Of a stretch of 64,000 nucleotides of DNA, positions 1 to 64,000 are shown in pieces. Location: contig OY821777.1 in the NCBI GenBank assembly GCA_963682175.1, positions 5,163,501 to 5,227,500 on the forward strand, given 5' to 3'. Below the pieces are notes generated by a model, which ran no database searches, was not told where the DNA came from, and saw only the letters and a list, made by a program, of their open reading frames with translations. Each line of letters starts with the position of its first letter. Position 1 is the stretch's first letter. The position numbers were made by a program, and so were the translations under genes. The stretch comes from Triglochin maritima (lineage: Eukaryota; Streptophyta; Magnoliopsida; Alismatales; Juncaginaceae).

Positions 1-471
1 AAACTGACTGGCAGTACCAAAGAAATTTGTGAAGAATTAGACATGGTCATGTTGTCGAGGGACATGCACGTCTTAACGATATCTTCCCATGTACACTGGA
101 AAGATCTGTACCAGAAAAGCCATTTGGCAATGTTGGCGTTGCTGTAATCTAGGTATCAAAATAATTTATTCATAAAATGTTTGCACCCCCTGGCCTATGG
201 AAATTAAGTAGTCCTATCGAAGGATTGCTAGCATATAACACAAAATTCAAATACGAGATCCATTACTAAGTCATTTTGATGATAATTTCAAATGATCATT
301 GCTTTTGCAGACAGGTATCGTTTTGGAAAATAGTTGCATAATTCACAATATTTTCCCCTTTTTTGCATTTGCAACATAAACAAATTGATATTGACAAAAT
401 GATTTAATGTTTGACAGTTTGGTTGTCTGCTTTTTTTGTTGACTAACATTTGTTTACAAATCATTTATTAG
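1..471 (+). other. Intron upstream of the first visible CUL4 exon
   Basis: This AT-rich stretch ends in a splice acceptor at 470-471, directly before the CUL4 frame resumes. An open frame runs over bases 1-146 but resembles no cullin segment. It is probably intron, perhaps with an old insertion. No other feature is visible. Confidence 0.6.
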
Positions 472-2292
472 GCTGGGTGAAGCTATTGACAGAACTCTTG
501 TTAGTCACCTTTTGAAGATGTTTACTGCTCTTGGGATATATTCGGAAAAGTTTGAGAAGCCATTCCTTGAATGTACATCTGAATTTTATGCAGCTGAAGG
601 CGTCAAGTACATGCAGCAGTCAGATGTTCCTGATTACTTGAAGCATGTTGAGGTGAGGTTGGGTTTGTTTCCTTCTCTTGTCAGGCCTGAGTTGAAGTTT
701 CTTATTTTAACACTCATCAATCATAATTTATGTAACTACAGCTAAGGTTGCAAGAAGAGAATGAGCGCTGCTTGCTCTATTTGGATGCCAATACAAGGAA
801 GCCTTTAGTTGCAACAGCCGAGAAGCATCTCCTTGATCGTCACACTTCTGCTATTCTTGATAAGGTGTATTTTCATGTTTTAGTCGAAGGTCCATGTTTT
901 GCTGCTCCCAGATGTTAAACCTTACTTTGTCATACCTTTGTGCTATTCTTAGTAATGTAAATTTTTACATTTTAGTTAAAGTTATATTTTTTGCTCTCAA
1001 ATGTTTAACGTTTGTTTTTGTTGTAATATTTTTCCATTTTTTTAGGGCTTTGCAATGCTTATGAGTGCAAATCGAGTGGATGACCTTCGAAGAATGTATT
1101 CACTTTTTACCAGAGTTGATGCTCTTGAGTTGCTAAGGCAAGCACTTAGTTCATACATCAGGGGAACTGGTCAAAGCATTGTCATGGATGAAGAGAAGGA
1201 CAAAGATTTGGTGCCTTCTCTGCTTGAATTCAAGGCATCTTTAGACACCATATGGGAGGATAGCTTCTTGAAAAATGAAGCTTTTTCCAACACCATAAAA
1301 GATGCTTTTGAGCACCTCATCAATATTCGGCAGGTAATTCATCGCTAAATATAACTTGCTAAGCAATGAACAGTTTTGAAAAGCTACATATTAATGTTGT
1401 CATTAGATCTGCAGAAGGAAAGATTTGGTAATGCCATCTCTTTCCTTCATGGTTATTTCATAACCCTATATCTGTGAAATATTATCCATGTGTAGTATGC
1501 CATTGCTCTTCCGATTTGTATACTAGAATTTTCGTACAAGTGGTATATGTTGAGGGATTTGAACTTGTTAAATTATAATTTGTGGAGAAAAACATCTTTT
1601 CAGATTCACTAGTTTCTGGAGTGTAAACCTTTTGTATCCTAATTTTTGTATAAGTTTATCCTGGTCATTGTGCTTTAATAAAACATTGTCATTTGTGTAC
1701 TTCTCCAATGTTTGAGCCAAGAAATGCTGCATAGATTATAGAGTATATATATTTTCTATTTTCTTGTATTTAAAGAACTCTTTTTATATATATATATATA
1801 GAATCGACCTGCCAAGCTGATTGCCAAGTTCCTCGATGAGAAGCTTCGTGCTGGTAACAAGGGTACATCAGAGGAAGAGTTGGAGTGCATGCTTGATAAG
1901 GTTCTGGTGTTATTTCGATTTATTCAGGTACTTATCATATTTGCTTCTCTTTCTTCAGTTAGGGGAATCAACTATTTCTTATAACAGCTGATATCTTTCT
2001 GAAAAAATAGGGAAAAGATGTATTTGAGGCCTTCTACAAGAAAGATCTTGCTAAAAGATTGTTGTTGGGGAAGAGTGCATCTATTGATGCCGAAAAGTCC
2101 ATGATCACTAAAGTATGAAAAATCATCTTATAATTGTTTTTTAATGATTGCTTTCAAAAAAAAATCTCACTATGTCTTGGTCTGTGGTACAGCTTAAGAC
2201 CGAGTGTGGCAGCCAATTTACTAATAAACTTGAAGGAATGTTTAAGGTGCGCATTTTCTTTGAGATAGCATCTTATGCATTTTCGGAACATT

Positions 2293-2323
<31 letters not shown>

Positions 2324-5300
2324 GGGGGGATGTTCTTCAAATTAATGAAAGGGGTTTAGGTCTCATTATCCTTTAGTCATTTGCTTGCAAAGGTTAATGA
2401 TGGCTACTAGCAATATTCTTTCCTCTCTTGTAGCATTGTTGACACCAAAAATTTGTGTTTATCTCAAAATATTAATAACAATATTAAAATTGATGAAGCA
2501 TATCTTGAGACTTGGATGCATGCAAAAGTAAAAAGGTTCATTTCCACAATCTAGACTTTTCAAAGGGAATGACTGCAAATGCCCAATTAAGAAAACTCAA
2601 AATAATTTTAATAATAAAAGGCAAGAGACAAAAGCCATGTACCATGTCTCCATGATTATACACCATCATAAGTACATGCACGTTTCTTCCTTGTGTTGAT
2701 CTACATCCCATGACCCCACGCCATCCACTTCCATGTCCAAATCATGTAACCACCCATGTTCTCCTCATCCAACAGCCCACTTCGCCCTCTAATTCAAGTC
2801 TCACCTTCTCTTCTTCTCTCGTATTTTTTTTGTTGTAAATTCATATGTTGGAAGAGAAGCTTTTATAGTGTTTTCTTTGTATTACGTGAAAGAGAGAAGA
2901 TGGAGTTGAGAGGGGAACATGGGTGATCGTGCGTGGAAGTGGGCTGTTGGATGTGGATGAGAACATGATCTGGACATGGAAGTGGATGACGTAGGGACAT
3001 GGGATGTGGATCAACACAAGAAGGAAACATGCATGTACTTATGATGGTGTTTAATCGTGGAGACTTGGTGCATTGCTTTTGTCTCTTGACTTATTATTAT
3101 TATTATTTTGAATTTTCTTAATTGGGCATTTGCAGTCCTTCCCTTTGAAAAGTCCGGATTGTGGGAAATAAATCTTTTACTTTTGCATGCATCCAAGTCT
3201 CAAGATATGCTTCTTCAATTTTAATAGTGTTATTAATATTTTGAGATAAACACAAATTTTTGGTGTCAACAAGCATAATGTTTGGTCATTTCGTGAATAA
3301 TTGTAATGCTCTATTGCTCTGTGAAGATTAGCTGACAGTGAGTTTAGTACATTATTTCACCATAAATGATGTGCCCTTGATGCCGTTCTGGAGCCCAGAT
3401 TTTTTATCAAAAAAATTAGTATTGGTTCTTAGAAAAGGTAGTCTTCATTCAAGTTTGGCATTCATGTTGCTTCAAAATTTATAAATTCAGAAACCATGGA
3501 TAATGTTGATATCTCAATGGTGGGAAAAGGCCGTGAGATAGATCATTTAGAAAGTTAATTAGTTTGCTTGTGGGTTGATTATTTTAAATGTATCATGGTT
3601 ACAATAAGTTAATGTTTGGCTTGAGGTTGACAAACTAGTTCAAATTTCTTAAAGGGACTGTCCACAACTCCACATCATCTAATAAATGTAAGACCAGGAT
3701 CATATAACGTGATAAAATAAATACATCAGTCTTTCTTTTGAAATCAAAAGAATTTTAATGATTATCCCAAGGTCCAGAGACCCTATATCCATATGGTCCT
3801 AAAATGTATGAACGAAATAGTGTTTACACCAATTTTAATCTAAGTTTGAAAGTTGTTGAATGCACTTCCGTGAAATAATTATGTTTCCTTTCAGTGGTGG
3901 TGTTTTTTCTCCGACTACATTATATCATGATAATTCTGGCTTGAGACAATTACTGAGGATGATGCAATTTCCTATGGAATGAGATATCAGATATCGCTAC
4001 TTATTTAACTGTTTAAAGTGTGGTTTGCTCGTTGTTTCCTTATTACTTCACATCAACTTCTGTTTTTATCTTGTTATTTGCATATCCATTCCTGGTATGA
4101 AGCTCTAACATTATAAGTTCATTTTTTTGCCTTTAGGATATAGAATTATCAAAGGAAATTAATGAGTCTTTCCGACAGTCATCTCAAGCCAGAACCAAAC
4201 TTCCTTCTGGTATTGAAATGAGTGTTCATGTATTAACCACCGGGTGAGTCTCCATTAAATTCTTGAATATGGTTATTGCTTTTGTATTCTATTTTTCTAG
4301 ATTGAAGAGAACCTTCCATGTGCACTTAAAGAGTGGTGCATCATATAGCGTTTTTAAGCTTAAAAATCAATGTGAAATGGCACCAGGTATTGGCCTACAT
4401 ATCCACCTATGGATGTTCGGCTGCCTCACGAACTCAATGTTTATCAGGTTATAACTCAACTTTGTGATTGAAAGTTTGTGATTTCTTTGTGTAGAGCAAT
4501 AATGATTGCCTTTTTCCTTACACCAGGATATATTTAAAGAATTTTATTTAAGTAAGTACAGTGGGAGACGACTAATGTGGCAAAATTCATTGGGGCATTG
4601 TGTTCTGAAAGCTGAATTCCCCAAAGGTAAAAAGGAGTTGGCTGTATCCCTATTCCAGGTTAGCAAAGTTGATTTATCTCTTTTCCAATATTTCTTGTTG
4701 GTGGCAATTGCTTCATTGTCATGTTATGATGCCATGTACTTACGTGTGACAGACCGTTGTTCTCATGCTTTTCAACGACGCCCAAAAACTTAGCTTTCAA
4801 GATATAAAAGATTCCACTGGTATTGAGGATAAAGAGTTGAGGAGAACTTTACAATCTCTTGCCTGTGGGAAAGTTCGTGTGCTACAGAAGGTGACTTTTC
4901 TTTGCCTTGTACTCTTTTAGTGCAATCAACATTTTGATGTGATAGCTAGCATGGAAGTTTTTGTTAGACTACCTTTTGTATGGTTTGCATTGCAGTTGCC
5001 AAAAGGCCGAGATGTGGAGGATGAGGACTCATTTGTGTTTAACGAGGACTTCAGTGCACCCTTATATCGTATCAAGGTTCCCTTTCTTTTGAAATATCTG
5101 TTGGGCCTCAAAAGGGGATGTGAAACTTGTGTTTCACATTTGTGTTTAACTGAGATGGGTATGTTTGTCCGAACAGGTTAATGCCATACAAATGAAAGAA
5201 ACAGCTGAAGAAAATGCTAGCACCACTGAAAGGGTTTTCCAGGATCGGCAGTATCAGGTATATTCTCCTTATGTACGAAATCAATGTTTGCAACTTACAG

Positions 5301-5874
5301 CTTACATGATTTAAGGGCGAATAAGAGCATTATAGCTTAAGACTGCCTACGGGTTAGTAAACATGCGAATATTCAAGTCTCATGAATGCCTTCTAGAAGT
5401 ACACTATTATTGAACATTAATGTAAGGAATCTTTAGGATTGATAAGATTGTTGAGTAAATTGTTCTTAACTTTGGACTCCCTCAAATATTGGATAAAAAG
5501 TTCTTTGACAGTCTAATATTAACTGAGCCATCTAAGTGCATAACACAAATACAATGACATGTTTTAGGTTTGTGACGTACACAATTAATGTTGATCTTAC
5601 AGGTTGATGCAGCAGTTGTCCGAATCATGAAGACAAGGAAAGTTCTCAGCCACACACTGTTGATAACAGAGCTCTTTCAGCAGGTAATGCTACTTTTAGT
5701 GTTTGTCTAAAGGTAAAGACTTAAAAGTGGTTCTCACGAAATGCATGTTTTTTTGTTCAGCTGAAGTTCCCAATAAAACCAGCAGATCTCAAGAAAAGGA
5801 TCGAGAGTCTCATAGACAGAGAATACCTAGAGCGCGACAAGAATAATCCTCAGATTTATAATTATCTTGCTTGA
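472..5874 (+). CDS. CUL4: Cullin-4 (CUL4-like), 3' part, 14 exons
   Basis: Scaffold subunit of the nuclear CRL4 (CUL4-DDB1-RBX1) ubiquitin ligase. Exons read from the sequence: 472-652, 742-864, 1046-1333, 1802-1927, 2011-2112, 2193-2246, 4137-4243, 4387-4447, 4527-4658, 4753-4890, 4996-5076, 5177-5257, 5603-5683 and 5761-5874. All introns are GT/AG and the reading frame is kept to a TGA, giving 555 residues. The protein matches plant CUL4 from FTALGIYSE through [19 protein letters not shown], the cullin-homology segment ([20 protein letters not shown]) and the C-terminal neddylation region ([20 protein letters not shown]; acceptor lysine in IMKTR), ending NPQIYNYLA. The first base of 472 completes a codon, so the N-terminal DDB1-binding part lies upstream of the window. 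Family membership is very secure. The sixth intron holds a foldback insertion. Confidence 0.96.
2292..2329 (+). repeat. (TG)n followed by a 23-base G run, CUL4 intron
   Basis: A TG microsatellite passes directly into 23 consecutive G (2307-2329), inside the sixth CUL4 intron about 50 bases after its donor site. The coding strand is G-rich here. It should be length-variable and hard to sequence accurately. Confidence 0.9.
2437..3271. mobile_element. Foldback element in a CUL4 intron, 5-bp target duplication
   Basis: The first bases, TGTTGACACCAAAAATTTGT, return as the reverse complement at the right end (finishing ...GGTGTCAACA at 3271). The match continues inward for about 340 bases per arm with scattered mismatches, leaving a short unpaired middle near 2,790-2,930. 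The element is flanked on both sides by AGCAT (2432-2436 and 3272-3276). TG...CA ends with a 5-bp duplication recall LTR retrotransposons, while the inverted arms recall foldback elements; two head-to-head LTR-like sequences would explain both. No protein is encoded. Confidence 0.85.
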
Positions 5875-6845
5875 TCCATTTCTGTGACTTGTAGTCATTC
5901 TCTGCATGAACTCATAAGGTAACACCATCACACCCATGTACAGAAATGCTTCACAGTCAGGCACTTCGGCCTTGCATTTGTTTTTCATCGTTCACTTATT
6001 TTGGTAAATAGCACTTGAAAGTGTAGAGCATCTTCTTGCTGTTTCTGTATCATGTTTTATCTTGTTCGAGGAACAGGAACTAATGCAAGTACAGAGAATA
6101 TAATTACGTTCCTGTGCCTGCATTGCCATGTAAAAGTGGTGTTATTTACATTCTCATGTGATTCCATAATACCAAAATCAAGCATGCTGATTGGTGAAAC
6201 TTCAGACCAATTATGTGGCTGAGTCCTGGCAACTTCAGACATGTTCAAACATCAACCAAGCAAGGGATGTCTATGCGAAAATACTTTGGTTTGGCCATTC
6301 TGCATGCATATTTGGCAGTCGCACCTCTTGATTGCTAATCTTTGATCCTTCCAAGGCTCTACCAACTCGTATGGATCTCTTTAAGGTACCTCTTGTTGCT
6401 TTGCAGTGTTAAGACAAACCTTCAATTTTCAAATTTTCAGAATGCAACGCTTGATTAGGGCAAAAATTTAACAGTGCGTAAAGAATTTCCAGAGGCCATA
6501 ACGCTGATGTGGTCATCATTTCATCACTGTTAGCCCTCAAATAACGTTCTGAAGCACTTGGATCGCTCACATTCTTGCAGTTTGTTTGTGGACGCAATAC
6601 TAACGCGATCTCAGTTCAAGCCTCGGTTCGCCAATTTCTCCACAGTTGCGATTATACGGACATGTTAGTCTTTATTGCCTATTTTATACGTTTGTCACCA
6701 TTTCTGTGGTGTAAAAAAGTTGATCCGGATCAGAGGCATCCCAAGCTCACGATATATGATTATATATGACTTATAACGTTAGGCACTTGGGCCTGAAAAC
6801 TATAGGCCCAAGCCGCCCAACAAACAACTAGTGTGTGTCGTACTA
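5875..6845 (+). other. CUL4 3' UTR and downstream flank
   Basis: T-rich sequence after the CUL4 stop with no convincing reading frame on either strand. The first several hundred bases should be the 3' UTR, but no single polyadenylation signal can be chosen with confidence. Confidence 0.5.
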
Positions 6846-7959
6846 GGGCCGGTAATTTCGGGTTTCGGGTCGTGTTTGTGTCGACCCGAATTGACACGAA
6901 TTAAATTTTGTCCAACCCGAACACGAACACGAACCCGAAATTTTTAAGAAAACTCAACCCGAACACGAAACTCTAAACCTAAACACGAACACGAAATTAG
7001 TAACTCGATCTGACCCGAATTGACAAGAGCTATTTTCGTGTTGATTCGATTTCGTGTTTGGATCGACCCGAATTAACGCAAAGTGACACGAACTGAATTC
7101 GTATTCGTGTTAATTGACACGAATTGACCTAAATTGACACGAAAACAGTTCAAAAGATATGCAAATTCAACCAATTAGATATGCATAATCAATTAAATTC
7201 AACCAATAGCACAACTATTCAAAAGATATGCAAATTCAACTCTCGTAAGGGTACACAAGGACATCGACTAAATAATAGGAAGAAGTGTGTAATTCTATGT
7301 GAAGGTATCACAAGGCATTAAACACGATCTTTGGATCAACAAAATCCAAATCAATGTCCGTAAAAACAACAAAATTGGGAAGAAAGCAAAATCGACGACG
7401 ACGAGAGAACGGCGGGACGACGGGAGGACGAGACGCGAGGACAACGAGAAGACAATATTCTAGGACATTGGAACTTGTTCTGCAGAGGACGGCGAGACCG
7501 CGAGACCTTTATAGGGTTGGCTGACATTTTGGTGTTCGGCGGAGGAAGGCGAGACTGCGAGAGGACGGCGAGAGGTCAGCACGAGACGGAAGGAGGGGCA
7601 GAGAGCCGGAGACAGAAAGGGATTTGCGTGATGGGGTTTTGGGGCAGGAGAGAGGACGAGAGAGTGAGAGGTGAGGCGGCGTGATTTTTTGGTTTGGAGA
7701 GGAAACGAGGAATTGGTGTGGTGTGGTATGCATATACATTAGGGTTAGGTTTTTAAAAAAATGAATTTCAGGTAATTCGTGTCGACCCGAATTACCCGAA
7801 ATTCGAAATATGTAAACCCGAACACGACCCGAATTAGACTTCGTGTTATTCGGGTCGACCCGAAATCAACCCGAACCCGAATTAAGTCAACCCGAACCCG
7901 AAATTTTCGTGTCGTGTTCGGGTTCGAATTTCGGGTCAATGACCCGAATTGCCAGCCCT
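6846..7959. mobile_element. Non-autonomous hAT-like element
   Basis: The left end AGGGCCGGTAATTTCGGG pairs with the right end ...CGAATTGCCAGCCCT. Both subterminal regions are packed with CGACCCGAA / GACACGAA motifs in opposite orientation. Flanks TCGTACTA (left) and TCGTACTG (right) look like an 8-bp duplication with one change, if the ends are set one base further in. The GC-rich core (about 7,390-7,690) has overlapping reading frames on both strands but nothing protein-like. Superfamily assignment rests on end sequence and duplication length only. Confidence 0.65.
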
Positions 7960-8229
7960 CGTACTGCCCGAGCAGCCGAAACCCTTCAGAATTATTCCGT
8001 ACGGCAATAATCTAGAGTCTCCTGACCCCCTATTCCCAAGAATTCTTAGGTCGTGTCATTCGACATTCACTGATTTTGAGTTGGGAATCCTTCGGCGGAT
8101 TAGGTTCAATAAATACGTCAGTTTGTAGATGAAATCTCTAAATTTTAGCTTAAAATTAATAAGTGTTGTTCTATATCTTTAGCAATAGTAACACAAAAAT
8201 TCAAAATGCTTAGTTATTTATTTTAAGTC

Positions 8230-8270
8230 TGACTATCACAAACCCGTGCTTTGCACGGTAAATCCATAAT
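8230..8270 (-). mobile_element. Possible Helitron 3' terminal hairpin
   Basis: The segment around 8243-8260 forms the hairpin CCCGTGCTTTGCACGGT. Read on the - strand it is a short GC-rich hairpin followed about ten bases later by ATAGT. This resembles Helitron 3' ends (hairpin then CTRRT) with one changed base. If right, a non-autonomous Helitron extends to the right, but no matching 5' TC end was found. Confidence 0.35.
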
Positions 8271-10648
8271 ATTAAGAAATATACCAAGAAAACTGTATTT
8301 TATATTATGTTTTGAAAGCTTTATTTTGAAAAACAATATCAAATAGGGTATCTGAATTTGTACCTCCACAAAAACACATGAGAACATAAAGTTATTGGTG
8401 TCATACGATTAAACTGTCACGATCATAATTTCTAGTTAACAACTCTTTGCTTGAACAAAACCATTATTTACAAAGTTGATTGGTATCTTTGATCTACGGG
8501 CTACTTGGTTAAGCTTCTGCATTGCAGCATGAATCAACCTTCACATAGATAAAATCACATCAAGCATGTATCTGCTTCGATGAATCCACGATTTTGTTGA
8601 TCTTAGCTTCGATTTCCATTTCCTTCCTATGTCAATCTGACCGGACAAAAAATAATTACAAAATTGAATGGATTTAGTGAATATGTTGTTTGAATACAAA
8701 TCTAACACAAATATATAGTGTCCGGTGATTAGAACCTATTTTTGGTCCCTCCACCCAATCTAAGCTCTACACGTGTCCCGTAAAACACATCTTCCATCCC
8801 TCTCCACAGCTCCTCCTCTAATCGCCAGGCAATTTAATCTAAAAAGGGTACCATATTTAACCATCTTTCAGCAGACAACATGGTTTACTTATGTAAAACA
8901 TATGTCATGACATTCCCTTGCTTACTTCGTGAAAGCTTAAATATAAGAACTTAATGAATTGAATGAACTTCATACCATTATTTCATTACTAGTTTACCAC
9001 ACACGTGTCAAGGTAGCTTTTCTAGTGTCAAACCAAAAGAAAGAGAAAACATGATAGCCACATTCTAATGTGTAATGCCAACGAACACAAAAGGTTATAA
9101 AGGTCAAACCAATAAGCACCTAACATTAAAAAAAAATCGCCAAAACTACATTGAGATAATATTTATGGCATGAGAAAATATGTTGCTTTTGTTATAATCA
9201 ATCTTCATCAAATTTTGTTTTTGCAATAACTTTTTAACTATACATCAAGTGCATATCAAATGATTTAAAACAAATCAAACTCAAACTTGATGTCCATTAG
9301 CAAAAAGGTTATTTTAATTCACAATAAAAATAAATTTTATAAAACAGACAAAAAATTTGAAATTTCAGTGACCATGCATTTTTTTATACATAAATGTACA
9401 AACAAATCAAATCGATCGAATCAGTTCTTTTACTGAGATGGTAACCTTTTACTTACAATGCCTTTTATCCACTTGAGAGGCGAAATCAATCACCATTTTT
9501 TCTAAAATTCTGAAAAACAGATGTATCATTTTAGTCTCACATTATATAGTCTATAACTAAATAAATCAAAACGTAAAGTGTAAAACTAAATAAATCCAAA
9601 CAAAAGAATTCTGAAGTCAAACCAGGCAATGCCAAAAATGAATGATCTTCACTAATCTGCGGACAAACCAAATTAAGAATATGTACCCAAAATCAAGAAG
9701 AGTTGAGTGGAGGGATAAATGGAAAAATATGATAAACGAAAACTTAATACTTAACATATATTTTAACATGACACAAGGATAAATGGAAGAAAAAAATTGC
9801 AACTAAACACGAGTAGCAAACATATGACAATCGCGTACAAATATTTTCACAAATACTTGATATGCAAATTTAATCCAGTAAATATAGACATATTCAAGCA
9901 GCGATACACAAAGTATAAACCCAATCACAAACAAAGAGATTTCGAAAGTGGATTGGCAGTAAGGTGCTAAGCATGCATGCAAGTCTTTCAAACATAAGCA
10001 CACATTGTCATGGATAATCGTTAAATGTGACATGCATGGGAAGGAGATACAATGTCGAAGGATACCCAAGTTAGTTCCCTCCAACTCCAACATTGGCAGT
10101 CTATTGATTCAGGAGAAAGGTTGTAGTCTCGATAACTACATTCATGGGTGCAAGTAGATTGAGAAGAAACAAGTCTGCAGCTGCAGGTATGAGAAGAGAA
10201 AAAGAAAGGGAAAATAGATCAAAGGTTACGGATGGAGAATATAGGATCATGGTTGTGGTGAAGAGGAGGTTGTTATAAGAGAATATGTGGCAAGATGAGG
10301 AAAGGTTGTAGAGAACCACCGAACAAGAAAGGAACATAAAAATGGGAAGCAAATGGACGATTCTGATTTGAATATGGTAATGGCGGCTAAGATTTTATAA
10401 AGACAGGGGAAGCCTTTATAAGATCGGTATATAGATATGCACTTTGTTTTGCTTATTAACAGATCCAACAAACGTAAAAAATTATGCACAAGGTAGTCTC
10501 GAATTCAAAACTGTAAAGAAAATAAACACAATTATCAAACTACTAAGATCATAGGAATATAAACATTATCAGTTGTGGTAAAATAAAACTATTTTTGATT
10601 ATTATATATTTTCAAATTTACAGCATTAGTTAGCACTTTTCTTTAGAG
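8271..10648. other. AT-rich intergenic stretch, no gene seen
   Basis: Several short open frames lie on the - strand between 9,600 and 10,490, including a hydrophobic-looking one at 9,803-10,093. None resembles a known family and their composition is that of AT-rich spacer. It may be the body of the Helitron-like element whose possible end lies at about 8,230. Confidence 0.4.
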
Positions 10649-10971
10649 AGTTGTCGCCCTTTATCGGGGTGCCACGGCTCGGTCGTTCAAACGTCCAGTT
10701 TGACGACCCGGTCGTCCGGGTTGTCTGCAGCAGCATGGATTTTAAAGGGTTTTTTTTTTTTTTGAACTTTTTTTTTAATTTTTCAAGATGACTCCCGAAA
10801 TGATATAGATGAGAGATAAGTTGTGGTGAGTTGTGGTTAAGATGTGAATAATGTAGAAAAAAGAAGAAAGTAGATTAGAGAGAAAAAAAATTGATGTGGA
10901 AGATAGAGAAAATTAATTTGAAAGAGAGAGAAAACTCATGTCCAGTTCGTGGGTTATGGTTAGGGATGATC
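10649..10971. mobile_element. Harbinger-type MITE, same family as 22,690-23,219
   Basis: The right end reads GGTTAGGGATGATC followed by TAA. The body (gaaatgat..gag/gagataagttg, gtggttaaga, gatgtggaaga) matches the reverse complement of the MITE at 22,690-23,219 over about 200 bases. The GC-rich segment at 10,670-10,730 (GACGACCCGGTCGTCCGGG) matches that copy's palindromic GC block. The left edge is worn and approximate. Confidence 0.6.
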
Positions 10972-11687
10972 TAATCTACTTTTTCTAGATTGCTGTTGAA
11001 CCATGATGACGATGGGATTCAATTGAGGTCGACATATGGCTCACCATCAAGGACTTTTGTGATGTGATAGTGGTACAAATCCACAAAAAAATGGAAGAAA
11101 CAGGTAATGGTATCTAAGGTAGACGAAACGGTCAACTCAAAGCAACTAAAGAAGGCAAAAAACGTTGTTTATGATGGGGAGGCCTACTTTGAAGCCACTA
11201 GAGAGGAGGAGAGAGAGGCTGACTATCAAAGGCAGCGCAAGGAGGCCCTGGCGGCAGAGGGGGAACGTGAACAAGAGCTTCGTCGTGAGCGTGGGGAGGG
11301 CTTCTTCCCGCAATCCTCCTCTACAAAGTTTTGATTTCCTGTTGCACGAGTGGACCACTTTTGACCTCTCTCCAATCATAGGGAGATGTTTGCCTTTGTG
11401 TTAGTTATTTAATCTGCAGACTTGATCGCTTTTGGTTTGTAACTTTATGGTAATATCCAAGATAATTTGTATTGTTTTCATCCATTTGGGGTGCTCGTTC
11501 GGATTCGTAATATGAAGGTGGTAATGTTTAAAAAAAAAGGTGATGGCATCTGCAACCCAGCATTTAAATTACAACATTAACGGTGTGACGCAACAAAAAC
11601 TAGACTCTCTAATGCAGAGTAAAATATTTCTTAAGGTTTTACAGCTACTAGTGTAGTGAGTGGTAGAGCATCCAATAAACTGCTTGT
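10972..11687. other. Spacer downstream of the RimP-like gene
   Basis: No supported gene. Open frames occur on both strands at 11,107-11,404, over a purine-rich stretch, but none has a recognisable product. The 3' UTR of the RimP-like gene probably occupies the part next to 11,688. Confidence 0.4.
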
Positions 11688-13664
11688 TCAAATGTGTAAT
11701 ATTACCCTCTTGATCATGGTAAAAGGGACATTTACTCTCCACTCCTTCAGCCTTTTGCTCAATCGCTTACCTTTGCCTTGAGGATCCCTGTTGTCCTTCA
11801 CATCTGCCAGCTTCCATGTACAAGATCCTGCCTCGGAATCCATGGAGTCCAAGTAGAACACACCCTCCTTAGGTTGTATTACTTTGGATTCAACATCTTC
11901 TTCAAGGTAGTTCACCACCATCGGAAGGTTCTTGAAGCGCTCAAATTCATCGGGCACCTTCAGTAATCTTAATGCACCAGGGGACGATACCTGCAGATAA
12001 AAGAGGCAAACAACTCCCCATGAATCCAACATTAAATTAAAGATAAGTTTCACCTGGAACTCTTTAACATACTCCAGGATATATCACCTCTACTGCAAGG
12101 CAGTCGGGTATTTCCCCTCGATCTCCACATTCTTCTAGTCGCTCGTGATAAAGACGGTTGTACTTCTCAATTTCATCCATGCTGGGGCAGCCATATCTAC
12201 AAGATAAGTGACCTCTTAGAATGCAAACACTAAAGATGCTACATCATGCTATGTAATTTTTCGGCACAGGAGAAGCAGATAAAACACCAAAAGATTACTA
12301 TCACAAGCAGTCAACCAGAGTAATATGCACAGCTAATGGCAATTTGATTTCATAAATTACTCTTAGGATAAGTTACTAGGCAAATCATCTTAAAATACTG
12401 CAAGAATTGGATGACAAAACACCAGGGAGTTCACATGTGTTCATGCTTTCCCCCATAGAATCAAAATCTTCTATTAATTTGACGGCAAGTAAATATGGAG
12501 TCCTTGGAAGAACATATGCCGCAGGTACAAAACCAGAACCAGAAACAACCATATAAAAGATTTTTTTTTATTTTAATTGATACCATATGAAAGATGTCAA
12601 CATCCTCCAGGCACCTCTTTTAAGGAAATATTTATGCATATACAGATAGGGCGAGCATCCAATGAGTCTAGCGCTCATTCTATTTTTGGTATGCCTCTGT
12701 TCAGAACGTGGGTAAGTAACGTGATCCACATTGCCACGATGTGGCATCGCAGGTTGGACTAAACGTGAATTTGATCCAACATTTAGTTCAGCAAGTCCGC
12801 ATATTAGTTTACACCCAAATCATTCGATTTTCTTATCTACGCAATATAATTCAACGTGATAGGTCAAATCCAATAGTCAGAGGTCAATGATACAACAATT
12901 AAATCGTGAAAACTCCAGCATTCAATTTCCTTAATGTGATGCATGCACTAGGCAACACTCTTGGAAATACTCTTATGGATGGGCTCATTGGGTGATTTCT
13001 CTACACGTAAAAACCCCAAATGAAATACTCAATCAATCGACATTCAAGCGCATTTTGCATTCATTCAAAATTCAACTTTCAAACGCAAACAAAACTCATA
13101 CTTCTAAGAAAAACCAAACTCATTTCCAGCAGAATAAAAGCAACAAGCGTCGAGAAACCATACTTATGCGAGATCTTATCCAACCGCACGTAAACATATC
13201 CTCTGGACGAAACCCTAAACGCAAAAATCTTCAGATGAGCTCCAAGGAAATGCGACTGGAGAACATCCTCCGCAATGGAAAGCGCCTTCTCGCCCCAATC
13301 CACATCTTCCAAGACAACTCCACCTCCGTCGCGACCATCCCCGATCTGCACAACCAGAAGAACACTTCACCACAAAACCACCAGAAAGCAAAGATAGCAA
13401 GAGTGATGGGATCACCTCGGGGTCCTTGTCTTCGTCTTCGTCGTACTCCCACCCGTCGTCGTCTTCGTCGCTTTGAAACTGGGGCTCGCGGCGTCTCGGG
13501 GAGTGGAAGGCGTGGGTTTTGGAGGTCGGAGTTTGGGAAAGGGTTCGGAAGAAGGGAGAGGTGGAAGAAACAGGAGAGGTGGTGGGGATGGGTTTGGAGA
13601 AGACGGCGGCGGGTTTTAGTCTGAGAATCAGTAGAGTTGATCTCCGTAGACTCCGCCTCAGCAT
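11688..13664 (-). CDS. RimP/UPF0090-type protein, organelle-targeted, 4 exons
   Basis: Minus-strand exons 13416-13664, 13164-13345, 12088-12196 and 11688-11990 join in frame (GT/AG introns) to 280 residues. Residues 1-60 are rich in Arg, Ser, Thr and Pro with few acids, like a plastid or mitochondrial transit peptide; an acidic stretch follows (DEDDDGWEYDEDEDKDPE). The rest matches plant UPF0090 proteins related to bacterial ribosome maturation factor RimP: ALSIAEDVLQSHFLGAHLKIF, RGYVYVRLDK, YGCPSMDEIEKYNRLYHERL, VEVSSPGALRLLKVPDEFERF (the RimP-like VSSPG signature) and a C-terminal segment ending MIKRVILHI. Bacterial RimP assists assembly of the 30S subunit; a similar role in organelle ribosomes is inference. 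The stop at 11688 is assumed to be the true end. Confidence 0.88.
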
Positions 13665-15497
13665 TTCTCGCTGTTTGGACCCTCTGTTCTTTGGGACGTA
13701 GGGGTCCTGTACTGGACTTACGATTGGTAGGGTCTTCGAGAAGTTGTTTATTGGACCAAGATTATGCTATTTGTGCGTGTCATTGGTATTTACCGAAAAA
13801 TAAAAATATATTTAATGTTATTCGTAGAAATTAATATTATCTGTAAATATAGTATATATAAATATATAATTTTATTATGAAGAGTATGTTGTACGATAAG
13901 ATTTAAATAGTCATCGCATGTTTTAGTTTAATTTAACTTAAAAATATGATGTGTATACATATACTTCTTGTTGAAAAGTAAATTAATTAATTAATATATA
14001 AGATTAATATAGTCATACACGTTTAAACAATACACTAAACTAAATTTTGAATAATATTTTATTTTGGAATTTTATTTTAACAAGACAATATGAAGTTCAA
14101 AATGTATTCTTAATCTTTATTATCTAGTTTATGGTATAATTTTGTAACATATTATCACTTTTTAAAGATAATCATATTGTTTTATTTTTAAAATATGATT
14201 TTAATATTTTTGTAGTTAAGTTTCATGTAATAAAAATAATTATTAAATAATTGTGATAGACGTGTACATTTTTCACAACTTCCAATCATTTTCCGTTGAT
14301 TTCCTGTGAGGGGAGATGTACGAGAAATTGAGGGGGAAATTTTCAATCCATTTTGAATGGTAAAGGGAAACATATAGAAAATATTTTTCCCGTTCAATAC
14401 TGATACAAACACCATGAAAAACTTTTGGTTAAAGAGAAATTATTTTCTTTTCCATCTATTTTCAGGTGCACAAACACCCTAAGGCAGACAAAATTGAAAA
14501 TAACATGGAAATTGAAAAATTAGACTCTAAAACGAATTATGATAAATGATTTATAAGAAAATTTAACGAAGTTTTGAAAGTCAATTTCCAAATGTTTCAT
14601 GACATTATAATTTTATACTTAAAACTTCATTCACCTCCCCTCCCAAAGTAGAACTTCAAAAGTTTTTTGACTTCCCCCAGACGAATCACCCCCTAAGTTG
14701 GAAATCATAACCACCAACATGTTTCCAACTAATCATGATTAGGTGGTTAAGTATGGGTGTGTTTGTGTTGGAGGTCTTAAGCTCGAATTGAAGACTTACC
14801 TTACGATTGTTATGCACTCTTTGTTTGACAAAGTATTTTATTTCAATTCAGACTAAACTACAAGCAGCAGTAGATAAAAGACTACCTTGGTCCACACTTG
14901 GAACGCGAATAAACATCTGGAGATAATACTTAATGTAAAGCACTCAAATTCTCTAAATGACCCAACTAACAAAGAAATATTCAATTGAAAACCAAAATTG
15001 AAATATAAAGCCCATTAATCAGCCTCCAAAACTCCATGTCCACAGAATATGAAGTAAATATTTCTCTGTAAATCAAGAGATGAGTACACAAGAAATTAAA
15101 AAATGACGGTCTTGCAACATTATGCAAGCAAATATCACAGTTCAGACGTCAAACTTCAAGTACCACCAACTAATACACTTGATGTTGTTCCTAGTGCTAA
15201 AATAAACATCCTACTAGGATAAACTAAAAATAAGATAACAATCCCTAAAATAATGAGACAATGATACACCCTATCGATTTCAATCACCATTCCACTATAG
15301 ATTTGCACCAAATGACAGCTCTCAGGTCACTACAATATCCTCAACAATTGGTATTTCGTTGGGCTATAGTGAACTCTACTTGCAGAGGAAAATTGACTAG
15401 TCTTCTTTGCATCTTTTGCTTCTGTCAAAATATTTTTATAATGTTGAATCTTGTGAGAAGCCGAAGGATTGTTTCTGAAGTAGAGAGAGAGCTTGAA
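13665..15497. other. Spacer between the RimP-like and ABCI10-like genes
   Basis: Strongly AT-rich, with no coding potential recognised. It should hold the promoter and 5' UTR of the RimP-like gene (near 13,665) and the 3' UTR of the ABC gene (near 15,497). A motif ending CACAAACACCC then TAA at about 14,470-14,482 looks like one end of a Tourist-type MITE, but no partner end was found. Confidence 0.45.
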
Positions 15498-18386
15498 TCA
15501 CGTCAAAGATGCTTGTTTTTCTTTTATGTACTTTACGACCCTGGACACAGAACCCTGTACAACAACCTGACAGTCCTCCATGCAAATTGCTCCATCTGCA
15601 TATTCTAGCACCTCCAACCGATGTGTCACCCATAAGGCGGCCACGTCTTGGGGTCCAGCTACTGAGTTCCTAACTGCCTTAATGAATCCAAGCTAACAAG
15701 CAGATGTAAAACGACAAGTAAGGCAAGATTTTCACCTTACCCGACCAAAAAGAAAATAGTAACATGCAATAGACTATCTCAACTTCAACAATTCTTGGAG
15801 TGATACGTAACAACTTTTCAAGTTGTTCACAAAATCAAAAAAGACGATCTCGAATCCATTTCAATTTTCAATGGCAAATGCTTAAAGGAAGAAACAAATA
15901 ACACCAAAGGCATCCAACTAGCTTACAAGATCAAATGTGTGTTGATTGACATTAAAAAATCATGAAAATTGTCTTCCATGAAACCTATAGAGATGGTCTA
16001 GGACTTATGCACCAATAGAAAGTTCGAGTGAGGGAAGAAAGAAATACCTGGTCAGTCTCATCCAAGAAAGTCGTCAGCTCATCAAGCAGTAAAACTTTAC
16101 AAGTTTCAGCCAAAGCACCTGCTATAGCGACTCTTTGTTTCTGACCACCACTAAGAGTTTGAACTGGTCTCTGGAAGGAAAAGCAAAAATTAATAGAATT
16201 ATCCTCTCCTTGAAAATGCCCAATTGGTGTCGGTTAGCATGAACAACCTTGGAATACTTCAACATGCCAACGGCATCCAAAGCCTTTGAAACTCGCAATT
16301 TAACTTCACTGAAAGGCAAATTAAATTTGCCAAGACCAAAAGCAATATCAGCTTCTACTGTTGGCATCACTACCTGCAAAACTCTAAGATGAGAAGAACT
16401 TTAACACTCCACCACAAATTTCTAGTTAAAGCAAATATAGTACTTGTACGCAAATCTAGGGAACATAAAGCAGGGCTGGAACTGGAAGCAGTCATATACA
16501 ATGACATTTTAGCTTTTGAAGAAGATGCAGCTTATTTGCTGCTTTATATATGACACTAACCTAGCTTTAGTTATCTGGGCGCAATCATATATTGTCAACC
16601 TATGACAGATATTGAGCATGTTTATGAAAGTATCTTCTCATTTGTCTTAACTGCATGATAAGGGTGATTAGATTGAAAGAGATTGTAAAGACCATAATAG
16701 TAGGGAAACATAATTGCGGCTCTACATTGATTAGACAGTAAGACCAAAGTAGTTAAGATCTTTATTCAATAAGCAGTCTAGATTTTTCATCCAACGGATT
16801 GGAGATGTGAAGTGAGAACATGAGTTCATGACCAAAGTGATGACTGTTAGACCATTACAGTGGTCCTTATGTTGCTTGTGGAAACATTGGAGTCATAGCA
16901 ATCCTTTGAGGTTGTGACAGCCCGATCACTTTGGAGGAAGTTATGATGTTAGAGGATATTTAATTGTAAGAACTAATAACCCTAGTTCTAGGAAGTTAAA
17001 TGTTACTGGTGAGTCGATTTAAATTTTAAAAACAAATTTATAAAGAACACCTAGTATTCTGTTCATTCCATGTTGGCTTAGTAGGGAAATTGGGGAAAAT
17101 ATCCCCCGCATGGACTTTAAGTTTTAAAATTCTTTGTAAGCAACAAGCCTATCACATGAAGAGGATATTTGGAACTGTACTTTTATATTTAGATACCATT
17201 TTAACCAATCACACTGTAAGAAGAAAGCACTTTACAAGATCAAGGGCAAACTATTTGAAAATGTTACAGAGATTATAAATGGGATCTCATTGAACTTCGG
17301 GTTATGATAAAACAACAAAATTCAAGGAGAGCCAACAAAATCAGTGCAGCAAGCATACCTGGTGATCTGGATTCTGGAATACAAAACTTTTTGATCCATT
17401 GACATGTACAGTTCCCATGGTTGGATTTAAGAGTCCAGCCAAGACCTGCAGGTTTAACTTGTTAATGTGTAGATTGACAAATAAATAGAATCAAAACACC
17501 AAACAGTATTTTTCAATATGCTTCTCTATATAAAATTCAGAATAACAACAAGGTCAGTAGGTGACATTGTGATTGTAGATCAGAGCACTTGAACCTTTTC
17601 ACTCCATAAATACTGATTGTCGTTTGGGAGGAGAAAAACATCAGACTGCTCTATCATAAAAGCATTGCCAAGGATGAAATAATAGGGCAATATGACTACT
17701 CTAGTTGAAGGATAGGAATAAATCCCTGGCAAATCCTACCAATGCTCCAACTCTTCAAGCAATTGGAAGGCCAGAAAATCAATTTCGGATTGATGAACCA
17801 ATTCTTAAGTGTCATAACAATATCCTTCACATCAAATCACTAGAAGCTCATATTTTTCTGCAAACCTTTACGTCGAACGCAAAACTCGACCGACCGACCT
17901 CATCCTGGAGGCCTAAATTACTCGAATATCCATTCCTAGGAAACCAAAATCGTAGTCAATATCTTTAAGTTCAACGATTCAAATATTTCAACAAAACCTA
18001 CTGCAACAAACACTACAAAAATTAGAATCCTCAAACAAGGAAACCCTCAATTTTCCACACTTTCAATTTTCAAATCCCAACTTCAAAAAAAACCCAACCT
18101 TGAGCAATGTGGACTTGCCGCATCCGTTGGGGCCGAGAAGCATCCAGAGCTGACCGGAGGGAACGCTCAAGGAACAATCTATGAGGATGGGGATGACCTT
18201 CCCTTGCTTGCTGACGACGGAATAGCGGAGATTGTGGCCCACGATGGCCGTGGAAGCGCCGCAACGCACTTCTATTCTTGGACTGGAAGTGGAGCACGAA
18301 GATGGTGGAGGACGGCCATTGGAGAAGAGTGTTGCGGACGGGAGGCGTAGAGTTGGGGAACTGGAGAGGAAGGGAGAGGAGGACAT
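15498..18386 (-). CDS. ABCI10: Chloroplast ABC-transporter ATPase, ABCI10-type, 5 exons
   Basis: Exons on the minus strand: 18099-18386, 17359-17445, 16248-16373, 16048-16170 and 15498-15692; 272 residues. Residues 1-30 are Ser/Pro-rich without acids, like a chloroplast transit peptide. The nucleotide-binding domain is complete: Walker A GPNGCGKST (about 85-93), Q-loop VFQNPDHQ (about 118-125), signature LSGGQKQR (173-180), Walker B VLLLDE (193-198) and H-loop WVTH (His232). The segment VVMPTVEADIAFGLG is typical of ABCI10/ECF-type ATPases, which power a small-substrate or metal importer. The frame stays open upstream to an ATG at 18479, but those 31 codons lie partly in a transposon end (from 18451), so the ATG at 18386 is preferred. 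Partner genes are not in view. Confidence 0.9.
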
Positions 18387-18696
18387 GGATGGAACTAGAG
18401 AAGAAGGGTGTCGCGGAACCGAATTGGCTCGGGGTTTGGAGTTATTTATTGAGTCCTTATACACGGACGCGGGCGTCACGGACGCGCCTTACGTGGACGT
18501 GTTGAGTCAGCGTCCAGTCAGTAAAATTTCTCTTCACGTGCTTTGGTCTTCTTAAAAACGCCGGTTCTTTAGGTTGAACGATTCTTTTCCCAATACACAG
18601 ATAGTGCAGACCCTAGGACAGCGTGCAGACCCTTTATTCGTGCAGAGTTCAGACTTATCATAATAAAATATTATTTTTAACTTTTAGGTTGGATCA

Positions 18697-19363
18697 ACTT
18701 AATCCAAACAGACACACAACATATTCCGAACAGACAGTCTTCTTATTCCGAACAGACGCACAACTTAATCCGAACAGACAGACTTCTTATTCCGAACAGA
18801 CACACAACTTAATCCGAACAGACACACAACATATTCCAAACAGACACACAACATATTCCGAACAGACACACAACTTAATCCGAACAGACACACAACTTAA
18901 TCCGAACAGACACATAACTTAATCCGAACAGACACACAACATATTCCGAACAGACAGACTACTTATTCCGAACAGACATACTTCTTATTCCGAACAGAAA
19001 GACTTCTTATTCCGAACAGACATACTTCTTATTCCGAACAGAAAGACTTCTTATTCCGAACAGTCAGACTTCTTATTCCGAACAGACATACAACATATTC
19101 CGAACAGACAAACAACATATTCCGAACAGACAGACTTCTTATTCCGAACAGACGCACAACTTAATCCGAACAGACACACAACATATTCCGAACAGACAGA
19201 CTTCTTATTCCGAACAGATGCACAACTTAATCCAAACAGACAGACTTCTTATTCCGAACAGAAAGACTTCTTATTCCGAACAGACAGACTTCTTATTCCG
19301 AACAGACACACAACATATTCCGAACAGACTGACTTCTTATTCCGAACAGACATACAACTGCTG
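18697..19363 (+). repeat. 22-bp minisatellite in first Mutator-like copy
   Basis: About 30 units near the consensus ATTCCGAACAGACAGACTTC plus TT, alternating with a variant containing ACACACAACTTAATCC. Unit sequences are highly similar, and both unit types recur in the second Mutator-like copy. Confidence 0.9.
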
Positions 19364-19494
19364 TACATGAAGAAAATGAAGAAGAATGTGATCATTCCTA
19401 CATTCTTAAGGATGACTTTGGTCTTGTTTGTTGTATATGTGGAATTATACGCAAAAGCATAGAACTTTCTGATTGAACTTTTAACAGTAGAATA

Positions 19495-19731
19495 TCACGC
19501 CAAAATCCTCGGAAGCTTTGACACCATTGCATCCCGTTCCAGCACATTAACACCTGACCCAGAGGTAGCAAACAAACGGGTGTGATGCCTTTTCTTAACA
19601 CAAAAACCACAAGAATCGGCATAAGCAACGTAAAATGTTTGGGCTTTTTCGAAAGAGGGGAAAAATATCCCCTCCTTAGGAACGTTTGTCGGCTGCTCCA
19701 CTTGGAAAGACACATGAACGATTTCCATCAA
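19495..19731 (-). pseudogene. FAR1 DNA-binding domain fragment (copy 1)
   Basis: A 78-residue frame containing FPSFEKAQTFYVAYADSCGF and VKKRHHTR, the start of the FAR1 zinc-binding domain shared by FHY3/FAR1 proteins and many Mutator-like transposases. No DDE transposase core follows, so it is either the remnant of the parent transposase or a captured host fragment. A 97%-like copy lies at 21471-21707. Confidence 0.7.
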
Positions 19732-20275
19732 AGCACAGAGGTAGGACCACAGAAGAGAAGGGAAGAAAAAGGAAGACGCATGTTGAGATTTATAACAAGT
19801 CTCTTGTGCTGTGTAGGAGAGCCAAAATGTTCATGGAAAATGAGTGATTTGAGACGCATTAATGAGGGATGGAGGGATGTAGACATTTGTACGAAACGAG
19901 GAATAAAATAAAAAATAAACTTTTTCTGTGGAGACTGCCAACTGAAACGCGTCTGCTGACTGGGCTGACCACATAAGCGCGTGTCCCGAACGCTAGCGTC
20001 CGCTAATCGTTTTCCTTATTTATTGGGTCCTTATACACGGACGCGGGCGTCCGTGACGCCCGCGCCTTACGTGGACGTGTTGAGTCAGCGTCCAGTCAGC
20101 AAAATTTCTCTTCACGTGCTTTGGTCTTCTTAAAAACGCCAGTTCTTTAGGTTGAACGATTCTTTTCCCAATACACAGATAGTGCAGAACCTAGGACAGC
20201 GTGCAGACCCTTTATTCGTGCAGAGTCCAGACTTATCATAATAAAATATTGTTTTTAACTTTTAGGTTGGATCAA

Positions 20276-20960
20276 CTTAATCCAAACAGACACACAACAT
20301 ATTCCGAACAGACGCACAACTTAATCCGAACAGACAAACTTCTTATTCCGAACAGACACACAACATATTCCGAACAGACACACAACATATTCCGAACAGA
20401 CACACAACTTAATCCGAACAGACACATAACTTAATCCGAACAGACACACAACATATTCCGAACAGACAGACTACTTATTCCGAACAGACAGACTACTTAT
20501 TCCGAACAGACATACTTCTTATTCCGAACAGAAAGACTTCTTATTCCGAACAGACATACTTCTTATTCCGAACAGAAAGACTTCTTATTCCGAACAGACA
20601 GACTTCTTATTCCGAACAGACACACAACATATTTCGAACAGACAAAACAACATATTCCGAACAGACAGACTTCTTATTCCAAACAGACGCACAACTTAAT
20701 CCGAACAGACACACAACATATTCCGAACATACAGACTTCTTATTCCGAACAGACGCACAACTTAATCCAAACAGACAGACTTCTAATTCCGAACAGAAAG
20801 ACTTCTTATTCCGAACAGACAGACTTCTTTTTCCGAACAGACACACAACATATTCCGAACAGACAGACTTCTTATTCCGAACAGACGTACAACTTAATCC
20901 GAACAGACACACAACATATTCCGAACAGATAGACTTCTTATTCCGAACTGACATACAACT
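20276..20960 (+). repeat. 22-bp minisatellite in second Mutator-like copy
   Basis: About 31 units of the same CCGAACAGACA-containing repeat as at 18,697-19,363, with the unit types in a different order. This shows independent expansion or contraction after the two copies separated. Confidence 0.9.
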
Positions 20961-21335
20961 GTTATACATGAAGAAAATGAAGAAGAATGTGATCATTCCT
21001 ACATTTTTAAGGATGACTTTGGTCTTGTTTGTTGTATATGTGAAATTACACGCAAAAGCATAGAAAGTGTGTCCAGAAACGGAACAGAAAGTTTGTATTA
21101 TTTATGTAGAAAGATTGTCTTGTTTATGTAGAAAATTTGTCTTGTTTATGTAAAAAGTTTGTCCAGTTTATGTAAAATGTTTGTCCAGATTATGTTGAAA
21201 ATTTGTGCAGAAATGGAACATAAAGTATTCCGAACATACACACCACTTAATCCGAACAGACAGACTTCTTATTCCGAACAGACACACAACATATTCTGAA
21301 CAGACTGACTTCTTATTCCGAACAGACATACAACT
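20961..21335 (+). repeat. Extra internal duplication in second Mutator-like copy
   Basis: The sequence after the minisatellite (tgaagaaaatgaagaag.. to gcaaaagcatagaa, about 20,967-21,062) recurs at 21,341-21,439. Between them lie short tandem units with TTTATGTAGAAAATTTGTC (about 21,090-21,210) and five further minisatellite units (21,226-21,335). The first copy lacks this segment. Confidence 0.75.
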
Positions 21336-21470
21336 GCTGTACATGAAGAAAATGAAGAAGAATGTGATCATTCCTACATTCTTAAGGATGACTTTGGTTT
21401 TGTTTGTTGTATATGTGGAATTATACGCAAAAGCATAGAACTTTCTGATTGAACTTTTAACAGTAGAACA

Positions 21471-21707
21471 TCACGCCAAAATCCTCGGAAGCTTTGACAC
21501 CATTGCATCTCGTTCCAGCACATTAACACCTGACCCAGATGTAGCAAACAAACGGGTGTGATGCCTTTTCTTAACACAAAAACCACAAGAATCAGCATAA
21601 GCAACGTAAAATGTTTGGGCTTCTTCGAAAGAGGGGAAAAACATCCCCTCCTTAGGAACGTTTGTCGGTTGCTCCACTTGGAAAGACACATGAACGATTT
21701 CCATCAA
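21471..21707 (-). pseudogene. FAR1 DNA-binding domain fragment (copy 2)
   Basis: Nearly the same 78-residue frame as at 19495-19731, with GMFFPSFEEAQTFYVAYADS; only a few residues differ. It has no downstream transposase and the same position relative to the element's right end. Confidence 0.7.
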
Positions 21708-22145
21708 AGCACAGAGGTAAGACCACAGAAGAGAAGGGAAGAAAAAGGAAGACGCATGTTAAGATTTATAACAAGTCTCCTGTGCTGTGTAGGAGAGCCA
21801 AAATGTTCATGGAAAATGAGTGATTTGAGACGCATTAATGAGGGATGGAGGGATGTAGACATTTGTACGAAACGAGGAATAAAATAAAAAATGAACTTTT
21901 TCTGTGGAGACTGTCAACTCAAACGCGTCTACTGACTGGGCTGACCACATAAGCGCGCGTCCCGAACGCTAGCGTCCGCTAATCGTTTTCCTTATTTATT
22001 TATTATGATCCAGGATTCCGCCCCTACTTAGGCACCGTGTTATTTATTTATTATCTAAACTGGAGTGGTCCATATTGTTTGCATTGCGAACATTGACATG
22101 CAGAATGTGAGTTTGAACCTATTCTTCACGCACTAACCCCCTACC

Positions 22146-22624
22146 TAGGGGTGTAAACGGGTCGGGTATGCCCCTACCCGTACCCGTACCCGGCTAAATT
22201 AGCGGGTACGGGTACGGGTATATACCCGGCAAAAAACATATATACCCGTACCCGTTAAGTTAGCGGGTACGGGGCGGGTAAACGGGTATAGCGGGTATAA
22301 TATATAATATATAAAAATATAATATATATTATATAAAAATATAATATATATTATATAAAATATTTATTATATATAAAAAATATATAACATATAAAATATT
22401 AAAAAAATATTATATATATAATATAATATATCTTAACGGGTATACGGGTAAACGGGTATGTGTAATGCGTATACCCGTACCCGACCCGTTTATTAAGCGG
22501 GTAAACGGGTACGGGTATACGGGTTTGAATTTTTAAACGGGTATGTATTTTTGTACCCATACCCGTACCCGCCCGGGGCGGGTGACCGGGTATACGGGTA
22601 TTACCCGCCCCGTTGACACCCCTA
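22146..22624. mobile_element. hAT-type MITE with perfect 8-bp target duplication
   Basis: Ends TAGGGGTGTAAACGGG and ...CCCCGTTGACACCCCTA are near-perfect inverted repeats. CCCCTACC lies directly outside both ends (22138-22145 and 22625-22632). The subterminal regions are rich in ACCCGTACCCG / CGGGTACGGGT, and the centre (22,290-22,435) is almost pure A/T. No coding capacity. Confidence 0.9.
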
Positions 22625-22689
22625 CCCCTACCCACTCCACTATACCTATGACTATTTGGTTGGCGTCGCATTCAGATCTAAGGTTTTAA

Positions 22690-23219
22690 GGCCATCACTA
22701 ACCATGACCTGGACGACCTGGTCATCAGCACTCTCTCTCTTCAAAATCAACTTTCTCTCTCTTCCACATCAGCTTTCTCTTTCCTCAACCCACATTCTTC
22801 TCTTTCCTACACTATTCACCTCTTAACCACAACCCAACATAACCCACAATAACCTATCTCTCTCCTCCACATCATTTCGGGGTCTATCTTGGTAAAATTT
22901 TAAAAAAAAATTAAAAAAATTCTAAAAAATCTAAACAATTATAAAACGTATTTTCAAAAAAAATATTAAAAAAACTAAAACAAAAAATTCTAAAATTCAA
23001 AACAAAAAAAAATAAAAAACAAAAAACAAAAAACAAAAATTAATATTATTTTATTCGACGACCCGGTAATTCCGGGTCGTCGACCCGGGCGTTTCAACGC
23101 CCGGGGCAGTGACCTGGGCATCTTCGCCCCAGGTTTTTCCCGCGTTAATTTTTTTTTTTGCCAACGACCTGGTCACGACCCGGTCGTGACCCAGGTTTTT
23201 CCCCCAATAAGGGATGGCC
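22690..23219. mobile_element. Harbinger-type MITE, TAA target duplication
   Basis: Starts GGCCATCACTAACC after TAA (22687-22689) and ends AAGGGATGGCC before TAA (23220-23222). The left half is pyrimidine-rich (CTCTCTCTTC..CCACATC). The right half has GC-rich palindromes (CCGGGTCGTCGACCCGG, GTCACGACCCGGTCGTGAC). A related copy in opposite orientation lies at 10,649-10,971. Confidence 0.8.
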
Positions 23220-23276
23220 TAAATATGGAGCATTTTTGGAACTAAAAGTCAAAGAAGAATCTAACGAGTAACACAC

Positions 23277-23393
23277 GGTGTTTTGAAACACGCCGCATAT
23301 GTGGATGCGAGGGAGAAGCACATCGCATCTCCCCAATGTAGCTCGCATCCAAACTCACATATGCGGTCTGATGCGGTCGCATTTCAAAACACC
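23277..23393. repeat. Short hairpin-forming repeat
   Basis: GGTGTTTTGAAACACG at the left is mirrored by ..TTTCAAAACACC at the right. The internal parts CCGCATATGTGGATGCGAG and CTCGCATCC..CACATATGCGG also pair. About 117 bp in total, probably a small MITE. A diverged relative of the GCGATG-containing motif lies at about 23,570-23,625. Confidence 0.55.
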
Positions 23394-24010
23394 TAATTTT
23401 TGTTTTTGGTTTGTTTCCATCTAATTTGTTTAATATTGAATTAATAATCTTAAAAATTATTGAAAATTTTAACTAAATTTTTAATTACATGTATATAATT
23501 TATAATTAATATATTTATATTATATAATTATTAAATCGCAAACTATATATATCCCTACATCCCACATATGTCGGATGTGGTGCCTCATCGCATCACATCT
23601 GCGTTTTTGAACCGTGGTAACATTTGAACTAAACTATTTGTAGTAACAAATTAACAGCACAAAAACATTTTTCCCTGCTAAAACTTGCCATCGAGTATCA
23701 ATCCCAACAGGCCATGCATGTATTTTAATTTTCTCACCACCTTCTTTTCAATTTCAATGCCTAAACTTTAACCTCTCTTGATAATTCCCATCTCTCCATC
23801 CCTTATATGCCGAATAATACGAAAAATAAAAGTATACACCCACAACTTCTACATAAAACTAGTTTCCGTAGATCAAATTAACTAAATAAAAGAAGAAAAA
23901 TAGGTAACTTATTACACATGCCATACACACGGTGGATTCATACTAACCAGTCAATCTGGTTTGAACTTCCAAAACCATAACTTCCCGCCTAATTCCCACA
24001 TCCAACATTT
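23394..24010. other. AT-rich 3' flank of the LRR gene
   Basis: No reading frame of note. The part nearest 24,010 should be the 3' UTR of the minus-strand LRR protein gene. Confidence 0.4.
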
Positions 24011-25351
24011 TTACAACAGAACAACCAAACACAAAAACTCGATCACCAGCACAACACACCGGCGGCAAGACCAGCTACAACCCCCACCTCCAACAACACT
24101 CAAACCAATCCCTTCCGACGACCTCAAAGTCTCATTCCTCTCCCTCCCACCACACCTGGGCAACCCCTCGTACCCCATCGGAACAACACACAGCCCTTTG
24201 TTCCCCTTCACGTCCAACCTCATCCCGAGCCGCCTCACGAACCCTTCCTCGAACCTCACCTCCCCGGACAACTCATTCTGACTGAGATTCAGCTCCCCAA
24301 GCCGTTCCAGCCCACCCAACCCCTCCGGCACTCCCCCACTCAACTTATTCCTATCCAACGTCAACGCTGTTAGCTTTTTCAGACCTACTAACGACACCGG
24401 TATCCGACCGCGAAGGCCGCATCCTGACATCCCCAGCACGGCCAAATTCCCCATCTTCCCTACGAATCCTGGAATGGTCGTGTTCATGGGGTTGTTGTCG
24501 AGCACCAAGTACTCCAACGACCCGTTTAGTGCCACCAAGTTTGCGGGTATGGGACCTGAAATATTGTTGCGGCTCAAGTCGAGGAGGACCAGAGTCGAAC
24601 CTAACTTGTCCGGGATCCGACCCGACAGCATATTCGAGCTGATGTCGATTTTCTGGATAAATTTCAACTTCCCAATGCTTCCTGGAATATGACCTCTAAA
24701 GGAGTTGTGGCTAAGATCGAGTATCTCGAGGTTGCCACTCCCACCGACGTCTCCGATCTCGTCCGGTATCGCACCGCCGAGATTATTATAGCTCAAATCC
24801 AGCTGCCGGAGGTTAGAAAGATTCCCAATCCCACGTGGGATCGACCCCCGGAGATTGTTCTGCGACAAGGTGAGCACTCTAAGAGTGGATCCCAACTTCG
24901 AGATGGCGTCCGGAATCGCCCCGGTGAGACCGGGGTTGGAGCTGAGGACGAGCTGCTCGAGGTTGGACTCCGGCGAGAAGAAGGCGGAAGGGAGAGTGGA
25001 GTTGCGCGACACGAAGCAGTGGGAGAGGGAGAGGGACTTGAGGAAGGGAAGTTTGAGGAGGAGAGACGGAGGGAGTCCGGCGGAGGGTTTGCACGGGGTA
25101 TCGTGGCCGACGTGGAGATGGGTGACGTGGAGGGTTGTTGGGTTGGTCACCGTCGACTCACAGAGAAGGCCCGGGTAGGGCGTGGCGGTGCAAGGTTCCG
25201 GGTGGAGATCCGGCCAGGTGGGGTCGTCCAACAAGGATCCGATTACGTCGTAGAGATTGGTTAGTTCTTGGTTGTCCATCCGGTAGGGTTGGGCTGTGGT
25301 GGTGAGGAGGGTCGTGAGGAGGGTCGTGAGGAGGAGTAGAGGGATGGTCAT
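24011..25351 (-). CDS. LRR receptor-like protein, RLP29-type, intronless
   Basis: 446 residues in one exon. A hydrophobic signal peptide (1-20) is followed by an LRR N-cap region with Trp and Cys (DPTWPDLHPEPC, YPGLLCES). Then come about ten plant-type LRRs (LxxLxLSxNxLxGxIP), for example LRVLTLSQNNLRGSIPRGIG and LVLLDLSRNNISGPIP, and a closing Cys pair (GLCVVP..RCGG). The C-terminus is hydrophobic (VVLVIEFLCLVVLL) and there is no kinase, so the protein is a receptor-like protein or is lipid-anchored. The N-cap and the NNPMNTTIPGF segment resemble RLP29 / PII-2-like proteins. Such proteins usually act at the cell surface with a partner kinase; the ligand is unknown. GC content is much higher than in the flanks. 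Confidence 0.88.
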   Translation of the reverse strand: MTIPLLLLTTLLTTLLTTTAQPYRMDNQELTNLYDVIGSLLDDPTWPDLHPEPCTATPYPGLLCESTVTNPTTLHVTHLHVGHDTPCKPSAGLPPSLLLKLPFLKSLSLSHCFVSRNSTLPSAFFSPESNLEQLVLSSNPGLTGAIPDAISKLGSTLRVLTLSQNNLRGSIPRGIGNLSNLRQLDLSYNNLGGAIPDEIGDVGGSGNLEILDLSHNSFRGHIPGSIGKLKFIQKIDISSNMLSGRIPDKLGSTLVLLDLSRNNISGPIPANLVALNGSLEYLVLDNNPMNTTIPGFVGKMGNLAVLGMSGCGLRGRIPVSLVGLKKLTALTLDRNKLSGGVPEGLGGLERLGELNLSQNELSGEVRFEEGFVRRLGMRLDVKGNKGLCVVPMGYEGLPRCGGRERNETLRSSEGIGLSVVGGGGCSWSCRRCVVLVIEFLCLVVLL

Positions 25352-27510
25352 GGTGTTGTTGGGGGGATGGACGGTGAGGGTGGAGGCGTGAGGTGAGTTT
25401 GATGGGGTTTGTTTTGTTTCTACTTTAGGTGGTGTCTGGCGGATGTGACAGGGGTAGGCGAGTATTTATGGAACTGGAACTGGAACAGAAGAGTAGACCA
25501 CTGTGGTAGTTTGGTGTCATGGTGTGTGTGCGATGCTTGCCTCTTCTGGCTAGGGAAGAGAAGCAGAGTAACACTGTACTGTTCGGAATATGATACATCC
25601 CTCACCTATCAATGCACAAACATTTCCTATATATATATATATTTTGGATAAACAGATTATTCAAGTTAATTATAGGATTTGGCTATGAACCCCTATCTAA
25701 TTCTCAAAACCCATAGAAGCCATACAATCTAGACTGTCGTATAGATGTTAGATGATGTTTCCGTTGTGGTTTGCGAACTAATTTAGTTGTTACTTTACCT
25801 TATATGCCAGGAGTTTCTTCGTCTTAACTCAGGGATTTTAAACTCACTGAGAGAGAGAGAGAGAAAATGTAGGTTCTTGACTCTTTTGACAATCTCATTT
25901 TCCTCACCAAGGGCTGTAATTTGATTTCCATTCTCTAAAACAGGCAAATTTGACTTCCATTCTCTAAAACTTATGTATTTACATCGATTCTTCGATACAA
26001 TACCAATGCTTGAAAAAGATATCAAATGTAGTTTTCTTTCCGCTCCATTCTCTTGAATTTTTTGATTATCTTGGATACCAAATGATTACAATTTTATGCT
26101 TCTCTGGTGGAATAAGAGCCACGAAAGAAGAAATCATAGCAAAAGTAAAACAAACTGATTGAATCAGTTGTACTTTTCCTTGCTTAGCCGGCACTGATTT
26201 GAAAGATTTTGGACTTGAGTGCATGCAAGGAATATGCACTATTCTTATCTTCATAGAGAATCCCACTATACTATAATCTACGATAGACAAGTAAAATTAA
26301 CCTAACCTGCTTATTTTACTCATGCTTATCTTACTCATACCCAGTGACTTCTTAAAAATCAATAGATTTTTTTTTAAAATACTGTGAAAGATGCTTTCGA
26401 AAGCACAATAATTTGCAGGGCATTGCATGGTAGTGGGTCTGCTATAAGCCTAGAAAAGCTTTAAGCACTGGTCTTACGTCAACTATTTCTGGCAAAATCA
26501 CAAGAAATAAAATAAAAGTAACAAACAAGTCTCTGTTCATCATTCCTCACTTAACCAAAAGTCCAAAGAGGAAAAGCACCAGTCACTACGTACATGTGAA
26601 ATATTAGTGCCGCAAGTGTTGAACTCTTAGAGGTGAAGAACACCAGCAACTACTGCTAGTTTGTAGTACCAGTCTGAAATTTCCATTTTATTGCAACATG
26701 ACCCACCTTTGTTTGATCACAAATGTATGAAACAAAACTGTAGTATACACACGAGGAGTTGAGAGAAGGCGACGGTGGCAGATAGCAGTCGTGGTGTGTG
26801 AGTTCAATAAAGTGAAGAAGACAAAATGGTCAAAGATATGTTCAAAATGAGGCAAGACGTGATGTGATGGGACAGGACATCACAACACGTCCTACAGTCT
26901 TATGTTATACGCTTCATTAATAAGTCTCTCCCGGTTTTTTAGCAATGAACAGAAGATTACAATAAGAGATTTAGATGTTGGTTTTGGATGATGTATTGAC
27001 AAGATTGGAATCTTCGTAACACATCTCGGTCCAACTCGAATGATGCCTCCATTGATTGTTACATTATGGAGTTTGTGTTATACTTTAACTGGGATAAGCT
27101 CACAATTTAATATATATTTTTAGCAAGGTTTAATTGCATTCAAATAAAAGGTCTTATACGAGCCATGTAACCACAGCTCATATTACAAAAAGAGCAAACG
27201 CCTGCAGGGATAACCCCTAAAAACCAATGACCGGGATCATCAAGCCAGGCCCAAAATCAACAATGAGACCATCCAGACGCTTCCCAAAGCGCTCAGGTTC
27301 CTGTCCCCGTTCGCGGTAGTTACATCTGAATAGTGAGACTAATTGAAAAGTGTATTTACTTTTAGTGAGCTCCAATCGACAAGAATGTGTTTTCCCGGCA
27401 CCTAAAGAACCTAACAGGTCCTCTGTTTTAGCAATCTTCAGCATAGAGGTTCGATCCTTTTTTAATCCCAAAACAATTCATTCGTGGATTTTCCACTTGA
27501 AATAAATGGA
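25352..27510. other. Spacer, no gene supported
   Basis: Contains the promoter side of the LRR gene (from 25,352) and then AT-rich sequence without recognisable genes or repeats. A - strand frame at 27,217-27,471 is protein-like near its end (YRERGQEPERFGKRLDGLIVDFGPG) but could not be tied to a family. Confidence 0.4.
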
Positions 27511-27518
27511 ATCAATTC

Positions 27519-29575
27519 CCGTAATTTTTTTATTTAATAAAAAAATCTAAAATTCGAAATTTAGGAAAAAAAATTCCAAAACTAATCGACCCGCGATCCG
27601 TTTTCCCGCCAATTTTTTTTTTGATTTTCTGTTTTTGTTTTGATTTTCTGTTTTTATTTTTTATTGTAATTATTTGTAATCTTTTATTAAATCTTTTTTT
27701 TCAAAATAAGTTTTCTAATTTATATTATTTTTCTAAATTTTTTAAAATTATTTTTAATTTTTCCAATAATCGACCTTCAAATCACGTCGATAACCCGGCG
27801 TATTGAAATATTAGGGTATTTTATACAATAAAAAATAATTTTTTAGCCAGATTAATAAATTATTTACAACTGAATATTAAACAAACACTAAAACTAATTA
27901 AAACAAAAAATTGGAAACGTTATCAAAAATTAGTAGGGTGTACACACATTGTAAATATTTTTGGAGGTCAATACAGCAAAAAATTAAAAACACAATTAAA
28001 TTTTTTTAAAAAATAATAACAATTACAAAACATATTATGAAAACAAATATAATAAAAAAGATAGTTAAAACGATTTTAAAAAAAATCAAAACATAAAACA
28101 ATACGACTAAAATTCGTAACTTTTTTTATTTTCTTTTATTATTTTTGATTTTATGTTTTGTTTTTTTACAAATCATTTTAACTATGTTATATATATATAT
28201 ATTTCAAAATATGTTTTATAATTGTTATTAATTTTTAAAAAAATTTAATTGTGTTTTTTAATTTTTTGCTGTATCGACCTCCAAAATATTTGTATTGTGT
28301 GTAGACCCTACGAATTTTTGACAACGTTACCAATTATTTGTTTTAATTAGTTTTATGGATTGTTTAATATTCAGTTGTAAATAATTTATTATTCTGACTA
28401 AGAAATTTTGTTTTTATATTGTATAAAATACCACAACATTTCAATACACGTCGGGTATCGACGTGATTTGGTGGTCGATTCTTGAAAAAATTAAAAACAA
28501 AATTAAAATTTTTGAATAAATAATATCAATTAAAAAACATATTTTGAAAACAAAGATTTTAAAAAAGATTACAAATAATTAAAATAAAAAGAAAAAACTA
28601 AAACAGAAAACAGAAAAAAAAATCCCACGGATAGCGGTTCACAACCTTAATCGTTGGAAATTTTCAGCAAAAAAAAATTATTCTGTTTGTTATCAAAATA
28701 ATAACAATTGGGATCCACGTGAAAAATTATGTTATTTTATACAATAATTATTGAATTTTTCAACCCGCTCTGTTATCCACGTGATTTGGAGGTAGATTCT
28801 GGAAAATATTTTTTAAAAACATTTAAAAAAATAATAAGAATTAGAAGACTTATTTTCAAAAACAAATATATTAAAAAACAGATTAATTTTTTTTTAAAAT
28901 ATCATAACATAAAATCAAAAACAATAAAAGAAAATAAAAAAGTCACGGATTTTAGTTGTAGTGTTTTATGTTTTTGATTTTTTTAAAATCGTTTTAACTA
29001 TGTTTTTTATTATATTTGTTTTCATAATATGTTTTGTAGTTGTTATTATTTTTAAAAAAAAATTAATTGTGTTTTTAATTTTTTGCTGTATCGACCTCCA
29101 AAAATATTTACAATGTGTGTACACCTTACTAATTTTTGATAACGTTTCCAATTTTTTGTTTTAATTAGTTTTAGTGTTTGTTTAATATTCAGTTGTAAAT
29201 AATTTATTAATCTGGCTAAAAAAATTTGTTTTTTTATTGTATAAAATACCCTAACATTTCAATACGCCGGGTTATCAACGTGATTTGGATGTCGATTATT
29301 GGAAAAATTAAAAATAATTTTAAAAAATTAGAAAAATAATATAAATTAGAAAACTTATTTTGAAAAAAAAATTAAAAAAGTTTACAAATAATTACAATAA
29401 AAACAGAAAATCAAAACAAAAACAGAAAATCAAAAAAAAAAACGACGGGAAAACGGATCGCGGGTGTGACCCGCGATCCGTGGAGGCACGCACACCCGCG
29501 ATCCGAGTAGTTTTGGAAAAAAAAATTCATAAATTTTGAATTTTAGATTTTTTTTATTAAATAAAAAAATTACGG
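27519..29575. mobile_element. Composite foldback element with 8-bp target duplication
   Basis: The left end CCGTAATTTTTTTATTTAAT is mirrored by the right end (ATTAAATAAAAAAATTACGG), and ATCAATTC flanks both sides (27511-27518 and 29576-29583). The arms pair over roughly 600 bases (ACCCGCGATCCGTTTTCCCG near both ends). The block with GCTGTATCGACCTCC and GTTGTAAATAATTTATT appears at 27,850-28,000, inverted at 28,250-28,400, and again in that inverted orientation at 29,060-29,215. The element is thus built of several related segments in alternating orientation. It has no coding sequence and very high A/T. Confidence 0.8.
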
Positions 29576-29583
29576 ATCAATTC

Positions 29584-30100
29584 AGACACAAGCCAAAATG
29601 AAAATAAGGTAAAAATTCAGACGAGTGCAAGAACCTTGTTCACTGACGTTCGACTTGATACTCCAAGAAGAAAAAGTTCGACTTGATTGATTCCCTTAGG
29701 TACAGAGCATGATCGCAAGACAAGTAATATAAAATGAATCTCAATATCTTTTCTTGTAGGACTCATACTCAATTACTTTTTTAGAAACACATATATATTA
29801 CCTTTCATATTGCATCAAAATTTTCCATGCTTATTAACGGGCGAAAAAGGTTTAAAGTAGATAACATTATGAAAAAAATAGAAGCGTGATTAGTAATATA
29901 TGCATTAATATCTTTCCCATGCCAGCTTTGGTCTAAACTTCCAATGCAACTTTAGACCTCAACATCTTATTACGTCACGACAAGAGGTAGCATGGGTGGT
30001 TACTATTATGAGTAGAGTCACATGGACTTGGGCCCGAGCCCAATGTATTACAAGCCGAAGATTGGGCGATGTGAGATAAAATAAAACGGTAAGTTATACG
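29584..30100. other. Spacer, nothing recognised
   Basis: AT-rich sequence without repeats or coding frames that could be supported. Confidence 0.4.
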
Positions 30101-30101
30101 T

Positions 30102-31063
30102 TGTTAACTACTTTACAAATTTGCTTCAGATGGATCATATGTTGTTAACATCTTTATAAATTTGTTTTTCAGATGGAGCATAAAAGTCGAAAGCACAGTG
30201 TTGTTGTTTACCTTGAATATGTGTTCAAAGTATTCGTACAGGAAAACAGACATTCGGTCGACCGGATGTGTGTTGTAATTGGTCCAGCAAAAGTATCTAT
30301 CCTTTTTCGGTCGACCAGAATCTAGGATTCGGTCGACTAGGCACACAATTGGAGCTGGGCAAAAGTGGCTGTCGTTTTTCGGTCGACCGGGATATAGGAT
30401 CCGGTCGACCGGAAACAATCGAGCTGTGCGAGAAAAGTGCATGTTGTTTTTCGGTCGACCGGAACTTAAGTGTATTGTCGACCGTGTATGCACTCGAGCG
30501 ACCCAGAAAGGTTACTGTCGTTTTTCGGTCGACCGGTACTCCAATTTCGGTCGACCGGTAAAAGCTGGTTCGCGATACGGTTATTGGATCGGTCGACCGA
30601 AGCACCCGTTCGGTTGATCGTTTGGACCCAGTTCTGCCCACGTTTTGCACATTACTCCACTCGATTTTGGTGCAACTTATACTTGTTTTGGCCTCATATA
30701 TAAATGCAATTTCGTCTCCTTTGTAAAGAGAGAACAATTAGATTGTTTGTGATTGTCCACTTTTGCATTCTTGAGAGAAAAAAGAGAGAGAGCATCCTTG
30801 TGATTCGATGAGAGAATTTTGAGCCGGGTGTTTCGTCGGTTCGTTCGCGTCTCCTGTAAGTATCTCTTGTAATACGTTTCTCTATAGTGGATTTAGAGTT
30901 GTGTCGTCCGTGGTTTTTCCCGCATTGAGTTTCCACGTTAAATCTTGCGTGTTTTGTGTGGTTTGGATTTTGGATTTGCGTTTTGTTCTCAAGTTTAACC
31001 AATTAGATTTGCGATTTCTATTCCGCTGCGTATTTGAGATTGGTTTTAAGTCCTAACACACAG
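30102..31063 (+). mobile_element. Solo-LTR-like block with CGGTCGACCG palindromes
   Basis: The 3' half looks like a copia-type LTR: a TATA-like box (ATATATAAATGCAA near 30,695), a leader, the segment GTGGTTTTTCCCGCATTG then TTTCCACGTTAAATC, and an end at CCTAACA (about 31,062). The 5' half (30,250-30,600) has about eight copies of GGTCGACC in the palindrome CGGTCGACCG. No internal retrotransposon domains adjoin it. The left edge (TGTTAAC) is a guess and no target duplication was found. Confidence 0.55.
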
Positions 31064-32667
31064 GAACGAAGGATCTATCAGTACATTTTTAGATCATGTT
31101 TTTACAATACTTTATTCACTCGATGACAAAAATAGTTGTAACTAAAACATTTCAAACAAATTATTATAAATACTTATAGAACAAATTCTCAAAATAAATA
31201 ATTAGGTAAAAAAATATTATATGATATTTTTATATAAATATCGGGCTAAATTTATGCAAAAATAGTTTTCTGACAACAACTTAAGTGATGTAGGACAAGT
31301 ACCACAACTTTGGAATTCAACGTTCAAAAGATGGTCGTAGTTTGGCTTTTGCATGCACGATTGCCATAGGCCTACAAATATAAAAGTCCTACATGCATGT
31401 TATTTTGCTCAGAGGAATGTCGTTCAAATATTGCTAACTCAAAGGCTCATTGCTTGAGAGAGGGGACAAACACATCAGCCGATCTAAACTAATAACTGCA
31501 ATTTAGTCAAATAAGTCAGGGTGTGTGACAAAGATCCAACTAAGAACATCCTGTTTGATTAGTTATATCTATGGGCTTGTAGAAATTAAGATGGACTCAC
31601 TCGCCAACTTTGACGACCCAAGTTAATTTTCTTGTTCTCCAGTCTTCTCAATTCCTTAGGCAAGACTGAAGCAATGGAACTCCACGGGAGGTCGAAAGGT
31701 CTATAAACTAACATACAAGTACGAATGATCGAGGACATTCAGGTATAAAATGCAGGCACAAATGGGAATGCGTACGTGAAATGAAAAGGATTCTTAAAAC
31801 AAATAAGCCCACAAAACAAACATATCATCATACATAATCTATAGATACTACTAAAAGACATATATAACAGTTACAATAAAAAATGCATAGAGAGTCAAAA
31901 GGGTTTAGGAGTTACTGTACTATCTCTACACACATGTTGTATGATATATTTTTTTAGCAATGCAGCTATTCGTGTTATATATTCATGTATTACATTAACT
32001 TCTACCATTAGTATTATTACAATCATTGTTGCTATCAAAAAAATATCATTGTCATTGTTATTGTTATGTAATAAATAAGAACCCCAGAATGTGTAAGCGC
32101 GCCTCCCTTTTGCTTCCATTGCTAAATAGGAACGTCGTAAGATTGGAGGCGCGTCTTCCTTTTGTTTCGCCAAAAGAGAATTTACCGCACGTGGCTGGTG
32201 AATACGTTGTTGACGATTACTCTCAAGTTGTTTCTCTTTTTTTTATATCTTTCGCTAAAATAAATTAAAAAATAAGAAATCCCCATCGACGAATAAAGCC
32301 TAAAGGGGTCCTTTGGTGAACGGAAGTCTGTCCACCAAAAGGTTTTGATAACATAAAGTCAGACACATACTGTTTTTTTCTAGTAAAATAAAAGTAAAAA
32401 TCATCTTCTTATTTTATTGCTTGTTGAAGTATGGTACGTACAACACTAAAGTATATGACTATATTTGTTGTTACAGACTTACAGTATAAAAGAAAACGAT
32501 ATAAAAATATTACTCCGGTACATGAATTTTGAATATAAGAATAAAAATAGAAAAAAATCCAGCCGCCCAACTTTTGTCAACCAGGAAGTCATGTTCCAAA
32601 CAAATAATAGAATGACCACCTATTAGCTGTAGTTTTAATTGTTAAAATATGCTAGTTAAGTTCCTTG
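31064..32667. other. Spacer, no gene supported
   Basis: AT-rich sequence with only short frames. The part near 32,667 is the 3' flank of the repeated peptide precursor gene. A small purine/GC-rich motif (GGCGCGTCTTCCTTTTG with an inverted relative) lies at about 32,090-32,165. Confidence 0.4.
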
Positions 32668-33235
32668 TTAATGGTTACCGCCAGGGCTCGGACCAGAATT
32701 CTTGATCCATCCAAGAGTGCCAAGGAATTTGAAACCATGTCCTTCACCAGGACTCGGACCGGCATCCTTAATCCCACCAAGTGTGTCACTCAACTTGAAA
32801 TCATGCCCTTCACCGGGACTCGGACCAGCATCCTTAATCCCACCAAGTGTGGAAATCAATTTGAAACTATGTCCTTGGCCAGGACTCGGACCGGAATCCT
32901 TAATCCCACCAAGTGTATTGATCAATTTGAAAGCATGACCTTCACCTGGACTGGGACCGGAATTCTTAATCCCACCAAGTGTGTTAGATAACTGATAAGT
33001 ATGCCCAGCACCTGGACTCGGACCCGAATTCTTAATCCCACCAAGTGCGTTAGATAACTGATAAGCATGCCCATCACCTGGACTGGGACCTGAATTCTTA
33101 ATCCCACCAAGTGTATCAGACAACTTATAAGCATGCCCAGCACCAGGGCTTGGACCTTCGTGCTTGATCCCACCAAGAGTGTCAACCACCGGACTAGCAC
33201 TGGCATCCTTGACTCCATTCACGAATGCATGACCA
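32668..33235 (-). repeat. 66-bp tandem repeat coding for the peptide units
   Basis: Eight consecutive units of exactly 66 bp, recognisable by CCACCAAGTGTG / GGACTCGGACC on the + strand, lie inside the precursor gene. Units differ at scattered sites while the GPSPGxGH codons are kept, which suggests selection after duplication. Confidence 0.85.
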
Positions 33236-33408
33236 CCACCTCCTGGGCTAGGACCTGAATTTTTCACCGAGCCCAGAAACAATCGACTCCAAATCCCCCC
33301 TCCACCAATGGCTCCTTCCTGTAGCACCGCTAGTGGACGAGCACTTGAGCCAAGCACCGCCAAATTGGACACCACAATGACAACCAACGCCACTAATCTT
33401 ATGCCCAT
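32668..33408 (-). CDS. Secreted peptide precursor with nine GPSPG repeats (PIP-like)
   Basis: 246 residues in one exon. Residues 1-23 are a clear signal peptide (VALVVIVVSNLAVLGSSA). GPSPG motifs begin at residues 52, 85, 107, 129, 151, 173, 195, 217 and 239; the last eight are spaced exactly 22 residues apart. The typical unit is KNSGPSPGxGHxxxLxxTLGGI. SGPSPGxGH is the core of the PIP/PIPL (PAMP-induced secreted peptide) family, related to CEP and IDA peptides, which are cut from precursors, hydroxylated on proline and perceived by LRR receptor kinases. Most PIP precursors carry one or two cores, so nine is unusual. A decayed unit (SASP, about 70) sits in the one double-width gap. No receptor gene is next to it. 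Processing into nine peptides is inference. Confidence 0.82.
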   Translation of the reverse strand: MGIRLVALVVIVVSNLAVLGSSARPLAVLQEGAIGGGGIWSRLFLGSVKNSGPSPGGGGHAFVNGVKDASASPVVDTLGGIKHEGPSPGAGHAYKLSDTLGGIKNSGPSPGDGHAYQLSNALGGIKNSGPSPGAGHTYQLSNTLGGIKNSGPSPGEGHAFKLINTLGGIKDSGPSPGQGHSFKLISTLGGIKDAGPSPGEGHDFKLSDTLGGIKDAGPSPGEGHGFKFLGTLGWIKNSGPSPGGNH

Positions 33409-35140
33409 CTCTACAAATTAACTCACTACTTAAGCACGTAGATTAACTTTGATCTCTTGATAGGTAGGTATGATTGCCGAATATATGTTGTTGATGGATA
33501 AACTGGAGGGAACATATGTATATATAGAAGACAGATCTGTGGTATTCTAACACGTTTGGAAGAGCATGTCTGAAGAGGGTGGCTTTGAGGAAGTTGCATG
33601 GTGAGTTCATGCATGCAGTTGTTAGATGAAGAAAAACAAGGATCGGAAAGAAGTGGTTGAGTTGAAATTGTGAGCTTATGTGATGGCGTGGCCCGAAAGA
33701 ATAATATGCACTGTGGAACAGTGGAACTAAACAAGTTAGTTAATTGAGTGAGGGCTTGAGCGCATCCGGCTCCCGCCGCCACATGCAAGCATAAATCATA
33801 ATAAAGCCTTTTTTTGATAATATGGTAATCAAACTATAACATAGTTATCCATTGGTTAGGAGTCTACGATACCTTTTTTGAGGCTTCAATCCTTGATTAG
33901 ACTGCTTACTATTTTTTTTGACCCACGTGGCACGTTGGATTGATTATCTAACCTTCTTGAAATTTATTTTTCTTGCTTTGTTTGGGGATTAGGATGGTGA
34001 GCGCGATTAGTGAGGAAGAGGGTTTGCAATTGCACCTATACAGTTTTTTTTTTTTTGAAACCTTAGAAATTTTATGAGCTTGTAGACATAAATTATACGG
34101 AAGTTGTATCCATGTGTTTTGCCATAAATTCATTGAGGATAATTGCAAACTCTTGGTGCACACGTGGCATCAAAATCCAAGAAGTGCTTGCATTTGAAAA
34201 TTAATTTTCTTCTTGAATTTATATGTGGATTTGGTTATATGATATCTAATTAATATGTCATGTTTTTTTCTGCAATTCCAGTGTCTTGATTTTGTTATAG
34301 CCTTCGCTCATTGCTGGGTGTCAATAATATCTCTGTTAACAGAGGATGTAATTAGATGATATTTTGATATTTATGACTTATGAATTTAATTATGCCTGTA
34401 TGTCTACTTTCGAATATGACTTTCAAAGTTTGATCCTCAACTTAGTCCGAGCTAATTTGGAACTCGTAAGCAATTCCACGCCAGAATTAATTTTTTCTTT
34501 TGAATAAGATGTTAGATGTTTGTTTACCATTTGCACTACTAAATTCCTTATCACGAGAAACATTTTTTAATGTGTTTGGCAAATGTTAAGTTTCTTTATT
34601 AACCCTCGTCCCTCAAAGTGGTGCAAGCAGACAAGTAGTAGTCAGAGTAGTTGAGACCTGAGCTGAGCTTAGTAATACTTTGAAATAATTAAAACAATGA
34701 AGTGAGGTTGGATACTTGGATCAAAGAGCTTTTGTCAATACAAAATTTAGACCAAACTCCATAGCAAGAAAAGGAGAGTCTGATTTTCTTTGTCCACCAC
34801 AATGTTGTGGACTACTCCAGTCTTCTCAGATTTACAGAACGAATTGGGGGTGTCCGAAGTATTAAGCAAGTAATGACTCCCGATAATTGTACAGAACGCA
34901 AGATTGTTTAGATAAATGGACACCCACGTAGGATACCACCTGTAGTGCAAAGCTAATAAAAAATTCTGGTCGTATTTGGCCAGTTGGTCAACTATCTATA
35001 GAAAAGAGTCAACAACAATGTAAGTGATTTATCTTTTAAATTTTGATTGCTTTGTGCTGATGAAGATGGGTTATGGTGTTTTTAGTTTGAACAAGTGCGG
35101 TCCACGTAGGATTCGGGACTTGTGTTTTTTCTTCGCATAA
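33409..35140. other. Promoter side of the peptide gene and spacer
   Basis: A TATA-like stretch (GTATATATAG, about 33,518-33,527) lies about 110 bases before the peptide gene's start on the minus strand and is a plausible core promoter. The rest is AT-rich with no recognised gene. Confidence 0.4.
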
Positions 35141-35259
35141 TAGCATCGTTAACGGTGACTAGGCACTTTCCGGACGTCCTGATTTCTCTCTCAGCCACGT
35201 CAGCTTCTCTCTTCGCCACGTCAGTACAAACCAACCTCCTACAAAAAATTTAACCATTA

Positions 35260-36386
35260 GAGCACAAATAACAGCACCCGTGCTACCCCGGGCGCTCTGC
35301 ACTCTCCTCTATCACGTCCGTTTATCTCTCTGCCACATCAGCTCACCCAACCCACCCAAAAAAAACTCTACCCATGCCCAGGCTATCCCCACCCACACTA
35401 CACTCTCTTTCATCCACGTCATTTCTTAATTAAACAATTATAATTTTCACACAACATTTAACAAATTACATTTTATATAATTCTAATTCTAATAACATTA
35501 CAATTTTATTTTAACTCGAAATATTGTTAATAATTACTGATAAATCACGAAATTATTATTAAATATTACGGAGCCACATTACATTTAAGATAAACTGAAA
35601 TAGGAAATATTACACTCAAAGTTAAGAAACAACAGTACATATTACATAAACTAAACTTTCAAATACTACATTAGCAACTACGTTAACCAATTTTCAAACC
35701 GCTCCTCGTCTGTAGCGTTGCCATATATGCTCGATTAAATCGCCTTTCAAATCCAAATGTTGGTTCATGTCACCCACTCGATCTTGATTGACAAAAAACT
35801 CGTGAATATCCGCTATACGATCGGTCGAATACGACGTAGCTGAAGTTCCAGGACGATCTTCCATAAATTCGCGAATATCTCCAAAATTAGCATAACAGTC
35901 GCGTTCGTCCTCCACTATCATGTTATGCAGGATGATACAAGCTGTCATTATTTTGGACAGAACGTCCTTGCTCCAGGCAAGAGCCGGGTTTCTGATTATC
36001 GCGAATGAAAACAGTGCACGCGTGTTTGCTCAGTGGAAGCGTGATTAAGTGCACGCGTGATATTAGACCATACTATTAAACCATCTTGAAATTGTTGGTT
36101 CTGAATTTTTTTAATTTTTATTACTTGTAAAAAATTATTATCCCACATTAATAACAAACACACAATCCATTAATAACAAAACATCCATTAAATAATTAAA
36201 ATCTAAAAAAAATCGACGAATGGGGGTGGGAACACGTGCCCCCCACCCGAGGGCGCCCTGGGCGTCTGCCCGGGACGCCCAACGCCCGGGCACGCGCCCG
36301 GGCGGGCACCCGAGGGGCGCCCGCTCCGTTAACGGGGGTGCACCCGACCAGGGCGCCCGGGCGTGGCACCCCCGTTAAGGGTGCCC
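35260..36386. mobile_element. Harbinger-like element nested in the outer one
   Basis: Starts GAGCACAAATAACAGCACCC after TTA and ends CCGTTAAGGGTGCCC before CTA, so the 3-bp duplication has one change. It contains a transposase C-terminal fragment. Its right end is exceptionally GC-rich, with GGGCGCCC-type palindromes (36,230-36,385). About 1.13 kb. Confidence 0.75.
35694..36027 (-). pseudogene. PIF/Harbinger transposase C-terminal fragment (inner)
   Basis: Reads ..FAIIRNPALAWSKDVL then KIMTACIILHNMIVEDERD, the hallmark C-terminal segment of the PIF/Harbinger (DDE_Tnp_4) transposase, and continues to a stop after WQRYRRGAV. The catalytic DDE region is missing, so it is a remnant of a deletion derivative. 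Confidence 0.85.
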
Positions 36387-36697
36387 CTATCCAATCCACC
36401 CAGTCCCGCTACAGTATTTGTTGTCACGTCATTATTTTTATTCTTCTTTCTGAAACTCTTTCAACAATCAACAAAATCTTTTAATAATCATTATCGTAAT
36501 TATTTAATATCAACAATTCATTCGTTTTTAATTAACATTTAATATATAAATACGAAAATATTATTAAAATTTAGGAAACCGCATTACATAGTACATTAAC
36601 TGGAAATATAAAAACTAAAACGAAAAATACATCATTAAATGGTAAACTAAAATACGAAACTTAAAATACATCAAGTCGTATTTCCTCCAAATCGTTG

Positions 36698-37180
36698 TCA
36701 TATATTGTCGATCAAATCGGCTTGAAGGTTCAAATGTGTGGTACGATCACGCAATTGATCTCTCATTCTCAAGTACCTAGTAATATCCACTACACGTTCA
36801 ATGGAATACTGAATTGGCTCGTGCACGGAATTTCCAAGTTGGTCGTCAACAAATTCGTTCCAAGCTCCGAAATTACCGAAGGAATCACGTTCATCCTCCA
36901 CTATCATATTATGCATTACAATGCAAGCTGTCATTATTTTGTTATGCACAACCTTACTTCATGCAAAAGATGACTTCTTCACTATCGTGAACCGTGCTTA
37001 CAAGACTCCAAATGCACGTTCTACATATTTGTGTGCTGCTTCTTGTCGTTCAGCAAATAACATGTCTTTCGGTGTTTCTGGATGAACGATGGACGAAATG
37101 AATGCTGCTCATTTTGGATAAATATCATCAGTAAGATAATATCCCATATTATATTGAGAACTGTTTACTTCAAAATTCAC
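36698..37180 (-). pseudogene. PIF/Harbinger transposase fragment (outer), with stops
   Basis: On the minus strand, YYLTDDIYPK then LFAERQEAAHKYVERAFGVL then KIMTACIVMHNMIVEDERD match the last third of a PIF/Harbinger transposase. Stop codons interrupt it after YPK, after FGVL and after SSFA. It joins directly to ORF1 sequence at about 37,182, so the middle of the element has been deleted. Confidence 0.85.
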
Positions 37181-37182
37181 AG

Positions 37183-37609
37183 GTGAAGTTCGTCCTTCCA
37201 TTACGTCGTCAAAAACCAGAGATCGTTGCAGGACATTTAAGTCATTGCATTAACCTGGTGTGCCAAAAAATGAGTGTCATATCCACAAATCTACAAAAGC
37301 TAAAAAAAAGAAGGAAAACTGAACCAAAAAATGAGTGGCAACCATTTCAGGCACAACCTGATCCTGATATGTTAAAACTGGGGAAACAAATTGAATATAG
37401 TGCAAAAGTGAAAGAGGAAAAATACTTGCGTTACGAAGAACGGGTGGAGAGGAAACACATCGAAGTTGAGGCCAATTTTCAAAGGAAACTCAACAACAAC
37501 AAACTTGATGTCCTATTTGCTTTGATGAAGAAGTAAAACAAGGACGAATTCGATAAAGAAATACTTGCTGAACTCAATGAGCGGGCTAAAGCACAAGGAC
37601 ATCTGTAGG
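37183..37609 (+). pseudogene. Pong ORF1 (Myb/NAM-associated type) C-terminal fragment
   Basis: Contains EPKNEWQPFQAQPDPDMLKL and ..YEERVERKHIEVEANFQRKL then KLDVLFALMK, the C-terminal half of the DNA-binding ORF1 protein of Pong-like elements (often annotated as NAM-associated or GST-T3-like). A stop after MKK precedes a continuing match (DEFDKEILAELNERAKAQGHL). The same region is found at 54,640-54,905. Confidence 0.8.
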
Positions 37610-38110
37610 TGCTCATGTTTTCATTTGTAATATCAATATATCTGTTGTAGTTTATCAGTATTCTGGTAGTTTAAATTTCGTATCCGTAGGAGGACTATCT
37701 TTCCTTTTCTTATTTCTGTTGTATTTCGTATTCTGTATTTGTATTGTATTTTGTTTCCGAAGTGTATGAGTATTGTACTACTATTTATTATTTTGTTTAT
37801 GAATTTTTTAATTTTAATTTTATCTAAATAAATCAAAAAAAAGTTAATTAATCATAAAATATTTATTTCAATTATTTTTCAATACCTAATTAATTTAATT
37901 CAATTTACCTAATTAATACATTATCTTAATTATATATAAATAATCTTTATCTTTAAAAAAAATCGGGACCAATGGGGGGTACATGGCCCCCCGCCCGGAA
38001 ATGCGCCAGGGCTTCCTGCCCATGGCGCGCCCTCCGGTTAAGAGAGGGCAGCTCGGGCGCCCGAGCAAAGAGCACCCGTTAAGGGTGCTCTAATGTGTAG
38101 TGCAATATTA

Positions 38111-38891
38111 GACCATCCTTAACCGCATCTGGCACTTGGGTGCGCTCGATTTCTTCTTTTCGTCACGTCATTTGAGATCAATCATGCGTAAAAAAATAAA
38201 AAACATATTTCAAAAAATATATTTGGAAAAATAATTTAAATCTTTTTTAACCATTTTAACAAATTTAAAACAAAAACCAATGAATTAGGGGGACAAGTGT
38301 CCCCACCCAAGCCATGTTCTCTCTCGACGACTCAACCACCCGATTTCACGCTCAAGAGTGTGGAGAGCAGGGGTGTTTGGTCGAGTTGGCAGTCGAGGGG
38401 GGGGGGGGGGGGGGGGGGGGGGGGATCCGGGTGTCCGATCCACGCCCTACAGTTAAGGAGCCTCTTTAGGCCACCCACTACAGGTCGTTCCAGCATTTTA
38501 ATTTTTAAAAATAGAGTAACATAAAAAATATACTTTAAAAATATAAAAAAAGATTTTAAAGGATTTTAACCAAAATTCAAAACAAAAAATAACACCATGG
38601 TTCCCAGCTAATTGGGTGTTATTTTTTTGTTATGAAGTTTGGTTAAAATAATTTAAAATCTTTTTTAAATATGTTTTTTATTTTATTTAATTTTATAAAA
38701 AAATTGTTTTGTTTTATTTTGTTAGAGTATGAAGATAAAAAAAATGATGTAAAGAAAATAAAGTGTTTAAAAATGAAATATGGTAACAGAAGGTTTTTGG
38801 AAATGTGTGGATAAAAACTTGGAGTAGTGGTGTGAAAATGTGACGAAAAGAGTGTGTGATTTTGAGAAACTAGGCGTGGTAGTGGATGCCC
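38111..38891. mobile_element. Harbinger-type MITE with a 28-base G run
   Basis: Starts GACCATCCTTAACCGCATC after TTA (38108-38110) and ends TGGTAGTGGATGCCC before TAA. It begins 20 bases after the neighbouring Harbinger element ends. Contains 28 consecutive G at 38397-38424 and AT-rich inverted segments. Related to the 22,690 family by its ends (ccATCc-tAACC). Confidence 0.6.
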
Positions 38892-39517
38892 TAACTAATA
38901 CAACATTTTTCTTGTACAATATTGATTTGTCCTATCTTAATACGTAATAGTTTGTTGTTTTGCTTTAAAATCTCATAACCTCGTACGAACCTTCTGTTTC
39001 AGTTGGCGTTTCCAGGTCTTCTGCAACGTGCAGAAATAGCTTAGAAATTTGTTTTCGTGATGGAATTTTTTAGTCCATTCCAAGCTCTTTTTCTACTTCA
39101 AAGTTTGGTCTTGGTCTCCACGTTCCCGTTTAATGTCTTTGCAAGTTTGAACAGAGCACTTGTTAATATAAAGCATATATTTTGTACACAAAATGATACA
39201 GAATAATCTCAACACTAAAACAACTACAATTGGAAAATGTAAAATTAACACGTATACAAAACCTAATCATTGGTTTTGAACTGTATACCCACGTTTCAAT
39301 AAAAAAAAACATGAAATTCCACGATATCCATTTTCATTTTGAAACAAATGCTTGGAATACTAAAGTGGAAATGGTTTAATATAATTTTCACCGAACATTT
39401 GACGAGAAACTAACAATAGTTTAAACGGATGCATAAAATTATATATGTCATAAATTAAGAATAAGAGAGCAATCATATGAAAAGTGTAAGTACCCATGAA
39501 GCTTCTCAAAAAGGAAG
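38892..39517. other. Spacer, nothing recognised
   Basis: AT-rich, with no coding frame or repeat that can be supported. Confidence 0.4.
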
Positions 39518-39672
39518 GGAACTACTAAACGTCGTCCCAAAACTACTTAAATCGCCACTTGAAATTACCAAATTTCCCTTAACAATATATTTAATACCCA
39601 TATCGTCCCGTGTCTATAAATAAGGCCTATGGTCTTGTATATTCATAATTTATCAGTAAAAACACCACGAAA

Positions 39673-41400
39673 ATGTCTGGCGAGGGTGATGCATCGGGTG
39701 AGGTAAGCCTGGCGCGGGGAAATTTTTGGGCCGAGCGTCTGCATTAGACGCCTCCCCCATGGTGAGGGCGTTTGCGTAGGACGCCCTCCCCATGGCCGAG
39801 GCGTCTAACGCAGACGCCTACACAATGGGAGAGGCGTCTTATGTAGACGTCCTCCCCATGGGTAAGGCGTCTGTATTAGACGCCCTTCCCAATGGCAAGG
39901 CGTCCTACGCAGACGCCTTACCGTTGGGGAAGGCGTTTAACACAGACGCCCCAGCCATGGGGCAGGCGTCTAATACAGACGCCTGTTTTTTTTTTTTTTT
40001 TTTAATTTCGACTTTATTTTTTAATTTTTTTAATTTCGATTTTATTTTTTTAATTTTTTAATTTCGATTTTATTTTTGTAGGTTCCAAATTTCGGTGGTG
40101 ATGGAGTGGATTACAGTGAGTTATTTCAAACTACACAAATCTTTGAAACAATCGATGAAGCATGTAAATGGGCCAAACAAGTAGCTATCGGATCTGGGTT
40201 TTTTTTGGTCGTGTCGTCGTACAAAACAAGATCAGATAGTCGGATGGATTGTTATTTGAGATGCGACCGGCGAAATCAAATGGAGTCTCGGGATATGGAT
40301 ACTGCACTTCGAAGAAACACCAAAAGAAAGGGTTGCGGTTGCCGTTTCTTAATAAAAGTGGTGGAGCGACGAGATCGTGATGGATGGGTTGTGGTTTATA
40401 ATAGTGCTCACGGACATCACAACCACAGACTGACAGTTTATCCAGAGGGTCATCGTCAAATTAGTGGTTTAAGTTCTGGGGCGAAGAAGATTGTTCGTGA
40501 TATGACAGAGGCGCAAGCAAAACCACGGAACATCTTGAAGGCAGTAAAAGAAAAATTCCCGGAGGACAATCCAAATCAAAGGCATATTTATAATTTCAGA
40601 GATTACATGAGGAGGACAAAATCTGAAGATCGGAATCCCGTCCAGCAGTTTCTCTACCAAGCAGTGCAGTGTGAGTACTTACATTGGATTATGGCGGATC
40701 CAGAAACTGATGTCGTCACTCACGCTTTTTTGGCACATCCGACGTCAGTCCAGTTGTTGCGGACATATCCTTTCGTTATCTGCATGGATTCGACTTACAA
40801 GACGAACAAGTATAAGATGCATTTGTTCGAAATGATTGGGGTCACACCAGCAAACATGAATTTCCTTATTGGATATGCGATTTTGATGGATGAATCTTAC
40901 TCCAGTTATTTGTGGGTGATGGAGAAGTTGAGAGATCTGTTATTGGGGACTGTCAGCCCGACTGCAATAATAACAGACCGGGAGTTAGGCCTTATGCGAC
41001 CAGTGAGAGAGGTTTTTCCTGACTCTGCTCATTTAATTGGGGCGGGGGACCTTGTGGCGAGAATCACTATATGGAGACGTGGACGGACTTGTTTCCCATT
41101 GCAAATTTTTACAAGTGTGCAGTTATGTTCTTCTCTCTCGGAAATGATGGTTCATTGTACCCATGTCTTACAGTTCTACCTTGGGAGAGTCCGCCTACCG
41201 TGACGAGACCGTGCAGAGAGTTGATTATTGCTCATTTAGGGAGTTACGCTCATTACATTCGTTTGGAATTGAATGAGGGATTCCCCGTACCTCCTATAGC
41301 GACTCTGTGGTATCAAATACGAGATGAGAGTGTTATTGGATGGGAGCTGGAGTACCAAAATAGGATAGCATATTGGCAACAATTATGTAATATGTTTTGA
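39673..41400 (+). pseudogene. Mutator-like transposase fused to an OTU-like tail, deleted and frameshifted
   Basis: Exon 1 (39673-39702, MSGEGDASGE) has a GT donor; exon 2 resumes in frame at 40082. The protein has a FAR1-like Cys/His region (MDCYLRCDRR, CGCRFLIKV, HGHHNHR) and a MULE DDE core with the first two acidic sites (FVICMDSTYKT; AIITDRELGLM). At about 41,060 the frame shifts, and the match jumps to the C-terminus of an OTU-like protease domain (GENHYMETW, AVMFFSL, FPVPPIATLW, GWELEYQNRI). The third catalytic residue and most of the OTU domain are missing. MULE proteins with OTU tails are known in plants; this one is a deletion product and cannot be active. Confidence 0.85.
39732..39983 (+). 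repeat. 33-bp hairpin repeats in the transposase first intron
   Basis: About eight units of 33 bp, each with a short palindrome such as GGCGTCTAACGCAGACGCC (7-bp stem, 5-base loop) followed by a CCCATGG-like linker. Because the unit is 33 bp, one frame stays open as an 11-residue repeat (MGEASYVDVLP and variants). It lies between a GT donor (39703) and an AG acceptor (40080-40081), so translation is unlikely. Ends in a T-rich tract. Confidence 0.85.
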
Positions 41401-41790
41401 TATGGTTGTATAATTATGTAATATGTTTTGATATGTTTGTATAATTATGTAATATGTTTTGATATGTTTGTACATTATATAGTGTTGCTTTATTATGTAA
41501 TATGTTTTGATATGTTTGCTTTATTTGCATTATATATAATAGTACGACAGGTTATCAAACACAAATACAAATAATAAGCGTACAACAGATAAGCAAAACA
41601 CAAATACAAACAATAAGCGTACGACATGTTAGCAAACACAAACACAAATACAAATAATAAGCGTACAACAGATAAACAAATATAAATGCAAATACTAAGC
41701 GTAGCACAGATAAGCAAACACAAATACTAAGCGTACAACAGATAAACAAATATAAATGCAAATAGTAAGAGTACGGTACAACAGATCAGC
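41396..41790 (+). repeat. Two short tandem arrays between the convergent MULE genes
   Basis: 41,385-41,515 has about four units with ATGTAATATGTTTTGATATG; the transposase stop codon lies in the first. 41,530-41,790 has about seven units near ACAAATACAAATAATAAGCG then TACAACAGATAA. They fill the space between the 3' ends of the two genes. Confidence 0.8.
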
Positions 41791-41835
41791 CTACTCATCA
41801 TCCGAATCATGGTCGGAGATGCCTAACTGAGTATG

Positions 41836-43654
41836 TCACGACTGTATGATCTCATCCAAATCTCCGCATGCAGCTCTGGCATCGTCTGGCAGCTCATCCC
41901 TCATCTGCAAGATTGGGTCTACAACCCGTATCATCTTACCCATCCACTGCACATAACATTAACATTAGCGTACATTAACCAATTATACGGTACAAATAAA
42001 TATAGATAAAATGAAAAAAATTACCAGATCGCCACACGTCCTATCTGGTGGTCGATCTGCTCTCCGGGAGGCACCACGGACGATGATAGGATGTGAGTAA
42101 CTACCGAACCAATCAAGATAACCTGCATCACACTCGGAGGGGTCGCGACTACGTCTGAAGTCGCCAAGGAACAATCGGCATGATCTCGGAAATGTCCGCC
42201 AAGTCGATTCCGCTGTAGAAGCGGGGAACCTGACGTCGTACGTCGCTGCTATCGCAGACCGCACCGCATGCTCTGGTGTCGGAATGTCAACCGGGATCAC
42301 CTGAACATATCCTAACTGACGCAAGACCCGATCGGGCATATAAGACTCTATGATATCCCGATAACGAATAAGACCCATCAATAAAGTCCTCGGGACATCC
42401 GCTGCTGGGTCTGGACCATAGGGTAACCACTCCACCTAAAGTTTAACACATTAATAATAATACATAATAAAATTAAATAAATGGTGTAAAATTTGATACC
42501 TCTGATGCAGTCATCTGATCTAGCCGTGCGCGGATGGAACGCAATCGTCCATCGCTCTTGTCCTCGCTCCGGACAGCCCACATACCCGAACGTGGATGAC
42601 CCTCGTCGATAATCTTCCGCTCACGATGCGGGCGGAATGCAGGAAAGTACTCGTATATCCACGCCTGCAGCAGCGTAAGACAACCTGCAATCCCAGAACA
42701 ATCCGCACGGCTAGCTATCCCAAGCTGCCGGTACAGGTATGCCAACGTCGCTGACCCCCACGAGTACTCACGAACGGTCTCCGGGTCCCTAGCCTCCAGT
42801 AGACCGCGTGGTCTGATCCGACAACCACTCTTGTCGACAAACAAGACGGCTCCGAGCATCAAGAATAGGTACGCCGTCAACTGTGTATCATCGGCCCGCG
42901 GAGGTCGTGCCCGTCTGCATAGGTCCTCAAGGGAGTCGATGCCGACACCACCACCACTCCATAAAGCTGTATCTCTCGCCAGACCATCAGGTGTGACACC
43001 AAGCAACTCTGCCACATAACACCTCAGCTCAGACGTCGACCCCTGAGCACTAACCAGACGACCATCCACAGGAATGCGCAGGATCTGGAAAACATCGTGA
43101 AGCATGATCGTCATCTCTCCGAAAGGCATGTGGAAAGTGTTGGTGTCAGGCTGCCACCGCTCCACAAACGCCGAAATCAAAGGCATGTCGAGATAAGGGA
43201 ACATGCTGTACGGTAAGTGCCCCAAATGCGTGGCACTAATCTCCTCTCTGATATCAGCACTCAGTGTAGACCGCCAACCCTGTAGTGCTGTACAGGCTCT
43301 GTGCCGATTATGGCACTTCAGAACCTTCCGATCCTCTCCGTCCCAGATCCGTCTAGCAATGTGACCCCAGAAACTAGGAATGACGCTCCCATCTAAAGGA
43401 CCACCAGGCGTCATACTGCTCACGATCCAAGAATCGTCCGGAACCCTCCTCTTCTTCTGAGCGCGGGGATCTACAGTGCACGAGCTCGAATCCCCATAGG
43501 GGGAGCGGCTTCCTCGGACGCCCGCCCCATGCGGGGGGCGTCTCCCTCGGACGCCGACGATTTTTTTTTATTTAAAAACAAATAAATAACGTAATGTTAC
43601 CTCATACGGGTACACCGGGGGAACTGCTGGCTGCTTCCCTGGCCTCCGAGACAT
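41836..43654 (-). CDS. Plant mobile domain (PMD / MAIN-like) protein
   Basis: The body is carried by three minus-strand exons: 42500-43423 (extending a little upstream), 42025-42435 and 41836-41946, all GT/AG and in frame, about 480 residues. Recognisable PMD segments: ISATHLGHLPYSMFPYLDMP, LISAFVERWQPDTNTFHMPF then GEMTIMLHDVFQILRIPVDG, LTAYLFLMLGAVLFVDKSG, and ..SATLAYLYRQLGIASR. A further first exon (43601-43654, MSRRPGKQPAVPPVYPYE with a GT donor) is likely, but its join to exon 2 needs an acceptor that I could not fix in frame. PMD proteins of the MAIN/MAIL type affect genome stability and silencing; copies carried by Mutator-like elements are known. Apart from the first intron the frame is intact, in contrast to the adjacent transposase. 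Confidence 0.82.
43507..43556. repeat. Hairpin repeats in the PMD gene's first intron
   Basis: Two units of GGCGTCcgaGGGAGACGCC type with a CCGCATGGGG-like linker. They match in design the 33-bp hairpin repeats at the other end of the same element. Confidence 0.65.
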
Positions 43655-43801
43655 TCGTAATCTTGTGTAGTAGGTATAGGAAGAGAAAGTTTTGAAAAAA
43701 GAGTGAAATTGTGAGATATATAAGCAAAAATAGGACGAAGGGCAATTTGGTAATTTCAAGGGACGATTTAAGTAATTTTAGGACGGCGTTTAGCAGTTCA
43801 G

Positions 43802-46800
43802 AAAAGGAAACCCAAAATTCGATAGGCATAAACAAATACTAACGTGGGGTAGGCATGTCCCTAGACACCCATATTGGACGAAGAAAGACAATTTTTTAGA
43901 TTCCGTGACCTACCCTATGTGAGGAACTACATATCCAAAGAACCCCAACGAACCAACCAAGAGACCAATCTGGTTAAATTTAAGGTACAAACTGCTTTTT
44001 CCATATGAAACTATACAAGCTCACAATGTGGTTTCTTTTGTATTAACTTCGTTTGACTAAATGATTAATGTAACGAATGAATACTTGATTCTGTGTTCCA
44101 AAATTGAGCCTCTAATGCAGTGCACCATCCAAGATCCAACCTCCGACCTCCTCATCGGCTTTCTACAGTAGGAAATAGAATAGTAGCAGAAGTGGGTTGG
44201 TAGGAGGGTCCATGTAAACGGAATTTCTTTTTCACCGGTGGATCATCTTGTTCCGAACAATACTGTTAGTTTTTGGGACAATTTATTAGTGTTTTCATGG
44301 CAAATACTAACAAAATGGCATCCAACTAAGGGTATAAATGAACCTGAGTCGAGCGAAATTTTGAATCATAAGTATTATATTATGTTATAAACAAATACAA
44401 AAAAATAATTATGAATTGAGTAATAAAAAATTAGAACGAGCTATCGAGCCGAACATCAATTTTTTTCGAGTTCGAGCGGCTCGTTTACCAAACCAAAGTT
44501 GAATTTAATGTTAACTTTAGAATAATAATGAATATTGAGGGTGTAAGTGCAATTTTTGTACCAACTAGAACCTTAAGTAAAAATTCTTATTAGCATCTCA
44601 AATCTCAAGTATTCCACTATGACAACATTATACTCTCATCTAATATATTACTTACTTTAGAATCCTAAAATTTCTTTTTTTGAATTTCCTCTTAAGTTGA
44701 CGATCATTTAGCTAAGTTTTTATTTATTTTTACAATTTTATTCTTTTGTCATTTTGAGTGAAGGATATAGGTTAGAAGCTACTTGAAGTCCAGCTTATGG
44801 GCCGTAAGGCCGCCCCAATTGTTCGACAAGAGTCATAAGATAATGTGCAGTGCCGTATTCATCAATGGGCCCTTGTTATGCGAGAAGAATAATTTAACGT
44901 AAAAATACGATCTTATTTTTTTATGATCAGAATGGTGAGAATGTTCAAAATATCTCAAATATGGTTCAAAATCCCGGGTTAGACGTCTAGATTAGTCCAG
45001 ACATGCATCATAGATTTTGATACCTAATTGTGGCTGAATTTTTACTTTTGTAGTATATGTGAATATAAGCAACAATAACAACACATAAACTAAATTATTA
45101 TTTTAGTGGATACTTCCAATTTAATCTAGTTTGAAATATATATATAATTAAAAATGACATCAACTTTGAAGAAGTTGCAAGTACGTAGGTTAAATAATAT
45201 TCTGCTACTACACAGGCAAATTTATGTTTTATTTAAACGAATTTGTATGAAGTTTGAAGAATTTGATCGGTTAATTAAATGCAAATTAAAACTAATTTTT
45301 TTATTAAAAAATCCTACAAAATATTAACCGGAGATAGCTCTGTTAAAAGACATTTTGTCTTGAGGTACTCAAGACCAGGGTCGAATCCTAGCAGTTCTAT
45401 TCGTTATGTTTTAGTGTTTAAAATGGGTTGCGGCAAAGTACCTACGTAGCTAAAAAAAACTGCACGCAATAAGTATTTTATTTTCTTGAAAAGAAGTAAC
45501 ATGACTATTTTGTTAGCATGCTATAACTCACATTATTTACCGACGTGCAGTGTTGAAAATTCAATTTAATTTAATTTACATGGTCCTTTTACATCTAAAT
45601 TCCACTCTATTTTTTCTCCCGATCGAGGATGGAAATTAGCATGTGTAAATCCTATGAGCGTATCAGTATCAATTAAATTTAATTGTTTTAGTTGAATCCC
45701 AACGGTTCAAATACCCTCATATTTTCTTTTTAATATAAAAATAGCATTTATTATGATTTTTCCAGAAAACAACACATATCTCCACTTCAACTCCTTTGTC
45801 CTCAACTAGCTATCGATCATTTCCCAATTATTAGAGCGCATATTGTTGGGCTGACATGATCATCTTAAATTATAAGTCTAGAAGTTTCTCATGAGTCAAG
45901 ACGATTGCTATCAACGATGAACTCTAATTTCAAACACAGTAGCAACTTTCAGAAAGTTACCACTTGTCAATTGCCATCACGTCACCTAACTGTGCAAATA
46001 TTTCAAAGTTTATCTCACCTAATTAGAAAACATACAGGGTTCGCAAAGGTTAACAGCGATAATTATTTTTGCGTACGTATTGCAGCTGTTGCATGAGATC
46101 GATTTGGACGTGTGAGTTGTGTTAAGACACTAATTGATGACCGTAAGAGAAGGGAACAGAAGAGATATGTGTATAACCCATCATCTCGATTTCGACAACT
46201 TGTAGGCTTTTGCGGTCGGAAATAGAGTGTTTAGATATTATTATTCGATGTCGATGTCTAACACTAGTGTGGGAGATGGAAGAGTTGTTGAAATTTCAAT
46301 TTCAAACTTAATTACATGCGACCTAATACGTACGTATTTCATTTATGCGTCAATTGCGCTCGGAAGTCATGTGATTGGCTAAGATATATTGTGTACGTCT
46401 GCATGCAATACCCTTTTGTATCACAATAATATTGTTGAAAGCAAGAAAATAAAAATGTATATTTTTTATTGCTACATTCAACTATGATTTAGTATCTTGA
46501 AGTATAAAACTCATTGATTCAGTATCTCGAGATATTTTAAAATGTAGTTGAATCTATAATGTTAATTTTTTGTATAATTGCCCTTTTACTGTTAGTCCAT
46601 TTTACCGTCCCGTAGGTTATACTTCCCAAAAATGGTAGGTGATGTTCAATTGGAATTCATGTACTTCATTAGAACTATCACTTGAGTCACAATCATAAGT
46701 TTACTTGGAGAAGGTATTGACGGAATATTGCATATGCATGCAAATATACTAGGTACGCAAGAATGCAATTAGATACAGATTCGTACTCATATTTAGTGGT

Positions 46801-47776
46801 CAATAAGATTTAAAATTAAATCGATTAAGTATAGATATTGACGTGTTATCTTGTTGGGTATACAAAAAAGAATATCACGTTTTGCTGTGTTTACAAATAA
46901 CAATGGATTTACATGACGGCTGTCTGTAACAAATTGGATATATACAAAATAAGGCGTAGCAGAGAAGAAAAGAAGAGATGAGAAAAGAAAAGAAAGAAGA
47001 TAAGAATTCGATTTCTTTTCTATTAATTACTTGGTGTGAGATAAAATGGTTTTTTTGTTTGGATAAAAGATTGTGGATAACAAAATAATAATACTAGGGT
47101 ACATATACATTAACTGACCGATGAACGCATTTCCATTGAAGGATAATTTTGACATAAAATAAAAAGTTAATACACCCTGATACTCATCCACTTCGCCCAA
47201 CCTTTAGAATTTTTTTTTTGATAAACTATAGAAAGAAATTTGAAGATCAAAGTTTGGCAGGGATTTTGTCTCCATTTCTTATCATTTTGTACCCCCTTTA
47301 AATTTTTAATGAAACAAGAGTAACAAGGATATCTTTTATTTAATTTGTCTTTTGTTTTTTGTTTGTCTCTCTTAAGTTGCTATACATATATAAGATCCTC
47401 AATATTGTTTTTTTCCAGATACCCTACATATTCTGCCCAGCTACATAATATCATTTTTGCATAATCAATGTCCTAATATTTAAGAATTCCTGCGAGTTAT
47501 TGAATATTACCAGTTGTTTTCTAATCGAACACAGCATCCACAACACATCCATGTTTGCTTTCTGTTGAATGTAATATGTATACCTCATATGTGATACTGA
47601 TTTGGATCAAGGGAGAAAATATCATCATGTGGCAAATCAAATTCTCTCCAAATGAGAAGGAAAACTTAATTAGAAGAAAAAAACAAGAAAAATGAGAATT
47701 ACATGTAAGACAAAGGATGTATTTCCCATTCATCCAGTTCAACTAGATATTGTACAAAAGTAACAATTTTTTTCTT
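43802..47776. other. AT-rich intergenic stretch
   Basis: No gene is supported in these 4 kb apart from a possible SINE-like piece at 45,335. The part next to 47,777 is the 3' flank of the DUF761 gene. Confidence 0.4.
45335..45460 (+). mobile_element. Possible tRNA-derived SINE fragment
   Basis: TAGCTCTGTTAA resembles the RNA polymerase III A box (TRGCNNAGYNGG), and GGGTCGAATCC, 43 bases later (45378-45388), resembles the B box (GGTTCGANNCC). An A-rich stretch (AAAAAAA) closes the segment near 45,460. It does not fold as an intact tRNA by eye. Low-copy tRNA debris is the alternative. Confidence 0.35.
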
Positions 47777-48424
47777 CTAAGTCCTCATTTTTTCAAGCCT
47801 AATTTCCCTATTGAACCTTCTAATGAACTCCTCCACTCTCCTGTTGAGCTCCTCATTAGACATGTCAGAGTACTCACTACTCTCATCCTCCACCACAACA
47901 CCTTCTCTCCTCGTCCTCTCCTTTCCACTTGGCAAGGTCATGGACCTGTAGCTCCCCAATTCCTTCCCCTCAATCCGATTTCGCTTCGCGATCTCAGACT
48001 TACTTCTCCAAAACTTCTCTTTCTCTCCACCTCCATTTGCCACCACAATTCCCTTCTCCACCATCACGTTCTTGTCCTCTACTTTTTCTTGAGAAAGATT
48101 TTCTAGTTCTTCTTTTCCTTCGATTACTTCTGATCCTCTCCAGCTAGACTTATCGTGTTTCATAATCTCATCGTAGATGTAGTCTATTCTCTTCTCGGAA
48201 GAAGAGGAGAACATCCCAGAATCGGCCGCGACGAGTAAGATGATAGTGTTGGATAGGAGGAACCAAAACTTGTTGTCTTTGAGGAGAGAGTGAGGGCTCA
48301 TGTGTACAAAAGAGATGTATAGAAGTGGAAGGGAGATTAACACAATGGAAAAGGACAACTTCATGGCTCCAAACATGTCAATCATTGCGGGTTTTGGCTT
48401 CTCCAAATGTGTAGGTACTTCCAT
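47777..48424 (-). CDS. DUF4408/DUF761 protein (cotton-fibre-expressed type)
   Basis: 215 residues in one exon. Two hydrophobic segments (about 23-40 and 55-68: LSFSIVLISLPLLYISFVHM; FWFLLSNTIILLVAA) form the N-terminal DUF4408 membrane region. The C-terminus SNEELNRRVEEFIRRFNREI is the DUF761 signature, and the central part is charged and probably disordered. The family is plant-specific with no established biochemical activity; some members are linked to stress responses. The N-terminal start is the first in-frame ATG. No related gene lies nearby. Confidence 0.85.
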   Translation of the reverse strand: MEVPTHLEKPKPAMIDMFGAMKLSFSIVLISLPLLYISFVHMSPHSLLKDNKFWFLLSNTIILLVAADSGMFSSSSEKRIDYIYDEIMKHDKSSWRGSEVIEGKEELENLSQEKVEDKNVMVEKGIVVANGGGEKEKFWRSKSEIAKRNRIEGKELGSYRSMTLPSGKERTRREGVVVEDESSEYSDMSNEELNRRVEEFIRRFNREIRLEKMRT

Positions 48425-49898
48425 GGTTTGGATTCTAGACTTTTGTTGAGTTGTGAAGTGATATCAGCGTGATTGCAATTTATAGTGGGAAAGACCAAGG
48501 ACATGGTGTGGAATATGTTTGGTTGTTGATTGTAAAATGGGAATTGAGCATGCAAATATGTGTTAGTGTCGATGTCTTGTCTGGTTGGTTGTTGGCCATA
48601 GATTGTTTATTTTATTATTTTTTGGAGGAATTGCAGTTGATTGTTTGAGTATGATTAGTAGATCTGATCAGAAGACGTGATTTAATTACATTTCGTGTCC
48701 TCTCTGGCACATCATTTTAGTTTTTTTAATGCCAGAACTAAGCCACGTAGTGTTTCTGAACCGTGTATGTGTTTTATTGTTTTGGTTAATATGGCCCCCT
48801 CACTTTGCTGTATCTACATAAATACCACTGAAATAAATATTGGAGTCATACTGGACCTTCTAGAGAATTTATTCAGCTTAACTGGGTTTAGTTTCTTTGT
48901 CATTATCACTAATGTACATGCTTTTTGTGCATCTTAATACACATGTAAAGATATTATGACCACTCGTGTAAATGCTTGTTGTGCGTGATAATACAGTAAT
49001 TAAAATGAAGATGTTGAATGCTTTATGTTCGGAAATATAAACTTCAAAAAATACAAATAAAATGCTTGGTTTTTCATTTACAAATATGAAAGAATTCTGA
49101 AGTAACACTCCAACTACGTGTTGGATGATTTGTGTTGATTATCCAAAAATATTACTGGAATGATTAAAATGGAACAAGGTTATGTGTAATTCAAATTTCC
49201 ACATCCATATATCGGATTTATTTATGATAAATTTCGTAAAATTCCAAAATATATTACTTACAGTTACAAATAAGATACGCAATTTAAATTTCTTAGTATT
49301 CTGAGTTATATATTTTACTACATTAGAATGTGTCCTTAATGATTACTTACTATAGGTAGAATAAAATATAAACTTTTATCATGAAACCAATACTTATTTC
49401 ATGTACTCAATACTTTTATCATGAAACCAATACCTTTTCATGTAGCCAATACTTTTTACTTTTATGACTAGATATGAATCACCATTTTCAACTCGTCAAT
49501 CCACTGACCTACGAAGCCACCAATCATTTGATAAGTGTGTTCGAGTTGGGGTTGTCTTAATTTATAAATAAAACTTTTTATATTTTATATATACATCAAC
49601 TAAAATTATATAAACTTAATTATTAACAAAAGTCCAAAACCTCCAATTACCAAAAATCTACCATAAAAGAACAAAAAAACCTAACTCCTTGCACAAAGGA
49701 CGGTACCAGTAATTTAAGGAGATTTAAAAATTGCGTAACCTAAACATAACAAATACGAATGGCTACTTCAAAAAATTTCTTTCAAATAAAGTAACTAACA
49801 TATAATAATTGCCATTTTTAGTCCACATATTTCGAAATGCTGTAAAAATATTCGTATTCTCAATACCATCAAGTTTGTCTTTCTTAGTACGAACCGAA
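48425..49898. other. Spacer and promoter side of the DUF761 gene
   Basis: AT-rich, without further coding frames. A short repeat of CATGAAACCAATACTT / CATGTA-type units occurs at 49,378-49,456. No other feature is seen. Confidence 0.4.
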
Positions 49899-50363
49899 GG
49901 GAAAATTTGACAATCTATACACAACATTTGAAAAATATCATCCACTTTGACACATTCTGAAAAATATATTTATCTTTCCACTTCTCCCCAAAATAACATT
50001 ACCTTTAAAAAAACAAAAACATCTCTCTGTCACGCATCTTCTCTCTCTTTCACGCAACCCTTCCCCTTTGTAGTCGAACCCATATGTATTTCGGGAGGGA
50101 ATGAGTTATTTGTGCATGTTCGAAAAGTGATTGGGGGGTGGGGGTGGGGTGAGTTGTTTGTGCATGTTTGGAAAGTGATTTGGGGGAGGGGGGGGGGATT
50201 CGTGTTGGGATTGATTCATACTTCTTATGCTCACTCTGACGGATTGGTCGGTAGGGGTATTTTGTGGAGAAGTTGAAAGATAAACATATTTTTCAAAAAA
50301 AGTTAAAGTGAATGATATTTTTCAGAGATAAGGTAATTTGGAACATAAATCGTCAAATTTTCC
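49899..50363. repeat. Inverted-repeat element, MITE-like
   Basis: Arms at about 49,899-49,990 and 50,262-50,363 are inverted copies with mismatches (GAAAAATATATTTATCTTTC against GAAAGATAAACATATTTTTC; GGGAAAATTTGAC against GTCAAATTTTCC). Between them a G-rich tandem duplication (TTTGTGCATGTT..GTGATT) occurs twice at 50,108 and 50,158. No coding capacity is evident. Confidence 0.6.
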
Positions 50364-50479
50364 AATCAAAATTACTACCATTTTATTTGTTATTGGGTTT
50401 TAAAAGTTGAATTTTAACTATGTCTGTGGCTTTAAAATGCTCCGTCAACTGTAACAACTGCAATTGGTAAAGTTGACGT

Positions 50480-51042
50480 TAACTTGATAAGCAATAAAAC
50501 TAACACGGACTTGGAAGTTGAAGAGGTAAAGAGACCTTTGGTGCTTGGAGGTTGAGCTAAACATATCTTAGGGCCAAACACTTGTGGGCTTTCAAGTTCT
50601 CATTCTCCACACTTAAATCTTAAACTTTACCACTTGTGTATTCGTTCAACATCAAGTGTGCTAAACTTTAAAGTGTAGTTTGTGATTCCAACTTCAATAT
50701 ATATCAAGAATCACCGAGTGTTGTACAAGCTTCGAGGAATGTTTCCTCTTCAGTTGTGAGAGTCGAATCAAGCAAGCAATAGTTGTCCGCTAAGGCTTGT
50801 GTTGCAAAGTGGAGATCTCAATCCGAAACAGAGATCGGTTAGTAAAAACTCAAGCATGTTTTTGAGGATCGAGTGATGTTTGAAAGAGATGACTACAACA
50901 CAGTTGGCTTGTCGAAATTCTATAAAAATCCGACGTCGAGTTCTGGTTTGATTGTTCTATCCCTTTATCTCATACTTTGTTTTTATTTTGTATTTTGCTT
51001 AACATTCAATTTGTGAATAGATGACCATCAATCCTAACATAT
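50480..51042 (+). mobile_element. Possible LTR fragment
   Basis: The layout recalls a plant LTR and leader: mixed-composition sequence ending TCAATCCTAACA after a T-rich stretch. No partner LTR, primer-binding site or retrotransposon protein adjoins it, and the limits are guesses. Confidence 0.25.
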
Positions 51043-51866
51043 CCAACATGTGACAATGGTCGGCAACGTCTGGGTATCAGGCCATCATTTCCCCTTCCCA
51101 TCTTAAAATGTCAAGTGAGCTTGGATTGCACTTTGCTTTCATACATGTCAACTTTCTACCAAAACATAACATTTACCCAAAAAAAATGTACCGATCTATA
51201 ATGCAAATAACACATTTCCAGCTCACCGCTTTTCTCTCCACGTCATCTACTACTTTTTCCTACTCACCATCATATTTTTAGTGTTTTGTATCTATGTAAT
51301 TTTAAATGTTAGATTTTATGTTTTAAAACAATATTTCTTAGTTATCATGATTTATTGAAAAATTCTAGGATCCATTTTTTCAAACTTGTAATTTGTGGAA
51401 TTTTGTGAAGTTTAAGTGGGGAAATTCGGACGGCGAGAATTGTTTCCGGAATTTCGTGGATTCATTTATTCAAACTGACATGTTCCTATAATAAGAAATT
51501 TAAGCATTAAAACAAGTAAAATAAAAAGAGAGTAGACGAGTGGTAGTTTGAGAAATGAGAGTCCAGTCAAAGTATAACAGTATTCATGTCTATTTTGTAG
51601 ACAATAAAAAATATAGCAGTTAGAATATTTTTCATATTTTTATTTTAAAATAAAAATATTATTTGAAACAATAGAATTGTTGTAAAAAAACCAATGAGCA
51701 AATACTCTTCCACGTGATTCACTTACTCCTCTCCTCGCAAAATAAATAAATAAATAAATAACCATGGACCAATCAGGATAAGTGGATAACCCACGTGGTC
51801 AACTATCTCACGCCACTTCCTTCGCAAAGCAACGACAGACTCCTCCCAACTTTTTAGGCATGGCGA
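51043..51866. other. Spacer, nothing recognised
   Basis: AT-rich sequence with an (AAAT)n microsatellite at about 51,740-51,761 (AAATAAATAAATAAATAAAT). No gene is supported. Confidence 0.4.
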
Positions 51867-51875
51867 TATAAAAAA

Positions 51876-52613
51876 GAGTTACTTCGTCGGAAAACTACTT
51901 AATCATCCTAACAATTATATTTTTTACCATTAACAAATCACTTAATACATATTTCGTCATGTGTCTTAAAACAATGTTTTTGTCTCAGTTTTACTCACAT
52001 TCCCAGTACCAACACCACGAAAATGTCTGGCGAAGCGCCTGGACCCAGTGACGTAACGGAGGGGGATTTTTTTTCCGACTCGGGCGTCTGGCTATGGTTG
52101 AAATTGTTGGATATGAAAAAACTCGTTGTAATCCAACCCGTATAATTAACCACGGGCGCAGGATCTCGTGAGGTGTCGGACGGTCGACCGTTTGCTTCTC
52201 AGTCTACCGAACATGTTCCATGCGGATGACTGAATTTCTATCGGTCCACCGTAATCGTAGAGACAGTAAGTTTTTGATCTTCCTGAATCCTTGGGTCGGT
52301 TTACCGACCTCTACCCGGTCATCCGAATATTCATCCTCTGTAGCTTCGACATTTCTCTGGAAATCTCTATTCGGTGTACCGAAGAAGTATTAGTCATCTG
52401 AATATAGTAATTATTAACTTAATAATTAGTTTATTTAGCAATTATCTAAATTTATAATCAATTGTATTTTTAATAATAAAAAATAAAAAATTTAGTGGGC
52501 GTCCGCCGGAGCCGCCTCTCCAATGGGGGATGCGTCTTAGATAGACGCCCCTCCATTGGGGGGTCTGGGTAAAATGCCCCCCAATGGCGGTGTTCGTCTG
52601 GGTAAAACGCCCC

Positions 52614-52664
<51 letters not shown>

Positions 52665-52953
52665 ATAGGGAGGCGTCCATGTGAGGGGCGGATCCGGCGG
52701 ACGCCCACTATTTTATTTTATTTTTATATTAAAAAGAAGTTGGACATTTTACCAGATTCGAATACACCAGGGTGTCCGTTGGCTCATTACTGACCTCTAA
52801 AACATTATTTTTTATGATTATGAGAGGAAGATGAAGAGAGATGAGTGATAGGATGGTGAAATGTCGCGATCTATGAGTAGAAATAAGAGAATGACAAAAT
52901 GGTAATTCGTTGGGACGATTTAAGTAGTTTTCCGACGATGAACAACAGTTCAG
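51876..52953. mobile_element. Deleted relative of the 39.5-kb Mutator-like element
   Basis: The left end has CTTCGTCGGAAAACTACTTA and the right end, reversed, ATCGTCGGAAAACTACTTAA. Flanks TATAAAAAA and TATAAAAAC look like a 9-bp duplication with one change. It keeps CACCACGAAAATGTCTGGCG (52,012-52,031), the same leader and first codons as the 39,673 transposase, plus subterminal GCGTC/GACGC hairpin repeats. The coding body is gone, replaced by unrelated sequence with CGGT..ACCG palindromes. Contains 50 consecutive C. Confidence 0.75.
52615..52664 (+). repeat. 50-base C homopolymer
   Basis: Fifty C in a row as given, inside the deleted Mutator-like element and its hairpin-repeat zone. The exact length is unlikely to be reliable. 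Confidence 0.85.
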
Positions 52954-53382
52954 TATAAAAACCTACACATAAATTACAAAGTATATGTTAGGGTAATAAG
53001 ATTTTTTTTGTCGTAACATTTACTTTTTCACCATAATTAGTACTCTTAGAGCACAATTAACAGTGCCCGGGCAGTTCCCGGGCACCTTGTTTTCTCTCTC
53101 AGCCACGTCAGCTTCTCTTTCCGCCATGTCAGCACAAACCAACATCCCTACAAAATCTTTAATCAGTATCCAATTCACTCAGTCACGCTACAGTATTTCT
53201 GTCACGTCATTATTATTTTTCTCTTATCTAAAACTCTCACAACAATCAACAAAATATATTAATAATCATTATTGTAATCACTCAATTTAATTAATTCATT
53301 CAATTTGAATTAACAATTAATATATAAATACGAAAATATTATTTTATTTAGGAATACATTTTTAATTAGTAAAATTAAAAAT

Positions 53383-53604
53383 ACACGGAGCACACGACGA
53401 TAACATTGAATCTTGGACCACTCGAGCATCGAGAACCTACAGTGTGCCCGTGACTACACGGAGCACAAAATGCTAAAATCGAATCTTGGACCACTCGAGC
53501 ATCGAGGACCTACAATGTGTGCGTGACTACACGTAGCACAAGACGATAACATTCAATCCTGGACCACTCGAGCATCGAGGACCTACAGTGTACGCGTGAC
53601 TACA
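53383..53604 (+). repeat. Three 73-bp tandem repeats upstream of Pong ORF1
   Basis: Units start at 53383, 53456 and 53529 (exact 73-bp period), each with TTGGACCACTCGAGCATCGA or one change, and GACCTACAgTGTGCGTGAC. They lie directly upstream of a 23-base C run (53622-53644) and the ORF1 start. Confidence 0.9.
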
Positions 53605-53722
53605 CTTGAATCTATATATAACCCCCCCCCCCCCCCCCCCCCCCACCACACGCACACACACACACACAAAAAAAACCGAACCCAAAATCCTACCTTACTT
53701 CTTCCACCCCCACCTTATAATA

Positions 53723-54905
53723 ATGTCTTCAGAAGATAACGGTTCACCGGAGTACAATCGTTCTCCTCGTCGTCGTCCCTCAACCCAACAATTTGGCCAA
53801 CAACTTGCATTCCACTAATTCTACCAAAACTAATTTGTCCCACACTCTGGATTCCACCCATCCTACCAAAACCAATTTTTCCCACACTCAGGATTATACC
53901 CAGATCATCAATATCCCGCCAACTCAGGAAGAATGTCAAACTCAATTCCCAATGAGTATGTATACTCGTCTCCTAAGTGGTGAAAGTAGTGCAAATGTAA
54001 ACCGTCAACCTGATGTGAATGACGAAAATGTCGTTCAACCTCCAAGTCGTCAAGGAACGCGCAAAACCACGACGATGATGTCGTAAAAATCGTGGTCCAC
54101 ACAAGAGGATCAAAGACTCGTCTCGGATTACATGGTTGTAAGTGGCGATGTTGTGGTTGGGACAAACCAAAAAATTAGGTCCTTCTGGAGATGTGTGAAG
54201 CGCCTCTTCAATGAATCAGCCAAACCAGGTGCAGTAGAGCGTAACAATGAGTCATTGAAGGGACGATGACAGCGTACATCTCCGTGTGTGAACCAATGGG
54301 TCGATTGCTTCGACCAGGCGGTGTGGAGGAAGATAAGTGGTTTCAACGAGGACGATGTCATCAAACAAGCTCAAATCATCTACGAACGAACACACAACAC
54401 CAAATTTTAGTACATTCATGTGTGCGTGATGTTGCGCAGATACCCTAAATGGGAGTCTGTTGCGCTTGGAGTAACCACAAGAGACGTCGCCGCAAAAAGT
54501 CTGGAGAGTTTGAGCAGCATGAAAAGAAAAGACACCGACGAAGATGTGAGTCACGCGACACCGTCAACAGATGAAATGGTGTTTGAACCATGTCCTCGCT
54601 CAAAAGGTGTTAAAAAAGCAAAATAGAAGGGAAAACAACCAGTTTAGGCGCAACTCGATCTCGATATGTTAGAACGGGGAAAACAAATTGAATATAACGC
54701 AAAAGTGAGAGGAGAAATACATGTGTTACGAAGAACGGGTGGAGAGGAAACACATTGAAGTTGAGGTGAAATTCCAAAGGGAACTCAACAGCAACAAGTT
54801 CGACGTGCTATTCTCTCTGATGAAGAAGGAAAACAAGGACGAGTTCAATAAAGAAACACTTGCTGAACTCAATGAGTGGGCTAAATCAAAAAAAATATGT
54901 AAGTG
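53723..54905 (+). pseudogene. Pong-like ORF1 (Myb-type DNA-binding protein), broken
   Basis: Starts MSSEDNGSPEYNRSPRRRPS, then shifts frame. The Myb/SANT-like segment KSWSTQEDQRLVSDYMVV.. and VVGTNQKIRSFWRCVKRLFN is followed by CFDQAVWRKISGFNEDDVIK and YPKWESVALGV, and by the C-terminal ..ERVERKHIEVEVKFQREL then KFDVLFSLMKKENKDEF. These are the parts, in order, of ORF1 proteins of Pong elements, which help the transposase bind element ends. Several stops and frame changes break it (stops after TTTMMS, LKGR, NTKF and KKAK). Confidence 0.85.
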
Positions 54906-55429
54906 ATTTTGTTTTCATTTGGGGTTTATAAGTATTGTTATAGTAGTATCTATTTAAATTTTGTATCCACATGAGAACCGTATTTCGTATCCGTATTTCT
55001 GTTGTATTTCGTATCCGAAGTTTATGAGTATTGTACAAGTGTTTTGTGACTTAGTTTATCTGAATTTTGTATATGATTTTTTTAATTTTTAAATTTAATT
55101 ATATCTTAATTAATCATAAAATATTTTTCAAAACCTAATTAATTAAATTACAATTTAACTAAACAATACATTAACCTAATTTTATATAACTAACATTTTT
55201 CTTTTAAACAAACAAAAACAATTTGTTTAACCAATCCGGGGGGCCACGTGCCCCCCCCCCCCCGGATTGGGCGCCCGGATGGTTCCGCCCGAGAACCGCT
55301 CTCCCGTTAAGGGAGGACATTTCGTGAAGGGAATGTGTTCTAAAAGTTTTACTTTTAAATGTCAATTATTATGAATTGAATGAGAAATCATATTGTTTTC
55401 CTTGTTTATGTTATTCGTCTTTTAGAAGT

Positions 55430-57240
55430 GTTAAGGAAGAGGCTCTTGGTCCTTAACCGTAGAGCTCTAAAAGATATTGGTTTACATAAAACAAAAAATA
55501 TTCGCAATCATGGTAATTAACATGGAACATTAATTACCGAGTTAAGATTGTCGTGTTGGTCATAGATCATTGTAGCTCTACAAGTGAGTGACAACACGGG
55601 TATGCAAAAGAGGAAAATATTACTTTTGTATACTGAATAGACCTAATAAGTAAAATATTATAGAAATGTGTTTCTGTGTCATTAATATTTTACTGTGTCT
55701 TTGGTCCTTTGATATGAGACTTATATCTGATCGCTTAAGGAGTTCTTAATTAGACTAGTGTCTTAAGCTATCAATGAGTGTAGTGTAAAGGCATTAGTTG
55801 GTTAAGTATAACTTTCGTTGGAGAAGATAGTTGGTCAAAAGATTATCATTGCCCCTCTTAATTGAGTGATGATATTAGTGGGCTCATTGATAAAGCAAAG
55901 TTATAATGTGCACAATGTGATTTGAGTTAAGTCACATATTTATAACTAGCTTAAAGAGATCAAGAAATGAATACTAATACAAAGATGACACAATACTACT
56001 TTGTGTGTATTTTTAATATCATGAGGCAAGGGACGGACACAAGTGGTGCACTCCATCACTAAGTGGATCGGGTTTTGGTTCGAGTGGAATTAAGACATCT
56101 AACTAATTGAGAGCTATAATGTGTAGCTAGATACCGCTTATAGCTTGTGATATTAAACTCTTAATATCACTGCCAACTTAGTTTATATCCTCTCATAGGT
56201 CACACCACAAAACTGGGAAACAAGAAATGGGGATTTTGAGTTCATAGGATGTGTCGGGTTTCATGTGAAAATATGACACATGGGGTGAACAAGCAAAATC
56301 AAAATTATGTTGTGATTAATAACATAATTAGAATCTAAATCAAATTCATAAGTAATGTAAATATTATGGGGTGTAATGATTGATCATTACATAGGATAAT
56401 ATGTTACATAAGTTGTGAATTTATTACTAATCCCGAAATGTCAAATTTTGTAGGGGTTAAACCGAAATTTGACAAGTCTGCAAGACTGTGCAAACGGTCG
56501 ACCGGTTAATGGATAACGGTCGACCGAAGGTGCACGGTCGACCGGACGTGTCTCGACCGATAACAGGGAATTTTCGTCTGTTCGGAACGGTCGACCGAAT
56601 CTATCGGTCGATCGACCGAACATTGCGATGAAATATTCTACGTTAAGAACGGTCGACGAATCTCACACGGTCGACCGAAATTGGGTTCGAGCGGTCGACC
56701 GGACCTTCGTAACGGTCGACCGGTCCAGACGGTTTTATGCAGAATTAATTTAAGAATTAATTGGATCATGCATGGAATTGGTCCATAATTGATTTAATTC
56801 GTGGCTAATATTATTTATTATTAAATAATGGATGGTTAGATGAAATTTTGCATGAGATCATGGGCAAGGGGTTGCACATGAATAGGTAATTTGGAGAGAA
56901 CCTATAAATACAATGTTATCTCATTACCTCCTAAATTCATTCATTATTCTCTTGAGCAAAATTCTCTCTCCATAATTCTCCACGAAAATCCCTTAATTCT
57001 TAAGTTTAGTTTTAGTTCTTAAGAGATCATCTTCTCAAGGGAATTAAAGAGGAGTTAGTAATTAGATTCTAAACACTATCGGAGATCGAGAGACTAGCTT
57101 CCCTCTCTCCGATCTTGTTTAGAGTTTGGTGAATACTCGGAGGCATCCGGCGCGGCGAGAAGCATCCCCAATGTCTCCGAATCTTCAAGAAATTTTTGAG
57201 AACTTCTAGGTATGAATTTCGGAGCCCTTGTTTGTTTTAA
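55430..57240 (+). mobile_element. LTR-like block with CGGTCGACCG palindromes
   Basis: Non-coding sequence of mixed composition with about eight CGGTCGACCG/CGGTCGACCgg copies at 56,490-56,730, a TATA-like CCTATAAATACAA at 56,902, and then a leader-like region with CGGAGATCGAGAGACTAGC then CTCTCTCCGATC. The order (palindromes, TATA, leader) matches the block at 30,102-31,063, though overall sequence differs. No retrotransposon protein adjoins it and the limits are approximate. Confidence 0.4.
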
Positions 57241-57370
57241 ATAGAGTTTTGAAACTAGATGTTAAAACAAACTGATGCATGCATGAAATAAATCAAAGAA
57301 AATTGTAATTGATCCTTATTATACATAAAAGTTTCGAAAATATATATGTATAATTAAACATGAAATCCTT

Positions 57371-57424
57371 CATTTCGGGCGCCCAGGCTGGGTGCCCGAA
57401 AAAAGCACCTGTTAAGGGTGCTCC
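57371..57424 (+). mobile_element. Fragment of a Harbinger/Pong right end
   Basis: TTTCGGGCGCCCAGGCTGGG and then CACCTGTTAAGGGTGCTC match the GC-rich terminal segment and right end of the element at 38,040-38,090. No left part is present. Confidence 0.6.
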
Positions 57425-57516
57425 TACGGTAGTGTGGTGAGGTGGGATGGTGCTAGTCGAGTCATAATTAATGGTGAGGAGATTTTAAAAAAATATAATG
57501 GTTTTTGGGTGACTTA

Positions 57517-58482
57517 GGGTGCGTTTGGATGTCATGGGAATTTTTGAGTTTCCACCAAGAAGCTGGCTTCCCGCAGTTCCAGCTTCTTCATGGGATTCTG
57601 GACTAAAAAATCTCTTGATGTTTGGATGTAATTTTCAACTCCTACTAGAGATGTCTTGTCGTTGTCAAAGTTCCATTCTACCCTTCTCCTACCCTCCTTT
57701 AAATTCAGCATTAGGATCATCGTCATCTCTTGATGTCATTTTGATAATTTGCACTCTTGTAGTTAGGTAATTTCCTAAGCTCAAAACTGGCATTTCATTT
57801 TTACTATCCTAACTTGTATGGTAGTATTGGTTAATATGTTATTTGGCAAACACAATACGTTATCTACTGAACAAATGGTGGCATGGAGTAATTATGTGGA
57901 CCTGTTCTTGTATATGGTGGGTAAAAAGCCGATTAGAAGTCAAGAACAATTCTTCTAATGCAAAAGATTTGGGGCAACTATACATGGTGCCACACACAAG
58001 CACACAAAATGACTTCCCTATCTTCACGAAAACAATATGTATGGCAGTACAGCACTACAACAAACTCCAGAAGGGGCGAACTCACTTGCGGCGACCAACT
58101 CCAGATAACAGCGTGCGGGAAGGAGAGGCGAGAACTCCAACAGGTATGGACAGAAGTTGCGGGAGGGAGAGGCGTAATTTTTCTTCACGTAGGACATGTG
58201 ATCTACAAGTAATCCCTAGTGGCATGATCTGTAATTTCGACTTGGCATATGCTCAATTGAGCAGGGTATTATTGTCCTAAAAAACCCATCATCAACCCAC
58301 CATGTGCAGGAGCTGCGAGAAGCTCATCACCTGAGCTTCTCCCTCCAGGCAAAAAATATGCCTCGACTTGCGGGTTGGGAGCTCAGCTCCTGGGATCCTT
58401 CTACATGTTTGGATCACCTATTTTCACTGTAGCAGCTCCGGAGGGCTTGGGGAGCTGGATCCCCTCCCATCCAAACGCCCCC
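57517..58482. mobile_element. Tourist/Harbinger-type MITE, TTA target duplication
   Basis: Starts GGGTGCGTTTGGATG after TTA (57514-57516) and ends CCCATCCAAACGCCCCC before TTA (58483-58485). The subterminal parts also pair (GAAGCTGG / AGCTCC-type purine motifs). At 966 bp it is long for a MITE. It has several open frames but no recognisable protein. Confidence 0.8.
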
Positions 58483-59255
58483 TTAGAAAACTTATGAGGA
58501 AGTCGAAGGTGATAGTTTGGATCTAGACGTGTGTTTTGCGCTGGAATGAGAGGAAAATGAAGTTTTTTTATAAAATTGGGTAGATATTATTAAGAAAACA
58601 GAGTCATGCTACGATCCACACCACTTATCCCCATGTGGGATTACAATCCAAAAGGAACATATCAGTCCAAAATAGGCAGAAAGTTCCCAATAGCAAGGGA
58701 CTATAACATTAGCTCCTAATCGTAATCAGCTCAAGGCAATGCGCGTTGTACTTCTCCTTCGTCATCAGCCGAGGCTCTATCATCTGCCTCCAACCCACCC
58801 TCAGTAGAAGCGAGAGCAACGGGATTTGCTTCAGATCATGGCGGCATGGGAGGTGGAGAGTCCAATGCCATAGGAATTGCATTTGCTATTGGGACATCCA
58901 ATGTTAATGTCTCAAATCTCTCGTGATATCAAGAGTTTGCTCCAGAAGTTCACTCGGTCTCCTGAGAGTACCCGACCAAAGTTCAAGTAGATTAAAACAT
59001 TTGTTAAGTAAAAATACATGAGTGTTTAATGCACCCTTAAGATCCTATTATTTATTTCATACCAAATGATCCGTTGAAATGCATTTATTAAGGTATACCA
59101 CTCCCAATTCGTAAATCGAGTTGATTCGGAACTAGTTTCTTGAAGTGGACGTCATTATTACTTACGAGGGTTCAAGTCTTGTAAGGAGGTTTTGTCCATA
59201 AAAGAGCTCAAAAGAGGGATTGATGAGTAATTCTCTCAATATCAATATGTCCCTG
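58483..59255. other. Spacer before the copia element
   Basis: No gene or repeat recognised. Confidence 0.4.
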
Positions 59256-59460
59256 TGTTGAAATATGTAAACACACCTCTTCACCAACATGCAACGCACC
59301 TCCTCGTCAACCATCGCGTCTTCTCCCCAAAGGATGCATCTCTTCACTCAGCATTAACTTCAAACGGTCACCCAACTTAGTGATGCATATATATACAAAC
59401 TCATGTAAAACTCAGAACAATATATAGAAATCAACCTCTTTCTCCCTAATTCCGTTTAAT
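59256..59460 (+). repeat. 5' LTR of the copia element
   Basis: Begins TGTTGAAATATG, as does the 3' LTR at 63930. It has a TATA-like CATATATATAC at about 59,386, and at about 205 bp it is short for a plant copia LTR. The right edge is placed just before the primer-binding site; the usual CA end is not evident. Confidence 0.8.
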
Positions 59461-59461
59461 A

Positions 59462-59473
59462 TGGTATCAGAGC
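59462..59473 (+). promoter_or_regulatory. Primer-binding site (initiator tRNA-Met)
   Basis: TGGTATCAGAGC is the standard copia primer-binding site, complementary to the 3' end of initiator methionine tRNA. Confidence 0.95.
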
Positions 59474-62117
59474 AAGTGTTTCATCACTGGTGAATCTCAG
59501 AGTGCCCCCACTCATCATCGATCCACCTCAGAAAAAAACCAAAACCAAAAAAATCCCACCACTCATCACCTTCGTCTTTCAAGGGGGTTGAAGGAGACAA
59601 AACAAACCCCGACATCCAAAACCCCTGAAGGAAAAATAAAAAATGGCGGACTCAGAAACAAACGCTCCAAAACTGGTGTCACAGTTGCTCAACGGACAGA
59701 ACTATCTGTCTTGGGCACGGGCTGTTACGCTAGCTCTCAGCGGGAAGGGAAAGCTGGGACACATCACCGGGACAGCAAAAAAACCAGAGGAGGATGCCAC
59801 CGAAACAAAACAAGAAGATGGGCAGGCGACAGACCATCTTGTAATGACATGGATAATCAACTCCATGACATCCAAAATCGGGGCTATCTTCCTTTACAAA
59901 AATTCCGCAAAGGAGCTATGGGACGTCGTTCAAAGCATATACGGTAAAACCAACAACTTTGCTCACATTTTTAAACTAAAACACGATCTGTCACAGACAA
60001 AACAGCAAGGACAAACAATCACGGAGTATCTCGGGACACTGCAGCGTGGATGGGACGAGCTCGCCATCTACGAACCCACGACTGCTGACCCAAAAATCCT
60101 ACTCGAACGAAAGGAGCGAGATCAAATCTATCAGTTCCTCATCGGACTCGACGGCAGCTATGAAGCCATCCGAAGCCAAGTCTTGATGACCCCCACAGTC
60201 CCTGATCTCGCATCCATCATCGCGATGATCCAACGGGAGGAATCCCGTCGGACCACCGCTCAGATCGCGGACCGATCTTCAGAAAACCAGGCGTTCTTCG
60301 CCGGAAAACACCAAAATCAGACAAGAAAATACGGAAATAAACCTCAGGAAACATGTGACAACTATAAAAAGACCGGGCACAACAGGAACTCATGTTGGTT
60401 CCTACACCCTCATCTTCGACCAACACGGGAATGAGGTGATCATCGGAACAAAAAAAGGAATGGCGGACCAAAAGGAAACAGCGCGGCGGCAAACCCTAAC
60501 GCAGAAGAGGAACAAAGAAAATGGGAAGGCGAATCGATTATTCGCTCGGATCCGCGAGGTTTTATAACCTCACGTGATTTGGTCGGATCCGGGTTGTCTT
60601 TAACCCGACCCGAAATAGGGATCCGACCAGATGCTGCAACCGCCGGACCCGGATCCAGCTCCAGATCCGACCCGATTCCACTAGACCAACTGCTGGGCCA
60701 CCTCAGCGCATATTTGCAGTCCACCCCTCAGGGTTCAGGTAATTGCGCAGGTATATCCTCTTGTTCCAGAAATTACTCTGCCAACAAAACAGGAAAAAAT
60801 CTTAGACATATAAATAATAATCAATGGATAATTGATTCCGGTGCTACTGATCATATGACCGGAAATTCTAGTCTAATAAGGAAAATAAAGAAACATGTGA
60901 ACTCTCTTCATAATTTTGTGACTGTTGCAAATAATAATCAAGTAGAAATAAAAGGGATAGGAGAAACCACCATATTAGATCAAGTAAATAAAAATGTTTT
61001 ATATGTACCTACTTTCACCTCTAATCTTCTTTCAGTATCAAAAATCACACAAAATTTAAATTGTAATGTTATATTCACCCCTAATGATGTATTCTTTCAG
61101 GAGCGAACTACAGGGAAGACGATTGGTAAAGGGATTCATACCAATGGACTTTATGTTTTAGAGGCTCAAAACAGGAGTTTTCATACTACTAGTTTACCAA
61201 ACCATATTCTATGGCACAAACGAATGGGACACCCATCTCCTTTGGTTTTAAAAACGTTATTTCCTTTTATTTCTTCTGATTATGCATGTGATGTTTGTCA
61301 GTATTCTAAACAAACTAGATTACCCTTTTTTAACTCTAAAACCAAATCAAGTGTTCCTTTCAAAATAGTTCACTCCGATATTTGGGGACCCGCTCCTGTT
61401 GAGTCTTACAACGGTTTTAAATTTTTTGTGCTATTTATCGATGATTTCTCACGAAATACTTAGACCTATCTTCTCAAAAACAAATCCGAAGTTTTTCAAG
61501 TTTTTTGCGATTTTACAATTTTTGTTGAAAACATGTATGATTTTAAAATTAAGACCTTAAGGACAGATAACGGGACCGAATACACCAGCCACAACTTTCA
61601 AATTTTTTTGAAAAATCGGGGAATATTACACCAATTAACATGTATACACACCCCTGAACAAAATGGAGTCTCGGAACGGAAAAATCGCCATCTTCTAAAT
61701 GTAACAAGGTCATTGCTCTTTCAAAATCATGTTCCCAAACGATTTTGGTCTGACGATATCTTAACTGCGACTTATCTAATAAATCGTCTTTCTAGTCCTA
61801 CTCTTCAGAATAAACAATCACTTGAGATACTCTTAGGACGAAAACTAACCCTAGATCATCTTAAAATCTTCGGGTGTGTATGCTTTGTTCATAAGAAACG
61901 CTTAGATAAATTTGATAGCAATGCTGTAAAATGCTTATTTCTTGGTTATTCTTTTCAAAAAAAAGGGTATAAATGCTTTGACCCTGAATCTTGTAAAATG
62001 TATATCTCCCGGGATGTAATATTTAGGGAAACTGAACCCTACTACAACCCTACAACACAATCTTGTCCAGACTCCTCACAAGTTCTACCTGAGTTCAACA
62101 TCAAAGCTCACGAACAA

Positions 62118-62226
62118 GGAGAAGGAGAAAAAGAAGGACAAGAACAAGGAGAAGGACAAGGAGAAGGACACGAAGAAGGAGAAGGACAAGGAGAAGGACA
62201 AGAAGAAGAAGAAGGACAAGGAGAAA
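62118..62226 (+). repeat. GGAGAAGGACAA-type repeat coding an EGQ-rich linker
   Basis: A 12-bp purine-rich unit and variants repeat about nine times between integrase and reverse transcriptase. It codes runs such as QGEGQGEGHEEGEGQGEGQ. The frame is kept because the unit is a multiple of three. Confidence 0.85.
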
Positions 62227-63917
62227 CAAGAGCTCCAACCCCAAGGAGGTCTACCCGACCAAAACGCCCTCCCACTAGGTTTAATGATTTTATCACCTCT
62301 CAAGTAACTTATCCCATTCAGAACTACCTCACCTACAAACAAATACAACCAAACTATAGGGTTTTCCTAAACCAAATAAGCGAAACCCTAGAACCAAAAA
62401 ACTTCGAAGAAGCTAGTAGCAATCCTAAATGGCAAAAAGCAATGCGAGAAGAACTTAAAGCCCTAGAAACCAACAACACTTGGACTCTCATCCCTAGACC
62501 AAATAAAACAAAACCCGTTGGATGCAAATGGGTTTACAAAATAAAATATAATAGCGATGATACTATCGAAAGGTATAAAGCTCGCCTTGTAGCAAAAGGG
62601 TATACTCAAACCTATGGGCTTGACTACCTAGAAACCTTCGCACCAGTAGCAAAAATGAATACTGTTCGGGTTCTTCTTTCCATAGCAGTTAACAAGGGAT
62701 GGAAGCTTTATCAAATGGATGTCAGAAATGCTTTTCTTCAAGGCACCCTTGAAGAAGAAGTATACATGGTACCCCCTCCGGGTTACAACACTTCTCCCAA
62801 CCAGGTATGCAAACTCAACAAAGCCATCTATGGCCTAAAGCAATCACCCCGCGCATGGTATGCAAAACTTAGTCACTTTCTTCTTGCTTATGGTTTCTTT
62901 AAATCCTCTGCTGACGCATCTATGTTCACTAGGCATCATAAAGGAGAGATTGTCATAGTCTTGGTCTACGTAGATGACATCATCATTACTGGTGATAATA
63001 ATGAACAAATTACTCAAGTTAAACACTATCTAAAAACCAAATTTGATATAAAAGATCTAGGATTCCTAAAATATTTCTTAGGAATAGAAATTGCATACTA
63101 AAAAAGGGGTCTATTTTTATCACAAAGAAAATATGCCCTAGACCTCTTAAAAGAAACAGGAAAACTTGGGGCTAGACCAGCTAGTACACCCATTGAGGCA
63201 AATCTCAAAACCAGTCCAACCGACGGTGAACCTATTAGAGACATTCACCAATACCAAAGACTTGTAGGAAAACTTATATATTTAACCGTGACCAGACCCA
63301 ACATTACCTTTGCTGTTAGTATAGTAAGTCAATTCATGCATGCACCTCGAACATCACATTTAGATATTATTGATAGAATTCTGAGGTACATAAAACAAAC
63401 ACCAGGACAAGGGTTGCTAATGAAAAATAACAATTCTAACAACATCATCGGTTTTTCAGATGCTGATTGGGCAGGAAGCCATGATCGTAGGTCAACTACC
63501 GGTTTTTGCACATTTGTTGGTGGAAATCTTGTTACTTGGAGAAGTAAGAAACAAAAGGTGGTTGCTCGATCAAGTGCAGAAGCAGAATATCGAGCAATGG
63601 CGTCCACCACCAGTGAACTCATTTGGTTAAAGCAACTTCTTCACGATATGGGTCAAACTCACACTAAAGCTATGAATATGTTTTGCGACAACAACGCCGC
63701 ACGACACATTGCTTCCAACCCCGTGTTCCACGAAAGGACCAAACACATTGAAGTTGACTGTCACTTCATCCGTGAGAAGATTCAAGCTGGAGAAATAGAA
63801 GTTCCATACGTCCCCAGTAAAGAACAATTGGCGGACGTCTTCACCAAAGCCCTAAGTAAACAACCGTTCGACACCATCATAGTCAAGTTAGGCACCTACA
63901 ATCTCTTCCAGACCCAA

Positions 63918-63929
63918 CTTGAGGGGGAG
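63918..63929 (+). promoter_or_regulatory. Polypurine tract of the copia element
   Basis: TTGAGGGGGAG directly precedes the TG of the 3' LTR at 63930, the expected place for plus-strand priming. The gag-pol stop codon overlaps the first bases of the LTR. Confidence 0.85.
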
Positions 63930-64000
63930 TGTTGAAATATGCAAACACACCTCTTCACCAACATGCAACGCACCTCCTCGTCAACCATCGCGTCTTCTCC

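Follow-up and report, generated by a model that had tools for sequence, protein, structure and literature searches.

The minus strand of the window (the whole 64-kb stretch of Triglochin maritima DNA that was analysed) contains an open reading frame of 246 codons, at positions 32668-33408 with its ATG at 33408. It encodes a constrained, nine-core precursor of the hormone type, richer in repeat units than any of the 142 relatives with which it was compared. We consider it likely that the product is a secreted multi-core hormone precursor at the border of the PIP2-like and group II CEP (CEP-II) families, which would be cut into hydroxyproline-bearing peptides for the receptors RLK7 or CEPR2. Tandem-repeat precursors of this design are common among flowering plants, and the kind is already known, having been described in part for legumes (PMC9739355). 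The features of the locus, with the cores read directly from the sequence, are as follows.

33520-33526, minus strand: TATA-box-like TATATAT, 118 bases upstream of the ATG (pattern match only)
32668-33408, minus strand, stop codon included: multi-core PIP/CEP-II-like prepropeptide of 246 amino acids (translation and homology)
33340-33408, minus strand: hydrophobic leader, residues 1-23, putative signal peptide (sequence and hydropathy)
33337-33339, minus strand: Arg24 of the ARPL motif (SARPL) directly after the leader (motif shared by relatives)
33229-33258, minus strand: core 1, SGPSPGGGGH, with one extra Gly, so that two residues separate SGPS and GxGH
33181-33216, minus strand: candidate decayed core GVKDASASPVVD in the interval between cores 1 and 2 (translation, by eye)
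33133-33159, minus strand: core 2, EGPSPGAGH (Glu replaces Ser)
33067-33093, minus strand: core 3, SGPSPGDGH
33001-33027, minus strand: core 4, SGPSPGAGH
32935-32961, minus strand: core 5, SGPSPGEGH
32869-32895, minus strand: core 6, SGPSPGQGH
32803-32829, minus strand: core 7, AGPSPGEGH (Ala replaces Ser)
32737-32763, minus strand: core 8, AGPSPGEGH (Ala replaces Ser)
32671-32697, minus strand: core 9, SGPSPGGNH, abutting the stop codon
32413-32418, minus strand: AATAAA polyadenylation-like signal, 249 bases past the stop (pattern match only)

Translation of the minus strand places GPSPG at residues 52, 85, 107, 129, 151, 173, 195, 217 and 239, exactly as originally predicted. The spacing is 33 residues once and then 22 residues seven times in succession, which agrees with the exact period proposed for the last eight motifs. 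Among 20,000 residue shuffles the mean number of GPSPG motifs was 0.008, with a maximum of one per shuffle. At the DNA level, Tandem Repeats Finder reported a 66-base period with 7.7 copies over the array. The further claim of a nine-fold SGPSPGxGH holds for GPSPG, found in all nine cores, but the complete motif is present in only four (cores 3 to 6). SGPS occurs in six of the nine cores, EGPS or AGPS in the other three, and GxGH in cores 1-8; the C-terminal core 9 ends in GGNH, a one-residue departure. A six-frame pattern search of the window detected no unit beyond the array, and two lone SGPS strings outside it. The leader has a mean hydropathy of 2.03-2.95 across its first five 15-residue windows, the first 20 residues being strongly hydrophobic, and its cleavage would be expected near SSA/RPL. 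The protein is repetitive and probably unfolded.

In addition to the flanking signals listed above, an ATTAAA pattern lies 28 bases past the stop codon (pattern match only). Upstream of the gene, no enrichment was found for W-box, TGAC, as-1 or auxin motifs. Five G-box/ABRE-like ACGTG sites occur in the 1 kb upstream (33409-34408), against 1.34 per kb window-wide (Poisson p 0.012); because five or more sites are present in 22 of 630 one-kb bins, this excess is only suggestive and is not counted as evidence. The precursor matched the Pfam family HTH_49 below threshold (E 0.016; 15.7 bits versus a cut-off of 27), and this candidate was rejected. Among solved structures the best match had an E value of 0.081. 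The window gave no Rfam match at gathering score, and a scan for bacterial promoters and terminators, whose models are not apt for a plant, remained near background.

Several other elements were observed in the window. Arrays of a 22-base unit (CAACTTATTCCGAACAGACACA) are located at 18695-19359, 20273-20960 and 21226-21335, the first two with a 66-base higher order, and a distinct 22-base array occupies 21086-21206. On the plus strand, 59640-63935 comprises four consecutive one-frame open pieces, each ended by one stop, which resemble a Copia-type retrotransposon polyprotein. A receptor-like-protein gene with an open frame lies at 24011-25465 on the minus strand; its relatives (120 listed, best identity 55%) are named receptor like protein 29-like or Piriformospora indica-insensitive protein 2-like. 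In a tree whose sequence set was without early-diverging angiosperms, this gene sits on a long branch that joins the monocots (96/92). AU tests rejected its grouping with eudicots (p 0.041) and did not reject grouping with magnoliids (p 0.053) or the monocots without the Triglochin row (p 0.128), and its monocot placement is weak.

Constraint on the precursor was analyzed by Nei-Gojobori counts over its seven full units (2 to 8; 32737-33177, minus strand); core 1, which carries an insertion, and unit 9, which is truncated, were left out. At the eight fixed positions of the core, pS is 0.51, pN is 0.055 and dN/dS is 0.07, a ratio that becomes 0.16 when the two variable positions of the core are included. 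The corresponding values for the linker are 0.58, 0.328 and 0.39, its dN/dS thus also being below 1. In a permutation that runs over columns, the pairwise counts being non-independent, the difference between core and linker had a p of 0.011 for pN and of 0.37 for pS. The original prediction had described the cores as more alike than the linkers, had proposed this comparison of synonymous and non-synonymous change between units, and had named an unexpressed gene whose cores change no slower than its linkers among the refuting cases; across the seven units the cores change more slowly.

The LGGIK segment ahead of the core showed zero replacements across the seven units, and may therefore belong to the ligand or to its cleavage site; its pS is 0.07. 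Within LGGIK, L, both G and K are each encoded by a single codon across all seven units, and so are the His and the first Gly of the core. The longest run common to the seven units is CTTGGTGGGAT, whereas other synonymous sites of the core and linker differ widely. The fixed LGGIK codons could represent a seed of unequal exchange or a constraint at the DNA level. Tandem duplication would have given rise to the units, and the 92% DNA identity of units 3 and 4 is expected from a recent event of this type. The order of duplication was not simple, since unit 6 is closer to unit 8 (88%) than to the adjacent unit 7 (82%).

A whole-protein search detected 83 proteins at E <= 0.001 among 7996 scored candidates, and a family profile built from ten of these yielded 693 matches, 120 of which were listed. 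Among the matches listed, those named by organism derive from flowering plants, namely eudicots together with Persea and Aristolochia, and include legume proteins such as P0120 (pea); none bears a monocot name and none is the Arabidopsis PIP2 sequence. Matches annotated as PIP2-like include P0008 (5.2e-27), P0017 (1.7e-22) and P0029 (6.5e-21). By whole-length comparison, the best relative shows 45% identity across 87%, a distance that counts against the preferred explanation. In total, 15 of the 142 retrieved relatives are named PAMP-induced secreted peptide and two CEP16, while others bear automatic misnomers, e.g., glycine-rich protein. One of the matches, P0058 from Tanacetum coccineum, is a multi-core precursor running into sequence named as a ty1-copia retrotransposon protein, either a gene-model fusion or an insertion.

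The number of units was determined with a 15-residue unit profile constructed from 68 units of relatives (no filters, domain score > 0). The original prediction had proposed a search of related genomes for unit number; across the retrieved proteins, the profile matched 141 of the 142 relatives, with 2 to 8 units each and a mode of four (2, 3, 4, 5, 6, 7 and 8 units in 7, 47, 62, 15, 5, 4 and 1 relatives, respectively), versus nine in Triglochin, the highest number. The relatives contain at most five exact GPSPG motifs against nine in the Triglochin precursor, at most five strict core patterns against eight, and at most eight loose core patterns against nine. The lead is therefore large for perfect cores and just one unit once degenerate cores count. 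Selection by similarity and by length (candidates spanning 0.55 to 1.75 query lengths) biases the set, in which short precursors with one or two cores are therefore under-represented. Of 398 intervals between cores in the relatives, 278 measure 22 or 23 residues. The L-G-G-I-K residues ahead of the core are kept at 61-79% in 393 cores of relatives; for the first Gly of the core the figure is 98% (P, S and the last G being fixed by the search pattern). The last core forms the very C-terminus in 93 of the 142 relatives, and an ARPL-like motif is present in 120. Four relatives, P0002 (Paulownia), P0004 (Forsythia), P0005 (Eucalyptus) and P0008 (Hibiscus trionum), share the LGGIKxSGPSPGxGH unit, a similar period and the leader motif. 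The linker differs, being A/S/T/D/G-Y/F-K/Q-L in Triglochin and most commonly K-F-T-N in multi-unit relatives.

The extra units might be neutral, forming a coding minisatellite that expands and contracts around one or two working cores. Such a reading, which we judge rather unlikely, would account for the 66-base array of 7.7 copies, the range of 2 to 8 units among relatives, the off-consensus cores in some of these and the single decayed core, identified by eye, in Triglochin. Against it, GPSPG is kept in all eight later cores, and the core and LGGIK residues are kept in seven units despite a core pS of 0.51, unlike passengers; the intact cores are therefore held to be useful. That the product is a secreted structural or cell-wall protein with repeats that stay uncut is very improbable in view of its homology to named precursors, its ARPL motif, the core abutting the stop codon and conservation that centres on the ligand motif, although it is repetitive and rich in Gly and Pro, and automatic names like glycine-rich protein occur on some relatives. 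An equally slight chance is assigned to a silent or dying gene copy. Cores 1, 2 and 9 are indeed off consensus and the best relative is distant, but the frame is open across 246 codons, the cores are constrained (dN/dS 0.07), and the TATA-like and polyadenylation-like patterns are plausibly placed.

The assignment of the precursor to a family is less straightforward. PIP/PIPL precursors are described as having a conserved Arg after the leader (PMC4526919), which corresponds here to Arg24; SGPS and a C-terminal GxGH are likewise found, apart from the GGNH of core 9, as is homology to PIP2-like-annotated proteins. In PIPs, two residues are reported to separate SGPS from GxGH, and in CEPs a proline (PMC9532867). 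In Triglochin the two-residue spacing occurs only in core 1, the others having one residue (P), and for this reason the precursor is not filed as a PIP proper. The described mark of a CEP-II domain is Pro9 and Pro11 without Pro4 or Pro7 (PMC9739355). Units 2 to 9, numbered back from the last residue (His15), show this pattern, with Pro9, Ser10 and Pro11. The VPSPG(V/I)GH ending reported for Arabidopsis group II CEPs (PMC12494267), as in CEP13-15, is not found in the cores, which read GPSPGxGH with A, D, E, Q or G as x. Eight cores are consequently CEP-II-like by Pro9/Pro11 yet bear SGPS or nearly so, and core 1 is PIP-spaced. On shared motifs and hit lists, the precursor would be filed with the PIP/CEP-II border family of legume proteins, and in neither family proper. 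The original PIP-type reading is supported in part: homology, the hydrophobic leader, the family Arg and core constraint favor a multi-core precursor of the hormone type. By the published marks (PMC9739355) most cores are CEP-II domains, a family that had not been considered.

A strictly multi-domain group II CEP precursor, mainly perceived by CEPR2 and wrongly labelled PIP, is the most credible alternative, though we would not favor it. Pro9, Ser10 and Pro11 without Pro4/Pro7 in units 2 to 9, the one-residue separation of SGPS and GxGH in eight of the nine cores, the two relatives named as precursors of CEP16-like and the classification of the tomato peptide TLGGIKAGPSPGEGH as a CEP (PMC10515272) are all consistent with it. 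On the other hand, Arabidopsis group II peptides have VPSPG(V/I)GH and not GPSPG (PMC12494267), SGPS is reportedly lacking in Arabidopsis CEPs (PMC4526919), PIP names outnumber CEP16 names among the 142 relatives by 15 to two, and core 1 has PIP spacing. A more elaborate proposal, which appears improbable, is a ligand-mixing polyprotein in a monocot or early-diverging angiosperm. Its one PIP-spaced and eight CEP-II-spaced cores, with S, E or A before GPS, would be co-released and prefer distinct receptors (RLK7, CEPR2), and one gene would then govern how much of two signals is made and in what proportion. No such precursor from monocots or early-diverging angiosperms appeared in the literature examined, and one report on wheat came across no PIP or CEP of the multi-domain type (PMC9532867).

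Under the preferred explanation, a secreted precursor at the PIP2-like/CEP-II border, the gene would be expressed and the leader would direct its product into the secretory pathway, where prolines in the GPSP core may be hydroxylated. Proteases would cut before or within TLGGIK and again behind each core's His, to liberate as many as nine peptides of ~12 to 16 residues, (TLGG)IK-N/D-S-GPSPG-x-GH. The cut after His would be needed by internal cores and not by the C-terminal one, which counts against this explanation. For the released peptides, the predicted receptor is RLK7 or CEPR2 (class XI LRR receptor kinases), with a possible role in stress, immunity or root signalling. Extra units probably contribute more to the yield of one ligand than to its diversity. 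More cores may provide more ligand, although one report describes no enhanced activity for genes with several TDIFL domains (PMC9532867).

The family to which the precursor belongs is based on tandem repeats of ~22-23 residues, in 2 to 9 copies, and lies between two hormone families with a disputed border. Its unit number provides a natural series to test whether copies per precursor raise the dose. Moreover, LGGIK, which may be a segment of the ligand or of its cleavage site, is missing from the 13-residue synthetic PIP peptides.

Among known systems, the 11 Arabidopsis prePIP/PIPL proteins are reported to carry one SGPS motif in eight cases and two in three (PMC4154866, PMC4526919). The original statement that known precursors usually have one or two cores thus applies to Arabidopsis. 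As a general contrast it does not hold, since 141 of 142 relatives have 2 to 8 units and legume precursors up to four (PMC9739355). Precursors of the PIP/CEP-II type with more than four domains were not encountered in the text passages of the papers examined. Arabidopsis prePIP2, prePIP3 and prePIPL1 resemble the Triglochin protein in their leader, the Arg after it and repeated SGPS, but have two cores versus nine (PMC4154866, PMC4526919). In the Arabidopsis PIP2 peptide, two residues separate SGPS from GxGH, versus one in eight of the nine Triglochin cores. The activity of prePIP1 is reported to require its leader and SGPS motif, with RLK7 as receptor (PMC4154866), and a hydroxylated AtPIP2 peptide based on the sequence VKHSGPSPSGPGH was active (PMC10704477). 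Arabidopsis group II CEP peptides are described as signalling via CEPR2, with Pro9 and Pro11 hydroxylated (PMC12494267).

Close parallels are pea PsCEP20-24 and Medicago MtPIP8, likened to the Triglochin precursor by shared motifs, in which a single secreted precursor carries several domains, some CEP-II-like and others PIP-like (PMC9739355). Such mixing is described for PsCEP20, 22, 23 and MtPIP8; PsCEP22 has two domains of each type, and its authors regard the family border as blurred (PMC9739355). These proteins have at most four domains, against nine in Triglochin, of which eight are CEP-II-spaced and one PIP-spaced. TIPTOP of Nicotiana benthamiana is likewise secreted, PIP2/PIP3-like and composed of tandem sGPSPGxGH, with two repeats versus nine cores; it is induced by Phytophthora and was called PIP-like despite sGPSPGxGH (PMC5427549). 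Several copies of a ligand in one secreted precursor also characterize Arabidopsis CEP9 (five motifs) and multi-domain CLEs (PMC4526919, PMC9532867), which belong to other ligand families. In tomato, SlCEP11, a CEP according to its authors, has two homologous domains per precursor against nine in Triglochin (PMC10515272). Sprayed at 5 uM, its 15-mer TLGGIKAGPSPGEGH, from which Triglochin units 7 and 8 differ by one extra Asp, made plants more tolerant of drought (PMC10515272; SlCEPb of the methods is taken as SlCEP11b of the results). The activity of this peptide supports that of an LGGIK-containing form, and not its being the natural form.
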